From contig NZ_JACVPL010000006.1 of assembly GCF_018881925.1 (NCBI RefSeq), positions 62,001 through 126,000 on the forward strand: a stretch of 64,000 nt of DNA, in the 5' to 3' direction. A program made the translations under genes and the position numbers. The notes under the pieces are model-generated. The model was given only the letters and a program-made list of their open reading frames with translations, was not told where the DNA came from and ran no database searches. This DNA comes from Polynucleobacter sp. Latsch14-2. GTDB taxonomy: Bacteria > Pseudomonadota > Gammaproteobacteria > Burkholderiales > Burkholderiaceae. Of the stretch, positions 1-64,000 are shown piece by piece; the stretch's first letter is position 1, and each line of letters starts with the position of its first letter.

Positions 1-287
1 CCAGCACAGAAATGATGCAAGAAACACCAAATCAAGCCCAGACAAATGAGTTTGACTAAAACATTGCCGGTGATCGCTTGAAAATTCTGATAACTCAATT
101 CTGAAGCAAGACTCTGGTCGAATATGTAGAGAATGAATGGCAATAACAAAAATAAAACTGCGCCACTAATGCGATGAAGGATGGAAACTTTTCCAGCCCA
201 AGGCAGACGATATTTAATAAGCTGGGCTAGACCAATGTTTCGGTAAACCGGCTTGCTACTCTTTAATTCCTGATTTTCATCAACCAT
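1..287 (-). CDS. sdhC: Succinate dehydrogenase cytochrome b556 subunit, partial
   Basis: This is the N-terminal 95 residues of the membrane anchor subunit that holds heme b and passes electrons from succinate dehydrogenase (complex II) to ubiquinone. The rest of the gene lies outside the window. The visible protein begins MVDENQELKSSKPVYRNIGL and contains the family motif SILHRISG just before the first membrane helix (residues about 42-55, LFLLLPFILYIF). A second helix begins near residue 77 and ends in HHFCAG, matching the conserved HH-x-x-x-G region of SdhC. The ATG at 285-287 is the only sensible start. The divergent GntR-mdh pair next door fits a TCA-cycle gene cluster. Sequence identity is clear; only the C-terminus is missing. 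Confidence 0.9.
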   Translation of the reverse strand, partial: MVDENQELKSSKPVYRNIGLAQLIKYRLPWAGKVSILHRISGAVLFLLLPFILYIFDQSLASELSYQNFQAITGNVLVKLICLGLIWCFLHHFCA

Positions 288-326
288 TTGTAATCTCTAT
301 CGTTAGGTGGAGGTTCTTTGGTGCAT

Positions 327-341
327 TGTTGTATCGCAACA
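327..341. promoter_or_regulatory. Inverted repeat upstream of sdhC
   Basis: TGTTG-TATCG-CAACA is a perfect 5-bp inverted repeat about 40-55 bases upstream of the sdhC start. Its core TTGTATCGCAA (329-339) differs by two bases from the palindrome TTGCATTGCAA in the phaP promoter (18096-18106), and both are followed by CATA. It is a candidate transcription-factor site; the factor is not known. Confidence 0.4.
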
Positions 342-420
342 TATTCTATTGGAAACCGTAGGGGTAGTGTGGATTTTTTGTACTTATAAGGGTCAAAATA
401 CTGGTTTTTCCCAATATAGA

Positions 421-1158
421 TCAATTCAATTTATTGACGTAACTCTGCTCTGAAGTGTTGTATCTGGCGCACCGAATTTCGACTGGTTTATTGCCATAAG
501 TGAAGGCAACTCGATCAACCAGTAAAAGCGCATGGCCAACCGGAAGCCCCAAGTGATTTGCCAAGTGTTGATCGGCATTAATGGCTTTTATCTGCTCTTC
601 TGCCCTGACCATATGGGTTGAATATTGGCTCTCATAAAATGCATACATTGGACCTGACCAGGCGTTCAGCTTATCAAGTGTTAGGTCATTAAATCTGGCC
701 GCCGAAAGCCAAATCTCTTCAAAAACAATGGGTTTACTCTGAAAGCTCTGAATTCTCTCAATACGAATGACGGGGTCACCTGCCTTTAATTTAAGCATTT
801 GAGCCAAGACGGGGGTTGATTTAAGCGTCTCACAAGCCAAAAAGTGACTGATCAAATGAAGTTTCTGGCTGGCATCGAGCTCAAGCCTCAAAAAGCGGTA
901 TTGCCAACCCTCTTCTTGGTATGTAGCCACAAAAGTGCCCTTGCCTTGCCTGCGTACCAACAGATTTTCAGCCGCCAACTCATCAATGGCCTTTCGAACA
1001 GTACCCTGACTCACAAGATAACGGGCTGCCAACTCCATTTCACTGGGGATTGGCATGCCAGGCAACCACTCTGAGGCTTGTAAACTAGCCAAAATCATTG
1101 CTTTAATTTGTTGGTATAGAGGGCTAAAAGAGGCTACTGGCAACGAAGGAATCGTCAA
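421..1158 (-). CDS. GntR-family (HutC/UTRA type) transcriptional regulator
   Basis: A 245-residue DNA-binding regulator with an N-terminal GntR winged helix-turn-helix (residues about 10-75, with SEMELAARYLVSQGTVRKAIDEL as the recognition region, then RRQGKGTFV) and a C-terminal UTRA effector-binding domain (about 95-240, including VIRIERIQSF and VFEEIWL). The start is TTG (1156-1158), supported by GGAG five bases upstream; no nearby ATG would keep the full domain. It lies between sdhC on the same strand and divergent mdh, so it probably controls TCA-cycle genes. The 18-base palindrome at 1205-1222 is the obvious candidate operator. The effector cannot be read from sequence. Family assignment is firm, targets are inferred. 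Confidence 0.87.
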   Translation of the reverse strand: MTIPSLPVASFSPLYQQIKAMILASLQASEWLPGMPIPSEMELAARYLVSQGTVRKAIDELAAENLLVRRQGKGTFVATYQEEGWQYRFLRLELDASQKLHLISHFLACETLKSTPVLAQMLKLKAGDPVIRIERIQSFQSKPIVFEEIWLSAARFNDLTLDKLNAWSGPMYAFYESQYSTHMVRAEEQIKAINADQHLANHLGLPVGHALLLVDRVAFTYGNKPVEIRCARYNTSEQSYVNKLN

Positions 1159-1204
1159 ATTAACTCCAAAGCTAGTTTCAATTGGATAAAATCAAGTTCA
1201 TCAC

Positions 1205-1222
1205 ATGTCTTATAGAAGACAT
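1205..1222. promoter_or_regulatory. Palindromic operator candidate between GntR gene and mdh
   Basis: ATGTCTT-ATAG-AAGACAT is a perfect 7-bp inverted repeat with a 4-base centre, about 47 bases upstream of the GntR gene and about 88 bases upstream of mdh. Its size and symmetry suit a dimeric GntR-family repressor, so autoregulation and control of mdh are plausible. A CTTATAAG core also occurs at 383-390 upstream of sdhC. Confidence 0.55.
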
Positions 1223-1309
1223 AATTCACAGTGTAAATGGAAAAGCCATCCACTTGAATGGATAATAGAAAAGTTTTCATTAATCAACCTCACTCTGGAG
1301 TTATTAGTA

Positions 1310-2299
1310 ATGGCAAAAGCCCCAATGCGTGTCGCCGTCACAGGCGCAGCCGGTCAAATCGGATATTCCCTCTTGTTCCGCATCGCCAATGGCGATCTCT
1401 TGGGCAAAGATCAGCCCGTGATTCTTCAATTGCTAGAAATTCCCGATGAGAAGGCCCAAAAAGCATTAGCTGGCGTAATGATGGAGCTAGAAGATTGCGC
1501 TTTCCCACTTTTGGCCGGCATGAGTGCGCACTCTGATCCGATGACCGCGTTTAAAGACATTGATGTTGCCCTATTGGTAGGCGCACGTCCAAGAGGACCA
1601 GGCATGGAGCGCAAAGATTTACTCTCTGCCAATGCCCAGATCTTTACTGCCCAAGGTAAAGCCTTGAATGCTGTAGCTAAACGGACTGTAAAAGTATTGG
1701 TGGTTGGTAATCCTGCGAATACCAATGCTTACATCGCTATGAAATCAGCACCAGATTTACCGGCAAAGAATTTCACAGCTATGTTGCGCCTCGATCACAA
1801 TCGCGCGCTTTCACAATTAGCTAACAAGCTAAATAAACCGGTTGCTGATATTGAGAAGCTAGTTGTTTGGGGTAACCATAGCCCAACCATGTACCCTGAC
1901 TATCGCTTTGCAACTATCGAAGGCAAGTCAGTAAAGGACAGCATCAATGACGCCGCTTGGAATAAAGATACATTTATTCCAACCGTTGGCAAGCGTGGTG
2001 CAGCCATCATCGAAGCGCGTGGCCTATCTTCAGCTGCCTCTGCAGCGAACGCGGCGATCGACCACATTCGCGACTGGGTTCTAGGCACTAACGGCAAATG
2101 GGTAACCATGGGAATACCTTCTAAAGGTGAGTATGGCATTCCAGCTGAGGTGATTTATGGCTATCCAGTGGTTTGCGAAAATGGCGAATACAAAATGATT
2201 GAGGGCTTGGAAATTGATGAGTTCTCGCGCGAGCGCATGAATCACACCCTAAATGAGTTACTTGAAGAGCAAGCCGGGGTTAAACATCTACTCTCCTAA
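1310..2299 (+). CDS. mdh: Malate dehydrogenase
   Basis: Oxidises malate to oxaloacetate with NAD in the TCA cycle (cytoplasm). The 329-residue protein has the Rossmann motif [12 protein letters not shown] (about residues 10-21), the substrate-binding loop [14 protein letters not shown] with conserved arginines, [21 protein letters not shown] and the catalytic His in [14 protein letters not shown]. Length and motifs match the cytosolic-type MDH of betaproteobacteria. The ATG at 1310 is chosen over an in-frame ATG at 1205: it sits nine bases after GGAG, the protein begins exactly where the family begins, and 1205 lies in the candidate operator. It is divergent from the GntR regulator, and a small exported-protein gene follows 16 bases later, probably co-transcribed. 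Confidence 0.96.
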
Positions 2300-2315
2300 T
2301 AAAGGGCTTTTAATC

Positions 2316-2681
2316 ATGAAGCGCGTACTCATTTCTATCGGTCTATTATTTTCATGCCTAGGCAATCTCTATGCCGCCGAGGAAGTCTCTAGTTGGAGCT
2401 GTCAAGATAATCGGCAGTTCAAGACTTCTGGTACAGCAGAAAAAATTCAGCTTGTCTGGGAATCTAAAACTTACGAAATGAAGCGCGAAAATTCATTGCC
2501 TGGAAGCTTGCGCTACAAGAATCAATCAACTGGGCATGATCTTGTAGTCTTGCAAAATAAAGCAATGCTCTTCAACATTAGGACCGGCACACGTCTGGCA
2601 GACTTCTGTCAAACCGCAGAAATGAAGACAGGCAAAATTCCGCATTTGTTCGCAGAAGCGGAGCCTTTTGTGCAGCAGTGA
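2316..2681 (+). CDS. Small exported protein of unknown function
   Basis: A 121-residue protein starting MKRVLISIGLLFSCLGNLYA, a clear Sec signal peptide with likely cleavage after AYA (about residue 20). The mature part is about 100 residues with two Cys (SWSCQDNRQF near the N-terminus and ADFCQTAEM near the C-terminus), which could form a disulphide in the periplasm. I do not recognise a named domain. The ATG at 2316 is chosen because it begins the signal peptide; upstream in-frame codons overlap the end of mdh. It directly follows mdh and ends at a strong terminator (2697-2731), so it is probably the last gene of an mdh transcript. Confidence 0.72.
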   Translation: MKRVLISIGLLFSCLGNLYAAEEVSSWSCQDNRQFKTSGTAEKIQLVWESKTYEMKRENSLPGSLRYKNQSTGHDLVVLQNKAMLFNIRTGTRLADFCQTAEMKTGKIPHLFAEAEPFVQQ

Positions 2682-2696
2682 GTGCAGTATCTGCAT

Positions 2697-2731
2697 AAAA
2701 AAGCCGAGAATTCTCGGCTTTTTTATTTTTT
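2697..2731 (+). terminator. Rho-independent terminator after mdh operon
   Basis: A perfect 28-base palindrome (2697-2724; arms AAAAAAGCCGAGAA and TTCTCGGCTTTTTT) runs on into a T-rich tract. The symmetric A and T tracts let it serve both strands, ending the mdh transcript and the opposing DUF2863 transcript. Confidence 0.9.
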
Positions 2732-2758
2732 AAGATTTCCCAAGTGGGCGAAGAGTCA

Positions 2759-3970
2759 TTAATGAAATAAAGGTTGCTGAGTTGGCGCATCGTCAGGCAA
2801 CTCCGCATGGACTGCCTCGCCAGAGCGATCTGGGAATAAAGGCGCGCCGCAGTCATCACAGAGCTCAGGATCAAACAACATTGCATGCCGGAAAACATCT
2901 TCAACCCCGGCCTCATGTAAAGCATCGCAAATTCTTTTGATGGGACTCTCATCATCCGATACGTCGTTGAGCGCATCATTTGCAACACTCTCGCGATCGT
3001 ACAGAGGCCAAATGACACCATAAATAATTTCGGATGAACCTTTTACGCTAAAAGAAATCCGATATTCATCGGCCTGTTCTTCGCCAAAGGCACCAACTAC
3101 GCAAGATAGTCCAGCAGGCATGATGCCCAATGTACTTTCTAAATAATTGACTCCAGCACGAATACTCAATGGTCGAACATGTTTATCGGCTAGACGGCAA
3201 TTTGTGAAATAAGCCTCAGGCAATAGCAATTCAAACTCACATCCGGGCAGCAAGGATCCTACGGGTTCCTTCATAGAGTTTTGCCAACCAATGAGACTGA
3301 CGCCACGCTCCTGCCTTATAGGGGGCTCCGCTTGCCAACGAAATAACGGTGAGCCAGTCGGGGCGGCAATCGCCGCAATAATAAAACGCGGGTCAGCCAA
3401 TACCGCAATCGTCTCAGTCATATCACGCAACTCCAACTTAACTTCACCGCCAGCAACTGCAGCATTAGCCAAAGTCTCAGTCAATACGCGGGTTTGGGTG
3501 TGTGAATGGGGCATTTGATCGATGCTGTAAAGCCAAGGAATAATTGCCAAACGGCTATCTGTAGAAGCTATCGAAGTCTGCAATGCAAGCGCTGTTGACT
3601 CAATTAATTGTACCGGTAATGGACCCGATGGAATTTGATAGCGAGTATGGGCAACAATAGGCATGGCGAGCAACAAGACATCCCATTGCCGCCCGTCAAT
3701 CTCGACCGTTAGCGATTCAGCCAAGGTTTCTGCGATGTCAGCAAGAACCTCGAATGCCACTGTATTAATACGAAAGGTCTGGTCAAGCGCAGCATCAATC
3801 ACATTTTGGTTTTGACTCTTTAGCAATCGCAATAATCTTGCGCTTAAACGCCCTTCCCAGAAACGATCTTCGATCTGACTCCCGGAGGCAGCAAGGGAAA
3901 TGGCATCAGCTACTAAACGCTCGACTTCCGGGGAGCTTCTTTGCGAAGACTTTGTACGATGAATAGCCAT
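2759..3970 (-). CDS. DUF2863 family protein
   Basis: A 403-residue cytoplasmic protein that I match to DUF2863, a family found mainly in betaproteobacteria with no assigned function. It has no signal peptide or membrane segment. The N-terminus is basic and Ser-rich (MAIHRTKSSQRSS). The middle region has the repeated motif of the family (QWDVLLLAMPIVAHTRYQIPSG). Near the C-terminus is a CDDCGAPLFPD segment (residues about 371-381), a two-Cys half of a zinc-knuckle-like motif; a second Cys pair is not obvious. It sits two bases downstream of yaaA on the same strand, so the two are probably one transcript. The family call is from memory of the sequence pattern; function is unknown. Confidence 0.75.
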   Translation of the reverse strand: MAIHRTKSSQRSSPEVERLVADAISLAASGSQIEDRFWEGRLSARLLRLLKSQNQNVIDAALDQTFRINTVAFEVLADIAETLAESLTVEIDGRQWDVLLLAMPIVAHTRYQIPSGPLPVQLIESTALALQTSIASTDSRLAIIPWLYSIDQMPHSHTQTRVLTETLANAAVAGGEVKLELRDMTETIAVLADPRFIIAAIAAPTGSPLFRWQAEPPIRQERGVSLIGWQNSMKEPVGSLLPGCEFELLLPEAYFTNCRLADKHVRPLSIRAGVNYLESTLGIMPAGLSCVVGAFGEEQADEYRISFSVKGSSEIIYGVIWPLYDRESVANDALNDVSDDESPIKRICDALHEAGVEDVFRHAMLFDPELCDDCGAPLFPDRSGEAVHAELPDDAPTQQPLFH

Positions 3971-3972
3971 AA

Positions 3973-4749
3973 CTATTTCTTCTCCGCTCGACGAAAAACG
4001 GGTTTACCAGGTTTTGAATCTGCAGCGAAGTATTTATAGCCGTCCAGATTAAATCCCTTTAAATCAGCAGGATCGCTTATGCGATTATCAACAACATAAC
4101 GAGCCATCAGACCACGTGCACGCTTGGCATAAAAAGAAATAATTTTGTATTTACCGTCCTTGGCATCCTGAAACACAGGAGAAATCACATCACAATCCAA
4201 ATTTTTAGGCTGCAGAACTTTAAAATACTCCTCTGAAGCAAGATTGAGCAATACAGGGTGCTTTTGCCCATCTAGAATCTTCTGCAGGGACTTGGTCACC
4301 AAATCCCCCCAAAATGCATACAAATCTTTACCATTCGTATTTTTAAAGGATGTACCCATTTCCAGGCGATATGGCTGCATTAAGTCTAGGGGTCGCAAAG
4401 CACCATAGAGACCTGACAATATTCGAATATGGTCCTGGGCAAACTCAAGAGCCTTTGGAGTGAGCGTTTTTACATCGAAGCCATCGTAGACATCACCGTC
4501 AAAGGCAAAAATCGCGGGTTTACTGTTCTCCGGGGTGAATTTTTTAGACCAGTCCCGATAACGCCCAACATTTAAGGCTGCAAGCTGGTCCGAAAGGCCC
4601 ATTAGATTAGCCACTTCCTGAGGTGACAACTTCTTCAGTTCGGCAATCAACTTAGCGGATTCTGAGACAAAATCCGGCATGGTACTGGACTTTACCTTGA
4701 CAGGCGTTTTGTAGTCGAGAGATTTAGCGGGAGAAAGTACGATCAGCAT
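3973..4749 (-). CDS. yaaA: Peroxide stress protein YaaA (UPF0246)
   Basis: A 258-residue member of the YaaA family, which in E. coli is induced by OxyR, lowers free iron during peroxide stress and binds DNA. Family hallmarks are visible: the start [16 protein letters not shown], the GDVYDGF segment (about residues 84-90), the [23 protein letters not shown] block (about 109-131), NLASEEYFK and [12 protein letters not shown] near the C-terminus. Length is normal. The ATG at 4747-4749 gives the canonical N-terminus. It precedes DUF2863 in the same direction with a 2-base gap. No OxyR site was identified in the short upstream region shared with the divergent aminotransferase. Confidence 0.93.
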
Positions 4750-4817
4750 GGCACAATTTAGAAATGTATTGCTCCCATTCTAGCGATTCCTTAACCTAAT
4801 TGCCGCAAACCCGCTTA

Positions 4818-6020
4818 ATGACTCAAATACCTTCAGTAAGCCCCACTTTTCCAAGCCGATTGCCCAAGGTAGGTACCACTATATTCACGGTAATGTCCGC
4901 ATTAGCATCCGAACATAAGGCAATTAACTTGGGGCAAGGATTTCCAGATTTCCCATGTGATCGCGCTTTGATTGAGCATGTAAACCAAGCAATGTTGAAT
5001 GGCCGTAATCAGTACCCCCAGATGATTGGCATTCCAGAATTACGGCACGGGATTCAGGAGAAGATAAAAAGCTTATATGGTCATAAATACGAACTTGACT
5101 CAGAGATCACTATTACAGCAGGTGGTACGCAAGGTATTTTGACCGCTGTACTTTGCTGCGTCTCGCCCGGAGATGAAGTGGTCATCATTGAACCTGCTTA
5201 CGATTCTTACAGACCAGCTATTGATCTGGCAGGCGGAAAAGCCATAGCAGTTTCCTTAGCAACGATCCGTGACGAACATAACCAAGTGAGCTCCTATGAA
5301 ATTCCATGGGATCAATTAGAAAAAGTGATCAACCCAAAAACACGTTTGATCATGATCAATACACCACACAACCCCACCGGAATGGTTTGGCAAAGATCGG
5401 ATTTGGATAAGTTGGCTAGCTTGGTCAAAAACACGAATGCGTTAATTCTCAGCGATGAAGTTTATGAGCACATGGTCTATGACGGCGCCCAACACGAAAG
5501 CATAGCTAGACATCCGGAGCTTGTTAATAGAAGCTTTCTGGTTTCTAGTTTTGGTAAAACTTATCACGTCACAGGCTGGAAAGTCGGTTACGTTGCCGCG
5601 CCAGCAGCCTTAACGAGAGAATTTCGTAAGGTGCATCAGTTCAATGTATTTACAGTGAATACGCCCATGCAGTTTGGTCTGGCAAAGTATTTGGAAGAAG
5701 CAGAACACTACCTCAGCCTCCCCCAGTTTTATCAATCCAAGAGAGATTTTTTTAGGGCTGGCCTAAAAGAGACTGGTTTCAAGCTTCTCCCAGTACCAGG
5801 AACATATTTTCAATGTGTTGATTACAGCAAGATTCAATCGCCCCAAAGTAAATTAAACGAAGCTGATTTTTGCGCATGGCTGACAACAGAAATTGGTGTT
5901 GCAGCCATTCCTGTCTCTGCTTTTTACGAAACCCCCATTGAGTCAGGAGTGGTTCGCTTTTGCTTTGCCAAACAGGAACATACCTTGACCGACGCTTTAC
6001 ACCGACTAAAGAACCTTTAG
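4818..6020 (+). CDS. Methionine-type class I/II aminotransferase (YbdL/MtnE-like)
   Basis: A 400-residue PLP-dependent fold-type I aminotransferase. Motifs are in order: INLGQGFPDF near residue 37 (typical of the YbdL/kynurenine aminotransferase branch), TAGGTQGI, NTPHNPTGMVW, SDEVYEHMVYDG and the PLP lysine in SSFGKTYHVTGWKVGY (Lys about 247). This branch usually prefers methionine or aromatic amino acids with 2-oxo acids as acceptors and takes part in methionine salvage; exact specificity is inferred. I chose the ATG at 4818. A TTG at 4800 in the same frame adds six residues and cannot be excluded, since neither has a clear ribosome site. It opens a + strand run followed 12 bases later by a GST gene. 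Confidence 0.85.
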   Translation: MTQIPSVSPTFPSRLPKVGTTIFTVMSALASEHKAINLGQGFPDFPCDRALIEHVNQAMLNGRNQYPQMIGIPELRHGIQEKIKSLYGHKYELDSEITITAGGTQGILTAVLCCVSPGDEVVIIEPAYDSYRPAIDLAGGKAIAVSLATIRDEHNQVSSYEIPWDQLEKVINPKTRLIMINTPHNPTGMVWQRSDLDKLASLVKNTNALILSDEVYEHMVYDGAQHESIARHPELVNRSFLVSSFGKTYHVTGWKVGYVAAPAALTREFRKVHQFNVFTVNTPMQFGLAKYLEEAEHYLSLPQFYQSKRDFFRAGLKETGFKLLPVPGTYFQCVDYSKIQSPQSKLNEADFCAWLTTEIGVAAIPVSAFYETPIESGVVRFCFAKQEHTLTDALHRLKNL

Positions 6021-6032
6021 AAAGATATCAGC

Positions 6033-6767
6033 ATGACTACCAACAAACCCAAAAAAGATCTTATTGATGTATATAGCTGGCCCACACCAAATGGCCACAA
6101 GGTTCACATCATGATGGAAGAATGTGGTTATCGTCTCGGTCGTGACTGGATTGCTCATGCAGTCAATATCGGCGCTGGCGACCAGTTCAAGCCTGATTTT
6201 CTAAAGATGAGTCCAAATAATAAAATTCCAGCAATCATGGACCCCAATGGTCCGGATGGTAAACCTATCAGCATATTTGAGTCTGGTGCCATCTTGCTGT
6301 ACTTAGCAGGCAAAACAGGAAAATTTCTGCCACAAACAACTCGTGCAAAATATGAAGTGCTGCAATGGCTAATGTTCCAAATGGGAGGATTAGGCCCCAT
6401 GCTTGGGCAAAACCATCATTTCAGAACTTATGCACCTGAGAAAATTGAATACGCAGTAAATCGCTATACCAATGAAGCAAAGCGTTTATATGGGGTACTT
6501 GATACGCAATTAAAAGATAATCCCTACATAGCGGGTAAACAATATTCCATCGCTGATATTGCGATCTATCCCTGGACAAGAAATTGGAAAAATCAAGGGG
6601 TCGACATCAATGAATATCCGCATTTCAAACAATGGTTTGAAAAGGTTGGTGAACGTCCAGCAGTAAAGCGTGGCGTTGAAATATTAACCGCATTACGAAA
6701 GCCCTTGCATGACGATAAAGCAAGAGAGCAGTTATTTGGCTCAACTCAGTACCAAAAAAGGAAATAG
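6033..6767 (+). CDS. Glutathione S-transferase, Nu class (YfcG/YghU-like)
   Basis: A 244-residue cytoplasmic protein with an N-terminal thioredoxin-fold domain (about 10-100) and a helical C-terminal domain. The N-terminal motif YSWPTPNGHKVHIMMEE is the Nu-class signature: the catalytic Tyr/Ser is replaced by a TPNGHK turn that, in E. coli YfcG and YghU, binds glutathione or GSSG and gives disulphide-bond reductase activity. NKIPAIMDPNG and IFESGAILLYLAGK are the glutathione gamma-glutamyl-binding segment. IADIAIYPW in the C-terminal half is the conserved GST N-capping region. It starts 12 bases after the aminotransferase and is followed by the hydroxybutyryl-CoA dehydrogenase with no gap, suggesting one operon. 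Confidence 0.9.
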   Translation: MTTNKPKKDLIDVYSWPTPNGHKVHIMMEECGYRLGRDWIAHAVNIGAGDQFKPDFLKMSPNNKIPAIMDPNGPDGKPISIFESGAILLYLAGKTGKFLPQTTRAKYEVLQWLMFQMGGLGPMLGQNHHFRTYAPEKIEYAVNRYTNEAKRLYGVLDTQLKDNPYIAGKQYSIADIAIYPWTRNWKNQGVDINEYPHFKQWFEKVGERPAVKRGVEILTALRKPLHDDKAREQLFGSTQYQKRK

Positions 6768-6768
6768 C

Positions 6769-7623
6769 ATGACTATTCAATCAGTGGGGGTCATTGGCGC
6801 AGGAACAATGGGTAATGGCATCGCACAAGTTTGCGCTGTAGCTGGTCTTGATGTCGTCATGGTGGATGTCAATGATGCTGCGCTTGAGCGGGGCTTATCT
6901 CAGATTAGCAAAAGCCTAGATCGACTAGTTAAGAAAGAAACCTTGAGTCTTGAAGGTAAAAATGCGGCGCTTAACAGGATAAAAACGAGCACCTCATATG
7001 CGGATTTTAAAATCCTACACCTTGTGATTGAGGCGGCAACTGAAAATCAAGCCATTAAAGAAAAGATCTTGAAACAAGTTGATGAAATTGTTAGCAAAGA
7101 CACAATCATTGCTACCAATACCTCCTCCCTATCCATTACCAAGCTTGCCGCTCTAGATTCAAATCCTGGACGCTTTATCGGCATGCACTTTTTTAACCCG
7201 CCACCATTGATGGCTTTGGTTGAGGTGATAAGAGGCTTACAAACTAGTGATGCGACCCATGCCGCCATTATTGAGATGGCTAAACGCATTGGCAAGGAAC
7301 CTATCACCGTTAAAAATTCACCGGGATTTGTAGTGAACCGCATTCTGCTGCCGATGATCAATGAGGCCTTTTTTGTATTGCATGAAGGTTTAGCCAGCCC
7401 AGAAGATATTGATGCCGGGATGAAGCTAGGCTGCAATCAACCTATTGGCCCACTGGCTCTAGCCGATCTCATTGGCTTAGATACCTGCTTAGCGGTGATG
7501 GAGGTCTATTTTGAAAACTTCAGTGACTCCAAATATCGGCCATGCCCACTGCTTCGCGAAATGGTAGCTGCCGGCTATTTAGGCCGCAAGACTGGGCGCG
7601 GCGTGTATGACTACGATCAATAA
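6769..7623 (+). CDS. 3-Hydroxybutyryl-CoA dehydrogenase
   Basis: A 284-residue single-domain NAD(P)-dependent 3-hydroxyacyl-CoA dehydrogenase that interconverts 3-hydroxybutyryl-CoA and acetoacetyl-CoA. The Rossmann motif VGVIGAGTMGNGIAQV starts at residue 6. The catalytic His is in GMHFFNPPPLMALVEVI, and PGFVVNRILLPMINEAFFVL and GCNQPIGPLALADLIGLD are conserved C-terminal dimerisation elements. The ATG at 6769 follows AAGGAA with good spacing and lies one base after the GST stop; a longer in-frame ORF starting inside the GST gene is not credible. It probably supports butyrate/PHB-type metabolism, consistent with the phasin gene in this window. FadB-like fusion is absent here, unlike the gene at 56675. 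Confidence 0.94.
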   Translation: MTIQSVGVIGAGTMGNGIAQVCAVAGLDVVMVDVNDAALERGLSQISKSLDRLVKKETLSLEGKNAALNRIKTSTSYADFKILHLVIEAATENQAIKEKILKQVDEIVSKDTIIATNTSSLSITKLAALDSNPGRFIGMHFFNPPPLMALVEVIRGLQTSDATHAAIIEMAKRIGKEPITVKNSPGFVVNRILLPMINEAFFVLHEGLASPEDIDAGMKLGCNQPIGPLALADLIGLDTCLAVMEVYFENFSDSKYRPCPLLREMVAAGYLGRKTGRGVYDYDQ

Positions 7624-7662
7624 TCTTTTATCCAACCCTTACTCAGAAAATACTAACTTCTT

Positions 7663-8142
7663 GTGAATCATTTATCGCCACTCATCCGCAAACTATCCTA
7701 CGCTGGACTCATACCTTTTATTGCATTGGCACTTATGGTGCAACTAGCGCCAACACCCATTAATTATCTGAGCGCTGAGTCACTCGCAGGCTACGGCGCC
7801 ATCATCACATCGTTTATGGGGGCTATACATTGGGGCGCCAATCTACACACATTAGGAAACTCCCTCAGCGAAGACCGCTGGCTTGATAGAAATGCTTGGA
7901 TTTGGGGTGTAATCCCAGCGATTATTTCCTGGATTGCATTGCATATTTATATTCCCGTTGGGCTGCTAATTCTTGCAGCAACTTTGCTTATTCAACGCAA
8001 TATTGATCAAAATACATATTCATACTATTTTAATAACGAGGAAGCGCGTGTTGAATTCATGACAATACGCAAGCATCTCACTATGGTTGCTGTTATTTGC
8101 CTAATTTGGGCTGCTATCGTCATCCTTTTTATACAGACGTAA
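7663..8142 (+). CDS. DUF3429 family integral membrane protein
   Basis: A 159-residue protein with about four to five hydrophobic segments (LIPFIALALMVQLA; SLAGYGAIITSFMGAIHWGANL; WIWGVIPAIISWIALHIYIPVGLLILAATLLI; MVAVICLIWAAIVILFI). The GAIHWG element in the second helix is characteristic of DUF3429, an inner-membrane family of unknown function. The start is GTG (7663), with no ATG nearby that preserves the N-terminus. It lies between the hydroxybutyryl-CoA dehydrogenase and rarA in the same direction. No function is proposed. Confidence 0.72.
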   Translation: MNHLSPLIRKLSYAGLIPFIALALMVQLAPTPINYLSAESLAGYGAIITSFMGAIHWGANLHTLGNSLSEDRWLDRNAWIWGVIPAIISWIALHIYIPVGLLILAATLLIQRNIDQNTYSYYFNNEEARVEFMTIRKHLTMVAVICLIWAAIVILFIQT

Positions 8143-8155
8143 GCCTCTACTCGCG

Positions 8156-9469
8156 ATGCCTTCTCTTTTTGATAGCACCCCCTCGCCACCCTTAGCAGAA
8201 GCTTTGCGCCCAAAACAAATTGCAGAAGTCATTGGACAAACCCATCTACTGGCAGCGGGAAAGCCCCTAAACCTCGCTTTTGCATCAGGTCAACCCCATT
8301 CAATGATTTTATGGGGGCCTCCCGGTGTTGGTAAAACAACTTTGGCGCGCTTATCCGCACAAGCCTTCGATCGTGAGTTCATAGCCATTTCAGCCGTGTT
8401 GGCCGGGGTTAAGGAAATTCGGGAGGCGATTAACCATGCGCAGCAAAATATGGCCCAGTATGGACGCCAGACAATTTTGTTTGTTGATGAGATACACCGG
8501 TTTAACAAAAGTCAACAAGACGCTTTGCTTCCTCATGTGGAGTCGGGTCTTTTTACCTTTATTGGTGCCACCACCGAAAATCCTTCATTCGAAGTGAACT
8601 CCGCATTGCTTTCACGCGCACAAGTATATGTTCTGAAGTCGCTCAGTATGGAAGAGTTGCGACAACTTTTTGAGCGAGCTCATCAGCATGCACTTCCTCG
8701 GGTTGAATTTGATGATGACGCAATTAACGCCTTGATCAGCAATGCAGATGGCGATGCGCGTCGCCTCCTAAACTTAGTTGAGCAAATATCCAATGCAGTT
8801 GCTGGGGCAAACGTAGCCATCACAAAGGTCGATCAAGCATTTCTTGAAAATGCCATTACAGTTCATGCAAGACGTTTCGATAAAAGCGGCGATTACTTTT
8901 ATGATCAGATTTCTGCACTCCATAAATCGGTGAGAGGGTCCAATCCAGATGCCTCTCTCTACTGGTTGTGCAGAATGCTAGATGGCGGCGCTGACCCCAG
9001 ATATCTAGCTCGAAGAATTATTCGCATGGCGTGGGAAGATATTGGGCTTGCTGACCCAAGAGCGATTCAACTAGCAAATGATGCAGCTCAAACTTATGAG
9101 CGCCTTGGCTCACCCGAAGGAGAGCTTGCCCTTGGCCAAGCCGTCATTTATCTATCAGTAGCATCAAAGAGTAATGCAAGCTACAAAGCATTTAATGCGG
9201 CCCGCGCCTATGTGGCGAATGACCAAAGCAAGCCCGTCCCAAACCACTTACGTAATGCCCCTACTAAGCTCATGAAAGAATTGGGTCATGGTAAGGAATA
9301 TCGTTATGCCCACGATGAAACACATGGTTATGCGGCAGGCGAGAATTATTTACCAGAGGGTATGACTGAACCACATTGGTATCAGCCAGTTGAACGCGGC
9401 TTAGAAACACAAATTGCGGAAAAGATGGCCTTCTTGAGAAAATTAGATCAAGATGCCAAGAAAAAATAA
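8156..9469 (+). CDS. rarA: Replication-associated recombination protein A (MgsA/RarA AAA+ ATPase)
   Basis: A 437-residue AAA+ clamp-loader-like ATPase (Mgs1/WRNIP1 family) that acts at stalled replication forks and interacts with SSB in E. coli. It shows Walker [13 protein letters not shown] (about 54-65), Walker [22 protein letters not shown], sensor 1 [19 protein letters not shown], the sensor 2 region [13 protein letters not shown], and a C-terminal tetramerisation domain containing [15 protein letters not shown]-like and [22 protein letters not shown] segments. Length is typical. In many gamma- and betaproteobacteria the gene lies near lolA/serS; here its neighbours are DUF3429 and an exported cyclophilin. 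Confidence 0.96.
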
Positions 9470-9525
9470 TTCATAACTATCCTACTGATTTTTCAATATA
9501 TTCTCATTTTTACCAAGGAAATAAT

Positions 9526-10101
9526 ATGCGCAAATTAATCACAAGCCTTCTCATTGCAACAAGTTGCTTCACTACTAGTCTTGCATTCGCTGGGCCTAAA
9601 GTTGAATTCAAAACCAATATGGGCAACTTTACTGTGGAAGTAGATACAGATAAAGCCCCCAAAACGTCTGCCAATTTTCTAAACTATGTCAAAACTGGTT
9701 TTTATAATGGCACTATTTTTCATAGAGTCATTGATGGTTTTATGATCCAAGGTGGCGGATTCACTCAAGACTTAAATCAAAAACCAACCGATGCTCCAGT
9801 GGCATCGGAGGCACAAAATGGCTTGAAGAACCTGACTTACAGCATTGCTATGGCCCGCACCTCTGACCCAGATTCAGCAACAGCTCAATTTTTCATCAAC
9901 GTTAAAGATAATCAGGGTTTAGATTATCCCAATGCAATGGGCAATGGCTACACTGTATTTGGTAAGGTGATTTCAGGCAATCAAACCATTGATGCGATTC
10001 GTAAGGTGCCGACTATGGTGGCCCCAACACCAAGAATGGGTCGCATGTCAGACGTACCTAGTAAACTTGTCATTATTGAATCAGCCACCATTCTTAAGTA
10101 A
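9526..10101 (+). CDS. Periplasmic peptidyl-prolyl cis-trans isomerase, cyclophilin type (PpiA-like)
   Basis: A 191-residue cyclophilin that isomerises X-Pro bonds in exported proteins. The N-terminus MRKLITSLLIATSCFTTSLA is a Sec signal peptide, cleaved probably after AFA at about residue 22. The domain has the bacterial cyclophilin signature: NFLNYVKTGFYNGTIFHRVIDGFMIQGG, with the catalytic Arg in FHRV, then SIAMARTSDPDSATAQFFINV and GNGYTVFGKVISG. A good ribosome site (AAGGAA) precedes the ATG at 9526. The periplasmic location is inferred from the signal peptide; a cytoplasmic paralogue would lack it. Confidence 0.92.
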   Translation: MRKLITSLLIATSCFTTSLAFAGPKVEFKTNMGNFTVEVDTDKAPKTSANFLNYVKTGFYNGTIFHRVIDGFMIQGGGFTQDLNQKPTDAPVASEAQNGLKNLTYSIAMARTSDPDSATAQFFINVKDNQGLDYPNAMGNGYTVFGKVISGNQTIDAIRKVPTMVAPTPRMGRMSDVPSKLVIIESATILK

Positions 10102-10131
10102 GCAATCGTTCTGGTCGACCGAGGTTTCTCA

Positions 10132-11952
10132 ATGATTTTGTTAGATGACGCTTACAGTACATCTCACAATGCCTCGAGTCGTCTATACCAAGATCCGCTA
10201 TATTCCTGGTGCGTTAAGCCAAAGGCCGATGACATCCAAACGCTACTCAATGTAGAGTTGTGTCTAAAAGAAATCTCGCAAGCTCTTGACCGTGGAGAGT
10301 TTGTGGTCGCGACTTTTGCATATGAACTAGGTCATGTATTTCAGCAGATTCCAACAAGAAGCACTAGCCATCCCATTATTCAGGCATGGTCTTTTGCTTC
10401 CTATCGAGCGCTTTCTAAAGACCAGGTTGATGATTTAATCTCCAATCAACTAACGGCCCTCGATTGCACTGACAACATTGCAGGAATTATGGACCTCAAT
10501 GAGTCACTCAATAAAGCCCAATTTAATCAGGATATTGAGCGTATCCAAGAATATATTCGTAGTGGCGATACTTATCAAATCAACCATACCTATCGAGTCA
10601 AAGGGAAGATCTACGGCGCCCCACTAAAGATATATTCCCAATTGCGCAAACGTCAGCCGGGTCAATTTGGGGCCTACATAGATAACGCCCCCCAATTTTT
10701 ACTCTCTCAGTCTCCCGAGCTATTCGTGCAGCGCCATGGTGACCTTATTACAGCAAGGCCCATGAAAGGCACTGCCAGTGCCCTAAATTGCTCAGCCAGA
10801 GAACTTTCAGAAGATCCTAAAAATCGAGCTGAAAACGTGATGATTGTTGATTTACTGCGCAATGATCTTAGTCGCATTGCAATCCCTGGGTCAGTCAATA
10901 CGCCAAGCCTCTTTGCAGTTGCACAGCATGGCGATGTTTTGCAGATGACATCGACCGTGCATGCAAAATTGAAGTCAGGCACTACATTTATAGATGTATT
11001 AAAGTCTGTTTTTCCATGTGGATCAGTAACTGGCGCACCAAAAAAACGCAGCATGCAGATCATCCAGGGGCTTGAGCCTGAGGATCGCGGGTATTACTGC
11101 GGCGCCCTTGGTTGGCTTGACCCTGGTGGCGACTTCGCTTTGAGCGTACCTATTCGCACTATCGAAGTAGAAGAGGACGCTGGCACTAAGGATTCATGTT
11201 TTACCTTGGGAGTTGGCGCTGGAATTACGATTGATTCATCGCCTGCTCAAGAGTGGGAAGAGTGTCTTATTAAATCTTCGTTTTTAACCTCACTCCCAAG
11301 CGGTGTTGGTTTATTTGAAACAATTCGCGTGAAGAATCGACAATCACAATTACTGAATGCGCATCTCAGCCGACTGCAAAAATCAGCAAAATCATTAGGA
11401 ATACCGCTTCATGAAGATGAACTTAGAGACATCATTGCCAGAACTTGCATGTCACTTAATTTGGATGAAGAGCACCGCCTACGAGTTGATTTGACTCAAG
11501 ATGGGAAATTGTCCTGCACTGTAGGAGACATAGATCCACTACCGGAACGTGTAAAACTATATTGGGCAAAAGACCTTTTAAAGGATTCGGGGAATGTAGT
11601 AATGCAATCGAACAATCCTTTATTGGGTCATAAAACCACGCATAGAAAACTATATGACGAGGCTTGGAAGGCAGCGGAAATAAGGGGTGGCTTTGATGCT
11701 CTCTTTACCAATGAGCGAGGTCATGTGACTGAAGGTGGAAGAGCTAGTATTTTTATCAAAGATAACAAATCTGATAAATGGTTAACGCCCCCACTATCTG
11801 CAGGCGTTCTTCCTGGAGTAATGCGCGACAGCATTATTGCAAATCCGCAATGGAATGCCCATGAGGCAAACCTAACTATTAGCGATGTACTCAATGCAAA
11901 AGAGATTATGCTAACTAATGCCTTACGGGGCACGATACTGGCATATTTTTAG
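10132..11952 (+). CDS. pabB: Fused aminodeoxychorismate synthase component I / aminodeoxychorismate lyase
   Basis: A 606-residue fusion for p-aminobenzoate (folate precursor) synthesis. Residues about 1-375 are PabB, converting chorismate and ammonia to 4-amino-4-deoxychorismate. ARPMKGTA carries the Lys that separates PabB from anthranilate synthase TrpE (PIAGT), and MIVDLLRNDLSRIA and CGSVTGAPKKRSM are the chorismate/Mg motifs. Residues about 385-606 are a PabC-like PLP-dependent lyase (GVGLFETIRV; the PLP lysine probably in LLGHKTTHRKLYD; then GHVTEGGRASIF) that releases pyruvate and PABA. PabA (the glutamine amidotransferase) is not in the window. GAGG precedes the ATG. Fusion of this kind is known in several proteobacteria. 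Confidence 0.92.
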   Translation: MILLDDAYSTSHNASSRLYQDPLYSWCVKPKADDIQTLLNVELCLKEISQALDRGEFVVATFAYELGHVFQQIPTRSTSHPIIQAWSFASYRALSKDQVDDLISNQLTALDCTDNIAGIMDLNESLNKAQFNQDIERIQEYIRSGDTYQINHTYRVKGKIYGAPLKIYSQLRKRQPGQFGAYIDNAPQFLLSQSPELFVQRHGDLITARPMKGTASALNCSARELSEDPKNRAENVMIVDLLRNDLSRIAIPGSVNTPSLFAVAQHGDVLQMTSTVHAKLKSGTTFIDVLKSVFPCGSVTGAPKKRSMQIIQGLEPEDRGYYCGALGWLDPGGDFALSVPIRTIEVEEDAGTKDSCFTLGVGAGITIDSSPAQEWEECLIKSSFLTSLPSGVGLFETIRVKNRQSQLLNAHLSRLQKSAKSLGIPLHEDELRDIIARTCMSLNLDEEHRLRVDLTQDGKLSCTVGDIDPLPERVKLYWAKDLLKDSGNVVMQSNNPLLGHKTTHRKLYDEAWKAAEIRGGFDALFTNERGHVTEGGRASIFIKDNKSDKWLTPPLSAGVLPGVMRDSIIANPQWNAHEANLTISDVLNAKEIMLTNALRGTILAYF

Positions 11953-11961
11953 AAAGTGTTT

Positions 11962-12522
11962 ATGAAGTTTTGCCCCCATTGCGCCTCACCGATCACGATC
12001 CGAGTACCGGCAGATGACACGCGCGAGCGTCATGTATGCGACTCTTGTGGCAGCATCCATTACCAAAACCCACGGAATGTGGTTGGCAGTATTCCAGTTT
12101 TCCGCGATCAAGTTTTACTTTGTCGCCGCGCCATAGAACCTAGATATGGTTATTGGACCTTGCCGGCTGGATTTATGGAACTTGGTGAAAGTACTGCCGC
12201 TGGCGCTGCAAGAGAGACTCTTGAAGAAGCTGGGGCAGTCGTTGAGATTGGAACTTTATACTCACTCCTTAATGTGCCGCATGCAGAACAGGTGCACCTG
12301 TTTTATCTAGCAAACATGACCAGCCCACATTTTGAGGCTGGCGAAGAGAGTCTTGAAGTGGCGCTATTTAATGAGCGAGACATCCCTTGGTCGGAATTGG
12401 CTTTTCCGACAGTGAAGCAAACACTTGAATGGTTTTTTGCGGATCGGGCTGCAGGGTTACTTCAGGGGTCAATAGAACTCAATGTTCGCGCTCGAGATAT
12501 TTCTCGTAACGAAAAGATTTAA
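11962..12522 (+). CDS. Nudix hydrolase with N-terminal zinc ribbon
   Basis: A 186-residue pyrophosphohydrolase. The N-terminus has a zinc ribbon (CPHCASPI and CDSCGSIHYQNP, about residues 4-40) like that of NADH pyrophosphatase NudC. The Nudix box GFMELGESTAAGAARETLEEAGAVV (about 72-96) keeps the metal-binding REXXEE core (RETLEE). It lacks the long N-terminal domain of NudC, so it belongs to the smaller ribbon-Nudix group whose substrate is uncertain. I chose the ATG at 11962; a GTG at 11956 would add two residues. It follows the pabBC fusion by nine bases and precedes aat by 12, so it is within the same operon-like run. Confidence 0.87.
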   Translation: MKFCPHCASPITIRVPADDTRERHVCDSCGSIHYQNPRNVVGSIPVFRDQVLLCRRAIEPRYGYWTLPAGFMELGESTAAGAARETLEEAGAVVEIGTLYSLLNVPHAEQVHLFYLANMTSPHFEAGEESLEVALFNERDIPWSELAFPTVKQTLEWFFADRAAGLLQGSIELNVRARDISRNEKI

Positions 12523-12534
12523 ATCTCAGAAGTC

Positions 12535-13272
12535 ATGCGTCAAATACATTGGCTGGGATTGGGCGAAGCTTTTCCGAACCCCCTTTATACGCCAGATCCA
12601 GATCCAAGCGTTCCTGGTCTCATTGCTGTAAGTGAAAAAATTTACCCCGGTCAACTTGCTGCCGCCTATCAACTGGGAATTTTTCCTTGGTACTCAGATA
12701 ATCAACCAGTGCTTTGGTGGTCACCAGATCCTCGGATGATTTTAAAACCCCATAACTTTAAATGTAGCGACTCACTCAAAAAAACAATACGGCATTTTTG
12801 TAATGAACCAAGCTCTCAAGTTCAGGTTGATGCCGACTTTGGTGCAGTTGTTAGAGCATGCGCTACTAGTAAGCGTAAAAATCAGGATGGCACTTGGATC
12901 ACCCATGAAATTATGGATGCCTATACTCAACTACATGATCAAGGTCATGCACATAGCATTGCCATCTTAGAGCAGAATCAGCTTGTTGGAGGTCTTTATT
13001 GCGTCTCTTTTGGTGGCATGGTTTTTGGTGAATCCATGTTTAGCCGTCAAACGAATGCATCAAAACTTGCATTGGCAGCTTTAGTTGCGTGGTGCGGACA
13101 GCATCAAGTTGCCATGATTGATTGCCAACAAGAGACTGCGCACCTGAGCTCCCTAGGCGCCACACCCATTTCTAGGCAAGAATTTCTAGAGCAACTGCAG
13201 ACCTCATTAAATCAAACTAATATAGAGATATGTTGGGATTTTGAAAAAGATATCTTGAAACATTGGCTATGA
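12535..13272 (+). CDS. aat: Leucyl/phenylalanyl-tRNA--protein transferase
   Basis: A 245-residue N-end-rule enzyme that transfers Leu or Phe from aminoacyl-tRNA to N-terminal Lys or Arg, marking proteins for ClpS/ClpAP. Family motifs are clear: [28 protein letters not shown] followed by [13 protein letters not shown] (residues about 28-65), [21 protein letters not shown] and [20 protein letters not shown]. The ATG at 12535 is the natural start. Its stop overlaps the start of bpt (ATGA), so both N-degron transferases are translationally coupled. Confidence 0.97.
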
Positions 13273-14015
13273 CACAACTCAAAGAACTACCGCTTACTGC
13301 CTTGCAGTTTTATGCAACTGCACCCTACCCCTGTAGCTATTTACCGGGAAAAACGGCTCGTTCTCAAGTTGCTACGCCATCACACCTCATTCATGCTGAT
13401 ATCTATGGTGAATTAGTAAATGCAGGCTTTCGTCGGAGCGGCTTATATACCTACCGCCCTTATTGTGACGAATGTAGGGCTTGCATCGCAACAAGAGTAT
13501 TAGCAGCTCAATTTAAACCTAGCCGCAGCCAACGCCGCGCCTTTAAAAAACATGGCAATCTAGAGGCACATGTTTTGAAATTGGGTTATCAAGAAGAGCA
13601 TTACCAGCTTTACCAGCGCTATCAAAATGATAGGCACGCTGGCGGAGAAATGGATCATGACGATCAAGATCAGTACATGCAATTTTTATTGCAAAGCCGG
13701 GTTAACTCGAGAATTGTTGAATTTAGAGATAGTGCGAATGGCTCTCACCCGGGTAGACTGCGTATGGTCAGCATGATAGATATCCTTGAGCAGGGCATTT
13801 CATCGGTTTACACTTTTTTTGATACTCAAGAGAATTCAGCCAGTTATGGCAGTTACAGCATTCTGTGGCAGATCCAGCAAGCTCTTGAACTTAAGCTTGC
13901 ATACGTATATCTTGGCTACTATATTCAAGATAGCGAAAAGATGTCCTACAAATCCAAATATCGACCTATTGAGGGCTTGGTAAATGACCACTGGCAAGAG
14001 ATTGCTGAGTCATAA
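13269..14015 (+). CDS. bpt: Aspartate/glutamate leucyltransferase (bacterial arginyltransferase family)
   Basis: A 248-residue enzyme of the Bpt family, which transfers Leu to N-terminal Asp or Glu and so feeds secondary destabilising residues into the N-degron pathway. Visible motifs are [16 protein letters not shown], the Cys cluster region [12 protein letters not shown] (about residues 60-71), [13 protein letters not shown] and [24 protein letters not shown]. The ATG at 13269 overlaps the aat stop as ATGA; a TTG two codons upstream is less likely. The aat-bpt pair followed by pyrD is an arrangement I recognise from other betaproteobacteria. Confidence 0.95.
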
Positions 14016-14024
14016 TAACTACCC

Positions 14025-15056
14025 ATGATCAACAGCTATTCCTTTTTGCGCCCCTGGCTATTCTGCTTAGACCCCGAACGAGCCCATGAGCTTACCTTGA
14101 GTAATTTAGATCGCGCCTATCGTTGGGGGCTACTAGATTGCTTTATCACTCAACCTGCACCTAACCCTCTAACTATATGCGGCATCACCTTCCCAAACCC
14201 AATTGGACTAGCTGCTGGCTTAGACAAGGATGGTAAGCATATTGATGCTTTGGGAGCCTTAGGCTTTGGCTTTTTAGAAATTGGTACGGTAACCCCTCGG
14301 CCGCAGCCTGGGAACCCCAAGCCAAGAATGTTTCGTTTGCCTGAGGCAGATGCACTGATCAATCGCATGGGTTTTAATAATGATGGCGTAGAGGCATGTG
14401 TAGCACGCGTTCGCCGCTCTCAGTATTGGCAAAATGGTGGCATTGTGGGTTTAAATATTGGAAAAAATGCTAGTACCCCCATTGAAAATGCTGCCCAAGA
14501 CTATGTCCTATCAATGAATGCAGTTTATGAAATTGCCTCGTATATTACAGTCAACATCTCATCCCCAAATACCCAGAATCTTCGCGCATTACAAGGCGAA
14601 GAAATGCTGCGCACCCTATTGGGTAGCCTAGATCTCGCCAGAAAAGAACTTAGCAATCGCTATGGTGTTCGCAAGCCGCTCTTTTTAAAGATTGCGCCAG
14701 ATCTAGACCCGGCGGATATCAATCTTATTGCCGACCTCCTTTTGGAATTTGGCATGGATGGCATTATTGCCACAAACACCACTACAGACCGTGCTGCTGT
14801 TGCTAACTTGGAGCATGGGAAAGAAGCTGGTGGCTTATCTGGCGCTCCTGTAAAAGATGCTTCAACTGCTGTGATTAAAACCCTAAAAGCCCGCCTCGGC
14901 GAGCAGTTGCCCATTATTGGTGTTGGCGGTATTTTATCTGGCGAGGACGCTCAGGAAAAAATTGCTGCGGGTGCTAACTTGGTCCAACTCTATAGCGGAC
15001 TAATCTATAAAGGTCCGGCGCTGATTTCAGACTGCGCTAAAGCTCTGCGCGACTAA
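14025..15056 (+). CDS. pyrD: Dihydroorotate dehydrogenase (quinone), class 2
   Basis: A 343-residue FMN enzyme of pyrimidine biosynthesis that oxidises dihydroorotate to orotate and passes electrons to ubiquinone at the inner membrane. The N-terminal amphipathic extension (SFLRPWLFCLDPERAHEL) is the class 2 membrane-association segment. Core motifs: NPIGLAAGLDKDGKHIDAL, GTVTPRPQPGNPKPRMFRL, NRMGFNNDGVEA, VNISSPNTQNLR with the catalytic Ser, IIATNTTTDR and IGVGGILSGEDAQEKIAAGANLVQLYSGLIYKGP. It starts nine bases after bpt. Confidence 0.97.
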   Translation: MINSYSFLRPWLFCLDPERAHELTLSNLDRAYRWGLLDCFITQPAPNPLTICGITFPNPIGLAAGLDKDGKHIDALGALGFGFLEIGTVTPRPQPGNPKPRMFRLPEADALINRMGFNNDGVEACVARVRRSQYWQNGGIVGLNIGKNASTPIENAAQDYVLSMNAVYEIASYITVNISSPNTQNLRALQGEEMLRTLLGSLDLARKELSNRYGVRKPLFLKIAPDLDPADINLIADLLLEFGMDGIIATNTTTDRAAVANLEHGKEAGGLSGAPVKDASTAVIKTLKARLGEQLPIIGVGGILSGEDAQEKIAAGANLVQLYSGLIYKGPALISDCAKALRD

Positions 15057-15141
15057 CTTAGTTCAATGTACTGGGTAATATGCCCCAAAATGGGATTTCA
15101 TAATATGCAATACCGCCCAGATAGTCGCTACAATTGCAAGA

Positions 15142-15969
15142 ATGAACTCGAGCAAATTATTAAAAACTCAAAAAGTACCTGGCGAGGCTGGTAAAACAGC
15201 GATTCAGGTACTCGAGCGCATGATGAATTTGCTCGATGCTCTGGCTGAACATGAAGAATCTAGCAGCCTTAAGGTTTTAGCAGAACAAACAGGCCTACAC
15301 CCCTCTACAGCCCATCGAATCTTAAATGATATGGTGGCTTGTCGAATGGTCGAACGTGGCGATGGGGGCACTTATAGACTTGGTTTGCGACTATTAGAGC
15401 TTGGTAATTTAGTCAAAGCCAGACTTTCTGTTCGAGAGGCCGCACAAGTGCCAATGCGTGCACTCCACAAACTTACTGGTGAAACGATTAATCTTTCAGT
15501 ACGACAGGGAGATGAAATCGTTTATGTCGATCGCGCCTATAGTGAGCGCTCAGGCATGCAAGTTGTAAGAGCGATTGGTGGACGCGCGCCTTTACACCTG
15601 ACCTCCGTAGGAAAGTTATTCTTAGCTAGTGATGATGCTGGCCAAGTACGTGCCTACGTTACACGAACGGGCTTGTCTGGCCACACAAGAAATAGCATTA
15701 CTGATTTAACCCGACTAGAAGCCGAACTCAATCAAGTCCGACAGCTTGGTAATGCCAAAGATAATGAAGAGCTTGAGCTTGGCGTAAGTTGCCTTGCCGC
15801 CGCGATTTTGGATGACACTGGAAAATTGGTTGCCGGCCTCTCCTTGAGTGCGCCAACGGATCGGATTCATGCGGATTGGTTGCGAGCCTTGCAAGATACG
15901 GCGCTACAAATTTCTAAAGGCATGGGATATAAACCCAAAAGTACAGAACCTAGTAGCAGCAAAGACTAA
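15142..15969 (+). CDS. IclR-family transcriptional regulator
   Basis: A 275-residue regulator with an N-terminal IclR winged helix (residues about 18-80; VLERMMNLLDAL, SLKVLAEQTGLHPSTAHRILNDM as the HTH, then YRLGLRLLELG) and a C-terminal ligand-binding domain (about 95-265; VDRAYSERSGMQVVRAIGGRAPLHLTSVGK, LGVSCLAAAILDDTGKLVAGLSLSAP). IclR proteins usually sense small organic acids or aromatic metabolites. It stands alone: pyrD ends 85 bases upstream and the next gene is convergent. Its target is therefore unknown. The upstream gap includes CATAATATGC, which could serve as a -10. Confidence 0.9.
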   Translation: MNSSKLLKTQKVPGEAGKTAIQVLERMMNLLDALAEHEESSSLKVLAEQTGLHPSTAHRILNDMVACRMVERGDGGTYRLGLRLLELGNLVKARLSVREAAQVPMRALHKLTGETINLSVRQGDEIVYVDRAYSERSGMQVVRAIGGRAPLHLTSVGKLFLASDDAGQVRAYVTRTGLSGHTRNSITDLTRLEAELNQVRQLGNAKDNEELELGVSCLAAAILDDTGKLVAGLSLSAPTDRIHADWLRALQDTALQISKGMGYKPKSTEPSSSKD

Positions 15970-15997
15970 TTTCTGATTCTAAATATTAGGATGCACC

Positions 15998-17005
15998 CTA
16001 CATCAATCGTCGAATAGGCTTAGGCTCGCCTGGTGGCATGCGCTCATACCAATCGCGCACCCTAACGGCATCAGCAAAACGAGATTGAGTCCCAACCGAG
16101 TCCAGGAAAACAAGTAGCAATGGCGTGTTGTTGACCCTAGCCTGCATCACTAAACATCTACCGGCAGCATTGATAAATCCTGTTTTTTGCAATCCAATAT
16201 CCATATCGCCAGCGCGCACTAAACGATTCGTATTCAGAAACTTCTGCGGGCGATTGCGAATCACCATTGTGAATTCAGGCCAAGTAGAAAATTCACGGAT
16301 GGATTTGTACTGGTAAGCAGCGCTAAGCATGCGCGTTAAGTCCTCTGCTGAAGCGACATTCTCACTTGTTAATCCGGTCGGGTCCGAAAAGTGGGTGTGA
16401 TCCATACCAAGTTCTTTGGCCTTATGGTTCATAGCGGCGATAAAACTTGGCAGCCCTCCTGGATAATTTCTCGCCAAAGTATATGCTGCGCGATTTTCAG
16501 AATTCATCAAAGCAAGATGCAATGCATCCTCGCGGGTTAATGCGGTGCCCTCCGCTAAACGTGAATGTCGATAGATGCGCGCATCCTCTTCGTTTATGAC
16601 GAGCGTCTCGTCCATAGGTAACCTGGCATCCAATACCACCATTGCTGTCATTAATTTGGAAATAGATGCAATAGGCAAGCTAACTGAAGGATTTTTTTCG
16701 TAATAAATATCCTTAGTGTCTTGGTTCATCACCATCACTACGCTCGACTTTAAACTTAACTCATCGTGCTGACCGCGCAAACCAAGTGCAGTGGCAAACG
16801 AAGGTCTTGCATCAACAATTGGGGTAGTCGGACGGGTTACGGTAATGCGTACCGTTTTGGGTTTTTTGGGCGCTTTTGCTACGGATTTACTGCTGACCTT
16901 TGCGGCCTTAGGCGCTTTATCCTTGGATGCAGATTGGGCATAAATTGCGGGGCTTGCCATCAATAGACATGTTAAGGCACAGAGCCAAGATTGATTCAAG
17001 CGCAT
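15998..17005 (-). CDS. pbpG: D-alanyl-D-alanine endopeptidase/carboxypeptidase (PBP7-like)
   Basis: A 335-residue low-molecular-weight penicillin-binding protein acting on peptidoglycan in the periplasm. The start at 17005 gives a normal signal peptide (MRLNQSWLCALTCLLMASPA, cleavage near AQS) and has GGAAGG upstream; a longer ORF from 17092 would bury it. A Lys/Ala-rich linker follows (about 25-50). The three active-site motifs are intact: SxxK as S114-I-S-K117, SxN as S169-E-N171, and KTG in LQKTGFINAAG. The short C-terminus lacks the PBP5 beta domain, so PBP7/PbpG-type endopeptidase is likelier than DacA. Confidence 0.9.
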   Translation of the reverse strand: MRLNQSWLCALTCLLMASPAIYAQSASKDKAPKAAKVSSKSVAKAPKKPKTVRITVTRPTTPIVDARPSFATALGLRGQHDELSLKSSVVMVMNQDTKDIYYEKNPSVSLPIASISKLMTAMVVLDARLPMDETLVINEEDARIYRHSRLAEGTALTREDALHLALMNSENRAAYTLARNYPGGLPSFIAAMNHKAKELGMDHTHFSDPTGLTSENVASAEDLTRMLSAAYQYKSIREFSTWPEFTMVIRNRPQKFLNTNRLVRAGDMDIGLQKTGFINAAGRCLVMQARVNNTPLLLVFLDSVGTQSRFADAVRVRDWYERMPPGEPKPIRRLM

Positions 17006-17111
17006 CCCCAAAAACCTTCCAAAACTTTTGACATACGGAATGATAATTACTTTCGCGATCAAAGGCAGAATTATTCGCCCCATTTTGATCAATTAAGCCG
17101 GTGGACTCCCA

Positions 17112-17999
17112 CTATTCAGCAATGGTTGCCACCGAGTTTGCTTGGCGAGCGTTTACCAAAACCACACCCGTCATGGTCAGGGCAAGCCCAGCCGCCATCA
17201 TCACATTAAATGGCTCATCAAACAAGAGCCAAGCCATAAGTGCCGTGGTTGGTGGCGTTAGATAAAGTAAGCTGGTTACCTTAGTTGCTGCGCCCTTGCG
17301 AATCATCATGAACAAAAGGCTAATCGACCCAATGGATAAGGGAAAAATAGCCCAGAGCAAAGCGCCAATTACAGGAACATTCCAAACCATTACGCCAGAC
17401 TCAAAGAAATACATACAGGCAAAACAGAGTATTGCGGAAGCCCCAAATTGAATAGATGAACCAGCACGAAGATCAAAAACGGGGCAATATTTTTTTTGAT
17501 ACAAAGTACCAAAGGTGATGGATAGTAAGGCAGCAAAAGCCAAGATATAGCTCAGAATAGGTATATGGGCAAAGCTAATTTTTTCCAAAACAACCAAAGC
17601 AACACCCGCAAAACCAAAACCCAATCCTATCCATTGCCTTGGCGAAACCTTTTCTGAAACCCATGCTGCAAACCAGGCGGTAATGATGGGCTGCAAACCA
17701 ACAATGATGGCAACTAGTCCAGCAGCCATCCCTAGGCGAACTGCAAACCATACACCAAGAAGATAGCCAAACTGTAATAAAAGTCCTGCAATCGCAATGT
17801 GGGCTATTTGAGTTCTACTTGGCCAGTCGATTTTCCATACAAGACTTAATGCCGCCATCGCCATAAGAACACCAGCAAAACGCCAAAATAGAAAGGTTGC
17901 TGGTTCTACATAAGGCATAGCCATACGCGCAATCACGAACCCAGTACTCCAAATCAGCACAAATATGGGGGCAATACAGGTTTCTAGTTTTAATTGCAT
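17112..17999 (-). CDS. EamA/DMT-family transporter
   Basis: A 295-residue inner-membrane protein with about ten hydrophobic helices and two EamA repeats (approximately residues 5-135 and 145-285), the pattern of drug/metabolite exporters. The first repeat begins IAPIFVLIWSTGFVIARMAMPYVEPATFLFWR, a well-conserved start for this branch. The second ends in LTPPTTALMAWLLFDEPFNVMMAAGLALTMTGVVLVN. Substrate cannot be predicted. It stands between the PBP gene (same strand, about 106 bases on) and the divergent phasin gene. Confidence 0.88.
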   Translation of the reverse strand: MQLKLETCIAPIFVLIWSTGFVIARMAMPYVEPATFLFWRFAGVLMAMAALSLVWKIDWPSRTQIAHIAIAGLLLQFGYLLGVWFAVRLGMAAGLVAIIVGLQPIITAWFAAWVSEKVSPRQWIGLGFGFAGVALVVLEKISFAHIPILSYILAFAALLSITFGTLYQKKYCPVFDLRAGSSIQFGASAILCFACMYFFESGVMVWNVPVIGALLWAIFPLSIGSISLLFMMIRKGAATKVTSLLYLTPPTTALMAWLLFDEPFNVMMAAGLALTMTGVVLVNARQANSVATIAE

Positions 18000-18095
18000 A
18001 AGTAACTTGCTGAATATATTGAATTTTTTTAACTTTGTAGGTGATTTTAGGCTGTTTCTTGTCTACTAGCCCCTAGTGGCGGGACTTATTTTATA

Positions 18096-18123
18096 TTGCA
18101 TTGCAACATAATATGGTTATAAT
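18096..18123 (+). promoter_or_regulatory. phaP promoter with overlapping palindrome
   Basis: TTGCAT (18096-18101), a 16-base spacer and TATAAT (18118-18123) form a strong sigma70-type promoter for the phasin gene. The -35 lies within the palindrome TTGCA-T-TGCAA (18096-18106), so a repressor bound there would block RNA polymerase. A PHA-responsive repressor such as PhaR is a plausible candidate. Confidence 0.7.
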
Positions 18124-18151
18124 ATCTAAAGTTGATATTAGATATCTAAAG
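18122..18151. repeat. Direct repeat in phaP leader
   Basis: ATATCTAAAG occurs twice, at 18122-18131 and 18142-18151, exactly 20 bases (about two helical turns) apart, just downstream of the -10. Phased half-sites suggest a bound regulator. A small hairpin (CCTCA-TAG-TGAGG, 18152-18164) follows in the 5' leader. Confidence 0.55.
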
Positions 18152-18194
18152 CCTCATAGTGAGGAACAAACGAGTCCAAGCGAAAGGGATTGAA

Positions 18195-18749
18195 ATGAAC
18201 TTAACACCAGAACAAATAGCAGCAGCACAAAAAGCGAATTTAGAAACCTTGAGCGGACTCACCAATCAGGCACTTCAAAGTATTGAGAAATTGGTAGAGC
18301 TAAATATGCACATTGCCAAACAAAGTCTTGGCGACAGTATGACCAACGCCAAAAAAGCTTTAGAGGTAAAAGATATTCAACAACTTCTCGCCCATCAGGC
18401 TGAAGCGGTTCAACCAATGGCTGAAAAGATTATGGCCTACAGTCGTCACTTATATGAGTTAGCACATGAAACGCAAGCTAGCTTCACAAAGTCAGCAGAA
18501 AAAGAGTTGCAGGCTGGTCAGAAAAAAATGAATGCTTTAGTTGAAGACTGGACCAAGAATGCCCCCGCAGGCTCTGATGCTGCTGTTCAAGCTATGAAGC
18601 AAGCGATTGCCTCAGCTAGCAATGTATTTGAGACTAGTCAGAAGGCTATCAAGCAAGCTGTCGAAGTTGCTCAAAGCAATCTCAGCAGTGCAACCGATAC
18701 AGTCATGAAGGCTGCAGATACGGCGAGCAAAGCTGCTAAGAAGAAATAA
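18195..18749 (+). CDS. phaP: Phasin family protein
   Basis: A 184-residue amphipathic, almost wholly helical protein of the phasin family that coats polyhydroxyalkanoate granules. It starts MNLTPEQIAAAQKANLETLSGL, and the rest is Ala-, Lys- and Gln-rich with heptad-like spacing and no Cys or Trp-rich core, ending in a Lys-rich tail (SKAAKKK). The ATG at 18195 follows AAAGGGA; a longer in-frame start at 18159 lies before the ribosome site. The gene is monocistronic, with its own promoter (18096-18123) and terminator (18781-18806). Its position convergent to the PDH operon links PHA storage to acetyl-CoA supply. Confidence 0.92.
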   Translation: MNLTPEQIAAAQKANLETLSGLTNQALQSIEKLVELNMHIAKQSLGDSMTNAKKALEVKDIQQLLAHQAEAVQPMAEKIMAYSRHLYELAHETQASFTKSAEKELQAGQKKMNALVEDWTKNAPAGSDAAVQAMKQAIASASNVFETSQKAIKQAVEVAQSNLSSATDTVMKAADTASKAAKKK

Positions 18750-18780
18750 CTTCTAATGATTTGCTAGTATTGCATCACAA

Positions 18781-18810
18781 AAAAGCCCCGACTAATCGGG
18801 GCTTTTCTTT
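18781..18810. terminator. Bidirectional Rho-independent terminator between phaP and lpdA
   Basis: An 11-bp stem (AAAAGCCCCGA / TCGGGGCTTTT) with a CTAA loop spans 18781-18806 and is followed by T-rich sequence; upstream A-rich sequence gives the T tract for the opposite strand. It serves the convergent phaP and aceE-aceF-lpdA transcripts. Confidence 0.9.
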
Positions 18811-18823
18811 TCCTTGAATCAAG

Positions 18824-20605
18824 CTAAGACTTCTTTTTAACTGGTGGCAAATCGGTGCAGTGTCCGTGCGCAGCTTCAGCGGCAAGACCTACCGACTCCC
18901 CTAGTGTTGGATGAGGGTGAATGGTTTTTCCAATATCAACCGCATCCGCGCCCATTTCAATTGCTAGGCAAACTTCACCTATGAGATCGCCGGCATGAGT
19001 ACCGACAATTCCACCGCCAATGATGCGATGGCTTGCGGCATCGAAAATCAATTTAGTGAAACCCTCATCCCTGCCATTAGCAATCGCCCGCCCACTAGCA
19101 GCCCATGGGAACAAACCTTTCTCATAGGCAATCCCTTGCGCCTTACATTGCTCTTCAGTTAATCCAGCCCATGCTACCTCTGGGTCTGTGTAAGCAACTG
19201 AAGGAATTTGCTTAGCGTCAAAATAGGACTTTTGACCAGCGGCTGCTTCTGCGGCAACATGTCCCTCATGAACAGCCTTATGTGCCAACATTGGTTGACC
19301 AACAAGATCACCGATTGCAAAAATGTTATGGACATTGGTTCGCATCTGCTTATCGACCGGAATAAATCCTCGCTCATCAACTTGCACCCCAGCGGCAGCT
19401 GCGTCAATCTTCTTGCCATTTGGTGAGCGCCCTACTGCCACCAGCACTAAATCGTAAGTCTGTGGTTCTGCAGGCGCGTTTTCACCTTCGAATGTCACTT
19501 CAATACCATCAGACTTAACCTCAGCTTTAGCAGCACGAGTTTTAAGCATGACCTTTTCAAATCTACCGGCATTGAACTTTTCCCAGACCTTTTCTAAGTC
19601 GCGATCTGCACCCGCCATGAGACCATCCAGCATCTCAGCAATATCAATACGTGAGCCAAGAGTGCTGTATACGGTTGCCATCTCTAAGCCAATAATGCCG
19701 CCACCAATCACTAGCATCCGTTTAGGTATGCTCTTTAACTGCAAAGCGCCAGTGCTATCAACAATGCGTGGATCTACTGGCAAAAAAGGAAGTTTCACTG
19801 GTTGACTTCCGGCCGCAATAATCGCCTTCTGAAAACGAATCACTTCCTTAGATCCCGTGAGATCCTGGCCATCACCACTAGTGAGTTGCACTTCAACGTG
19901 ATTGGCATCCAAAAAATGTCCTAGTCCACGCACAACTTTTACCTTACGCGCTTTGGCCATACCAGCCAATCCGCCGGTCAACTTAGCGATCACAGATTCT
20001 TTGTAGCCACGCAGTTGATCGATCTCAATCTTTGGTGCACCAAAGGTAATGCCATGTTTTGCCATCGTCTTAACTTCATCCATGACAGATGTAGTGTGCA
20101 GCAAAGCTTTAGATGGGATGCAACCCACATTTAAGCAGACACCGCCTAAGGCAGCGTAACGCTCTACTAATACGGTATTCATACCCAAGTCAGCGCTGCG
20201 AAAAGCTGCGCTATAACCGCCGGGGCCAGCGCCTAAAACTAATAACTCACACTCGTGATCGACTTTACCGCTATATTGCCCTGCAATTGGTGTGGGGGTT
20301 GGCGCTACTGCTGGAGTTGAAGTAATGACGGTTGCAGGTGCGGCCTTTGGGGTGACTGTTGCTTCAGCACTAACTTCAACCTCGGCAATCACACTACCTT
20401 TACTAACTTTGTCGCCTAATTTAAGAGAAATCGCTGTGACAGTTCCGGCTGTGTCTGCTGGAATTTCCATAGTGGCTTTATCAGACTCGAGCACCAACAA
20501 GGGCTGCTCTTTTTGAATGACATCACCAACTTTGATTAATACCTCAATCACTGGAATATCTGAATAGTCACCAATATCTGGTACGAGGATCATCTGTTTT
20601 GACAT
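18824..20605 (-). CDS. lpdA: Dihydrolipoyl dehydrogenase (E3) with N-terminal lipoyl domain
   Basis: A 593-residue FAD enzyme that reoxidises dihydrolipoamide on the PDH complex with NAD. Residues about 1-80 are a lipoyl domain with the modified Lys in LESDKATMEIP, then an Ala/Pro/Thr-rich linker (about 83-112). The E3 core starts near 118 (ELLVLGAGPGGYSAAFR), has the redox disulphide GGVCLNVGCIPSK, the NAD motif IGGGIIGLEMATV and FAIGDLVG, and ends with the active-site His-Glu in HPHPTLGE. A lipoyl-E3 fusion is common in Neisseria and Burkholderiales PDH operons. GGGGG precedes the ATG. It is the last gene of aceE-aceF-lpdA, nine bases after aceF. Confidence 0.96.
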   Translation of the reverse strand: MSKQMILVPDIGDYSDIPVIEVLIKVGDVIQKEQPLLVLESDKATMEIPADTAGTVTAISLKLGDKVSKGSVIAEVEVSAEATVTPKAAPATVITSTPAVAPTPTPIAGQYSGKVDHECELLVLGAGPGGYSAAFRSADLGMNTVLVERYAALGGVCLNVGCIPSKALLHTTSVMDEVKTMAKHGITFGAPKIEIDQLRGYKESVIAKLTGGLAGMAKARKVKVVRGLGHFLDANHVEVQLTSGDGQDLTGSKEVIRFQKAIIAAGSQPVKLPFLPVDPRIVDSTGALQLKSIPKRMLVIGGGIIGLEMATVYSTLGSRIDIAEMLDGLMAGADRDLEKVWEKFNAGRFEKVMLKTRAAKAEVKSDGIEVTFEGENAPAEPQTYDLVLVAVGRSPNGKKIDAAAAGVQVDERGFIPVDKQMRTNVHNIFAIGDLVGQPMLAHKAVHEGHVAAEAAAGQKSYFDAKQIPSVAYTDPEVAWAGLTEEQCKAQGIAYEKGLFPWAASGRAIANGRDEGFTKLIFDAASHRIIGGGIVGTHAGDLIGEVCLAIEMGADAVDIGKTIHPHPTLGESVGLAAEAAHGHCTDLPPVKKKS

Positions 20606-20614
20606 GGATCCCCC

Positions 20615-21910
20615 TTAGAGAATTGCGCGACGGAAGTCGGACAAGAGTTGAGAAACATAGACATTAAAACGAGTCGCAAGTGCACCATCGATCACCCGAT
20701 GGTCAGCAGTCAAAGATAATGGGCAAATCAAACGAGGCACGAATTGCTTACCATCCCATACTGGCTTCATTGCAGCCTTACTAACACCTAGGATAGCGAC
20801 TTCTGGCGCATTCACAATGGGTGCAAAATAAGTTCCACCGATGCCACCCAATGAGGAGATGGTAAAGCTAGCACCCTGCATTTGATCTGGCTTGAGTTTC
20901 CCATCGCGTGCAAGTGCAGCCAAATTAGATGTTTCTTTAACAATTTCAAAGATGCCTTTTTTATCGACATCTCGAATCACTGGAACGACAAGACCGGTTG
21001 GGGTATCAGCTGCAAAGCCAATATTGAAATATTTCTTCAAAACTAAATCGTCGCCATCGAGCGAGCTATTAAACTCGGGATATTTTTTTAGGGCAGCAAC
21101 AGCTGCCTTCATGATGAATGCCAGCATGGTGATCTTGATGCCCTGCTTTTCATTCTCCTTATTAGTGAGAACGCGGAAAGCCTCTAAATCAGTAATATCT
21201 GCATCCTCGTGATACGTCACCGCAGGAATCATGACCCAGTTACGACCCAAATTAGCAGCAGTCAGCTTCTTGATACGATTGAGTGGTTGACGCTCAATTT
21301 CACCAAACTTGGCAAAATCGACTTTTGGCCATGGAATCAGATTCAATCCACCCAAGCTTCCGCCAGAAGCACTACTAGAGTTGCCCCCACCGCTCATAGC
21401 GGCTTTTACAAACGCCTGGACATCATCTTGCGTAATGCGACCTTTAGGCCCAGTACCCTTCACTTGCGAAACGATTACCCCAAGTTCGCGTGCGAATTTA
21501 CGGACAGATGGACTCGCATGACTCACATTGTCATCTGCAGGAGGAGGTGTGATGCTAACCGGCGGTGGAGGTGGAGCCAACTTTATTGGAGGCTCAACCG
21601 GAGGAGTTTTTTGTTCAGGCGCTACCGCAACTGCTGGTGTTGGCGCCACTGCGGGCATCGACGCAGAAGCCGCCTCCTCCAGCATGATAACCACCGAACC
21701 TTCAGATAGTGAATCACCAATCTTGACCTTCACCTCTTTGACTACGCCAGAGTGGCTAGAAGGCACATCCATGGTTGCTTTATCGGATTCCAACACAACG
21801 ATTGATTGTTCTTTCTCTACGGTATCGCCGACCTTAACTAAGACCTCAATAACTGGCACATCTTTGTAATCCCCAATATCAGGGACTTTAATTTCGATTA
21901 ATTGGCTCAT
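20615..21910 (-). CDS. aceF: Dihydrolipoyllysine acetyltransferase (E2 of pyruvate dehydrogenase)
   Basis: A 431-residue core subunit that takes the acetyl group from E1 and forms acetyl-CoA. Order of domains: one lipoyl domain (about 1-78, Lys in LESDKATMDVPSS), a Pro/Ala/Val-rich flexible linker (about 85-128), a peripheral subunit-binding domain (about 130-168, SPSVRKFARELGV then GPKGRITQDDV), a Gly/Ser-rich linker, and the acyltransferase domain with the catalytic His in SLTADHRVIDGALATRF near the C-terminus. One lipoyl domain rather than the three of E. coli is offset by the extra domain on LpdA. It lies 14 bases after aceE. Confidence 0.96.
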   Translation of the reverse strand: MSQLIEIKVPDIGDYKDVPVIEVLVKVGDTVEKEQSIVVLESDKATMDVPSSHSGVVKEVKVKIGDSLSEGSVVIMLEEAASASMPAVAPTPAVAVAPEQKTPPVEPPIKLAPPPPPVSITPPPADDNVSHASPSVRKFARELGVIVSQVKGTGPKGRITQDDVQAFVKAAMSGGGNSSSASGGSLGGLNLIPWPKVDFAKFGEIERQPLNRIKKLTAANLGRNWVMIPAVTYHEDADITDLEAFRVLTNKENEKQGIKITMLAFIMKAAVAALKKYPEFNSSLDGDDLVLKKYFNIGFAADTPTGLVVPVIRDVDKKGIFEIVKETSNLAALARDGKLKPDQMQGASFTISSLGGIGGTYFAPIVNAPEVAILGVSKAAMKPVWDGKQFVPRLICPLSLTADHRVIDGALATRFNVYVSQLLSDFRRAIL

Positions 21911-21924
21911 ATTTCAATCTCTAG

Positions 21925-24621
21925 TTAAACCGTCATTGGGTTGGGTTTAGTAGCATCAATACCGTACTTCTTGATTGCTTCAGCAAGCTTCTGACGATCA
22001 AACTGTCCGGCATCTGCCAATGATCGCAAGGCTGTTAATACTACCCAGCGACGATCGACTTCGAAGAAATCGCGCAACTTCTCACGAGTGTCAGAACGAC
22101 CAAAACCATCGGTACCAAGCACTTCATATTGACGACCAATATGCTGAATGGCCGGACGAATCTGCTCGGCAAATAAACGCACATAGTCAGTAGCCGCAAT
22201 CACAGGCCCTGTTGTATCTTTTAGGCATTTTTCCACATGGGACAAGACAGGTGTTGCAGCAGGATTTAAAAGATTGCTACGATGCACAGCAGCCCAATCA
22301 CGTCCGAGCTCAGTGAAGCTTGGACAACCCCATAAGTCAGACGCAACCCCCCAATCTTTGTGCAACATTTCTGCTGCCTCAATCACTTCACGGAAGATTG
22401 TTCCAGAGCCAAGTAATTGCACGCGCAACTTGGCATTGGCATCACCAACGGATGTCAACTTATACATCCCTTTGATAATGTCTTGCTCTGCACCCTTCGG
22501 CATTGCTGGATGAGCGTAGTTTTCGTTCATCAAGGTGATGTAGTAGTACACGTCTTCTTGCACCTCTAACATCCGGCGCATACCATCTTGAATCACCACT
22601 GCTACCTCAAATGAGAATGTTGGGTCATAACTGATGCAGTTAGGAACAGCAGCACTCCACACTTGACTATGGCCGTCTTCATGCTGCAAACCCTCGCCAT
22701 TCAAAGTAGTTCTGCCGGCGGTACCACCTAACAAGAAGCCACGACTGCGCATATCGCCCGCAGCCCAAGCTAAGTCCCCAATCCGCTGGAACCCAAACAT
22801 GGAATAGAAGATATAGAAAGGCAACATGGGAACACCATGCGTAGAGTAAGAGGTAGCTGCTGCGATCCAATCGCACATACCGCCAGCTTCATTAATGCCC
22901 TCTTGCAAGATTTGTCCGTGCTTATCCTCTTTGTAGAACATCAATTGATCATGATCTTCTGGTGTATAGAGTTGACCAAGTTGGTTCCAAATACCGAGCT
23001 GACGGAACATGCCCTCCATACCAAAAGTCCGAGACTCATCTGGAACGATGGGAACCACTCTCTTGCCTAAGACTTTATCGCGCAAGATGGTATTTAGCAG
23101 TCGCACAAACGCCATTGTTGTCGAAATCTCACGACCTTCCGTAGTTGCCTCCAGCATCGGCGCAAATACATCCAAAGCAGGCACAGGTAGACTCTCGGCT
23201 TTTGTACGACGCTGCGGCAAATAACCGCCAAGTTCGTGGCGACGAGCTTTCATATACTCAAGCTCTAAGCTACCATCTGCAAATTTAACGAGCGGCATTT
23301 CATCAAGTTGCTCGTCTTTGACGGGTATTTCAAAACGATCACGGAAACGACGGACGTCATCAGCGTTCATTTTCTTTGCCTGGTGGGCAATATTCATTGC
23401 CTCACCAGAGCCACCCATGCCATAACCTTTAATGGTGTGCGCCAAGATAACGGTAGGCTCATTTTTATGGTTTACAGCTGCATGAAATGCTGCATAGACT
23501 TTATGGGGATCATGGCCACCACGATTGAGTTGCCAAATCTCATCATCAGTCCAGTCATTAACTAAGGCTTTTAGCTCTGGGGTGTTAAATACAGTTTCAC
23601 GAACATAAGCACCATTTTTAGCCTTCATGGTCTGATATTGGCCATCCACAATTTCGCCTAAACGCTGCATCAAGATGCCTTTTTTATCGCGTGCAAATAA
23701 AGCATCCCATTGACCACCCCAAACTACTTTGATGACATTCCAACCGGCACCACGGAACTCACTCTCAAGCTCTTGAATAATTTTTCCATTGCCACGTACA
23801 GGGCCATCTAGACGCTGTAGGTTGCAGTTGATTACAAATATAAGGTTGTCGAGTTTTTCACGGCCAGCCATACCAATCGCACCCAATGACTCTGGCTCAT
23901 CTGTTTCGCCATCACCTAAGAAGGCCCAAACTTTTCTGCCTTCTGTCTTAGCAAAACCCCGATCGGCCAAGTAACGCATAAAGCGCGCTTGATAAATAGC
24001 CATGATCGGACCAAGACCCATGGATACCGTTGGGAACTGCCAAAAATCTGGCATCAACCAAGGATGCGGGTAGCTGGAAATTCCTTTTCCACCAACTTCT
24101 TGACGGAAATTATTGAGCTGCTCTTCGGCCAAGCGACCTAACATGTAAGCACGAGCGTATACACCAGGGGCTGAATGGCCTTGTACAAAAATTAAATCGC
24201 CGCCATGTTCTGGCGAAGGTGCATGCCAGAAATGGTTAAAGCCAACGTCATATAAAGTTGCGGCAGACTGAAAAGAAGAAATATGACCACCAACGTTCGT
24301 GTCTTTATTGGCACGCAATACCATGGCCATGGCATTCCAGCGTGTGTAGGAGCGAATTCGATGTTCAACGTTTTGATCTCCGGGTAAGCGAGCCTGCTGC
24401 TCAACGGGAATGGTATTGATATAAGGAGTCTCGGCATGAAAAGGCTGATTAACGCCATTCACTCGAGCATGAGAAATTTGCTGATCGATTAAATAGGCAG
24501 CTCTTTCTGGCCCTTCTGTCTTGATGACACCATCAAGCGCCTGCAACCATTCTTGAGTTTCTGCGGGATCTGCATCTTGCGCACTCGTTTTACCCAATAT
24601 TTGTTCTGGAACTGCTGCCAT
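21925..24621 (-). CDS. aceE: Pyruvate dehydrogenase E1 component, homodimeric type
   Basis: An 898-residue thiamine diphosphate enzyme that decarboxylates pyruvate and acetylates lipoyl-E2. It matches the single-chain AceE type in length and motifs: HAPSPEHGGDLIFVQGHSAPGVYAR near residue 140, the TPP motif GDGETDEPES, FVINCNLQRLDGPVRGNGKIIQELE, and RTFGMEGMFRQLGIW in the second half. The ATG at 24621 follows GGAGG. It is the first gene of aceE-aceF-lpdA. The 194-base gap to the divergent histidine kinase holds candidate regulatory palindromes (24730-24758). No PdhR gene is next to it, unlike E. coli. Confidence 0.97.
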   Translation of the reverse strand: MAAVPEQILGKTSAQDADPAETQEWLQALDGVIKTEGPERAAYLIDQQISHARVNGVNQPFHAETPYINTIPVEQQARLPGDQNVEHRIRSYTRWNAMAMVLRANKDTNVGGHISSFQSAATLYDVGFNHFWHAPSPEHGGDLIFVQGHSAPGVYARAYMLGRLAEEQLNNFRQEVGGKGISSYPHPWLMPDFWQFPTVSMGLGPIMAIYQARFMRYLADRGFAKTEGRKVWAFLGDGETDEPESLGAIGMAGREKLDNLIFVINCNLQRLDGPVRGNGKIIQELESEFRGAGWNVIKVVWGGQWDALFARDKKGILMQRLGEIVDGQYQTMKAKNGAYVRETVFNTPELKALVNDWTDDEIWQLNRGGHDPHKVYAAFHAAVNHKNEPTVILAHTIKGYGMGGSGEAMNIAHQAKKMNADDVRRFRDRFEIPVKDEQLDEMPLVKFADGSLELEYMKARRHELGGYLPQRRTKAESLPVPALDVFAPMLEATTEGREISTTMAFVRLLNTILRDKVLGKRVVPIVPDESRTFGMEGMFRQLGIWNQLGQLYTPEDHDQLMFYKEDKHGQILQEGINEAGGMCDWIAAATSYSTHGVPMLPFYIFYSMFGFQRIGDLAWAAGDMRSRGFLLGGTAGRTTLNGEGLQHEDGHSQVWSAAVPNCISYDPTFSFEVAVVIQDGMRRMLEVQEDVYYYITLMNENYAHPAMPKGAEQDIIKGMYKLTSVGDANAKLRVQLLGSGTIFREVIEAAEMLHKDWGVASDLWGCPSFTELGRDWAAVHRSNLLNPAATPVLSHVEKCLKDTTGPVIAATDYVRLFAEQIRPAIQHIGRQYEVLGTDGFGRSDTREKLRDFFEVDRRWVVLTALRSLADAGQFDRQKLAEAIKKYGIDATKPNPMTV

Positions 24622-24729
24622 AACCTGCCTCCATAAGGAACTTCGGTGTTAATCATTCACTCTATAGGCAATATTCTAGGAAGGTATATGGGTGTAAACA
24701 AGGAATTTTTCACATAATGATAATATTTC

Positions 24730-24758
24730 TCATAATATGATAATTTATTGCAACGCAT
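24730..24758. promoter_or_regulatory. Palindrome cluster upstream of aceE
   Basis: The AT palindrome TCATA-A-TATGA (about 24729-24740) is preceded by a near copy (ACATAATGATAAT), and TTGCAACGCAT lies at 24748-24758. Read towards aceE the last is ATGCGTTGCAA, 9/11 identical to the phaP palindrome TTGCATTGCAA. These are candidate regulator sites in the aceE/histidine-kinase divergent region. Confidence 0.35.
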
Positions 24759-24815
24759 CTAAATCATTGAAATACCTAAGAAATAGCACTCCATAAGGCA
24801 AAATAAAGGCTATTC

Positions 24816-27338
24816 ATGACATACAAGCGCTTTTCAATCTGGCAACTGAGCCCAAGCAAATGGCTCCGACGAATTCGGGGGTTTAGGCTTGTATACACAC
24901 CGTTGTTAGCAATTGTGATTTTTACAGCGGTAATGGGGATTATTTTAGGCACCCTTCAGTTGCAAGAAAAAACCCAGCAAGAATCTGCCCTATTTCGCGA
25001 ACTCTCGTTTGCAAAGCAACGAATTCAATTGCGGTTTCTAAACAATACCGAGTTACTTCTTTCTATTAGTAGAGACTTGGCTGCCAATAGCGATCAAGAA
25101 AAATTGCGCGCTAGCGCTTTAGACCAACTAGAAAACTTTGTCCTAAATAACCATGAAATTTCTGAAGTCATATGGCTTAATGAAAATAATGCTCGTCAGT
25201 GGGCCATGCCACCGTCAGGAAATAAATCAGATTGGTATACAAAAACAGAAAATGGTCCAGCGATAAATCAGGCGCTGAAAAAAACAATTGAATTAAGTAA
25301 ATTAGCCAACCGCCCCGCATTTAGCCCCTTCATCACCTCAAATCTATCAAATGATGAGCCATTAGCCAAAGAAAGAAAAACGGTTTTTTGGCAAGTCGTA
25401 CCCATTATCAATGGCGGTGAAATCACTGGTGCTTTAGCTGCTCTCTATACAGCCCAGGGGGTACTTGACGTTATACCTGGTGAACTGAAAAGCCAATATC
25501 GCTTCACGCTCTTAACAGATCACGAAACGATCTTAGCCATTTCATCTGACCGAGATACTCCGAAACGGTCCTTTAGCAATCAAACTAGTTTAGACGTCGG
25601 CGTTCTCAGCCCCAATTTAGTCCTGCGGATTGATACGTATCCGCCGCCAACAAATTTAACATTCAGAATGTTAATTGGAGTTGTACTTGGGTTAAGCGCC
25701 TTCGTGGTTTGGAGTTTATGGTCGGTATTAAAACAAATGCAGGTTCGTCAAGAGGCGGAAGCCAATCTCAGAACTGAAACCAACTTCCGGAGTGCGATGG
25801 AGAATTCCACCCCCGTGGGAATTCGCGCTCATGATATGGATAAACGCATCACTTATGTGAATCGAGCCTTCTGCGAAATGACGGGCTGGTCGAGCAAAGA
25901 GCTGATTGGTCTTTTGCCACCCTTCCCTTTTTGGCCTGCTGGCAGGAAGGATGAATTAAGCGCCAAGATGAATCGTGCAGTTGAGCTCAATACCGGCCTC
26001 CCATTGAAAGGCGGAATCGAAGGCAGCGTACTGCGTCGTGATGGTAGTGAGATTCAAACGAGGACTTTTATCGCACCATTGATTAATGAACGAGGCAATC
26101 AAACGGGTTGGGTAACGTCATTAATCGACATCTCAGAGCCAAAGAAAATTCGTGAAGAACTTGCCGCGTCTCAGGAGCGATTTATTACTGTTCTTGAAGG
26201 GCTAGATGCTGCTGTTTCAGTTCTGTCGATCCAAACAGGCGAACTGCTGTTTGCAAACCGCTTCTACCGCGAGCGCTTTGGTGATAACCCCAAAGGTCAT
26301 CTAGATTTAGCGGGTGGTGAATTGGCATTTAAAACTATGCAAACACTTGCCGAGGAATATGGCAATAAGACGCCAGGAATTGCACACTCCTTGCTTTACC
26401 AAGAATCCGAATCAGAAGAAGTTCAACTTTTGGAAAATAGTGTTAAATGGTATGAGGTAAGACGTCGCTTCATCCCCTGGGTGGATGGACATTTGGCACA
26501 ACTTTTGATTGCAACCGACATCACCATGCGCAAAGAAGCTGATGATCTAAATCGCCAACAAGAAGAACGGATGCAGTTTACGAGTCGTCTCACCACCATG
26601 GGTGAAATGGCCTCATCACTTGCGCATGAATTGAATCAACCACTTTCAGCCATCTCCAATTACTGCATGGGGGTCGTAAACCGACTCAAAGCACTGGTTG
26701 ACCCCGAGATTAATAAAGACATATTGCCGGCCCTTGAAAAAGCAGCGGAACAAGCTGTGCGTGCAGGCACAATCATTCAGCGCATCAGGAGTTTTGTTAA
26801 ACGCAGCGAACCCCAACGTAAATCATGCGCAATTGCCGATATCATTAATGACGCGGTTGGCTTAGTGGAAATTGAAGCGCACCGTCATCGCTTAAATATC
26901 ACTTCACATGTAGCCGACAACCTGCCTCATGTAGATCTTGATCCAATCTTGATTCTGCAAGTTTTGGTGAATTTACTAAAAAATTCTCTAGATAGCCTCC
27001 GAGATGTCTACCCCCTATCATCAAGATGGTCTGCACCCCCTGTCAAAATTTCTGCCGATCTCGATACCAGCACCTTTCCAGCTATGCTCAAAATAGAGGT
27101 AACAGATGCTGGTGCAGGCATTGCAGAATCCGTTATCCAGAGGATGTTCGAACCCTTTTTCAGCACTAAACCCGACGGAATGGGTATGGGCTTGAATATT
27201 TGCCGCTCCATTATCGAATCTCACCATGGTCGACTTTGGGCTAAAAACCACATGGACCCAGAACATACAAAGCTGGTTGGCTGCACCTTTACAATACTAT
27301 TACCCCTGGAATCAATAGATTCAAGGGCAATAGTTTAA
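24816..27338 (+). CDS. PAS-containing sensor histidine kinase (FixL/DctB-like)
   Basis: An 840-residue inner-membrane sensor. A first membrane helix at about 26-48 and a second at about 285-304 flank a periplasmic sensor of roughly 235 residues. Two PAS regions follow (about 322-440 and 452-572); the first has the PAC-like end TGWVTSLIDISEPKK. The HisKA domain carries the phospho-acceptor His604 in SSLAHELNQPLSAISNY, a DctB/FixL-type H-box. The HATPase domain has LLKNSLDSLR (N box), TDAGAGIAESV and GMGMGLNICRSIIESH. It forms a pair with the response regulator 33 bases downstream. Its location divergent from aceE hints at sensing carbon supply, but the ligand is unknown. Confidence 0.9.
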   Translation: MTYKRFSIWQLSPSKWLRRIRGFRLVYTPLLAIVIFTAVMGIILGTLQLQEKTQQESALFRELSFAKQRIQLRFLNNTELLLSISRDLAANSDQEKLRASALDQLENFVLNNHEISEVIWLNENNARQWAMPPSGNKSDWYTKTENGPAINQALKKTIELSKLANRPAFSPFITSNLSNDEPLAKERKTVFWQVVPIINGGEITGALAALYTAQGVLDVIPGELKSQYRFTLLTDHETILAISSDRDTPKRSFSNQTSLDVGVLSPNLVLRIDTYPPPTNLTFRMLIGVVLGLSAFVVWSLWSVLKQMQVRQEAEANLRTETNFRSAMENSTPVGIRAHDMDKRITYVNRAFCEMTGWSSKELIGLLPPFPFWPAGRKDELSAKMNRAVELNTGLPLKGGIEGSVLRRDGSEIQTRTFIAPLINERGNQTGWVTSLIDISEPKKIREELAASQERFITVLEGLDAAVSVLSIQTGELLFANRFYRERFGDNPKGHLDLAGGELAFKTMQTLAEEYGNKTPGIAHSLLYQESESEEVQLLENSVKWYEVRRRFIPWVDGHLAQLLIATDITMRKEADDLNRQQEERMQFTSRLTTMGEMASSLAHELNQPLSAISNYCMGVVNRLKALVDPEINKDILPALEKAAEQAVRAGTIIQRIRSFVKRSEPQRKSCAIADIINDAVGLVEIEAHRHRLNITSHVADNLPHVDLDPILILQVLVNLLKNSLDSLRDVYPLSSRWSAPPVKISADLDTSTFPAMLKIEVTDAGAGIAESVIQRMFEPFFSTKPDGMGMGLNICRSIIESHHGRLWAKNHMDPEHTKLVGCTFTILLPLESIDSRAIV

Positions 27339-27371
27339 AAATCGTATCTAGACTTATCCGCGAGATCCTAC

Positions 27372-28019
27372 ATGAATATGAGCACAGCGACAAAACCGAA
27401 CCAAGCCGAAGTAGTCTATGTTGTAGATGACGATGAAGCGGTGCGAGATTCCCTCACATGGCTTCTAGAAAGTAATGGCTATATTGTGCGTTGCCATGCT
27501 AGCGCGGAACGCTTTCTTCAATCATTACAAAGTACCGATAAGTCCACTATCTCCTGCGCTATTTTAGATGTGCGCATGCCCGGAATGTCGGGTCTTGAAC
27601 TACAAGAACGATTACTGAATGATCACCTTCCAATGCCAGTGGCATTTATTACTGGACACGGTGATGTGTCAATGGCGGTATCGACCATGAAAAGGGGTGC
27701 TGTTGATTTTATTGAAAAGCCCTTCAAAGAAAATGATCTATGTGGTTTGGTTGATCGAATGCTGGCAAAAGCTCGTATTGATTATGCACAAGCAAGTCAA
27801 CGCAAGATCACCCAAAGCCTTCTCAGCAAACTCACCGGTCGTGAGCGCCAAGTACTTGAAAGAATTGTTGCAGGTCGACTAAACAAACAAATTGCCGACG
27901 ATCTTGGCATATCTATCAAAACAGTTGAAGCGCACCGCGCCAATATTATGGAGAAGTTAAGTGTCAATACGGTTGCAGACTTACTACGTCTTGCCTTGTC
28001 AGACCCTCAACCGATTTAA
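27372..28019 (+). CDS. Two-component response regulator, FixJ/NarL-like
   Basis: A 215-residue regulator. The receiver domain (about 12-130) has [14 protein letters not shown], the phospho-acceptor Asp66 in [12 protein letters not shown], the Thr of FITGHGDV and the Lys of FIEKPFKEN. The LuxR-type HTH (about 150-210) reads [43 protein letters not shown]. This is the FixJ/TodT layout. Two in-frame ATGs (27372 and 27378) are possible. It is the cognate partner of the upstream kinase. Targets are not evident; neighbouring aceE or C4-acid uptake genes are reasonable guesses only. Confidence 0.92.
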
Positions 28020-28033
28020 TCATTTTTCAAGTT

Positions 28034-28888
28034 ATGCCAGCACAACTACTCGACGGTAATACCCTCTCCAAAAAGCTTCGTGCAGAGATAACCGCGCGAG
28101 CCGCTATTGTCACTGCAAAGGGTGTACGCCCAGGATTGGCAGTCATTGTTATTGGTGATAATCCAGCTAGTCAGGTGTATGTGCGCAACAAAGTGAAGGC
28201 CTGCGAAGATGTTGGCTTTTATTCTGTTTTAGAGCGTTATCCTGCCGAGCTAGGTGAAGATGAATTGCTTGCTCGTATTGCACTGCTAAATGCAGACCCC
28301 AAAATTCATGGGATCTTGGTCCAGCTCCCATTACCAGATCATATCGCTACCGAGAGGGTGCTAGAGGCAATTGCTCCTGAAAAGGATGTTGATGGCTTTC
28401 ATATTGCTAACGCCGGAGCCTTGATGGTTGGTCACCCGGAATTCAAGCCCTGTACCCCTTACGGATGCATGAAGATGCTAGAAAGCATTGACTACCCCAT
28501 TCGCGGTGCCCGCGCTGTCATTGTTGGTGCCTCTAATATTGTGGGTAAACCAATGGCTATGTTGCTTTTACAAGCAGGTGCGACTGTCACCATCTGCAAT
28601 AGCAAAACGCGTGACTTAGCCCACCACACCAAAGATGCCGACATTCTAGTGGTAGCCACTGGCAAACCCAAGATGATTAGTGGCGACATGGTTAAAAATG
28701 GCTCTGTTGTTATCGATGTAGGCATCAATCGTTTACCCGACGGAAAACTCTGCGGAGATGTTGATTTTGATGCCGCCAAATATATTGCTGGATGGATTAC
28801 GCCTGTACCCGGCGGCGTTGGTCCAATGACCATCACCATGCTCCTTATGAATACGCTTGAGGCAGCAGAAAAAGCAGTCAAAAAGTAA
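28034..28888 (+). CDS. folD: Bifunctional methylenetetrahydrofolate dehydrogenase/cyclohydrolase
   Basis: A 284-residue cytoplasmic enzyme that interconverts 5,10-methylene-THF, methenyl-THF and 10-formyl-THF using NADP. Signature segments: [21 protein letters not shown] with the catalytic Lys, [58 protein letters not shown] and the C-terminal [18 protein letters not shown]. Length is typical. The start at 28034 follows the response-regulator gene by 14 bases. Confidence 0.97.
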
Positions 28889-28942
28889 CTCGGCGCTAAG
28901 GCTAATTTAGCAATATTTTCTGCATTACAGTAAGCTAGAGGG

Positions 28943-31066
28943 ATGAATATTTCTATCCCATCTCAATTACTTAACAATCCACTCATTACTTTTGGTCGCG
29001 GCATTCCTGAGTATGCGCAGATAAAGCCTGAGCATATTGACCCAGCTATTTCTTTTTTGTTAACACAGGCAGAATCCGCAGTTATACACGCAACCGATTC
29101 AAGCACTCCATGCACTTGGAATGCGCTTGTGGAGTCGCTAGAAGATGCAACCGAAAGACTGGGAAGATCTTGGGGTGTTATTTCTCACCTCAATAGCGTA
29201 GCAGACACCGCTGAGCTCAGGGCTGCCTATGGCGCGATGCTTCCGCAGGTGACCGCATTTTTTTCCCACCTTAGTCAAAACCTTGCACTGTACGAGAAGT
29301 TTAAAGCACTCAAAAGTAGTGGTGAATTTACACTCCTCACTAGTGCCCAGAAAAAGGTTATTCAAAACTCTTTACGAGATTTTTATTTAGGTGGCGCAGA
29401 ATTGTCAGAAGAGGAAAAACCGCGCTTCTCTAAAATTCAAGATGAGCAAGCTATTCTAGGCAAGGCATTCTCCGACCATGTATTGGACGCTACCGATAGT
29501 TTTGTTCATCTCATTACAGATCAAACTGAACTTGCCGGTTTGCCAGAGGATGCTATTGCTGCTGCTGCCGATACTGCACAACAGAAAAATTTGCAGGGCT
29601 GGGCATTTACCTTGCACTTCCCCTCTTACTACCCTGTCATGCAGTACTCTGAGAATCGCTCCTTGCGTCAATTAATGTATCAAGCCTACGTTACCCGCGC
29701 CTCAGAATTGGGACCTCAATTTACTAATGGCAAACTCGAATGGGATAACACCGAGAATATGTTGGCACAACTGCGTCTACGTGATGAAGAGGCTCGCATG
29801 TTGGGCTTTGCGAATTACGCAGCATTGAGCATAGCGCCAAAGATGGCTAATACCGTTTCTGAAGTTGACCAATTCTTGGGTGATATTGCCAAAAAATCAA
29901 AACCCTTTGCCCAAAAAGATTGGGATGCATTGCAGGAATATACCAAATCCCAATTGCATTTATCCGATGGCATACAGCCCTGGGATATCGCCTACTGCTC
30001 AGAAAAACTCAAACAGGACCGCTATTCTTTCTCAGAAAACGAACTCAAGCAATACTTCCCGCTGCCCAAGGTTCTAGAGGGTTTATTTGGCGTGATTCAA
30101 ACCTTATTTGGCGTCAAGATTAGCGAGACTAACTTACCAACTTGGCACACGGATGTGCAATCGTTCTCCGTTAGTAATGATGATGGTCAAATTATTGCTT
30201 ATTTTTATTTGGACCCCTATGCTCGCCCCGGTAAACGCGGCGGCGCTTGGATGGACGATGCTAGAGGCAGGCGCGAGCTATCTAATGGAGAAATCCAGAT
30301 TCCGGTGGCTTACTTGGTATGTAACTTTGCACCCCCCGTCAAGATCGATGGTCAGCTGCAACAACCCACCATTACGCATGATGATGTAATTACGCTCTTT
30401 CACGAAAGTGGCCATGGCCTTCATCATCTATTAACTCAAGTCGGGGCCTTAGGTGTTTCTGGTATTAATGGCGTGGAATGGGATGCGGTTGAATTACCAA
30501 GTCAATTCATGGAAAACTTCTGCTGGGAATGGGAAGTCTTAGAAAAAATGACGGCTCACGCAGAAACTGGTAAGCCTTTGCCTAAGACCTTGTTTGACAA
30601 AATGTTGGCAGCGAAGAACTTCCAAAATGGCCTAGGCACACTACGTCAAATTGTGATGTCATTAACGGATTGGCGATTGCACTCTACTTTTGATGCTGCT
30701 AAAGCAGAAGGTGAAACTGTGCTCGAACTCTCTAGAAACACCGCTACAGAATTTAATATCATTCCCCAACCAGAAATCTCTCGTTGGATTAATTCCTTTA
30801 GCCATATCTTTGCTGGTGGCTATGCGGCGGGCTACTACAGTTACAAATGGGCTGAAGTGCTTTCTGCGGATGCCTATTCTGCATTTGAAGAAGCGGCAAA
30901 GTTGTGCGGTAGCGTACTGGACAGCAAAACTGGCAAACGGTATCGGCAGGAAATCCTGGAAGTCGGTGGCAGTCGACCTGCTGCCGAATCTTTCAAGGCA
31001 TTTCGGGGTCGCGAACCCAGCATTGATGCTCTACTTCGCCATGGTGGCTTAGTTGAACCAGCCTAA
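28943..31066 (+). CDS. prlC: Oligopeptidase A (M3 metallopeptidase)
   Basis: A 707-residue cytoplasmic zinc oligopeptidase that degrades peptides, including cleaved signal peptides in E. coli. The zinc motif HEXXH is HESGHGLHHL (in LFHESGHGLHH, about residues 487-497), and a downstream Glu in GINGVEWDAVELPSQFMENFCWE completes the site. GGYAAGYYSYKWAEVLSADAYSAFEE is the conserved C-terminal substrate-binding segment with its Tyr residues. The start is ATG 28943, with AGAGGG immediately adjacent, so ribosome-site spacing is unusually short. It ends six bases before the convergent xth. Confidence 0.95.
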   Translation: MNISIPSQLLNNPLITFGRGIPEYAQIKPEHIDPAISFLLTQAESAVIHATDSSTPCTWNALVESLEDATERLGRSWGVISHLNSVADTAELRAAYGAMLPQVTAFFSHLSQNLALYEKFKALKSSGEFTLLTSAQKKVIQNSLRDFYLGGAELSEEEKPRFSKIQDEQAILGKAFSDHVLDATDSFVHLITDQTELAGLPEDAIAAAADTAQQKNLQGWAFTLHFPSYYPVMQYSENRSLRQLMYQAYVTRASELGPQFTNGKLEWDNTENMLAQLRLRDEEARMLGFANYAALSIAPKMANTVSEVDQFLGDIAKKSKPFAQKDWDALQEYTKSQLHLSDGIQPWDIAYCSEKLKQDRYSFSENELKQYFPLPKVLEGLFGVIQTLFGVKISETNLPTWHTDVQSFSVSNDDGQIIAYFYLDPYARPGKRGGAWMDDARGRRELSNGEIQIPVAYLVCNFAPPVKIDGQLQQPTITHDDVITLFHESGHGLHHLLTQVGALGVSGINGVEWDAVELPSQFMENFCWEWEVLEKMTAHAETGKPLPKTLFDKMLAAKNFQNGLGTLRQIVMSLTDWRLHSTFDAAKAEGETVLELSRNTATEFNIIPQPEISRWINSFSHIFAGGYAAGYYSYKWAEVLSADAYSAFEEAAKLCGSVLDSKTGKRYRQEILEVGGSRPAAESFKAFRGREPSIDALLRHGGLVEPA

Positions 31067-31072
31067 TGATTT

Positions 31073-31918
31073 CTAGGCTTTAATTTCTGCAATGACAGGA
31101 GCGTGATCTGATGGTTGCTCCCAGGTGCGTGGTTCTTTATCGATGATGCTGGTATTGCAATTGTCTTTGAGTGCCTCACTCAAGAGAATATGGTCAATGC
31201 GCATACCAGCATTGCGCCTGAAACCCATCATCCTGTAATCCCACCAGCTAAATGCCTTAGGAGCTTGTTCGAACATCCGGAAGGAATCTTGAAATCCTAG
31301 TTTTAATAAATCCTGAAAAGCCGCCCTCTCTTGAGGCGAAACCAGATTCTGACCTTCCCATGCCTTGGGATCATGCACATCAACATCCTGAGGTGCGATA
31401 TTGAAATCGCCCAAAAGAGCCAATCGGGGATACTTCTTGATTTCTGAATCAAGCCAAATTTTTAATGCCTCAAGCCAAGATAACTTGTAGATAAACTTTT
31501 CACTATCGGGTGACTGCCCGTTCGGAAAATAGGCGGAAACTAACCTAATAGGCTCGATGCCCTTGAAACATACCGTGGCAGCCAAGATGCGCTGTTGCTC
31601 ATCAAGATGACCCGGAATATTTCTGATGGGCTTTAAAAAAGTGGTTTCTAGATCTGTTGAGATTGGCGCTAAGGCAGCGTGCCTCACAATAATAGCCACA
31701 CCGTTATAAGTCTTTTGGCCGGCAGCAAGGCTCAAATAGCCGGCCGCCTCAAGCTCTTTATGCGGATATTTATCATCCGTAAGTTTTAACTCTTGGAGAC
31801 ATAGAGCATCAATCGGCTTCTTTGCCTTTTCTTGATCACTTAACCAGCGCAAAACGTGCGGCAAGCGAACTTTTAGAGAGTTCACATTCCATGCCGCTAT
31901 CCGAACTGAATCAGTCAT
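31073..31918 (-). CDS. xth: Exodeoxyribonuclease III family (AP endonuclease)
   Basis: A 281-residue Mg-dependent nuclease of the ExoIII/APE1 fold that cuts at abasic sites. Motifs: IAAWNVNSLKVRLPHVLRWL at the N-terminus, the metal-binding Glu in LCLQELKLTD, VSAYFPNG, LLGDFNIAPQDVDVHDP with Asp and Asn, SWWDYRM, and the C-terminal catalytic SDHAPVIAEI. Length suits the class. Its start overlaps the end of ntrC by eight bases, so it is transcribed with the glnA-ntrB-ntrC cluster. Confidence 0.93.
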   Translation of the reverse strand: MTDSVRIAAWNVNSLKVRLPHVLRWLSDQEKAKKPIDALCLQELKLTDDKYPHKELEAAGYLSLAAGQKTYNGVAIIVRHAALAPISTDLETTFLKPIRNIPGHLDEQQRILAATVCFKGIEPIRLVSAYFPNGQSPDSEKFIYKLSWLEALKIWLDSEIKKYPRLALLGDFNIAPQDVDVHDPKAWEGQNLVSPQERAAFQDLLKLGFQDSFRMFEQAPKAFSWWDYRMMGFRRNAGMRIDHILLSEALKDNCNTSIIDKEPRTWEQPSDHAPVIAEIKA

Positions 31919-33362
31919 CTATTCCCAATTCCTGAAGTTTTCGAGTAATGGTATTTCTACCAATTCCTAGGCGTTGTGCTGCCTCCACCCTTCTACCACG
32001 AGTTACTTCAAGAGCAGCTTGCAAAACGGCCTTTTCAAACTTAGAACACAGAGCGTCGTAGACATCCTTATCGCCATCTTGCAGCATCTTTGCTGCTAGA
32101 CGACTTAAGCCACCCTCCCAATCAACAGTTGCAACACGACCTGTAGCGGAGACTGGATTGACAACATCGCCCTGTTGAGGAATGGGTTGAAAACTGGAGC
32201 CAGTCAAAATATCTTCAGGAAGATCACCAACACCAATAACATTAGATGGCGTCATCACCGTTAGCCAATGACACAGATTTTCTAATTGGCGCACATTTCC
32301 TGGAAAAGGCATTACCCCAATATCTTTTAGCGCTTCATCAGACAACTTCTTCGGCTCAACACCTAGGGATTTGGCGCAGCTCAGCATAAAATGTCTGGCC
32401 AATAGCGGTATATCTTCAGCGCGCTCTCGTAACGGAGGCATGCGCAAGCGAATCAGATTTAATCGATGCAATAAATCTTCCCTAAAAAAACCTGCGGCAA
32501 CACGCGACTCTAAATTTTGATGAGTTGATGCAATGATTCTGACATTGACCTTAATGGGGTCTTGTCCACCAACGCGATAAAAATGACCATCGCTTAATGC
32601 TCGTAAAAGACGTGTCTGTAGATCAAAAGGGAGATCACCGATTTCATCCAAAAACAAAGTGCCCCCATCAGCTTGCTCAAAACGCCCTCGGCGAAGTGTT
32701 TGCGCTCCAGGAAAAGCGCCACGCTCATGACCAAATAACTCTGACTCCAAGAGATCTTTTGGAACAGCCGCTGTACTCAGTGATACAAATGGACCTCTAG
32801 CGCGAGGGCTATGTTTATGCAAAGCCAAACCAACGAGTTCTTTGCCCGTGCCAGATTCACCAGTAATCAAAACGGTGGCATGAGACTGCGCCAGACGGCC
32901 AATCGCTCGGAATACTTCTTGCATTGCTGGTGCTTGACCAATAATTTCAGAGGAGTCTTGAATCCAAGACCCAAGCTCCTTGATACCAGACTGGTTGCGA
33001 TTGCTTTGCTCAATTGCGCGATGGATGAGTTCAATCGCCTTCTCTAGGTCGAATGGCTTGGTAAGGTATTCAAAAGCACCTCCCTGGAATGACGAGACCG
33101 CGGAATCCAAGTCTGAATAGGCGGTCATGATAATGACAGGCAGCTGTGGATGACTTTCCTTAACGTGCTGCAGTAACTCTAGGCCATTTCCGCGGGGCAT
33201 GCGGATATCAGAAATCAGAACTTGTGGCGATTCCTTTTCTAATGCATTAAGAACATCATTGGGGTTTGAAAAACTCTTATGGGGAATATTCTCACGTGTT
33301 AGAGCCTTTTCTAAGACCCAACGAATTGACTGATCATCATCGACGATCCAAATTGGTTTCAT
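31911..33362 (-). CDS. ntrC: Nitrogen regulation response regulator NtrC, variant GAFPGA loop
   Basis: A 483-residue sigma54-type enhancer-binding protein. The receiver domain has Asp52 (LISDIRMPRGNGLELL) and the Lys in YLTKPFD. The AAA+ domain has Walker A GESGTGKELV and Walker B GGTLFLDEIGD. The sigma54-contacting L1 loop, normally GAFTGA, is G215-A-F-P218-G-A220; the codon is CCT. The C-terminal Fis-type HTH ends RRVEAAQRLGIGRNTITRKLQELGI. With the loop Thr lost, sigma54 activation by this NtrC is doubtful, as in Rhodobacter capsulatus NtrC, which lacks GAFTGA and works with sigma70. The start overlaps the end of ntrB as ATGA. Confidence 0.93.
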   Translation of the reverse strand: MKPIWIVDDDQSIRWVLEKALTRENIPHKSFSNPNDVLNALEKESPQVLISDIRMPRGNGLELLQHVKESHPQLPVIIMTAYSDLDSAVSSFQGGAFEYLTKPFDLEKAIELIHRAIEQSNRNQSGIKELGSWIQDSSEIIGQAPAMQEVFRAIGRLAQSHATVLITGESGTGKELVGLALHKHSPRARGPFVSLSTAAVPKDLLESELFGHERGAFPGAQTLRRGRFEQADGGTLFLDEIGDLPFDLQTRLLRALSDGHFYRVGGQDPIKVNVRIIASTHQNLESRVAAGFFREDLLHRLNLIRLRMPPLRERAEDIPLLARHFMLSCAKSLGVEPKKLSDEALKDIGVMPFPGNVRQLENLCHWLTVMTPSNVIGVGDLPEDILTGSSFQPIPQQGDVVNPVSATGRVATVDWEGGLSRLAAKMLQDGDKDVYDALCSKFEKAVLQAALEVTRGRRVEAAQRLGIGRNTITRKLQELGIDD

Positions 33363-34492
33363 GATGCTTTCTCCCGCTTACGATATGGAATCTGAATATG
33401 AAAATTTGTGCAGCCGGGGCGACTATCACAAGCGATAGACCCCTGATGGTGTTGTACAAAAGTTTGCGCTAGAGTGAGGCCAAGCCCACTACCGCCTTCC
33501 CTACCCGATACTAGGGGGAAAAATATGCGCTCTCTAATATTTGCTGGAATGCCGGGCCCGTTATCAATTACGTGCAAATCCATGGCCATCTTATAACGTT
33601 GCTTTGCAATCGTCACCGAGCGTGCTACACGAGTCTTTAGCTCAATTTGAGCGGTGCCTTTATCAATCTCATCTGAAAGTGCTTGCGCCGCATTGTGAGC
33701 AATATTGAGTACTGCCTGGATTAACTGCTCACGATCACCCAGCACATCGGGAAGGCTGGTGTCGTAATTTCGGATGATCCGTAGACCCTTAGGAAACTCT
33801 GCCAAGACCAGACTCCGAACACGCTCTAAGGCCTCGTGTACATTAAAAAGCTCCATATTATGAGCTTTACGATGAGGGGCTAACAAACGATCAACCAAAG
33901 TCTGTAAACGATCAGATTCTTTAATAATGACCTGGGTATATTCTTTCAGACCTTTTTCTGGAAGTTCAAACTCTAAAAGTTGTGCAGCCCCCCGAATACC
34001 TCCCAAGGGATTTTTAATTTCATGCGCTAAGTTACGCATCAACTCTTTATTTGCTTCAACTTGCTGCGTAACGCGCTCATCACGTTCGCTACGAAGCTGT
34101 TGATCGATCGGAAACCATTCAATCATGATCAAATCAGCATCATCAAACATTGCAACCACCACATGCGCAGGGATAGATTCTTGGTGAATGCTTCCCGGCA
34201 AAGAATGCAAAGTCATCTCTTGACGCTGTGCCGATGTTTGGCCAAGCTGAACATTTGCAATCATTAAATTTAATGGCGGATTATCGCCAAATAAATCACG
34301 CACAGACTGACCCTCAAGTGATTTACGCGACAGATCCAAGGCTGATTCAGCGGCTGGGTTCACATAAACCAAAAGTTGGCTTTTGGCCTCAAATACCACA
34401 AGGGCATTAGGCATCTGATCAAGCAATGTCGGAAAAAAAGGAGCAGCCGAAGCTGCTCCCTTGAACGAATTGCGCAACAGTCCTGCGCTCAA
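33359..34492 (-). CDS. ntrB: Nitrogen regulation sensor kinase NtrB
   Basis: A 377-residue cytoplasmic histidine kinase/phosphatase that phosphorylates NtrC under nitrogen limitation. An N-terminal PAS-like domain (about 22-130; LLDQMPNALVVFEAKSQLLVYVNPAAESALDLSR) is followed by the H-box NLAHEIKNPLGGIRGAAQLLE (His about 160), the N-box AVLNIAHNAAQALSD, DNGPGIP and GGSGLGLTLAQTFVQHHQG. There is no membrane segment, as expected. The start codon is TTG at 34490-34492, supported by GGAG five bases upstream. It follows glnA by 14 bases and couples to ntrC (ATGA). Confidence 0.93.
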   Translation of the reverse strand: MSAGLLRNSFKGAASAAPFFPTLLDQMPNALVVFEAKSQLLVYVNPAAESALDLSRKSLEGQSVRDLFGDNPPLNLMIANVQLGQTSAQRQEMTLHSLPGSIHQESIPAHVVVAMFDDADLIMIEWFPIDQQLRSERDERVTQQVEANKELMRNLAHEIKNPLGGIRGAAQLLEFELPEKGLKEYTQVIIKESDRLQTLVDRLLAPHRKAHNMELFNVHEALERVRSLVLAEFPKGLRIIRNYDTSLPDVLGDREQLIQAVLNIAHNAAQALSDEIDKGTAQIELKTRVARSVTIAKQRYKMAMDLHVIDNGPGIPANIRERIFFPLVSGREGGSGLGLTLAQTFVQHHQGSIACDSRPGCTNFHIQIPYRKREKAS

Positions 34493-34506
34493 GTTCTCTC
34501 CTTCGC

Positions 34507-35925
34507 TTACAGGGAGTAGTACATATCAAATTCGATAGGATGAGTAGTCATACGGAAGCGTGTGACATCCTCCATCTTCAAATTGATATAGGCATCGAGC
34601 ATCGAGTTAGTAAATACACCACCGCGGGTTAAGAACTCACGATCTTTATCGAGCTCAGACAAGGCCTCTTCCAAGCTTGCACAAACAGTTGGAATCTTTG
34701 CATCTTCTTCTGGTGGCAAGTCATACAAATTCTTGTCAGCAGCTTCTCCTGGGTGAATCTTATTCTGAACACCATCTAAACCAGCCATCAACAAGGCAGA
34801 GAAAGCCAAGTATGGGTTAGCAAGTGGATCAGGGAAACGTGTCTCAATACGACGGCCCTTAGGATTTGCTACGTGTGGAATGCGAATAGAGGCAGAACGG
34901 TTACGCGCAGAATAAGCCAACTTCACTGGAGCCTCAAAACCTGGAACCAAACGCTTATAGGAGTTTGTACCAGGGTTGGTAATCGCATTCAATGCCTTGG
35001 CGTGCTTAATGATGCCGCCAATGTAGTAAAGGGCAAACTCTGACAAACCAGCATAGCCATTACCAGCAAAAAGATTCTCGCCATTCTTCCAAACGGATTG
35101 GTGAACGTGCATACCCGATCCATTGTCACCAACAACCGGCTTAGGCATGAAGGTTGCAGTTTTTCCATAAGCGTGGGCAACGTTTTGTACCACATACTTT
35201 TGCCAGATAGTCCAGTCAGCACGTTGTACTAATGTACTGAACTTGGTACCCAATTCATTTTGACCTTGGCCAGCAACTTCGTGGTGATGAACTTCGACTG
35301 GAATACCTAATGATTCAAGAATCAAACACATTTCAGAGCGCATATCCTGAAAAGTATCTACAGGAGCAACTGGGAAGTAGCCACCTTTCTTACCTGGACG
35401 ATGACCTGTGTTGCCGCCTTCGATTTCAGCACTAGATGACCATGGAGCTTCTTCAGAGTCAATCTTCACGAAGCAACCCTGCATGTCAGAACCCCAACGA
35501 ACGCCATCAAAAATAAAGAATTCTGGCTCTGGACCAAAGTAAGCGGTATCACCTAGACCAGTGCTCTTTAAATAGGATTCGCAACGCTTCGCAATCGAGC
35601 GTGGATCGCGATCATACCCCTGCATATCCGCCGGCTCAACAACATCGCAAGTCATAACCAGAGTGGATTCTTCATAGAATGGGTCAATATAAGCAGCCGT
35701 AGGATCAGGCATCAGCAACATATCAGATGCTTCAATACCTTTCCAACCGGCGATAGATGAACCATCAAATGCATGACCGCTTTTAAATTTATCCTCGTCA
35801 AAAGCAGAAATAGGTACTGTGGTATGTTGTTCTTTGCCCTTTGTATCTACAAAGCGGAAATCAACGAAAGTACACTCTTTCTCTTTAACTAACTTCATCA
35901 CATCAGCGACGGTCTTGGTTGTCAT
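34507..35925 (-). CDS. glnA: Glutamine synthetase, type I
   Basis: A 472-residue dodecameric enzyme that makes glutamine from glutamate, ammonia and ATP. Motifs: [19 protein letters not shown] at the N-terminus, [49 protein letters not shown], and [19 protein letters not shown]. The adenylylation Tyr is in NLYDLPPEE (about residue 401), so GlnE-type control is expected (GSI-beta). AGGAG precedes the ATG. It is first in glnA-ntrB-ntrC, and the upstream region holds two NtrC-type palindromes and a sigma54-like box. Confidence 0.97.
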
Positions 35926-35990
35926 GCAACTCTCCTCTATTAACTAAATTTGGAATTCAAAACTTAAGGCATACACCCTTGTTTATTCCA

Positions 35991-36006
35991 GGCATCAAAC
36001 ATGCCT
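35991..36006 (-). promoter_or_regulatory. Candidate sigma54 (-24/-12) promoter for glnA
   Basis: On the minus strand AGGCATGTTTGATGCC shows GG-N10-GC, the sigma54 hallmark, and partly matches TGGCAC-N5-TTGC. It lies 66-81 bases upstream of glnA and about 50 bases downstream of the nearer NtrC-type site. The same bases also form a GGCAT-CAAAC-ATGCC inverted repeat, an alternative explanation. Confidence 0.45.
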
Positions 36007-36055
36007 AATGGATGTATCTAATTTACTGAAGCAAACAAGTGGGATATCTCATTAT

Positions 36056-36072
36056 TGCACTATTTGAGTGCT
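36056..36072. promoter_or_regulatory. NtrC-type binding site, glnA-proximal
   Basis: TGCAC-TATTTGA-GTGCT matches the NtrC consensus TGCAC-N7-GTGCA in nine of ten conserved positions, with the correct spacing. It is about 130 bases upstream of the glnA start. Confidence 0.7.
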
Positions 36073-36107
36073 CAAATACCCCTTCTAAGGCAGAATAAAT
36101 ATTAAAA

Positions 36108-36124
36108 TGCACCAAATTAGTGCT
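36108..36124. promoter_or_regulatory. NtrC-type binding site, glnA-distal
   Basis: TGCAC-CAAATTA-GTGCT has the same nine-of-ten match and the same 7-base spacer. Its start-to-start distance from the proximal site is 52 bases (five helical turns), a typical arrangement for paired NtrC dimers. It lies against the 3' end of the CinA-like gene. Confidence 0.7.
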
Positions 36125-36126
36125 AT

Positions 36127-36987
36127 CTAAGCTGGGTCAAGATCATGAATTTCATAGCCCAATTCGGCTGTACCGGCACGCAAAGCGCTCCACGCACTTT
36201 CCAGCAGATTTGCATTGCCCTTGATGCCTAATTCAATGTGACGAACAGCAAATACACCACCTCTAGTTGAGTCCCCAACAGATGGGAGACTAAATACCTT
36301 CACACCTGGATAACTAGCCTCAATACGCTCCATTAATGGAGTCAAAACTGACTCAACTCCCTTGGGCACAATAAAGCTCTGCTCAGCCCAATTATCTTGA
36401 TGGAAAAGCGCTTTGTAGTGAGTATCAAGGCACCAAGCCATCATTGGAGCTGCCATAACTGGAAAGCCTGGTAAAAAATGATGCTCATTAATGCGAAATC
36501 CGGGAATTTGGTTATATGGGTTTGGGATGATGTCGCTGCCAAGTGGAAACTCACCCATTTTGAAGCGGTGCTGATTCTCGGGCGTGTTTAAATCAGCCTT
36601 TATTGGGTCGCCTTCTGCAGTTGCCTCAATACGTCCAGCAATCAGTTCACGTGCCGTAGGATGCAATTGGGTTTTCGTACCCAAAGCCAAAGCAGCACAT
36701 TGACGAGTGTGATCATCTGGCGTTGCCCCGATCCCGCCTGTACTAAATACAATATCACCGCTGGCAAAACTGTCTTTTAGTGTTGCAGTAATTTGCTCAG
36801 GATCATCAGCAACATATCTTGCCCATGAAAGACTCAAGCCCCGCTCAGTCAAGAGTTCAATGAGTTTGCTTAAATGCTTATCCTGACGACGCCCAGATAA
36901 AATTTCATCGCCAATCACGATTAATCCAAAGCGACGTGATGTATCGGCTGGAATATCAACAGCAACCGTTTTTAATGCTTCAACCAT
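36127..36987 (-). CDS. CinA-like molybdopterin-binding domain protein
   Basis: A 286-residue protein with a MoaB/Mog-fold (MoCF_biosynth) domain: FGLIVIGDEILSGRRQDKHLSKLIELLTERG (about residues 20-50) and VFSTGGIGATPDDHTRQCAALALG (about 80-103). It resembles the N-terminal half of CinA (competence/damage-inducible protein A) but lacks the C-terminal nicotinamide-nucleotide amidase domain, so I call it CinA-like only. The ATG at 36987 is preferred to an in-frame ATG at 37023; it overlaps the upstream EI24 gene's stop by eight bases. PGFPVMAAPMMAW is a conserved element of this stand-alone family. Biological role unknown. Confidence 0.83.
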   Translation of the reverse strand: MVEALKTVAVDIPADTSRRFGLIVIGDEILSGRRQDKHLSKLIELLTERGLSLSWARYVADDPEQITATLKDSFASGDIVFSTGGIGATPDDHTRQCAALALGTKTQLHPTARELIAGRIEATAEGDPIKADLNTPENQHRFKMGEFPLGSDIIPNPYNQIPGFRINEHHFLPGFPVMAAPMMAWCLDTHYKALFHQDNWAEQSFIVPKGVESVLTPLMERIEASYPGVKVFSLPSVGDSTRGGVFAVRHIELGIKGNANLLESAWSALRAGTAELGYEIHDLDPA

Positions 36988-37849
36988 GATAAGAAGATCC
37001 CGATTCAATAATGCGTGATTCAACTGTCAGTACAGACTCTAGTTCATTACGCCGTAAATCTATTAAAGCGGTTAATAAAAAATGGCTAAACCACAGCGCC
37101 GCAAAAACAAAGATTAACGAGTAAATCCAAAGGGCAACAAAACTCACTAGCGGAAATAATACAAGCGCCAGGGCTGAAGTCGCCCAAAAAAAGGTGGGGA
37201 CAGCGCCAAGCAAGCCTGAGGCTATCCCCATAGACAATAAAGACCATCGATATTTGGCAAGCAACAGGTCGCGCTCTTCTGGGCTGGCATGCTTTGCCAA
37301 AACGTCATATGACATTAAGCGCATCGTTAACCACCCCCAGAGTAGTGGAGGCAATACGGCGACCAACGGTGGCATCCACCACACTGGTAGGGTCAGCATT
37401 ACAAGCGCTAGACAAATCAAAGCTGACCAGAGTGTGTAAAAAAAACTTCCTAGTAAGCCGCCGCCTCGTTTGCAGTCCAAATCTTGATAAGCAGACTGAC
37501 GCGATACCAGATTAACAATTGTTGGCACTGTTGTAAAAGCAATCAATACCAACAAGCTGATGCAGATTAAGGGAATCAATAGCATGACAAAAAACAAAGG
37601 GGCAATCCACGCTCTAGCATTTTCAAAGCCTGCCCAAATCAAGCCATCTTGTATCCAGCTAGTAAACATGGATGTTGTTAAAAAAGTACTCAGCACCTCA
37701 AGAGCCGAGGTCCAGGTTAACCAAATTAAGCAACCCCACAGTACCGAAACAATTAAAAATGGGCGCAGACTTAACCACAGCATACGAGGGTGCATGGAGC
37801 CGACCAGAGCCAGGCCAAAAGATCTAATCACTTGCTGAAGTCCGTCCAT
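36980..37849 (-). CDS. EI24 domain membrane protein (CysZ-like)
   Basis: A 289-residue inner-membrane protein with about six hydrophobic helices in the EI24/etoposide-induced 2.4 (former DUF540) pattern related to the sulfate channel CysZ. It begins MDGLQQVIRSFGLALVGSMHPRMLWLSLRPFLIV, a conserved start. The ATG at 37849 follows AAGGGA; a longer frame opening inside the desaturase gene is not credible. Helices lie at about 35-55, 72-110, 150-190 and 225-275. Transport of sulfate is a guess from family membership. It is coupled to the CinA-like gene by overlap. Confidence 0.82.
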   Translation of the reverse strand: MDGLQQVIRSFGLALVGSMHPRMLWLSLRPFLIVSVLWGCLIWLTWTSALEVLSTFLTTSMFTSWIQDGLIWAGFENARAWIAPLFFVMLLIPLICISLLVLIAFTTVPTIVNLVSRQSAYQDLDCKRGGGLLGSFFYTLWSALICLALVMLTLPVWWMPPLVAVLPPLLWGWLTMRLMSYDVLAKHASPEERDLLLAKYRWSLLSMGIASGLLGAVPTFFWATSALALVLFPLVSFVALWIYSLIFVFAALWFSHFLLTALIDLRRNELESVLTVESRIIESGSSYHG

Positions 37850-37880
37850 AAAATCCCTTATTTGCGAAGTTAATATCGCT

Positions 37881-38861
37881 CTACTTGCGTAGTAATTTTT
37901 TAATCTCTCTGAGAGAGAGCAATAAGCATTGCCACTGTTGAACAAATATATTATTGGAAATCAATAAGCCCCGCACACCCGTTGGGTAGACCTCTTTGGG
38001 GAATATCGCGGTTCTAAATAACATATCCCACCAAGGGAAAAGAATTCCAAAATTGCAACCGCCCAATACCTCAGGCTTGCCAATCGCCTCGTGACCGAAG
38101 CCAACCGCATGGTGCAGGCGATGAAACATAGGCGAAATGATGACGTAACGAAAGCCTCCCAGACTCACTCTGATATTGGCATGTTGCCAGCTTTGAATAA
38201 ATTGACTCACCACTACCAATGCAATAAATTGACCAGGAGAAACACCAAATAACAAGGCAAAGAATGCAAACACTGTAGCCCGCAAAATATCATCAAGAAT
38301 GTGATTGCGATTATCAGACCATGCGGTCATTACAGTTTGACTGTGATGCAGTGAATGTAGTTGCCACCACCAATGGAATTTGTGGGAGGCGCGATGATAG
38401 AGGTAATCCACCAAATCAAGAAAAATCAGATAGATGAAAAAGCTAATAAGCGGAAGTGAGGTGAATGGTGGCCACCATAGCTCGACATTTAGGCGCTCAA
38501 ATCGAAAGTCATGCAACATTGCATCGACCTGAAAAAAGAATCCTGATAACGCAACGAATATCAAGCCATGAAATATTCCAAGTCGATGAAAGAAGGTGTA
38601 AATGACATCAGCCGCACTTGAGGATGAGAATCGCTCTTGCTTTTCTGCGGGTGCAATGCGCTCCCATAGCCTAAGGACAAAGATAATCAACAGAATCTGA
38701 ATAAAGCCAAATAAAAACCAATCTAAACCATCAAAGGCGTCCTCTGCCCAAGCCATCAGGTTAAATTGATACAAAATGGGTCCAAGAATATGCGAGAATA
38801 AAAACTCTTGTGCAAATGCATATGCCGCAGAGATTGGGTCGGTGATTGAGCTGAAATCCAT
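37881..38861 (-). CDS. Sterol desaturase/fatty acid hydroxylase family protein
   Basis: A 326-residue membrane di-iron enzyme of the FA_hydroxylase superfamily. The His clusters are visible in order: HRASHKFHWWWQLHSLHHS (about 155-173, giving HxxxH and HxxHH), then MFHRLHHAVGFGHE (about 243-256). At least four hydrophobic helices precede and separate them. Bacterial members hydroxylate or desaturate lipids, but the substrate cannot be read here. It is the only such gene in the window. It lies between the polysaccharide deacetylase (22 bases upstream) and EI24 on the same strand. Confidence 0.88.
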   Translation of the reverse strand: MDFSSITDPISAAYAFAQEFLFSHILGPILYQFNLMAWAEDAFDGLDWFLFGFIQILLIIFVLRLWERIAPAEKQERFSSSSAADVIYTFFHRLGIFHGLIFVALSGFFFQVDAMLHDFRFERLNVELWWPPFTSLPLISFFIYLIFLDLVDYLYHRASHKFHWWWQLHSLHHSQTVMTAWSDNRNHILDDILRATVFAFFALLFGVSPGQFIALVVVSQFIQSWQHANIRVSLGGFRYVIISPMFHRLHHAVGFGHEAIGKPEVLGGCNFGILFPWWDMLFRTAIFPKEVYPTGVRGLLISNNIFVQQWQCLLLSLREIKKLLRK

Positions 38862-38883
38862 ATCCTATTGTGGCTGATTTAAC

Positions 38884-39654
38884 TTACTTTGGCAGAGTTC
38901 CAAAACAAAAGCCTCGATTCTTGAGATTCATAATTAACTGTTCGAGAACTGCTGGAGCCCAAGGGTCTTTTCTTGACCAGATCCCCAAATGGGCCATGGC
39001 TATATCTCCATCTTGAAGGTGCTTGCTCGCCCTCTCCAGCAAGACTTGATTTGGGTAGACTTTGGAATCTAGCTCATCACCCAAAAATCCCGCATCATTC
39101 CAGCCAATATGCTGATATTCACACTGATTTCCCATATTGATCAGGCGCGGCGAAGTCTTGCCTCCCGGCGCTCGCCAGATTTTTTGAATAGGCGATCCAG
39201 TCAACTCCTGAAAGCGCAAATCTACCCGGCGAATTTCTTTGCAAAAACTAGCCTCGCTATAAAGCTTTGCAATACCAGCCTTCGGCCCAAATTGAGGCTT
39301 CTCGAGCACCTCTTTGTTAGGACCATCTTTAATAAAGTACACATGATCGTAGGTATGACTACCAAAGTGATGACCTTCGTGCAAACGATCTTGCCAAAAA
39401 GCCTTCCAAGAATCGTCCAAAGCAAAATCCCCTCGACTGGTTTTTTCATTAGCAAGGAAAAAAGTGGCTTGAACATTTTGCCGCTTGAGAATATCGGCAA
39501 CAATTTGTGCCGCCGACATATTGCCAGTATCAAAGCTCAAATAAATAGTTTTCTTGCAGGGGCTACTCTGCGCAAATGCAGAGGATGTAATCCCCGCCAA
39601 AATAATGGAAGCTACAAGACTTGCAATCTTTTGCGTTAACCGTAAATCAATCAT
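38884..39654 (-). CDS. Exported polysaccharide deacetylase (NodB) family protein, atypical metal site
   Basis: A 256-residue protein with a signal peptide (IASLVASIILAGITSSAFA, cleavage about residue 29). The NodB homology domain follows. Motif 1, usually TFDDG, is SFDTGNMSA: the first Asp (D42, catalytic base in the family) is kept, but the second, a metal ligand, is Thr43. Motif 2 is intact (H100-T-Y-D-H104), and the RxP element is present in RAPGGKTSPR. It may therefore bind metal differently or act on an unusual substrate. Its ATG directly abuts the TAA stop of the upstream beta-propeller gene, so the two are translated together. Confidence 0.83.
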   Translation of the reverse strand: MIDLRLTQKIASLVASIILAGITSSAFAQSSPCKKTIYLSFDTGNMSAAQIVADILKRQNVQATFFLANEKTSRGDFALDDSWKAFWQDRLHEGHHFGSHTYDHVYFIKDGPNKEVLEKPQFGPKAGIAKLYSEASFCKEIRRVDLRFQELTGSPIQKIWRAPGGKTSPRLINMGNQCEYQHIGWNDAGFLGDELDSKVYPNQVLLERASKHLQDGDIAMAHLGIWSRKDPWAPAVLEQLIMNLKNRGFCFGTLPK

Positions 39655-40680
39655 TTATTCCCAAGCAGCCCGTGGCGTAAAGAAAACGCCATGGGGTGAT
39701 TTTCCAACTGGGATAGTTGCAATGAGCTTCATTGATGGGATGTCGATAACGCCTACCTTTTTAGCAAACCGAAAGGTGACCCACATGGTTTTACCATCAG
39801 GTGTTATTTCCATATCATCCGGACCCGATGGTAAGCCGGTAATATCACCCTCTTTTTCCAAGGTCTGCATATTGAGCAAACTGATTGTTGCCGCCACACG
39901 ATTACTCAAAAAGACATGTTTCTTGTCCCCCAGGGGTCTAAAGTTATGTGCGCCCTTGCCAGTAAATATTCGCTTTACTTCTTTGCGATTTTTCCAATCA
40001 ATTACTTGAACATTATCTTCACCAGTAATACCAACCAATAAATACTGATCGCCAGGAGTCATCCACAATCCTGCGGGCGTATTACCCGTAGGCATTTTCC
40101 AAATTACCGTTTGAGTTGCTAAATCAATAGCAGCCAACTCACTGGAATCCTGCAATGTGATGAATGCAGTTTTGCTATCCGATGTGTAAGCAATATGGCT
40201 GGGTGTCTTGGCAAGCTTGATGGATTTAGCAAGCTTTAGATTTGCACCATCGGCCGCGTAAATATCTACACGATCCAAACGATTGCCATTGGCAATGAAC
40301 CATTTATGATTTGGAGAATAGCCAATTTGATAAGGATCGATGATCTCGGGAATCTTTCCTAAAAGCTCGCCATTGACTGGGTTCATTAACTGAACATCAT
40401 TACCTGCCGCATTGGCAATCAATAAAGTCTTCTGATCGGGGGTAAGCATGAGGTGGTGTGGCTCTTTACCTACCGGAGTCGTTTTAATAACTTTCCTAGT
40501 TTGCATGTCAATCAAGCTGACACTTGCCTCAGCCGAATTAAGCACAATGGCGATTTTAGGTTCAGCTGGGGTAGGTATTGTGGGTGTCTGAGCAAAAATC
40601 AGCGGACTGCAAGTAATCAGGGCAAGCAAAGTGCCGAGTGCTAGCTCAGGAAAGCGATAAAGCTGGCGAAATGTATACAT
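39655..40680 (-). CDS. Exported YncE-family beta-propeller protein
   Basis: A 341-residue protein with an N-terminal signal sequence (LALGTLLALITCSPLIFAQT, cleavage about 31) and about seven repeats of the 40-residue YVTN/NHL-like propeller type. Recurrent strands include VSLIDMQTRKVIKTTPVGKEPHHLMLTPDQKTLLIANAAGN and the similar GVIDIPSMKLIATIPVGKSPHGVFFTP at the end. Such periplasmic propellers usually bind other proteins or surface polymers. Immediate coupling (TAAATG) to a polysaccharide deacetylase suggests a joint role in the envelope. Confidence 0.83.
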   Translation of the reverse strand: MYTFRQLYRFPELALGTLLALITCSPLIFAQTPTIPTPAEPKIAIVLNSAEASVSLIDMQTRKVIKTTPVGKEPHHLMLTPDQKTLLIANAAGNDVQLMNPVNGELLGKIPEIIDPYQIGYSPNHKWFIANGNRLDRVDIYAADGANLKLAKSIKLAKTPSHIAYTSDSKTAFITLQDSSELAAIDLATQTVIWKMPTGNTPAGLWMTPGDQYLLVGITGEDNVQVIDWKNRKEVKRIFTGKGAHNFRPLGDKKHVFLSNRVAATISLLNMQTLEKEGDITGLPSGPDDMEITPDGKTMWVTFRFAKKVGVIDIPSMKLIATIPVGKSPHGVFFTPRAAWE

Positions 40681-40737
40681 ACCTTATTGTAAGCAATTCA
40701 AGCAGGAATCCAGCGCTTCCAAAATGCAATCCTTGAC

Positions 40738-43700
40738 CTACCGCAAGCTAGCCAGAACCTTTTCGAGACGCTTTAGAGACATTGGCGTTGGTGTTTTGAG
40801 CTCTTGGGCATACAAGGCGACTCTAAGCTCTTCCAACTGCCAACGAAAGTCCTGCAGACCTTGATCCTCCGCCATGGCATATGAAGCTAATCCTTTGCTG
40901 CCCTGTAGTAGCTTTTGCCATGGGCGGAAAACAGACTCCCAGTCCTTTTGACACTGGGCATCACGACTTGGATTTGTGCGTAACTTGTCAATCCTCATCG
41001 CCACTGCTTTTAAGTATCTGGGCAAATGCACTAACTGGGAATACGGAATGTCTGCTATGAACTTAGGGAAAATTAAGCCTGTAATTTGATTTTGAATATC
41101 ACTATGGGCGGTTGTCGATGCCGCCTTTGCTTGTGGGAGTTTTTTCTGTAAGTCTGCGTAGGCCTGAAGCGCTTGCAGTGCATGGCGAGCAATTTCTTGA
41201 GCAATCAATGCTAAACGTGGTTTACCTTCAAGCAGGCGCGATTCAAATTGACTTGCGTTGGTTGGCAAAGGATCCATTAAGAAAGCACGTTCTACTGCCA
41301 AGTCTAGGATTTGGTCGATAAGACCCTCAACCGATCCAATGTTGATAAACAGGAGACCTATCTCACGAATATTAGGCAATTGCTTTTGTAAGGCCTTCAA
41401 GGTTTCTTTGTTGGCTATGGAAAAGAGGCGGCGCAATCCTTGCCGATGGTGCTTTCTGGCCTCTACTAGATCGTCGAATACCTCTAGGTCGCAGGTTTCG
41501 ATTCGATCAACCAGCGCTGGATATCCAAACAGGGTTTTGTTGCCCTTTTGTATTTCCAATGTTTCAGGTAACTCTCCAAAATCCCAAGACTTATATCCAC
41601 CTTGCTCCACTTTACGAACAGCGTCTCCTGGGGATGCTTTTCCTAATACTCTTGCTGGCTTAGCCTCAACGCCAAGCTCGACCTGAGCTGCCTCTTGAGC
41701 AATCGCCTGAAAGGCGCTTCTTGCGGTCTCACCATACTCTGCACGCAAGCGAGAAAGATTGCGCTCCACATCCAATTGGCGACCATGCTCATCAATCAAT
41801 CGATAGTTCATAGATGAATGGGCTGGTAATGCCTCAGGCCTAAAGTCAGTGCGTTTGATTTCTAAACCTTTTTGTTTGCGAATGTCCGCAATGAGGCTAT
41901 CGAGATAATCACCCACTCCAAAGGCCTGCTCCTCAAGCATGCGCTCTAGAAATAATTTGGCATATTCGGGCAGTGGAACGCAGTGGCGCCGTATTTTTTG
42001 CGGCAAAGATTTCAACAGTAACAACGTCTTCTCTTCGCACATGCCCGGTACGAGCCACTCGCATCGTCGACCATCGACCTGATTAAGCAAAGTTAGCGGG
42101 ACTACCAGGGTCACTCCATCCTTAGGGCTCCCCGGTTCGAAGTGATAGGTCATAATTAATTCTGTGCCACCGACAAGCATTTTTTTAGGATAACGATCTA
42201 CCGTAATGCCAGCTGCTTCATGGCGCATCAAGTCTGCTTTCGCTAAGCGCAACTGAGAGTCTGGCTTTTCACCATTAAGGTCGGATTTTATTAACCAGGC
42301 CTTCATACCCTCGCGACTCAAAATACCCTTAGGTAAGCGTGAGTCATAAAAAGCAAATAGCAACTCATCATCAACCAACACATCAGGCCTACGAGAACGA
42401 TGTTCTAACGCCTCAATCTCTTTAATAAGTCTGTGGTTATGCCAGAAGAAAGCAAAACTATTGGCGTATTTTTTCTTAGCGTCTGCTTCTGTTTCTCGCT
42501 CAAGTGCTGGAGTATCCATGCGCCCAAACATTTCCTCCTGAACCAGCGCCTGCCGAATGAAGAGCTCACGGGCCATTACTGGATCATGCGGCTCGTAACG
42601 CACCCGCCTCCCATGATAGATCGGCAATCCATACAAAGTGCCGCGCTCAAAGGCCAGCACCTCACCTTGACGGTTATCCCAAAATGGATCACTTAGGGAT
42701 TTAATCAGGCGATGTGCAGCCACACGCTCAACCCATTGAGGCTCAATTTTGGCAATGGTGCGCGCATACATTCGATTGGTTTCTTGTAGTTCACCAGCCA
42801 ATATCCATGCGCCTGCTTTTTTTCCGATGGTCGATCCAGGCCAAATAAAGGGCCGAATGCCTCGAGCACCGATATAACCACCCGTCTTACTGCCGCGCTC
42901 TTGTGATTTCTCGTCTTCTTCTTTTTTAGCAACATAACCCAGCAAACCTGTCAGCAGAGACAAGTGAACTTGTTCATAGCTTGCTGCCAAACCATTTTCT
43001 TTCCAGCCCTTTTCGCCTAGCATGGTGTGCAATTGACCATGAACATCACGCCATTCTCTTAAACGACGTGGCGATAGGAATTTACTTTTACAAAGAGTTT
43101 CTAATTGGCGATTACTGTGCTTGTGCTTTAAAGCATCTTGATACCAATTCCAGAGCTTCACAAAACTCAAAAACTCAGAGCGCTCATCAGCGAACTGCAA
43201 ATGCGCTTGATCTGCAGCGGCTGCTTGATCAAGTGGCCTCTCGCGTGGATCTTGCGTGGCAAGAGCCGATGCAATTATGGTCACTTCGCGCAAGGCATTT
43301 TGATCTTTTGCTGCTAACAATATTCTCCCAATACGAGGATCTAGTGGTAGGTCAGATAGTTGTTTTCCAATACTAGTGAGCTTAAAGTTATGCTGGCTAT
43401 CCTTGCCATCGATAGATTGATCTAGATCGAATTCAATCGCACCTAACTCGTCTAAAAGTTGAACGCCATCAGCAATCGCGCGGCCCAAAGGCTTATCAAT
43501 AAATGGGAATTCTGCAATCTTTGGAAGGCGTAATGCACTCATCCTCAATAAAACTGCAGCCAATGAACTGCGTAAGATCTCAGGATCAGTAAATCGTGGG
43601 CGGGAAAGGTAATCTTGTTCGCTATAGAGGCGAATACAAATACCATCCGAGACTCGACCGCAGCGTCCGGCTCGCTGATTGGCAGCAGCCTGAGAGATGG

Positions 43701-44793
43701 GCTCGACCTGAAGCTGTTCCACTTTATTTCTATAGGAGTAGCGCTTAACACGAGCTAAGCCACTATCAATGACATAGCGAATATTGGGAACAGTTAAAGA
43801 GGTTTCGGCTACGTTGGTCGATAAGATGATACGCCGTCCATTGCCAGGACTAAATACCCTCTCCTGCTCCGCAATCGATTGACGCGCAAATAGACTTAAT
43901 ACTTCCGGGTGGAAACGTTGCGCCAGTAAATGATCCTTACGTAAGACTTCAGCGCAATCCCGAATCTCCCGCTCTCCAGGCAAGAATACCAACACGTCGC
44001 CTGAACCAGTTGCGCCCTCTCGCCATACATTAGCAATTGCCTCAGCAACCGCATCAGGAATTTCCTTAGCTTCTTTCGATGCCTTTTTGCCATCAGTCTT
44101 GACTTCGGGCTCCAAAGAGACATAACGTTGCTCCACCGGATACAACCTGCCACTAACCTCAATCACCGGGGCAATCTTGCCATGCATCGTGAAGTGTTCA
44201 GCAAAACGCTGAGCATCGATAGTAGCCGAGGTAATGATGAGCTTGAGATCGGGGCGCTTGGGCAGCAGACGCCTGAGATAACCCAAGAGAAAGTCGATAT
44301 TCAGACTGCGTTCGTGTGCCTCATCAATGATTAGCGTGTCATAGGCGCGCAACTGAGGGTCTCTTTGGGTCTCGGCCAACAAGATGCCGTCAGTCATTAA
44401 TTTAATGGAGGCACTCGGACCCGTCTTATCCGAGAAGCGCACCTGGTAACCAACATCTTGCCCCATAGGAGTCCCCAGCTCCTGAGCGATCCTTTTAGCA
44501 GTCGCGGTCGCAGCGATGCGTCGTGGCTGAGTGTGCCCTATTAACTTGCCACCATTCATAGTACCTCGACCTATATCAAGGCAGATCTTGGGCAATTGAG
44601 TCGTTTTACCTGAGCCAGTCTCGCCGCAAACGATCACCACCTGGTGCGACTGCAAGGCATCCTTGATAATTTGACGCTGGCCAGAGACCGGCAATTCTTC
44701 CGGAAAGCGGATCTCCAGCTTGCGGCAGGTGTTGGAAGCAGGCACAGGCTTGGCACTCTCTGGGGGTTTTTGTTGGTTTATGGGCTCTTGCAC
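40738..44793 (-). CDS. hrpA: ATP-dependent RNA helicase HrpA
   Basis: A 1351-residue DEAH-box helicase, involved in ribosome rescue and mRNA processing in E. coli. Motifs: GETGSGKTTQLPK (I, about 56-68), TQPRRIAA (Ia), DEAHERS (II), SATIDAQRF (III), STNVAETSLTVPNIRYVIDSG (V) and QRAGRCGR (VI). Helicase-associated and OB-fold regions follow, then the long C-terminal HrpA-specific DUF3418 region (about 700-1350). It is near the usual length of 1300. The start is GTG (44791-44793), directly upstream of the natural N-terminus. It is divergent from argA with only 17 bases between starts. Confidence 0.95.
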   Translation of the reverse strand: MQEPINQQKPPESAKPVPASNTCRKLEIRFPEELPVSGQRQIIKDALQSHQVVIVCGETGSGKTTQLPKICLDIGRGTMNGGKLIGHTQPRRIAATATAKRIAQELGTPMGQDVGYQVRFSDKTGPSASIKLMTDGILLAETQRDPQLRAYDTLIIDEAHERSLNIDFLLGYLRRLLPKRPDLKLIITSATIDAQRFAEHFTMHGKIAPVIEVSGRLYPVEQRYVSLEPEVKTDGKKASKEAKEIPDAVAEAIANVWREGATGSGDVLVFLPGEREIRDCAEVLRKDHLLAQRFHPEVLSLFARQSIAEQERVFSPGNGRRIILSTNVAETSLTVPNIRYVIDSGLARVKRYSYRNKVEQLQVEPISQAAANQRAGRCGRVSDGICIRLYSEQDYLSRPRFTDPEILRSSLAAVLLRMSALRLPKIAEFPFIDKPLGRAIADGVQLLDELGAIEFDLDQSIDGKDSQHNFKLTSIGKQLSDLPLDPRIGRILLAAKDQNALREVTIIASALATQDPRERPLDQAAAADQAHLQFADERSEFLSFVKLWNWYQDALKHKHSNRQLETLCKSKFLSPRRLREWRDVHGQLHTMLGEKGWKENGLAASYEQVHLSLLTGLLGYVAKKEEDEKSQERGSKTGGYIGARGIRPFIWPGSTIGKKAGAWILAGELQETNRMYARTIAKIEPQWVERVAAHRLIKSLSDPFWDNRQGEVLAFERGTLYGLPIYHGRRVRYEPHDPVMARELFIRQALVQEEMFGRMDTPALERETEADAKKKYANSFAFFWHNHRLIKEIEALEHRSRRPDVLVDDELLFAFYDSRLPKGILSREGMKAWLIKSDLNGEKPDSQLRLAKADLMRHEAAGITVDRYPKKMLVGGTELIMTYHFEPGSPKDGVTLVVPLTLLNQVDGRRCEWLVPGMCEEKTLLLLKSLPQKIRRHCVPLPEYAKLFLERMLEEQAFGVGDYLDSLIADIRKQKGLEIKRTDFRPEALPAHSSMNYRLIDEHGRQLDVERNLSRLRAEYGETARSAFQAIAQEAAQVELGVEAKPARVLGKASPGDAVRKVEQGGYKSWDFGELPETLEIQKGNKTLFGYPALVDRIETCDLEVFDDLVEARKHHRQGLRRLFSIANKETLKALQKQLPNIREIGLLFINIGSVEGLIDQILDLAVERAFLMDPLPTNASQFESRLLEGKPRLALIAQEIARHALQALQAYADLQKKLPQAKAASTTAHSDIQNQITGLIFPKFIADIPYSQLVHLPRYLKAVAMRIDKLRTNPSRDAQCQKDWESVFRPWQKLLQGSKGLASYAMAEDQGLQDFRWQLEELRVALYAQELKTPTPMSLKRLEKVLASLR

Positions 44794-44810
44794 CCTATAA
44801 TTTTCTCACT

Positions 44811-46178
44811 ATGCCAACAAATGTTCCAAACAACGCTCAAAGTAGCGAAGAATCAAGCTCCAATTTTCCTTTCGTAGGATGGTTGCGCGATGTTGCGCCG
44901 TACATTCATAGCTTCCGTGAAAAGACATTTGTCATTGCCTTTGCCGGTGAGTTGGTACAGGAAATTGGCCTTGAGAACCTGATTGAGGATATCGCCATGC
45001 TCCATGCGATGGGAATGAGAATTGTGCTCGTGCACGGCATTCGCCCTCAAATCGAAGAACAGCTCATGCTCAGAAAGATTAAGAGCAAGTTTGGCAAAAG
45101 CGCCATGCATGCCTACCGTATTACCGATGCTGCCGCCCTTGAATGCGTCAAAGAGGCTGCGGGCGAATTGCGCCTCGATATTGAAGCAGCATTTAGTCGT
45201 GGCTTACCGAATACCCCAATGGCAGGATCTCGCATTTCAGTCATCTCGGGAAATTTTATTACGGCAATGCCAGTAGGCGTTGTTGAAGGAATTGATTACA
45301 TCCACACCGGCCTAGTGCGTAAAGTGGATTCGACCTCGATTAAGCTATCTCTTGATAGCAATAAAATCGTACTACTTTCACCGCTAGGCTTTTCTCCGAC
45401 AGGTCAGGCTTTTAACTTAGCATTCGAAGATGTTGCAGCCTCTACTGCGGCAGCATTAAAGGCAGATAAATTAATCTTTTTAAGCCCGCATGCCGGCCTA
45501 AAAGATGAAGAGGGTGATTACATTACAGAGTTATCGATGCCACAACTCCAAGAGTACGTTGGTCAACATCATCAAGATCTCGACTTGGGCATGAAAAGTT
45601 TGCTCAATATATCCAGCAGAGCTATTCGCGCTGGCGTTAGCCGCGTTCACTTCCTGCCATGCAATCAAGATGGTGCTTTACTTGAGGAGCTATTTACTCA
45701 CGATGGCATCGGCATGATGCTGGCATCTTCAGATATTGAAAACTTACGTGAAGCCAACCAAGATGATGTGGGCGGCATCCTGCAACTGACCATGCCTCTT
45801 GAGGAGGAAGGTATTTTGGCGGCTCGTGGCCAAGATGTCATTGAGCGTGATATCCAACGTTTTTCAGTAATTGAACATGACCGCGTCCTGTTTGGTTGTG
45901 CTGCCCTCTTCCCGTTTCCCAATGGTGTGGGTGAACTAGCCTGCCTAGCGGTAGACCCAGACGTGCAGGGATCTGGAGATGGTGAGCGCTTATTAAAACG
46001 CGTTGAAATGAGAGCCAAACAAGAAGGCATCAAACGCTTGTTTGTTCTAACCACCAGGACCGAGCACTGGTTCTTAAAGCGTGGCTTTAAGAGGGCAACG
46101 GTTGATGACCTGCCTGAAGAAAGAAAACAAATCTATAACTGGGATCGCAAATCCATGGTCTTAACTAAAGACCTATAA
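44811..46178 (+). CDS. argA: Amino-acid N-acetyltransferase (N-acetylglutamate synthase)
   Basis: A 455-residue first enzyme of arginine biosynthesis, acetylating glutamate with acetyl-CoA. The N-terminal amino acid kinase-like domain (about 25-290; FVIAFAGELVQEIG, LVHGIRPQIEEQL, IHTGLVRKVD, LSPLGFSPTGQAFNL) is regulatory, binding arginine in the family. The C-terminal GNAT domain (about 310-455; ELACLAVDPDVQGSGDGERLLKRVE as the CoA-binding loop, then FVLTTRTEHWFLKRGF) is catalytic. Length matches the classical ArgA. Divergent from hrpA. Confidence 0.95.
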   Translation: MPTNVPNNAQSSEESSSNFPFVGWLRDVAPYIHSFREKTFVIAFAGELVQEIGLENLIEDIAMLHAMGMRIVLVHGIRPQIEEQLMLRKIKSKFGKSAMHAYRITDAAALECVKEAAGELRLDIEAAFSRGLPNTPMAGSRISVISGNFITAMPVGVVEGIDYIHTGLVRKVDSTSIKLSLDSNKIVLLSPLGFSPTGQAFNLAFEDVAASTAAALKADKLIFLSPHAGLKDEEGDYITELSMPQLQEYVGQHHQDLDLGMKSLLNISSRAIRAGVSRVHFLPCNQDGALLEELFTHDGIGMMLASSDIENLREANQDDVGGILQLTMPLEEEGILAARGQDVIERDIQRFSVIEHDRVLFGCAALFPFPNGVGELACLAVDPDVQGSGDGERLLKRVEMRAKQEGIKRLFVLTTRTEHWFLKRGFKRATVDDLPEERKQIYNWDRKSMVLTKDL

Positions 46179-46240
46179 GATTGCACTCGGAATTCATACT
46201 TCTCACCAATAAATAATCAGTACCTAGAAAGGCATTACAG

Positions 46241-46513
46241 ATGGCACGCATGGTTCAATGCATCAAGCTCAATAAAGAAGCCGAAGGTTTAGATTTCGCC
46301 CCGCTCCCCGGCGACTTGGGTAAAAAGCTTTGGAATCAAGTTTCCAAAGAGGCATGGGCAGCTTGGCTCAAGCAACAAACGATGTTGATCAATGAGAACC
46401 GCTTGAATATGGCTGATCCACGTGCACGCCAATACCTACTCAAGCAAGTTGAAAAGTATTTCTTCGAAGGTGGTGCAGATACAGCTCAAGGGTACGTCCC
46501 CACAGCAGAGTGA
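46241..46513 (+). CDS. yggX: Oxidative damage protection protein / probable Fe(2+)-trafficking protein
   Basis: A 90-residue YggX-family protein that in enterobacteria protects Fe-S clusters from oxidative damage and may handle Fe(II). It is near-complete in family motifs: [59 protein letters not shown] and [14 protein letters not shown]. The single conserved Cys is Cys7. AGAAAGG precedes the ATG at suitable spacing. The stop lies inside the arm of a large hairpin (46512-46560). A structured RNA gene follows. Confidence 0.95.
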
Positions 46514-46560
46514 ATGCCGCACTCACACAATTGATCTAACGCAATTAGAGTGGTGCATTC
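46512..46560 (+). repeat. Long imperfect hairpin at end of yggX
   Basis: A 49-base inverted repeat begins in the yggX stop codon. It pairs GAATGC (46512-46517) with GCATTC (46555-46560), CACTC (46520-46524) with GAGTG (46548-46552), and AATTG (46529-46533) with CAATT (46542-46546), leaving an 8-base loop. There is no clean T tract after it, so it is either a weak terminator or an mRNA 3'-end stabiliser. Confidence 0.6.
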
Positions 46561-46583
46561 TGAATATATATTTTCAACTTATG

Positions 46584-46612
46584 TTGACTTAGAGAATTCA
46601 GAAGCATAGGAT
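46584..46612 (+). promoter_or_regulatory. Sigma70-type promoter for structured RNA
   Basis: TTGACT (46584-46589) and TAGGAT (46607-46612) are separated by exactly 17 bases. The predicted transcription start is about 46619-46621. No start codon with a ribosome site and credible frame follows; the product appears to be the RNA at 46619-46783. Confidence 0.7.
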
Positions 46613-46618
46613 TGAACT

Positions 46619-46783
46619 GTAGGTTAACAGTTGTAGTGTTGCCCTGCATTGGCGAAAGCCACTTCTGATAAGTGCATCTATGCGCTTATAGGCATCGGAA
46701 CAAATTACCTTCCGATTGTCTGAGCCATGTTCAGCATGGCAAACAGACCCGATGGGAGATTCATTCCCCCGTCGGGTTTTTTT
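46619..46783 (+). ncRNA. Unannotated structured small RNA, about 165 nt
   Basis: Between a sigma70-type promoter and a strong terminator lies a non-coding stretch with four further hairpins: TGGC-GAAA-GCCA (46650-46661, GNRA tetraloop); ATAAGTGCA-TCTA-TGCGCTTAT (46668-46689, nine pairs with one G-T); ATCGGAA/TTCCGAT with a 9-base loop (46694-46716); and GTCTG-A-GCCATG-TTCAG-CATGGC-AAA-CAGAC (46718-46748). It fits no common RNA I know: no long single rod as in 6S, no SRP, RNase P or tmRNA signatures. A Rfam entry named Polynucleobacter-1 exists and should be compared; I cannot confirm identity. It is flanked by yggX (+) and rpiA (-), so it is not a leader of either gene and probably acts in trans. 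Confidence 0.65.
46748..46783 (+). terminator. Rho-independent terminator of structured RNA
   Basis: CCCGA-T-GGG pairs with CCC-CCG-TCGGG across an AT-rich loop and is followed by seven T residues (46777-46783). It points in the + direction and lies just beyond the rpiA stop. Confidence 0.85.
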
Positions 46784-46785
46784 AA

Positions 46786-47472
46786 TTAGAGGATGAGCCG
46801 CACAACTCCGGCAGTATTACTCACCAGCAGAATATTGGCCCTCTCTTTAGCAAACAAGCCAACAGTAATCACGCCCGCAATTTGGTTGATTTGAGACTCC
46901 ATACTTAAGGGGTTCGAGATGCTTAGACCGGCAACGTCCAAAATCCAGCCACCGTTATCCGTAACAAATGGTTCCTGCGCGCTTTTTGCCAATCTTAATG
47001 AAACCTTCCCGCCAAATTTCTCTAGCTCTCTAGTCACAACACCCTGCGCCAAAGGGATAATTTCAACAGGCAAAGCAAAGGCACCCAAAACAGAAACTTG
47101 TTTCGAGGAATCGCAGATACAAATAAATTGCTTAGCCATCGAGGCAATGATTTTCTCGCGAGTCAAAGCGCCACCACCACCCTTAATCATGTTACCCAAA
47201 GAGTCAATTTCATCTGCACCATCAACATATGCAGGCAAGCCATTTACATCATTTGGATTGAGCACCTTAAAACCATGTTTTAGCAAACGCTCTGTAGTGG
47301 CATTAGAGCTTGAGACCGTCCCAGAAAAATGGGCTTTATAGGGCGCCAGAGCATCGATAAAACAATTGACCGTTGAGCCGGTCCCAATACCGAGAACTTG
47401 ACCCGAGGCAAGCTTGAGTACCTCATCACGAGCTGCCTCTCCCACCATTTTTTTTAATTGATCCTGATTCAT
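46786..47472 (-). CDS. rpiA: Ribose-5-phosphate isomerase A
   Basis: A 228-residue enzyme of the pentose phosphate pathway that interconverts ribose-5-P and ribulose-5-P. Motifs: LGIGTGSTVNCFIDAL (about 26-41), the catalytic DGADEID (about 85-91), and KGGGGALTREKI (about 96-107) with catalytic Glu and Lys. The start at 47472 (MNQDQLKKMVGEAARDEV) gives the family N-terminus; the longer in-frame ORF to 47628 overlaps the divergent tal gene and is rejected. It is divergent from transaldolase, a partner in the same pathway, with about 97 bases between starts for shared control. Confidence 0.96.
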   Translation of the reverse strand: MNQDQLKKMVGEAARDEVLKLASGQVLGIGTGSTVNCFIDALAPYKAHFSGTVSSSNATTERLLKHGFKVLNPNDVNGLPAYVDGADEIDSLGNMIKGGGGALTREKIIASMAKQFICICDSSKQVSVLGAFALPVEIIPLAQGVVTRELEKFGGKVSLRLAKSAQEPFVTDNGGWILDVAGLSISNPLSMESQINQIAGVITVGLFAKERANILLVSNTAGVVRLIL

Positions 47473-47569
47473 GTTGTAGCAGATACCTTTGTCGATTTGG
47501 GGCGGATAGATTAATCCATCTATCATATGATAATTGAAGGTAATTTGACTAAAGAGCGCACCACACCCC

Positions 47570-48535
47570 ATGACTAGTACTTCAGCACTAAGCCAACTTA
47601 AAACCTTGACCACCGTTGTGGCGGACACGGGTGATTTCGAGCGTATGCGGGAATTCCAGCCTCAGGACGCCACCACTAACCCATCTCTTATTCTAAAAGC
47701 ATCCCAACAGAGCAACTATCAAGCGCTCGTTGCCTCAGTAAAGCTAGCCAATCCAGACAAGAAGCCTGCCAAACTGGTCGATTACATCTTGGTCGCTTTT
47801 GGATTGGAGATTCTCAAGATTGTTCCTGGCCGCGTTTCAACAGAAGTCGATGCCCGCCTGTCCTTTGATACTAACGCAACTATTGCTAAAGCTAAGCACC
47901 TCATTGGTTTATATGAATCACATGGAATAGATCGCAAACGTATATTGATTAAACTTGCGGCCACCTGGGAAGGAATTGCAGCTGCAAAGCAATTAGAGTC
48001 TGAAGGTATTCATTGCAACATGACACTGCTCTTCTCCTTGGTTCAGGCGGCAGCCTGTGGCGCAGCCAATGCCAAACTAATTTCGCCTTTTGTTGGACGC
48101 ATTACAGATTGGTATAAAACCAAACTTGCTAATACTTGGAATGATGCAAATAACGGCGGCGGCAATGATCCCGGCGTACTGTCTGTTAAGCGCATCTTTC
48201 ACTACTATAAGCACTTCGGCATCAAGACCGAAATTATGGGCGCTAGCTTCAGAAATACAAGCCAGATTCTGGAATTGGCCGGCTGTGATTTACTCACAAT
48301 TAGCCCTGAACTACTTGCTGAACTTCAAGCCAGTAAGCTAGTTGTCAGCCAAAAGCTGAACCCTAGTAATGCATCAAAGGCATTGGCCGATGAAAAGATT
48401 GCCGAACTCCAGCTTGATGAATCTAGCTTCCGACTGCAATTAAATAATGATGCGATGGCGACAGAGAAGTTGGCTGAAGGTATACGCAATTTCTGCATCG
48501 ATACAGAAAAGCTAGAGGCACTACTCGCGAAATAA
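47570..48535 (+). CDS. tal: Transaldolase
   Basis: A 321-residue TIM-barrel enzyme of the non-oxidative pentose phosphate pathway, moving a dihydroxyacetone unit between sugar phosphates. Motifs: [12 protein letters not shown] (about 33-44), the Schiff-base Lys in [13 protein letters not shown] (about 130-142), [12 protein letters not shown] and [10 protein letters not shown]. Length is that of the TalB class. The start ATG at 47570 is directly followed by the family N-terminus ([19 protein letters not shown]). Confidence 0.96.
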
Positions 48536-48613
48536 TTGAGATTAAGGCCAGGACTTATTGAGTACCTAAGAACCTGAAGAGGGATATTTTAAATTTACCT
48601 CATTGTCGGCACT

Positions 48614-48641
48614 AAAAAAAGCCGCCCTGCAGGATGGCTTT
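48614..48641 (-). terminator. Terminator between tal and DUF2892 gene
   Basis: AAAGCC-G-CC / GG-AT-GGCTTT forms a stem with a CTGCA loop. The A tract 48614-48620 reads as a T tract on the minus strand, so it terminates the DUF2892 transcript and possibly also tal. Confidence 0.65.
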
Positions 48642-48683
48642 GCTAACGATTTTTGCATTAAGGCCGTTGGATAGTCTTATTAA

Positions 48684-48869
48684 TTACTTCTTAGTGGTAT
48701 TGATACCCAAGAGACTATACGCAGGGCAATTGCCGATGATTCCAGTAACAAGGGGAATAATGCCAATCCAACCCCAGCCGCCTACGATCCCATAGCCAGC
48801 GAGGCCCATTAAGGTGACGCCAACAGTCATACGCAGCACACGATCTGTATGACCAAGATTGCATTTCAT
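48684..48869 (-). CDS. DUF2892 (YgaP-like transmembrane) small membrane protein
   Basis: A 61-residue inner-membrane protein starting MKCNLGHTDRVLRMTVGVTL, with two helices (about 12-30 and 35-50) and the conserved GNCPAYSLLGINT ending. This is the DUF2892 domain, also found fused to rhodanese in YgaP. The N-terminal Cys3 and Cys48 are visible. The gene stands alone between tal and rlmB. Family recognition is clear despite the small size; function unknown. Confidence 0.88.
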   Translation of the reverse strand: MKCNLGHTDRVLRMTVGVTLMGLAGYGIVGGWGWIGIIPLVTGIIGNCPAYSLLGINTTKK

Positions 48870-48902
48870 ATAAACCCCTTAATTCTTATAAGAATGGCTG
48901 GA

Positions 48903-49658
48903 CTACTTTGCGGCTTTAGATGCGCGCTGTCTTAGAGCCTCATACAAACATACGCCACTGGCCACAGAGACATTCAGGCTTTCAACAACACCTTTCATGG
49001 GAATGCGTACCAGTTCATCGCAAGTTTCTTTGGTGAGGCGACGCATACCCTCACCCTCTGCGCCCATCACAATCGCGATAGATCCAGTGAGATCAAGGTC
49101 ATAAATAGATTTGGTGGCCTCATCATCTGTGCCAATTAGCCATACACCAGCCTCTTGCATTTCACGCATACTGCGAACCAGATTGGTAACGGTCAGCACC
49201 GGAATCACTTCAGATGCGCCACTCGATACCTTGCTAACGGTGGCATTAATGGAGGCCGAGCGATCCTTTGGAATCACTACAGCGTCAACGCCTGCGCCAT
49301 CAGCAACCCGCAAACAGGCGCCGAAGTTATGTGGATCAGTAACGCCATCCAGCACCAAAAACAAGGGCTTCTCCTGAGTGCCAGCAACATCCTCAATCAC
49401 TTCAGTGATAGTTCGAGATACCGTCATTTTTTCAGCCAAAGCAACAACACCTTGATGACGATCATGGCCAGTTAACTTATGCAGTCTTTCAGCATCTGCT
49501 GCATGCAAACGTTCACCCAATACCTCTTCAGCTTGCTTCAGAAAATCACCCATCCGGCGATCTCGTCTACCCGAATCAAAATACACTGACTTCAAGCTAG
49601 CGGGATCTACGCGCAGCCTAGCTTGTACAGCATGAAAACCGACTAAAATTTGTTTCAT
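48903..49658 (-). CDS. rlmB: 23S rRNA (guanosine(2251)-2'-O)-methyltransferase
   Basis: A 251-residue SPOUT-family RNA methyltransferase that modifies G2251 in the 23S P-loop using S-adenosylmethionine. An N-terminal substrate-binding domain (about 1-75) precedes the knotted catalytic domain: [30 protein letters not shown] (motif 1), [28 protein letters not shown] (motif 2) and [19 protein letters not shown] (motif 3). It sits ten bases downstream of rnr on the same strand, as in enterobacteria, so the two are one operon. Confidence 0.96.
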
Positions 49659-49668
49659 TATTTTCTAC

Positions 49669-52059
49669 TTACTTTCGTTTTGCCTTGGTAGTGCGTACTG
49701 GTGGTTTATTGCCAGCAGGTTTACCCAATGATCTGCCGGGGTTAGATACCTTTCCGCCGTTTTTGCCGCCTTTGCGTCCAGCCTTACTCTTTGACTGTGA
49801 TGCCCCTAGGTTGCCCGCTGACTTTGCAGCATTGACATTGACGCCACCATGTTTAGTCGGCGTCTTGCTTGAGGGTCTACTCTTCTTAGAGGCTGAAGTC
49901 TTATTTGGTCGCCCTGTATCGCTAGCTAAGATGATCTGCCGCCTAGATCCACCACCCTCAGTACTACTGGCCTTTACAAGGCTGAATTCAATTTTGCGGG
50001 CATCCAAATCAACGCGACTAACCAAAACATGCACTCGATCACCCAAGCGATAGCGAATTCCAGTTCGCTCTCCACGCAATTCTTGGCGAGCTTCATCGTA
50101 TTGGAAATAATCTCCGCCTAGCTCAGTGACGTGAACCATGCCCTCAACAAAAAGGTTTTCAAGCTGAATAAATAAGCCAAAGTTGGCGACGCCAGTAACA
50201 GCTCCCGCATACTCTTGACCCAAATGATCTCTCATGTAGTAACACTTAAGCCATGCCTCTACATCACGAGATGCCTCATCTGCGCGTCGCTCATTTGACG
50301 AGCAATGAACCCCCAATTGACCCCAAATAGGTAGTGCAGCATTTGTCCCTTTAGGTAATTTAGTGCCTTTTGATGCGGCATCCTTCGAGTCGCTATGGGA
50401 TTTCTTGGCATTGACTGCATTTTCCCGACCCTTACCCTTACGCGGCAGTGTCAGGTTCAGAGGCACTAATGGAGGCAATACCGGTACATAAGGCTTCTTC
50501 GCCAAGATCGACTTAATGACTCGGTGCGTTAGCAAATCGGGATAACGTCGAATTGGGCTGGTGAAGTGCGAATACGCAGGGTATGCTAAGCCAAAATGTC
50601 CTTCGTTATCCGGCTGATACATCGCCTGCTGCATTGAGCGCAACACAACCGACTGCAACATATTGGCATCTGGTCGTTCTTTGATTTCACGCATGAGTTT
50701 TGCATAATCTTTTGGCTTGGGCTTCTCACCACCACCTAAAGATAAGCCGGATGTCCGTAATACCTGACGCAATGTCACCAACTTCTCCTCAGATGGTTCG
50801 CCATGGACGCGATAAAGGCTCAGATATTTATTTTTATCAATAAAGTCTGCTGCACAAACGTTAGCCGTCAACATGCACTCTTCAATCAGGCGATGGGCGT
50901 CATTACGAATACGTGGCTCAATACGCAGAATCTTTCCAAGCTCATTACTGATAATCTGCGTCTCAGTAGTTTCAAACTCAATAGCGCCGCGCTTATGACG
51001 TGCCTCAAGCAAGATGTTGTACAGAGAATATAGATTACCCAATAAAGGCCTGAATTCAGCAAAGCGCGCTGCTTCAGGACCCTTACTATTAGAGAGCACC
51101 TCCCAAACTGCATCATAAGTAAAACGCTGGGCCGAATGCATCACTGCTGGATAAAACTGGTAGGCCAAAACAACCCCGCTACTATCAACAACCGAGTCGC
51201 AAACCATGCACAAGCGATCGACCCCGGGGTTGAGCGAGCACAAGCCATTGGAGATCTTCTCCGGCAACATCGGAATTACCCGTCTTGGAAAATACACGGA
51301 TGTTGCGCGCAATAAGCCTTCGTCATCCAAAGGATGGCCTGGCTTCACATAATGCGAGACATCGGCAATCGCCACAATCAGGCGCCATGCTTTTGATTTG
51401 CCATACATCACTGGCTCGCAATAAACTGCATCGTCAAAGTCGCGTGCATCCGCACCATCAATAGTGACTAGCGGTACGTCACGCAAATCTACGCGGCCCT
51501 CAAGGTCAGACTGCTGAACAGAGTCTGGAAGTGCCGCAGCCTCTTTCATGGCTGCGGCTGAAAACTCATGGGGAACGCCATACTTGCGCACGGCAATCTC
51601 AATTTCCATCCCAGGATCATCAATCTCGCCCAAGACTTCCACTACTCTGCCAACGGCCTGGCGGTAGCTATCTGGATAGTCGATGATCTCTACACTGACT
51701 ACCTGACCCAATTTAGCGTTACCGTGGCCTTTGGGTGGTATCAAAATATCGTGGCCAATACGCATATCCTCTGGCGCAACGATGAGTACACCGTTCTCAT
51801 TGAGAAGCCTTCCAATGACTACCTTATTGGCATGCAAAACAACTTCAACGATCTGCCCTTCGGGACGTCCGCGACGATCTGTCCCCAAAACCCGGACATT
51901 AACCCTATCTCCGTGCATAACACGTGACATTTCCTTTTCAGACAGGAAAATATCTTCTCCGCCATCATCAGGGATGACGAAGCCAAAACCATCTCGGTGA
52001 CCCTGCACTGTACCTAAGCGGTCAGCCTCACGAGGCATCAAGTCTTTTGCTTTACGCAT
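49669..52059 (-). CDS. rnr: Ribonuclease R, short N-terminus with RNB insertion
   Basis: A 796-residue 3'-5' exoribonuclease for structured RNA. Cold-shock OB domains begin at about 15 (GTVQGHRDGFGFVIPDD). The RNB catalytic centre is DGADARDFDDAVYCE (201-215), and an S1 domain starts near 615 (GAVTGVANFGLFIQLENLFVEGMVHV). The tail (about 715-796) is Lys/Ser/Gly-rich and basic. Two oddities: the N-terminal winged-helix found in many RNase R proteins is absent, and the ATG at 52059 has AAAGGA upstream, so this start is real; and residues about 525-578 form a basic, low-complexity insertion (RKGKGRENAVNAKKSHSDSK) between IKSILA and GVHCSSNERRADEA. Confidence 0.94.
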   Translation of the reverse strand: MRKAKDLMPREADRLGTVQGHRDGFGFVIPDDGGEDIFLSEKEMSRVMHGDRVNVRVLGTDRRGRPEGQIVEVVLHANKVVIGRLLNENGVLIVAPEDMRIGHDILIPPKGHGNAKLGQVVSVEIIDYPDSYRQAVGRVVEVLGEIDDPGMEIEIAVRKYGVPHEFSAAAMKEAAALPDSVQQSDLEGRVDLRDVPLVTIDGADARDFDDAVYCEPVMYGKSKAWRLIVAIADVSHYVKPGHPLDDEGLLRATSVYFPRRVIPMLPEKISNGLCSLNPGVDRLCMVCDSVVDSSGVVLAYQFYPAVMHSAQRFTYDAVWEVLSNSKGPEAARFAEFRPLLGNLYSLYNILLEARHKRGAIEFETTETQIISNELGKILRIEPRIRNDAHRLIEECMLTANVCAADFIDKNKYLSLYRVHGEPSEEKLVTLRQVLRTSGLSLGGGEKPKPKDYAKLMREIKERPDANMLQSVVLRSMQQAMYQPDNEGHFGLAYPAYSHFTSPIRRYPDLLTHRVIKSILAKKPYVPVLPPLVPLNLTLPRKGKGRENAVNAKKSHSDSKDAASKGTKLPKGTNAALPIWGQLGVHCSSNERRADEASRDVEAWLKCYYMRDHLGQEYAGAVTGVANFGLFIQLENLFVEGMVHVTELGGDYFQYDEARQELRGERTGIRYRLGDRVHVLVSRVDLDARKIEFSLVKASSTEGGGSRRQIILASDTGRPNKTSASKKSRPSSKTPTKHGGVNVNAAKSAGNLGASQSKSKAGRKGGKNGGKVSNPGRSLGKPAGNKPPVRTTKAKRK

Positions 52060-52186
52060 TTAAATCCTTTGGCAATTCATGCCTTCTATCTATTTTGTTA
52101 TTTATTAAGGCTACTGTATCAAACCACTAAGTCTGATGGGAAAAAGCCTGATTGAGGTTGGAAAAGTATTTGGACGCCCTAAGCCC

Positions 52187-52192
52187 TATAAT
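52187..52192 (+). promoter_or_regulatory. -10 box of tRNA-Leu promoter
   Basis: A perfect TATAAT lies 14 bases upstream of the tRNA. A matching -35 is not clear at the usual distance. The tRNA therefore has its own promoter between divergent neighbours. Confidence 0.55.
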
Positions 52193-52200
52193 GGATGCTT

Positions 52201-52287
52201 GCCCAGATGGCGAAATTGGTAGACGCACCAGCTTCAGGTGCTGGCGATCGTAAGGTTGTGGAGGTTCGAGTCCTCTTCTGGGCACCA
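52201..52287 (+). tRNA. tRNA-Leu (anticodon CAG)
   Basis: An 87-nt type II tRNA with encoded CCA. The acceptor arms GCCCAGA and TCTGGGC pair fully. The anticodon stem CCAGC/GCTGG encloses TTCAGGT, giving anticodon CAG. A variable arm follows, then the T-loop GGTTCGAGTCC. It marks the border between core genes and the catabolic cluster downstream. Confidence 0.97.
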
Positions 52288-52507
52288 AACAATACTAATA
52301 AGCGCCCAGCGCCTGTTGATACAAGGACATTATAAAGACTTTCAGTCCTTTATATATAAAATCATATAAGAGCTATATGGGGGCCTTTTCACCAAAAACA
52401 AGCGCCGATATAAATCAGAGATCAGGCGGGAGGTAATCCCTACCCGACCATGACAAAATATCAGGCATTTTTATGGTAATTTATTCACCAATAAGGTGAA
52501 AAAATAA
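52288..52507. other. Non-coding spacer between tRNA-Leu and catabolic operon
   Basis: A 220-base AT-rich stretch with no credible ORF. It holds a weak hairpin (AAAGACT-TTC-AGT-C-CTTT, about 52334-52351) followed by a T/A tract, which may end the tRNA transcript. The operon promoter presumably lies in its last 100 bases; AAGGTG at about 52495 is the likely ribosome site of the first gene. I see no integrase or repeat of the tRNA 3' end. Confidence 0.5.
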
Positions 52508-53293
52508 ATGCCATCCGAACACATCCATCAACAGCTACAAGATCGTATTTTTACCCTGGAAATAAACAGGCGCGATCGTAAAAACGCCCTCAATCAAGCC
52601 GCTTATATTGCTCTCATCGAGGGCCTAGACGAGGCGGAAATAAATCCCGATATTTCAGTGGTCCTCATTAAGGGGCAGCACGACCTCTTTAGCTCTGGCA
52701 ATGATATAAAAGATTTTCTCAATCGCGACCCCAACCAAGAGCCAAAGGGGCGAGCATTCTTAAAGCGAATTGCTAGGTTTAGAAAGCCTATTGTGGCCGC
52801 AGTCGGTGGAGATGCTATTGGCATAGGCACCACACTCCTCCTCCACTGCGATTTTGTCTTGGCCGCAGATAATGCTCGCTTTCAACTTTCTTTTGTCAAC
52901 CTAGGGTTATGTCCAGAAGGTGGATCGAGCTATCTTCTACCCCTCATGGCTGGTTCAAAATTAGCAAATGAATTACTCCTCATTGGCAAGCCATTTAATG
53001 CAGAGATTGCCAAAAATGCTGGGATTGTGAGTTCAATATGGAGCGCGGACCAAGTGATTGAACAAGCGCTTGAATTGTCAAAAGAGCTAGCCAATAAACC
53101 CTTAGACGCCCTTCTGACGACCAAGGCTTTACTCAAAAAACCGTTTCAATCTCAATTGGATCAAGTAATAGACGATGAATTGACAGAATTTTCTAGACTA
53201 CTCAATACCACACCATCAAAAGAAATCATGAGCGCTTTTCTAGAAAAACGACCGCCAGACAGATCGACATTCAAAATAATAGAAAATAAATAA
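52508..53293 (+). CDS. Enoyl-CoA isomerase-like crotonase (ECI2 signature)
   Basis: A 261-residue crotonase-fold protein. The oxyanion-hole segments are FSSGNDIKDF (about 61-70) and AVGGDAIGIGTTLLLHCD. At the place of the first hydratase Glu it has Phe129, and the following block is VNLGLCPEGGSSYLLP, with Glu137 in PEG. This is the pattern of delta3,delta2-enoyl-CoA isomerases of the ECI2/PECI type (LGxxPEGCSS), not of 2-enoyl-CoA hydratases. It would shift a double bond in an acyl-CoA. First gene of a six-gene + operon; AAGGTG lies upstream of the ATG. Confidence 0.82.
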   Translation: MPSEHIHQQLQDRIFTLEINRRDRKNALNQAAYIALIEGLDEAEINPDISVVLIKGQHDLFSSGNDIKDFLNRDPNQEPKGRAFLKRIARFRKPIVAAVGGDAIGIGTTLLLHCDFVLAADNARFQLSFVNLGLCPEGGSSYLLPLMAGSKLANELLLIGKPFNAEIAKNAGIVSSIWSADQVIEQALELSKELANKPLDALLTTKALLKKPFQSQLDQVIDDELTEFSRLLNTTPSKEIMSAFLEKRPPDRSTFKIIENK

Positions 53294-53311
53294 ATAAACA
53301 CTGGAGACAAA

Positions 53312-53626
53312 ATGATATTAGAAGAGCGTACTTACACCATTATTCCTGGTCAAGTAAAAGAGTATTTAGATATGTACGAAAAGGAAGGAAAACCAATTCA
53401 TTGGAAATACCTTGGCACGCCTGTAGGATGGTTTGTTAGCGAAACAGGGGTTATTAATCAAGTGGTGCATTTATGGCGCTATGAAACCATGACAGAAAGA
53501 GAAGAAAAGCGCGCAGCTTTATATAACGATCCCGCTTGGAACGATTATCGACGTCGCGCTGGCATTCGCATTCAACATCAAGAAAATCGCCTGTTGCGTC
53601 CAGTGTCATTTTCACCGATGAAGTAA
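53312..53626 (+). CDS. NIPSNAP family protein
   Basis: A 104-residue ferredoxin-like (dimeric alpha/beta barrel) protein of the NIPSNAP family. The signature is intact: ILEERTYTIIPGQVKEYLDMYEKEG, then GWFVSETGVINQVVHLWRYETMTEREEKRAAL and DPAWNDYRRRAG. Bacterial NIPSNAPs often occur in operons for CoA-linked or aromatic catabolism; their biochemical role is not settled. GGAGAC precedes the ATG. It lies between the isomerase (18 bases) and the CoA-transferase (ten bases), clearly within one transcript. Confidence 0.9.
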   Translation: MILEERTYTIIPGQVKEYLDMYEKEGKPIHWKYLGTPVGWFVSETGVINQVVHLWRYETMTEREEKRAALYNDPAWNDYRRRAGIRIQHQENRLLRPVSFSPMK

Positions 53627-53636
53627 AGATACGGCA

Positions 53637-54818
53637 ATGTCAAAAGAAGTCTTTCCCAAAGCATTAGATGGCATACGGATACTGGATTTAACCCGCAATA
53701 TAGCCGGACCTGTCGCCACCATGATGGCAGCAGAAATGGGTGCCGATGTTATCAAGGTAGAGCCACCAGGGGGTGATGAAATGCGAACCTGGCCACCGTT
53801 TGTGGATGGTCAAAGTGTTTATTTCATTAGCTGCAATCGAGGCAAGCGCAGCATATCGTTGGATTTAAAGTCTGATGAAGGCAAAGCATTATTTCTTGAC
53901 CTGCTCAAGCACGCTGATGTGCTGGTAGAAAATTACCGTCCAAATACTCTTGAAAAATTAGGCTTAGGCTGGGATCAACTCAAGCTCACCCATCCCAAAT
54001 TGGTTTGGGTCTCCGTCAGCGGCTACGGAAGAAGCGGCCCTAAGGCGCAAGCACCTGCTTATGACTCTATGATTCAGGCTTACTCTGGAATTATGGGTAT
54101 CACCGGCGAAAAAGATGGCGAACCAGTGCGCAGTGGCGGCTCCCCAATTGATATCGCCACCTCCTATTTGGCCTGGGGTGCAATCATGACCGGCCTTCAT
54201 TCTTTACAGAAAACAGGCAAAGGGCTCATTCTCGAAGTATCACTCATGGAGTCCGCTCTCGGCTTTATGCATGCTTATCTGCAAGGCGGATTGGTAGGAG
54301 CCGAGCTCTCCCCAAGAATGGGTTCAGAAACCATGGGAATGTATCCAATGGGCGTCTTTTTAACACAGGATGGCACTCACTTTTTACTTCAAGTGAGCAA
54401 TGAAATTCAATGGGCTAAGTTTTGTAAAGTCTTGATGGCAACAGAGCTCTCAAATGATCCGCGGTTTGCGCGTAATCCAGATCGCGTTAAGAATCGAGAG
54501 CACCTGCGTCCACTCATTCAACAATACCTAGTCACAAAAACTGCACAGGAGTGGGAATCCATCTTTACCAATGCTGGCGTTCCAGCCAGTCAAGTCAGGA
54601 GCGTACAAGATGTAATCGAAAATGATCAAGTCAAGGCGCGAGATATGATTAAAGATGTGACCCTACCCAATGGTAGAGAAATTAAAACCTGGGGAATGCC
54701 CGTCAAAATAAATGAGCAAAGTGCAACTAATACTCATGCAGTCCCAGATCTAAATCAACATCACGCTGAAATTATTGCGGAACTTCAGCAACTCAATCAT
54801 TCAATTTCAACACAATAA
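53637..54818 (+). CDS. CaiB/BaiF family CoA-transferase (class III)
   Basis: A 393-residue enzyme that transfers CoA between acyl groups through an aspartyl-CoA thioester. N-terminal ILDLTRNIAGPVATMMAAEMGADVIKVEPPGGDEMR is the family signature. The catalytic Asp is in APAYDSMIQAYSGIMGITG (about residue 144 in Y-D-S). NYRPNTLEKLGLGWDQL and RSGGSPIDIATSYLAWG are conserved. This enzyme most likely activates the operon's organic acid by taking CoA from succinyl-CoA or another acyl-CoA. The acid itself cannot be predicted. Confidence 0.93.
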   Translation: MSKEVFPKALDGIRILDLTRNIAGPVATMMAAEMGADVIKVEPPGGDEMRTWPPFVDGQSVYFISCNRGKRSISLDLKSDEGKALFLDLLKHADVLVENYRPNTLEKLGLGWDQLKLTHPKLVWVSVSGYGRSGPKAQAPAYDSMIQAYSGIMGITGEKDGEPVRSGGSPIDIATSYLAWGAIMTGLHSLQKTGKGLILEVSLMESALGFMHAYLQGGLVGAELSPRMGSETMGMYPMGVFLTQDGTHFLLQVSNEIQWAKFCKVLMATELSNDPRFARNPDRVKNREHLRPLIQQYLVTKTAQEWESIFTNAGVPASQVRSVQDVIENDQVKARDMIKDVTLPNGREIKTWGMPVKINEQSATNTHAVPDLNQHHAEIIAELQQLNHSISTQ

Positions 54819-54846
54819 AAAATAAACTTATACAAAAGGAGGCAAT

Positions 54847-55638
54847 ATGACTTACAAAGATATTACCGTCGAGAAACGAGGCAGAATTACCTGTATGACA
54901 CTCAATCGTCCTGAGCGAATGAACTCCATCAGCGTTGATACCGGCAACGAAATGCTCAAGGTACTTACCGAATATCGCGATGACCCAGAACAATGGGTCA
55001 TGATTATCGCGGCAGCTGGTGAAAAAGCGTTTTGTAGTGGGATGTATGTCACCGAGGCAGCTAAAAAAACTGCTGAAACCGGTGAAACTGGTGGCTATAC
55101 GATTTTTAAACCCTGGACCGACATGATGCAATCGATCCAAAAACCATTCATCTGCGCGGTAAATGGTTATTGCATTGGTGGTGGCTGGCACTTGGTTGCC
55201 GATAGCGATATCGTCATTGCTGCAGAGAATGCGCTGTTTTTTGACACTCATGTCAATATTGGCCTGATTAATGGAGTTGAATCAGCTGGATTTGCTTACA
55301 AAATGCCTTTGGGCATTGTGATGCGTATGTGCCTAGAAGGAAAACACTTCAAAGTGAATGCTCAGCAAGCGTACCAATGGGGATTGGTTTCTGAAGTGGT
55401 ACCCAATGATCAATTGATGAACAAAGCCTGGGAAATCGCCACTCACATTGCAGATGATGCTGCCCCACTCGCTGTGAGGGGCTCCAAAAAAGCCATCCTT
55501 GGTGCGATCGATCGCGGCCCAACAGAAGGCATTCCATTCACTTGGGAAGTTTTAACAGAAATTCAAAACACTGCGGATACAAAGGAAGGCTTCTTGTCCT
55601 TTGTTGAGAAACGTAAACCAAAATTTATCGGTCGCTAA
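54847..55638 (+). CDS. Enoyl-CoA hydratase/isomerase family protein
   Basis: A 263-residue crotonase-fold protein. Oxyanion-hole segments are FCSGMYVTEAA and AVNGYCIGGGWHLVADSDIVIAA. At the active site it has FFDTHVNIGLINGVES: Asp133-Thr-His135 where hydratases have a Glu, and Glu145 near the second catalytic position. This sub-pattern occurs in crotonases of ring- and branched-acid pathways rather than classical beta-oxidation, so I do not name a reaction. AGGAGG precedes the ATG at ideal spacing. Fourth gene of the operon, 28 bases after the CoA-transferase. Confidence 0.87.
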   Translation: MTYKDITVEKRGRITCMTLNRPERMNSISVDTGNEMLKVLTEYRDDPEQWVMIIAAAGEKAFCSGMYVTEAAKKTAETGETGGYTIFKPWTDMMQSIQKPFICAVNGYCIGGGWHLVADSDIVIAAENALFFDTHVNIGLINGVESAGFAYKMPLGIVMRMCLEGKHFKVNAQQAYQWGLVSEVVPNDQLMNKAWEIATHIADDAAPLAVRGSKKAILGAIDRGPTEGIPFTWEVLTEIQNTADTKEGFLSFVEKRKPKFIGR

Positions 55639-55685
55639 TAAAGCAACTACTTTTAATAGATCTTTATATTGATAGGGACTTTTTG

Positions 55686-56651
55686 ATGAAAAATTTAATA
55701 CGCATTGCTGCTATTGCGATGAGTCTATTGACGATTCAGGCTTCAGCTCAGACCTACCCTAATAAGCCAATTAAGATTGTAATCCCCTATGGACCTGGTG
55801 GCGCTCCCGATATCTTGGGACGACTGATTGGAGTCAAACTGCAAACTTCTCTAGGGCAGCCAGTGATTGTCGAAAATCATCCTGGCGCAGGCGGCACGGT
55901 TGGGACGGACTTTGTTGCCAAGTCTGCACCCGATGGGTACACCATTTTGGTTGCAACAACGGCCAACCTTTCTATCAGCCCTCACCTATATCCAAAGCTA
56001 CCATATAACGCCCTCAAAGATTTGGCGCCTGTATCTTTAGTTGCTAATTCACCTTTGATCTTGACCATATCAAAAGATGTCCCAGCGAATAACTTGAAAG
56101 AATTAATTGCTTACGGTAAAGCCAACCCAGGTAAATTAAATTACGCCTCCTCGGGCAGTGGAACCATCCAACATGTCGCAGGCGCGATGTTTGCCAGCAT
56201 GGCAGGCATTGATGCAGCGCATGTACCTTATAAAGGCACCGCACAAATATTGCCAGACCTAGTGGCAGGCCGAGTAAACCTGATGTTTAACAGCCCCGCC
56301 CCTATGCTGCCGTTAGTTAAAGATGGCAGCCTGAAGGCAATTGGGATTGCGAGCTTAACTAGATCTCCACTAAATCCTGAGTACAGCACCATTGCAGAAC
56401 AAGGGTTAACTGGCTTTGAAGCGGCGCCTTGGTATGCGTTCTACGCACCTGCAGGTACTCCTCCCGCTGTGATTGCACGACTGAATAAAGACATCACTAC
56501 TGCCCTAGCATTGCCTGATGTCAAAGAAAAATATGCAGACATGGGTCTTGAGGTTTCCCCCAGCACTCCTGCGGAATTAGCGCAAATCACAAAACGCGAC
56601 TATGACAAGTTTGGAAAAATTATCAAGGACAATAATATTAAGGGTGAATAA
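55686..56651 (+). CDS. Bug-type tripartite tricarboxylate transporter solute receptor
   Basis: A 321-residue periplasmic binding protein of the Bug (TctC) family. The signal peptide is MKNLIRIAAIAMSLLTIQASA. The mature start QTYPNKPIKIVIPYGPGGAPDILGR is the family signature. PGAGGTVGTDFVAKSAPDGYTILV and GSGTIQHVAGAMFASMAGIDAAHVPYKG are conserved ligand-pocket elements. Bug receptors bind small carboxylic acids. The ATG at 55686 follows AGGGA; the TTG three bases earlier is rejected. No TctA/TctB membrane genes are in the window, so it is an orphan receptor that supports organic-acid uptake by this operon. Confidence 0.93.
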   Translation: MKNLIRIAAIAMSLLTIQASAQTYPNKPIKIVIPYGPGGAPDILGRLIGVKLQTSLGQPVIVENHPGAGGTVGTDFVAKSAPDGYTILVATTANLSISPHLYPKLPYNALKDLAPVSLVANSPLILTISKDVPANNLKELIAYGKANPGKLNYASSGSGTIQHVAGAMFASMAGIDAAHVPYKGTAQILPDLVAGRVNLMFNSPAPMLPLVKDGSLKAIGIASLTRSPLNPEYSTIAEQGLTGFEAAPWYAFYAPAGTPPAVIARLNKDITTALALPDVKEKYADMGLEVSPSTPAELAQITKRDYDKFGKIIKDNNIKGE

Positions 56652-56674
56652 ATACCTTGATATCGCCATAAAGC

Positions 56675-58759
56675 ATGTCAGCCGCCAATTATCAACAATA
56701 CGATCAGATTGCCGTCATTGGGCTAAATCATCCGCCACTCAATAGTTTGGGTCATGAATTAAGGATCGCGATTGATGCCCTGCTGCAAAAGGGGCAGGAT
56801 GATCCAAGCATTAAAGCCATCATTGTGATGAGTCAGCTTGATGTCTTTTGTGCTGGAGCTGATATACGTGAATTTGGCTTGCCCGCAGCAGCAATGGAGC
56901 CCAATCTCAGAACGTTGATTGAGCACTTTGAAGTCAGCAAGAAACCGGTGATTGCTGCTATCCAAGGCATTTGCGCCGGCGGAGGATTGGAATTAGCCAT
57001 GGCCGCGCATTATCGGGTGGCGCAGTCAAACACTGAATTTGCCTTTCCAGAGGTTAAATTAGGTCTATTACCTGGCGCTGGCGGAACCCAAAAACTCCCA
57101 AGAGCAATTGGTGTTGAGTCTGCAATTAAATTGATGATTAACGGGAATTTTGTTAAAGGCAGTGAACTTGCCAATACCAATCTGATTGACTGTATCGTTG
57201 ATGGTAATTTTTTAGCGAAATCCATTGAATTTGCAAAGAGCATCATCATTGAGCACAAGCCGCTTAAGCGCCTGCGTGATATGCAACTGGCTCACATAGA
57301 TTTTTCTATTGAGCTAGCGTATTTTTTAAAACCGTACTATAAAAATGCCGCTCACTACCCAGCCCCTATAGCAATCATTGACTCCGTAAAGGATGCCATT
57401 ACTGAATCGTATGAAATTGGGCTTCAACATGAGCGGGAGCGGTTTATTGAATTAAGTAACACGTCGACTTCACGTGCATTGCGCCATGCTTTTTTTGCTC
57501 CTCGCGCATGTCAAAAGATTCCGGGCATTAGTGCTACCACACCAAAGAAAAAAATTAACTCTGTCGGCATCATTGGTGCGGGCACCATGGGCACTGGAAT
57601 TGCCATTAATTTTCTCAATGCCAACATTAAAACCATTATTCTGGATCAATTGCCGACGGCACTAGATGCAAGCCTTGAGAAGATTAATAAATATTATCAA
57701 GACAGCGTAAAAAAATTGAGGCTCACAACCTCCCAGATTGAAAATTCTCTCGGCAACCTAAAAACAAGCTCACGCTATGAAGATCTTCGTGATGTTGATC
57801 TTGTTATCGAGGCTGCCTACGAGGATCTAGAGCTTAAAAAATCGATCTTTAAAATATTGGATCAAGTAACGAGCAAAGACACCATTCTTGCGACCAATAC
57901 CTCCACTCTAGACATCAATGAAATTGCCGCTTGCGTCAGCCAACCCGAACAAGTTGTTGGCTTGCATTTTTTTAGCCCAGCCAACATCATGAAACTACTC
58001 GAAGTGGTTCGCGCCAACTCAACATCAGACACCGTTATTGCAACAGCATTTTCATTAGCGAAACAAATTGGCAAACTTCCCGTTCTCTCGGGCGTCTGCG
58101 ATGGCTTTATTGGTAATCGCATGCTCGAACACTATGGCCGGATGGCCAGAATCCTAGTGGAAGAGGGTGCGCTCCCATGGGACGTGGATAAAGCCCTCGA
58201 GGAATGGGGAATGGGTATGGGGCCTTTCAGGGTATTTGATCTTGTTGGGAATGATGTTGCTTGGGCAGTAAGAAAGCGACGCTACATAGAAAAACCTCAT
58301 ATACGCTATGGCAAAGTAGCTGATGAAATTTGCCTACTTGGTCGGTTTGGACAGAAAACGAATAAAGGCTGGTATCACTATGAAATTGGTTCTCGAGATC
58401 CGGTTCCCGACCCTGAGGTAGAAAAAATCATCATTGCCTATCGCAAAGAACATGGCATCAGTCCGCGGGATTTTACCGCCGAAGATATTGTAAAAAGATG
58501 CATCTTTGCGCTCATTAATGAAGGCGCTCGCATTTTAGAGGAAGGTATTGCCCTGCGTGCATCGGATATAGATGTGGTGTATTTAACCGGCTACGGCTTT
58601 CCTAGATTTCGCGGTGGCCCCATGAAATATGCTGACGAACTAGGGTTAGGCAATGTCATTGATGAGCTCAATACACTCTATCAAGAAAGTGGCGACCCGT
58701 TTTGGAGGCCAGCAAAAATCCTTGAGGAATATGCTGCCGCAGGCAAGAGCCTTAATTAA
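56675..58759 (+). CDS. Bifunctional enoyl-CoA hydratase / 3-hydroxyacyl-CoA dehydrogenase (FadJ-like)
   Basis: A 694-residue fused beta-oxidation enzyme. The N-terminal crotonase domain (about 5-190) has FCAGADIREF, AIQGICAGGGLELAMAAHYRVA and FAFPEVKLGLLPGAGGTQKLPR, with the hydratase Glu126 kept. The dehydrogenase begins near 297 with SVGIIGAGTMGTGIAINF, has GLHFFSPANIMKLLEVV with the catalytic His, and two C-terminal domains (about 475-694; YLTGYGFPRFRGGPMKYADELG). It resembles FadJ/peroxisomal bifunctional enzyme in size. Unlike the two monofunctional crotonases upstream it keeps classical active-site residues, so it is the likely hydratase of the pathway. Last gene of the + operon, 19 bases from a convergent gene. 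Confidence 0.93.
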   Translation: MSAANYQQYDQIAVIGLNHPPLNSLGHELRIAIDALLQKGQDDPSIKAIIVMSQLDVFCAGADIREFGLPAAAMEPNLRTLIEHFEVSKKPVIAAIQGICAGGGLELAMAAHYRVAQSNTEFAFPEVKLGLLPGAGGTQKLPRAIGVESAIKLMINGNFVKGSELANTNLIDCIVDGNFLAKSIEFAKSIIIEHKPLKRLRDMQLAHIDFSIELAYFLKPYYKNAAHYPAPIAIIDSVKDAITESYEIGLQHERERFIELSNTSTSRALRHAFFAPRACQKIPGISATTPKKKINSVGIIGAGTMGTGIAINFLNANIKTIILDQLPTALDASLEKINKYYQDSVKKLRLTTSQIENSLGNLKTSSRYEDLRDVDLVIEAAYEDLELKKSIFKILDQVTSKDTILATNTSTLDINEIAACVSQPEQVVGLHFFSPANIMKLLEVVRANSTSDTVIATAFSLAKQIGKLPVLSGVCDGFIGNRMLEHYGRMARILVEEGALPWDVDKALEEWGMGMGPFRVFDLVGNDVAWAVRKRRYIEKPHIRYGKVADEICLLGRFGQKTNKGWYHYEIGSRDPVPDPEVEKIIIAYRKEHGISPRDFTAEDIVKRCIFALINEGARILEEGIALRASDIDVVYLTGYGFPRFRGGPMKYADELGLGNVIDELNTLYQESGDPFWRPAKILEEYAAAGKSLN

Positions 58760-58778
58760 ATACCGCTACACCTACACG

Positions 58779-59747
58779 TTAATCTAGCTTGATGTCATTT
58801 TCTTTTATAAACTTCTGCCAAAAAGAGATATCGCTCTTAAATAACTTATCAAATCTCTCGGGTGTGGATTCTATGGTGTCCAAGCCCTCATCGTTTAGGC
58901 GAGCTTTTAAATCTGGATTATTGAGCGCCTTACGAATCGATGTGTACAAGCGATCAACAATTGGCTTAGGGGTTTGAGGTGGTGCAAATATACCGAACCA
59001 ACTGAGCAACTCAAATCCGGGAAGAGTCTCACCGATCGTAGGAACATTGGGCAGAGAAGCGTTTCTGGTGGAGCTAGACACCCCCAAAGGAATAACCGTG
59101 CCATTTTTAATATGCTGCATAAAAGATGGCACTGTACCGAATGATAGGTTAATCTGGCCGCTAATCAAATCCGTAACGGAACTGCCGCTACCCTTGTAAT
59201 TGACCATAGTCATACGGGTGCCGCTAGACTTTTCTAATAGCACTCCAGCTAAATGCGGGAGCTGGCCAGCACCAGAATTACCAATCGTAACTGTATTTGG
59301 ATTGGCTTTAGCGAAAGCAATCAATTCTTTAATATTCTTATAGGGAACCGATGGATGAGCTACCAATAAAAGTGGTGAGCTCACCAATTCAGTAATCGGG
59401 GTTAACTTTGCTGTATCAAAAGGTAATTTAAAGAGCCATGGATTAACGGTAATGGCGCGATTCGTTAGCAAAATGGTGTAACCATCGGGCACAGCCTTTG
59501 CAAGGGCATCGGTACCAATAATGCTGGAGGCTCCAGGCTTATTCTCGACCAATACGGTGACACCTAAATCAGCCGTCATTTTCTCAGCCAACAAGCGCGT
59601 TATCACATCTGAACCTCCGCCAGGAGCAAAAGGCACAATAATCTTAATGGGTCTGGAGGGATATTCGGCAGCAAAAATTGTCGCGGGAGTGAGAGCGGAT
59701 GCAAAAAGGATGAGACACGCACTTAGCCATAACTTCATTGTCTGCAT
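58779..59747 (-). CDS. Bug-type tripartite tricarboxylate transporter solute receptor
   Basis: A 322-residue periplasmic receptor. The signal peptide is MQTMKLWLSACLILFASALT with cleavage near FAA (about 27). The mature protein begins EYPSRPIKIIVPFAPGGGSDVITRLLAEKM, then NKPGASSIIGTDALAKAVPDGYTILL and GNSGAGQLPHLAGVLLEKSSGTRMTMVNYKGSGSSVTDL. GAGGTG precedes the ATG at 59747. It is the last gene of the minus operon (Bug, MmgE/PrpD, SDR, Bug). It diverges from the receptor at 55686 in its pocket segments, which suggests a different ligand. Confidence 0.92.
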   Translation of the reverse strand: MQTMKLWLSACLILFASALTPATIFAAEYPSRPIKIIVPFAPGGGSDVITRLLAEKMTADLGVTVLVENKPGASSIIGTDALAKAVPDGYTILLTNRAITVNPWLFKLPFDTAKLTPITELVSSPLLLVAHPSVPYKNIKELIAFAKANPNTVTIGNSGAGQLPHLAGVLLEKSSGTRMTMVNYKGSGSSVTDLISGQINLSFGTVPSFMQHIKNGTVIPLGVSSSTRNASLPNVPTIGETLPGFELLSWFGIFAPPQTPKPIVDRLYTSIRKALNNPDLKARLNDEGLDTIESTPERFDKLFKSDISFWQKFIKENDIKLD

Positions 59748-59780
59748 TGATTCACCTCTTTAAAATGCTGTAGATAAACA

Positions 59781-60539
59781 TCAGTTCAAGTATGCGCCAC
59801 CATTAGCATGTATCGTCTGACCCGTGATGTACCTTGCCTTGGCGCTGCATAGAAATGCAACCAAGTGAGCAACCTCAGCAGGATCGCCCTTTCTACCAAT
59901 CAGAGTTTTATTTTTTGAGTGATGCTCAGGTTTTCCTGTTCCAGCACTCTCACCCCTAACGGTATCGATTAATCCAGGCACAACGCAGTTTACGGTAATG
60001 CCATCATCGCCCAAATCATGTGCTAGCCCTTTAGTCAATCCCAAGAGTGCAGCTTTGGCAGCAAGAACATGTGCCCGCTTTTTCGATCCAGTGTGCGCCG
60101 ACATGCCGCCAATATTGATCACGCTGGACATATCTGATTGACGCAAATAAGGTAAAGCAGCTCTAGTGCACAGGTAAGCGCTATCCAAAATACATGCCAT
60201 TACTTCGCGCCATTCAGCAAGTTCCAGCGATTCAAAGGGTGAATGACGTCTGACCGCAGCATTATTTATGAGTATGTCAATATGTCCAAATTGCTCGATT
60301 GCACTAGCTATGAGTGAGGCACTCCCTTCTGCTTGACTGACATCTGCCATATGCAGACCTGCATTTCCGCCGAATGCTTGAATTTCCTGAACTACTTGAT
60401 TAGCCTCTCGCAATGAGGAGCGAGCATTAATCAGAACCGCAGCACCTTCTTTAGCCAACTCAAGAGCAATTGCTTTGCCAATATTTTTAGCTGAGCCAGT
60501 AACAATAGCGACACGACCTTTTAGCGAGTCAGCAGACAT
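59781..60539 (-). CDS. SDR-family protein lacking the catalytic Tyr
   Basis: A 252-residue short-chain dehydrogenase-fold protein. The cofactor motif is VAIVTGSAKNIGKAIALELA (TGxxxxIG, about 12-24), and INNAAVRRH is the NNAG-type element. At the active site the conserved Ser147 remains (GGMSAHTG) and the Lys162 remains (LAAKAAL), but the Tyr of YxxxK is Val158 (V-L-A-A-K). The usual Asn near 118 is also changed. Ordinary Tyr-based hydride transfer is therefore unlikely, or another residue substitutes. It may be a divergent SDR subfamily rather than a decayed gene, since the frame and fold motifs are otherwise intact. Located between the MmgE/PrpD and Bug genes. Confidence 0.85.
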   Translation of the reverse strand: MSADSLKGRVAIVTGSAKNIGKAIALELAKEGAAVLINARSSLREANQVVQEIQAFGGNAGLHMADVSQAEGSASLIASAIEQFGHIDILINNAAVRRHSPFESLELAEWREVMACILDSAYLCTRAALPYLRQSDMSSVINIGGMSAHTGSKKRAHVLAAKAALLGLTKGLAHDLGDDGITVNCVVPGLIDTVRGESAGTGKPEHHSKNKTLIGRKGDPAEVAHLVAFLCSAKARYITGQTIHANGGAYLN

Positions 60540-60560
60540 AATGATTACCCTTAAGAGAAA

Positions 60561-61931
60561 CTATTTGGCCAGAGAACTTAAATCTAAAACCGAAGATTTG
60601 CAAATACCCCTGAGACAAGCCAGCCCTTCAATTGCATCACTCTTACTCCAACCGCCATATTCACAATTGGCTAGGAATTTTTCTTCAAGAGATGCGATTG
60701 ACATCGGCTCGTCTCTGCCACCACGGAAATGCCCCTGACTTACTTCAAGAACATCACCATTTTTCAATGTGACACGCAGATGACCGGTGAATTGTTTTGG
60801 ATATGGGTTGGTAGGATCGATGTGATAGCGCACCTTAGAGGCTAAGCTGCGAACCAAAGGATCGTGAACCACATGCTCTTCGTAATCATTTAAACCGGCA
60901 TTGTTACGTAGCATTCCAACGGCAATCGCATAAGGAATGCTAAATTTTGCAGCATAGCCATTTGGAGGATTTTGCTTTAAAGCAAGCGGCTCCCATAGTC
61001 TGTGCACGATACCCTCGGCGGTATTACAAACAATAGATTCAATTTCATTGGGATTTAATCCCTCAGAGACAAGCTTCCTAGCGCAATCAATAAAGGGGTG
61101 CGCCATCGTACCGCAGGCATAAGGCTTAAAAGCCATTTCAGCAGAAAGCCAGGTAACGCCAACGCCATCCAGCATTTCAGAAAATTGACATTCATCCAGA
61201 TTAGCAAATGCATGAAAAAATCCATGATCGCCCTCAAAGAGAGTACGCGGCCCAGTAAATCCCTCTTGAGCCATGCGAGCGGCACGGTAACCAGACTGAG
61301 CAGCCCACCCAGGATGCATGCGCTTAGTCCAAGTACCCTCGGCAAGATATTCAATAATTCCAGATGCCATACTTCCTGCTATGCCAAGGGCATTAACCCA
61401 TTGCGCATTTGACAGTTTTAAGGCGCTAGCAACACCAGCAGCAGCACCGAGAGCACCAAAAACAGCAGTCGGATGAAAGCCTGCTTTATGCACCAACTTA
61501 GGCGCAACACTACATAAGCGACACATGAGTTCAGAGCCAACCGCAATACCTCTAGCAACATCGGCACCGGTCAGATGATGCTTTTGGGCCGCAGCAAGTA
61601 CTGCGGGAACAATGACAGCACCAGCATGGATTGGTCCACCCTCGTATGTGTCGTCGTAATCTTCCCCATGGGTGGCCGTTCCGTTTACCAATGCTGCTGC
61701 CGCAACATTAAAACGCCCTTGATGGCCAATAATGACGCAGTCACCCGACTCATCGGAAGCGCGAAAGGTTGCCTGAACATAATCCGTATTGCGTGCAGCT
61801 ACACATAAACCTGCGACATCTATTAATAAAGAGTCACATAGAATCTGCATCGACTTCGGAAGCTCAGGGGGCATGTTGGCAAATGCAAGCGCCATCTGTT
61901 CGGAGATGGAAATATTCGGCAAGTTCTTCAT
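60561..61931 (-). CDS. MmgE/PrpD family protein
   Basis: A 456-residue protein of the MmgE/PrpD family, which includes 2-methylcitrate dehydratase, cis-aconitate decarboxylase and iminodisuccinate epimerase. Conserved segments: ALVNGTATHGEDYDDTYEGGPIHAGAVIVPA (about 85-115), VGSELMCRL, HPTAVFGALGAAAGVASALKLS, HPGWAAQSGYRAARMAQEGF and FKPYACGTMAHPFIDCARKL. Length is typical of the family. There is no methylcitrate synthase or 2-methylisocitrate lyase nearby, so a classical methylcitrate role is unlikely; the reaction is open. The ATG at 61931 overlaps the tail of the upstream Bug gene region, so the two are coupled. Confidence 0.9.
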   Translation of the reverse strand: MKNLPNISISEQMALAFANMPPELPKSMQILCDSLLIDVAGLCVAARNTDYVQATFRASDESGDCVIIGHQGRFNVAAAALVNGTATHGEDYDDTYEGGPIHAGAVIVPAVLAAAQKHHLTGADVARGIAVGSELMCRLCSVAPKLVHKAGFHPTAVFGALGAAAGVASALKLSNAQWVNALGIAGSMASGIIEYLAEGTWTKRMHPGWAAQSGYRAARMAQEGFTGPRTLFEGDHGFFHAFANLDECQFSEMLDGVGVTWLSAEMAFKPYACGTMAHPFIDCARKLVSEGLNPNEIESIVCNTAEGIVHRLWEPLALKQNPPNGYAAKFSIPYAIAVGMLRNNAGLNDYEEHVVHDPLVRSLASKVRYHIDPTNPYPKQFTGHLRVTLKNGDVLEVSQGHFRGGRDEPMSIASLEEKFLANCEYGGWSKSDAIEGLACLRGICKSSVLDLSSLAK

Positions 61932-61934
61932 CAA

Positions 61935-62906
61935 TTAATCTGCCTCTACTTTGCTGACGCGTGCCACTTCGGTCCAATGCTTAACTTCATCAGTGATGTA
62001 TTTTTCAAATCGCTCAGGAGTCATCGGCATGATGTAAATGGCCTGTTCGCTAAGCATCTTTTGAACATCTGGTTTTGCTAATATTTGCGCTAAAGTTTTG
62101 TTTAGCTTATTGCGAATTGCAATTGGCAATCCTGGAGGGCCGACAATGCCGTACCAAGTTAGGCTATTAAAGCCCTCATATCCCGACTCCTTAAAAGTCG
62201 GCACATTTGGCAATAGGGAATTACGTTGATCACCCGTGATGGCCAGAGGCTTAAATGATCCATTGCGTATATGGGGCATTGCTGCCGAAACCCCTGGGAA
62301 TATCACCTGAATTTGACCACCAATAGAATCTGTAAAAGCCTGTCCAATACTCTTGTATGGAACGGCCATACTAGGCACACCAGATACAGACTTAAACTCT
62401 TCCATTAACAGATGGTTAAGCGTGCCAACCCCTGAAGTTCCATAATCAACTTTGGTTGGATTTGCTTTTGCATACACCACAAATTCTTGCAGTGTGCGCA
62501 CAGGCACCCCTTTTGAAACAACCAAAATATTCGGAGTGCCGCCAATCATGCCAATCGCTGTGAAATCTTTGATTGGATCGTAAATATTTTTCTTTACGGC
62601 TGGATTAGTCCCATGGGTTGCTACATAACCAATCATTAAGGTATAGCCATCTGGCACAGCCCTCGCCGTCATCTTCGCTGCAATCGCGCCGCCTGCCCCA
62701 GCCTGGTTATCAATTAGAAAGGGTTGCCCAGTTGCAATCCGCAGTTGATCGGCAATAATTCTTCCGACAATATCCACACCCCCGCCAGGGGCTTGGGGGG
62801 CGATGATTTTCACTGCTCGGTCAGGATAGACATCGGCAGAAAATGCGTGCCCAGACATGAGCGCAGAAAGGCAAACTAAGGCGAATTTTAGGTAGGTTGG
62901 TCTCAT
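61935..62906 (-). CDS. Bug-type tripartite tricarboxylate transporter solute receptor
   Basis: A 323-residue periplasmic receptor, the third in 7.3 kb. Signal peptide MRPTYLKFALVCLSALMSGHAFS with cleavage near FSA (about 24). The mature start DVYPDRAVKIIAPQAPGGGVDIVGRIIADQL is the Bug motif with an unusual APQAPGG in place of the usual VPxxPGG. Then NQAGAGGAIAAKMTARAVPDGYTLMI and GTSGVGTLNHLLMEEFKSVSGVPSMAVPYKS. It heads the minus operon and is divergent from the hydrolase at 63048, with 141 bases between the starts. Confidence 0.92.
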   Translation of the reverse strand: MRPTYLKFALVCLSALMSGHAFSADVYPDRAVKIIAPQAPGGGVDIVGRIIADQLRIATGQPFLIDNQAGAGGAIAAKMTARAVPDGYTLMIGYVATHGTNPAVKKNIYDPIKDFTAIGMIGGTPNILVVSKGVPVRTLQEFVVYAKANPTKVDYGTSGVGTLNHLLMEEFKSVSGVPSMAVPYKSIGQAFTDSIGGQIQVIFPGVSAAMPHIRNGSFKPLAITGDQRNSLLPNVPTFKESGYEGFNSLTWYGIVGPPGLPIAIRNKLNKTLAQILAKPDVQKMLSEQAIYIMPMTPERFEKYITDEVKHWTEVARVSKVEAD

Positions 62907-62946
62907 ATTTATTCTAGTAATTTATCAACCACATCATAAATCAATT

Positions 62947-62988
62947 TAGAAAATATCGAGTTTTGGGCAATATTGAGTATTTTCTCGA
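62947..62988. promoter_or_regulatory. Nested inverted repeats in divergent region
   Basis: ATCGAG (62954-62959) and CTCGAT (62983-62988) face each other around a centre close to the palindrome CAATATTG (62967-62974); AGAAAAT (62947-62953) and ATTTTCT (62978-62984) are another pair. These lie between two divergent genes and are candidate operators for a regulator not present in the window. Confidence 0.35.
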
Positions 62989-63047
62989 TTTGGATTAGGA
63001 TCGCTGGAGGTTAAAACCAAAAATAATAACGATTAAAGGAGACAAAT

Positions 63048-64000
63048 ATGCAATCCATCCGCATATTTCAAAAGGCGATGTTTTACCCTCAAACGCGAAC
63101 TCGGTCGACGCTAAGCGTGATCATTTTTTTAATGCTGCTATCGGTCGGACTCCCTGCCAATGCCCAGGTAATTGATAGAAGTATTGATGAGATCAAACAT
63201 GAATCTATTGATCGAGTCAAACGAGGTGCTTACCCACTGGGCGGTTTAAATCAGAGCGATGTGGAAGAGGCGTTTTCAAAGATCACGACACGTGATCCAG
63301 ATGATTGGGCCAATGGATTTGGCTCGGTAGCCGACAAGTATATGGCTATCGCCGCCAGTGCTAAAACCAAAAAAGAGGCTGGCGCTGCATATAAGCGCGC
63401 TTGGCGCTTATATTACTTTGGGCAATTTCCTGTTCCTAACTCCCCCGGCAAGAAAGCGTCTTACGACAAAGCAATCAATGCTTATATTCAATATTTGAAT
63501 ACACAAGATACTCCAACTGAAGTTGTGAAAATTCCATTTGAAGGAAAATTCATTACTGGCTACTTGCGCTTTCCTAAAAATGCAAAAGGTCCAGTACCCA
63601 TGATTCTGGCAATTAATGGTTTAGATAGTAGAAAAGAAACTGTAGCTGAAAGCTATACGGAGATTCTGGATCAAGGCGTCGGCTTCTTGGCTATTGATGG
63701 TCCAGGCACAGGACAGGCTCCGATTAAAGTAGACAACAAGGCTGACCGCATGTTTTCTACTGCAATTGATTACCTATACAAGCACCCCAAAGTGGATAAC
63801 AAACGCATTATTGCTTTTGGTGTGAGCTTTGGGGCACATTGGTCTGCCAAGCTGGGCATTACAGAAAAGGATCGTTTACTCGGTGTGGTTGCGCAATCTC
63901 CAGCGGTGGATGTCACCTTCTCAGAGGCGGTGATTACTTCAAAAGTAAATGGCAATAAGGAATATTTATTCGATTACATTCCAGCCACGCTTTATGTGTA
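63048..64000 (+). CDS. Exported alpha/beta hydrolase with helical cap domain, partial
   Basis: The first 317 residues of a gene cut by the window end. A signal peptide or anchor lies at about 20-41 (STLSVIIFLMLLSVGLPANA-QV). A helical cap (about 55-165) with Trp and Tyr-rich helices (DWANGFGSVADKYMAIA, AYKRAWRLYYFGQFP) precedes the alpha/beta hydrolase core (VVKIPFEGKFITGYLRFP, FLAIDGPGTGQAP). The nucleophile is Ser260 in GVSFGAH. The layout resembles FrsA/2,6-dihydroxypseudooxynicotine hydrolase-like enzymes, which cleave C-C or ester bonds in ring-derived substrates. AAAGGAG precedes the ATG. A secreted location is unusual for this group. Asp and His of the triad lie outside the window. Confidence 0.8.
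   Translation, partial: MQSIRIFQKAMFYPQTRTRSTLSVIIFLMLLSVGLPANAQVIDRSIDEIKHESIDRVKRGAYPLGGLNQSDVEEAFSKITTRDPDDWANGFGSVADKYMAIAASAKTKKEAGAAYKRAWRLYYFGQFPVPNSPGKKASYDKAINAYIQYLNTQDTPTEVVKIPFEGKFITGYLRFPKNAKGPVPMILAINGLDSRKETVAESYTEILDQGVGFLAIDGPGTGQAPIKVDNKADRMFSTAIDYLYKHPKVDNKRIIAFGVSFGAHWSAKLGITEKDRLLGVVAQSPAVDVTFSEAVITSKVNGNKEYLFDYIPATLYV

Follow-up and report, generated by a model that had tools for sequence, protein, structure and literature searches.

Between yggX and the convergent rpiA, the window analysed here, a 64,000-nt stretch of the Polynucleobacter sp. Latsch14-2 genome, probably (at about 0.68 by our estimate) holds a stand-alone gene for a non-coding RNA of approximately 165 nt that acts in trans and occurs in part of the genus Polynucleobacter. 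The stand-alone reading is drawn from a conserved promoter and from copies at other genomic sites that keep both the promoter boxes and the fold. By its place, orientation, six stems and genus, as these are described in PMC8632094, the RNA is the HRC-28-1 motif. The motif has been known since 2021; what we add is the conservation of its promoter, its distribution, relocated copies, covariation and absences.

The RNA is organized as a row of six hairpins, the last of which is an intrinsic terminator, behind a sigma70-type promoter with its −35 box TTGACT at 46584–46589, a 17-nt spacer and its −10 box TAGGAT at 46607–46612 (Table 1). The upstream gene is yggX, which we take to be identical with PRK05408. 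Two bases separate the T7 run at 46777–46783 from the rpiA stop codon (46786–46788, complement), and rpiA may use the same terminator from its own side. A preliminary description had placed a structured RNA at 46584–46783, served by a promoter and a terminator of its own, with four hairpins before the terminator, no credible open reading frame (ORF) in about 165 nt and no role as a leader of rpiA or tal. This picture holds in the sequence, with P1 now added as a fifth hairpin. The ORF list contains no credible ORF in the 165-nt region, and among 62 distinct sequences the longest ORF shifts position and the lengths (147–168 nt, with 155–160 nt represented throughout) do not change by threes, so that the RNA looks non-coding. 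Our covariance model R1 matches the window's copy at 108619–108782 of contig C41 with 155.1 bits; this genome (2.34 Mb, 50 contigs) holds one match to the RNA.

Table 1. Features of the yggX–rpiA locus in window coordinates
Feature	Position	Strand	Basis
yggX (Fe(2+)-trafficking / oxidative damage protection protein)	46241..46513	+	ORF list; Pfam Iron_traffic PF04362, E 1.3e-41
sigma70-type promoter TTGACT-N17-TAGGAT	46584..46612	+	read in sequence; promoter scan; conservation
structured RNA gene (HRC-28-1 motif)	46619..46783	+	fold z; model R1 match; covariation; 5′ end placed from the promoter position
P1 hairpin, 7-nt loop	46619..46647	+	covariation; unconstrained folds
P2 hairpin UGGC-GAAA-GCCA	46650..46661	+	covariation; unconstrained folds
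P3 hairpin, nine pairs, 4-nt loop UCUA	46668..46689	+	covariation; folds
P4 hairpin, 5+6 pairs, 9-nt loop	46690..46721	+	fold; covariation
P5 hairpin, seven pairs	46724..46740	+	covariation; folds
intrinsic terminator hairpin (46745–46779) plus T7	46745..46783	+	sequence, alignment, folds
rpiA (ribose-5-phosphate isomerase A), convergent	46786..47472	−	Pfam PF06026, E 7.9e-55; start taken as ATG 47472, longer frame in ORF list

By motif alone the promoter is weak: the promoter scan picks TTGACT-N17-TAGGAT with 9 of 12 consensus bases, and finds 2 sites in the 701-base region where 1.0 is expected. The RNA's terminator is missing from the output of the terminator scan; the interrupted stem of the window's copy is presumably the reason. 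Both doubts, which come from scans of one sequence, are settled by conservation across 30 aligned copies, the best 30 of the 60 genomes matched by blastn. TTGAC-N16/17-TAGGAT is invariant in all 30, the conserved block opens at the −35 box, and the hairpins and terminator are likewise conserved, with variable spacer and upstream DNA. Among 61 loci from an exact-pattern scan, a collection that shares strains with our set of 101 genomes, 58 fit TTGAC-N-TA(G/A)GAT by regular expression, with spacers of 17 (47 loci) or 16 (11 loci); the remaining three carry TAGCAT, as read by eye. The distance from the yggX stop to the −35 box varies between 14 and 74 nt in 34 loci. In those same loci we found no conserved terminator between yggX and the promoter, so that transcription may continue from yggX into the RNA, which might then double as the 3′ end of yggX. 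Directly behind yggX in the window lies an imperfect inverted repeat (46513–46566) and, after it, an A/T-rich stretch; by eye, none of 33 other loci shows a conspicuous repeat of this kind.

The window's copy has a minimum free energy of −71.9 kcal/mol, compared with −43.2 ± 4.1 for 200 shuffled sequences, none of which is as low (z −7.07). RNAalifold, run on the sequence-only alignment of 30, gives 47 pairs, of which 13 show changes in both partners. In a wider alignment of 62 distinct sequences, which is fitted to R1 and therefore leans towards structure in the covariation test, 98.6% of cells pair and double changes occur in 33 of the 47 pairs (253 cells), with 0 of 500 shuffles reaching any of five measures. 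The covarying pairs that the preliminary description had proposed to look for across Polynucleobacter are thus present in both alignments. Unconstrained folds of 63 sequences recover a mean of 95.3% of the consensus pairs, and the commonest base is on average more frequent in paired than in unpaired columns (0.874 versus 0.776). The sequence evidence shows six consecutive hairpins that are selected for pairing. Loop letters differ between lineages, and divergent copies build P2 from other stems and loops, such as UGGUA-GCAA-UACCA; a GNRA tetraloop was accordingly rejected as a strict feature of P2. A loop–loop pairing between P1 and P3, assessed by eye only, was inconsistent and was dropped.

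Rfam 15 places no family on the RNA at gathering threshold, either in a search of the whole window or at eight loci that include divergent copies; the sole match at that threshold across the window is a tRNA gene at 52201–52284 (+). A permissive search of 46500–46850 (E up to 10) gives seven matches, all far below their thresholds. The best by E-value, anti-hemB (RF02837; E 0.14, 16.9 bits against a cut-off of 49.5), covers 46711–46785 only, and the best by score, sraA (RF02029), has 17.9 bits (E 2.8) against a cut-off of 56 bits. The RNA resembles 6S RNA in length, stable fold and its stand-alone gene, but 6S RNA forms one long rod and not six hairpins in a row. No match to 6S (RF00013) appears on it at the gathering or the permissive setting, and the genome has its own 6S gene elsewhere (C40:92209–92427, 60.7 bits). 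That the RNA is neither 6S nor another Rfam family agrees with the preliminary description, which had also suggested a relation to Polynucleobacter-1 or, failing that, a new RNA. The first suggestion finds no support, as Polynucleobacter-1 (RF01718) is absent at gathering threshold and among the seven matches at E up to 10. That motif is described from Burkholderiales of fresh water and estuaries (Weinberg et al. 2010, PMC2864571), so that its hosts overlap with those of our RNA, with no Rfam match between the two. The second gives way to the publication of HRC-28-1.

HRC-28-1 was described from 33 examples, mostly in Polynucleobacter, with six stems of which the last is an intrinsic terminator, and most often with a PRK05408 gene on one side and rpiA, in opposite orientation, on the other (Brewer et al. 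2021, RNA Biol 18:2417, PMC8632094). Each of these features is found here: the RNA lies between yggX and the opposite rpiA, both identified by Pfam (Table 1), it has six stems ending in an intrinsic terminator, and its strong matches in the genomes sampled are confined to Polynucleobacter. In the literature searched, no other paper names HRC-28-1, and the main texts of two published expression studies of P. asymbioticus do not mention small or non-coding RNA. RNA-seq reads of P. asymbioticus QLW-P1DMWA-1 are public (PRJNA523328, PMC6629928).

Within the genus, blastn finds the RNA in 60 of 101 genomes and R1 in 65, with a best match per genome of at least 40.5 bits; further R1 matches within genomes reach at most 23.6 bits, most of them being the same terminator read on its other strand. 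Among the carriers is G026, with the RNA at C1:1332471–1332627. The RNA lies 53–118 nt from the yggX match in 59 carriers out of 65; in one (G022) it is cut by the end of the contig, beside rpiA, and in five (G011, G054, G063, G069 and G097) it lies elsewhere and the yggX–rpiA gap is just 36–106 nt. The other 36 genomes have no R1 match, and yggX is present in 35 of them, that of G093 being a fragment. Where both genes were found together, their gap in these genomes is at most 125 nt, with the exception of G032 (10,445 nt), a count that leaves out G070 (neither gene found) and G093 (no rpiA match). The preliminary description had raised the case of relatives that lack the hairpins; such relatives exist in these 36 genomes, but wherever the gap could be measured the whole block is missing and not the hairpins alone. 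With a wider model, R2, six of these 36 genomes match weakly (18.8–22.7 bits), and the one match inspected, in G088, is a terminator in the gap.

Beyond the genus we see no strong copy in the genomes sampled. In a family sample of 398 genomes, all R1 matches above 40 bits fall in Polynucleobacter, and weak matches (E up to 0.1) occur in 32 genomes of eight other genera, the best at 29.0 bits. In an order sample of 399 genomes, R2 matches five genomes outside the genus at 25.8–35.2 bits. In their alignments the terminator is conserved and other parts are deleted; the best of them (L105) lacks P3 and inner P4 and has a shortened P1. We take the five as probable chance matches rather than distant relatives. 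The exact pattern, which was derived from the alignment and detects close copies only, finds 61 stretches in genomes of named species, labelled Polynucleobacter, Burkholderiaceae or beta-proteobacterial. The RNA was not found in phages and plasmids by blastn or in viral contigs by exact pattern.

Nine copies lie away from yggX, so that a place downstream of this gene is not a constant feature of the RNA: the five named above and four from the family sample (G407, G289, G277 and G412), with R1 scores of 40.5–106 bits. By eye, all nine have TTGAC with a TAGGAT, TAAGAT or TAGCAT box upstream, and each also carries a hairpin resembling a terminator, whose T-tract is weak in G011 and G097 (L081 and L082). 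Five of these copies (L078, L079, L081, L082 and L083) each fold into six hairpins without constraint. In six of the nine (G069, G063, G054, G407, G289 and G277) the start of the ORF immediately upstream resembles that of a PIN-domain protein, and the G063 protein matches PF13470 (Pfam); in G412 a PIN-like ORF lies farther upstream, with another ORF intervening. A convergent ORF follows in six of these seven PIN-site copies, matching PF03364 (Pfam) in G063 and not listed in the locus of G054. The RNA adjoins azlD (PF05437) in G011 and lies among other genes in G097. Four kinds of site are thus occupied: the yggX–rpiA gap, the vicinity of a PIN-domain gene, the side of azlD, and another in G097.

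We placed the RNA on a tree of 84 genomes, built from argA, yggX and rpiA by a quick method, in which 35 of 81 inner branches have support under 80 and long branches are flagged as meeting at the base; its gap-located rows are a chosen set of carriers, and the PIN-site genomes G407, G289, G277 and G412 were left out. The gap-located RNA falls in a single crown clade. Of the 50 rows of this clade, 44 have the RNA in the gap, one has it elsewhere (G011) and five are without it (G065, G079, G082, G088 and G434). Three PIN-site genomes cluster with two no-match genomes in one clade, G097 belongs to a clade of seven genomes of which six are without the RNA, and 22 rows of deeper lineages are without it. 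Scanned with R2, the five crown genomes gave, among the candidates scored, weak, terminator-like matches only: those of G065, G079 and G082 (15.6–17.2 bits) resemble terminators that follow a coding gene which the three share, and that of G434 spans the yggX end and a terminator. As these scans score part of the candidates (150 of about 300 for G065, G079 and G082), very divergent copies could escape them. In the yggX–rpiA gap of G434 (L091), a terminator very like the RNA's own stays in place, as if the body of the RNA had been deleted.

The five crown-clade genomes, each a single contig, thus appear to be without the RNA. Their absences suggest that the cell can probably do without the RNA and that it has probably been lost on more than one occasion; from the tree alone, gain and loss cannot be told apart. 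Because such close single-contig relatives appear to lack it, we regard the RNA as an accessory regulator and not a housekeeping RNA.

HRC-28-1 was published without a function and filed as a likely 3′-UTR, its authors suggesting a possible 3′-UTR element of the upstream gene (PMC8632094). In this reading the RNA would be a structured end of the yggX mRNA that stabilizes or terminates the transcript, or is cut out of it. Its proximity to yggX in 59 of 65 carriers and the lack of a conserved terminator between the two agree with this proposal. We nevertheless consider it improbable, as a conserved promoter sits between yggX and the RNA, the nine copies among other genes retain promoter boxes, and 35 of the 36 no-match genomes have yggX but not the RNA. 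Taken with the more divergent members, the conserved promoter and the relocated and missing copies favour a separate gene, and the 3′-UTR interpretation, as given in that paper, should probably be revised. The sensible experiment shifts accordingly, from a study of yggX mRNA to deletion and pull-down of the free RNA, and the question is made testable by the RNA's natural presence in some close single-contig relatives and absence from others.

We considered two further explanations. The RNA could serve only as a strong bidirectional terminator, or as an insulator, where the two genes converge, its hairpins being by-products, as the closeness of the T-run to the rpiA stop codon and the similar terminator retained in G434 might suggest. 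We give this hardly any credence, given that the five further hairpins covary, the promoter is conserved and five relocated copies fold into all six hairpins. The four kinds of site could also point to a mobile or phage-borne element carried as cargo, which is very unlikely in view of the single strong copy per genome (one match in the window's own), the searches of phages, plasmids and viral contigs that found nothing, and the shared site of 59 of the 65 carriers.

For the stand-alone gene that we prefer, the housekeeping sigma factor would transcribe the RNA constitutively, probably in quantity, and the free RNA would act in trans as a folded molecule, showing short loops to a partner: the 7-nt P1 loop, the pyrimidine-rich P3 tetraloop and the 8–9-nt P4 loop. 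Counting against this gene are the possible read-through from yggX, the 36 of 101 genomes without a match, the decayed copy of G188 and the weak T-tracts of two relocated copies. One form of this same reading, whose odds overlap with those of the whole, is an antisense-type sRNA with P1 or P4 loops that pair with mRNA start regions, helped by Hfq. The Hfq gene in the genome, the U-rich terminator tail and the exposed 7- and 9-nt loops make this a real, if minority, possibility, to be set against loop letters that vary between lineages. No long conserved single-stranded stretch was seen in the aligned copies. As such an unpaired seed was not seen and conservation is higher at paired than at unpaired positions, we lean slightly towards a protein partner or an RNA chaperone over direct pairing with mRNA alone. 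More tentatively still, the RNA might represent a new class, an autonomous, protein-binding six-hairpin regulator of one Polynucleobacter branch, moved several times as a whole promoter-to-terminator unit and lost repeatedly; we hold this doubtful.

Individual copies show further variation. The P4 internal loop of gap copies (for example, L013) has UAA opposite GAG(A) in many cases, resembling the UAA/GAN loop motif, and Watson–Crick pairs in others. The lowest recovery of consensus pairs (5 of 42, z −2.7) is in the copy of G188 (L088, 3145–3291 (−)), the one among 11 representatives with inspected folds in which hairpins are lost. Its terminator is shortened, P3 and P5 are mismatched, and the ORFs at the hrpA and tal places are likewise broken up, as in a degrading genome; this copy looks decayed. 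In P. necessarius PPGSP2, presumably a ciliate endosymbiont, the nearby hrpA and tal ORFs look truncated, and the RNA and its promoter look intact (L166, LT606947.1, 3050–3330).
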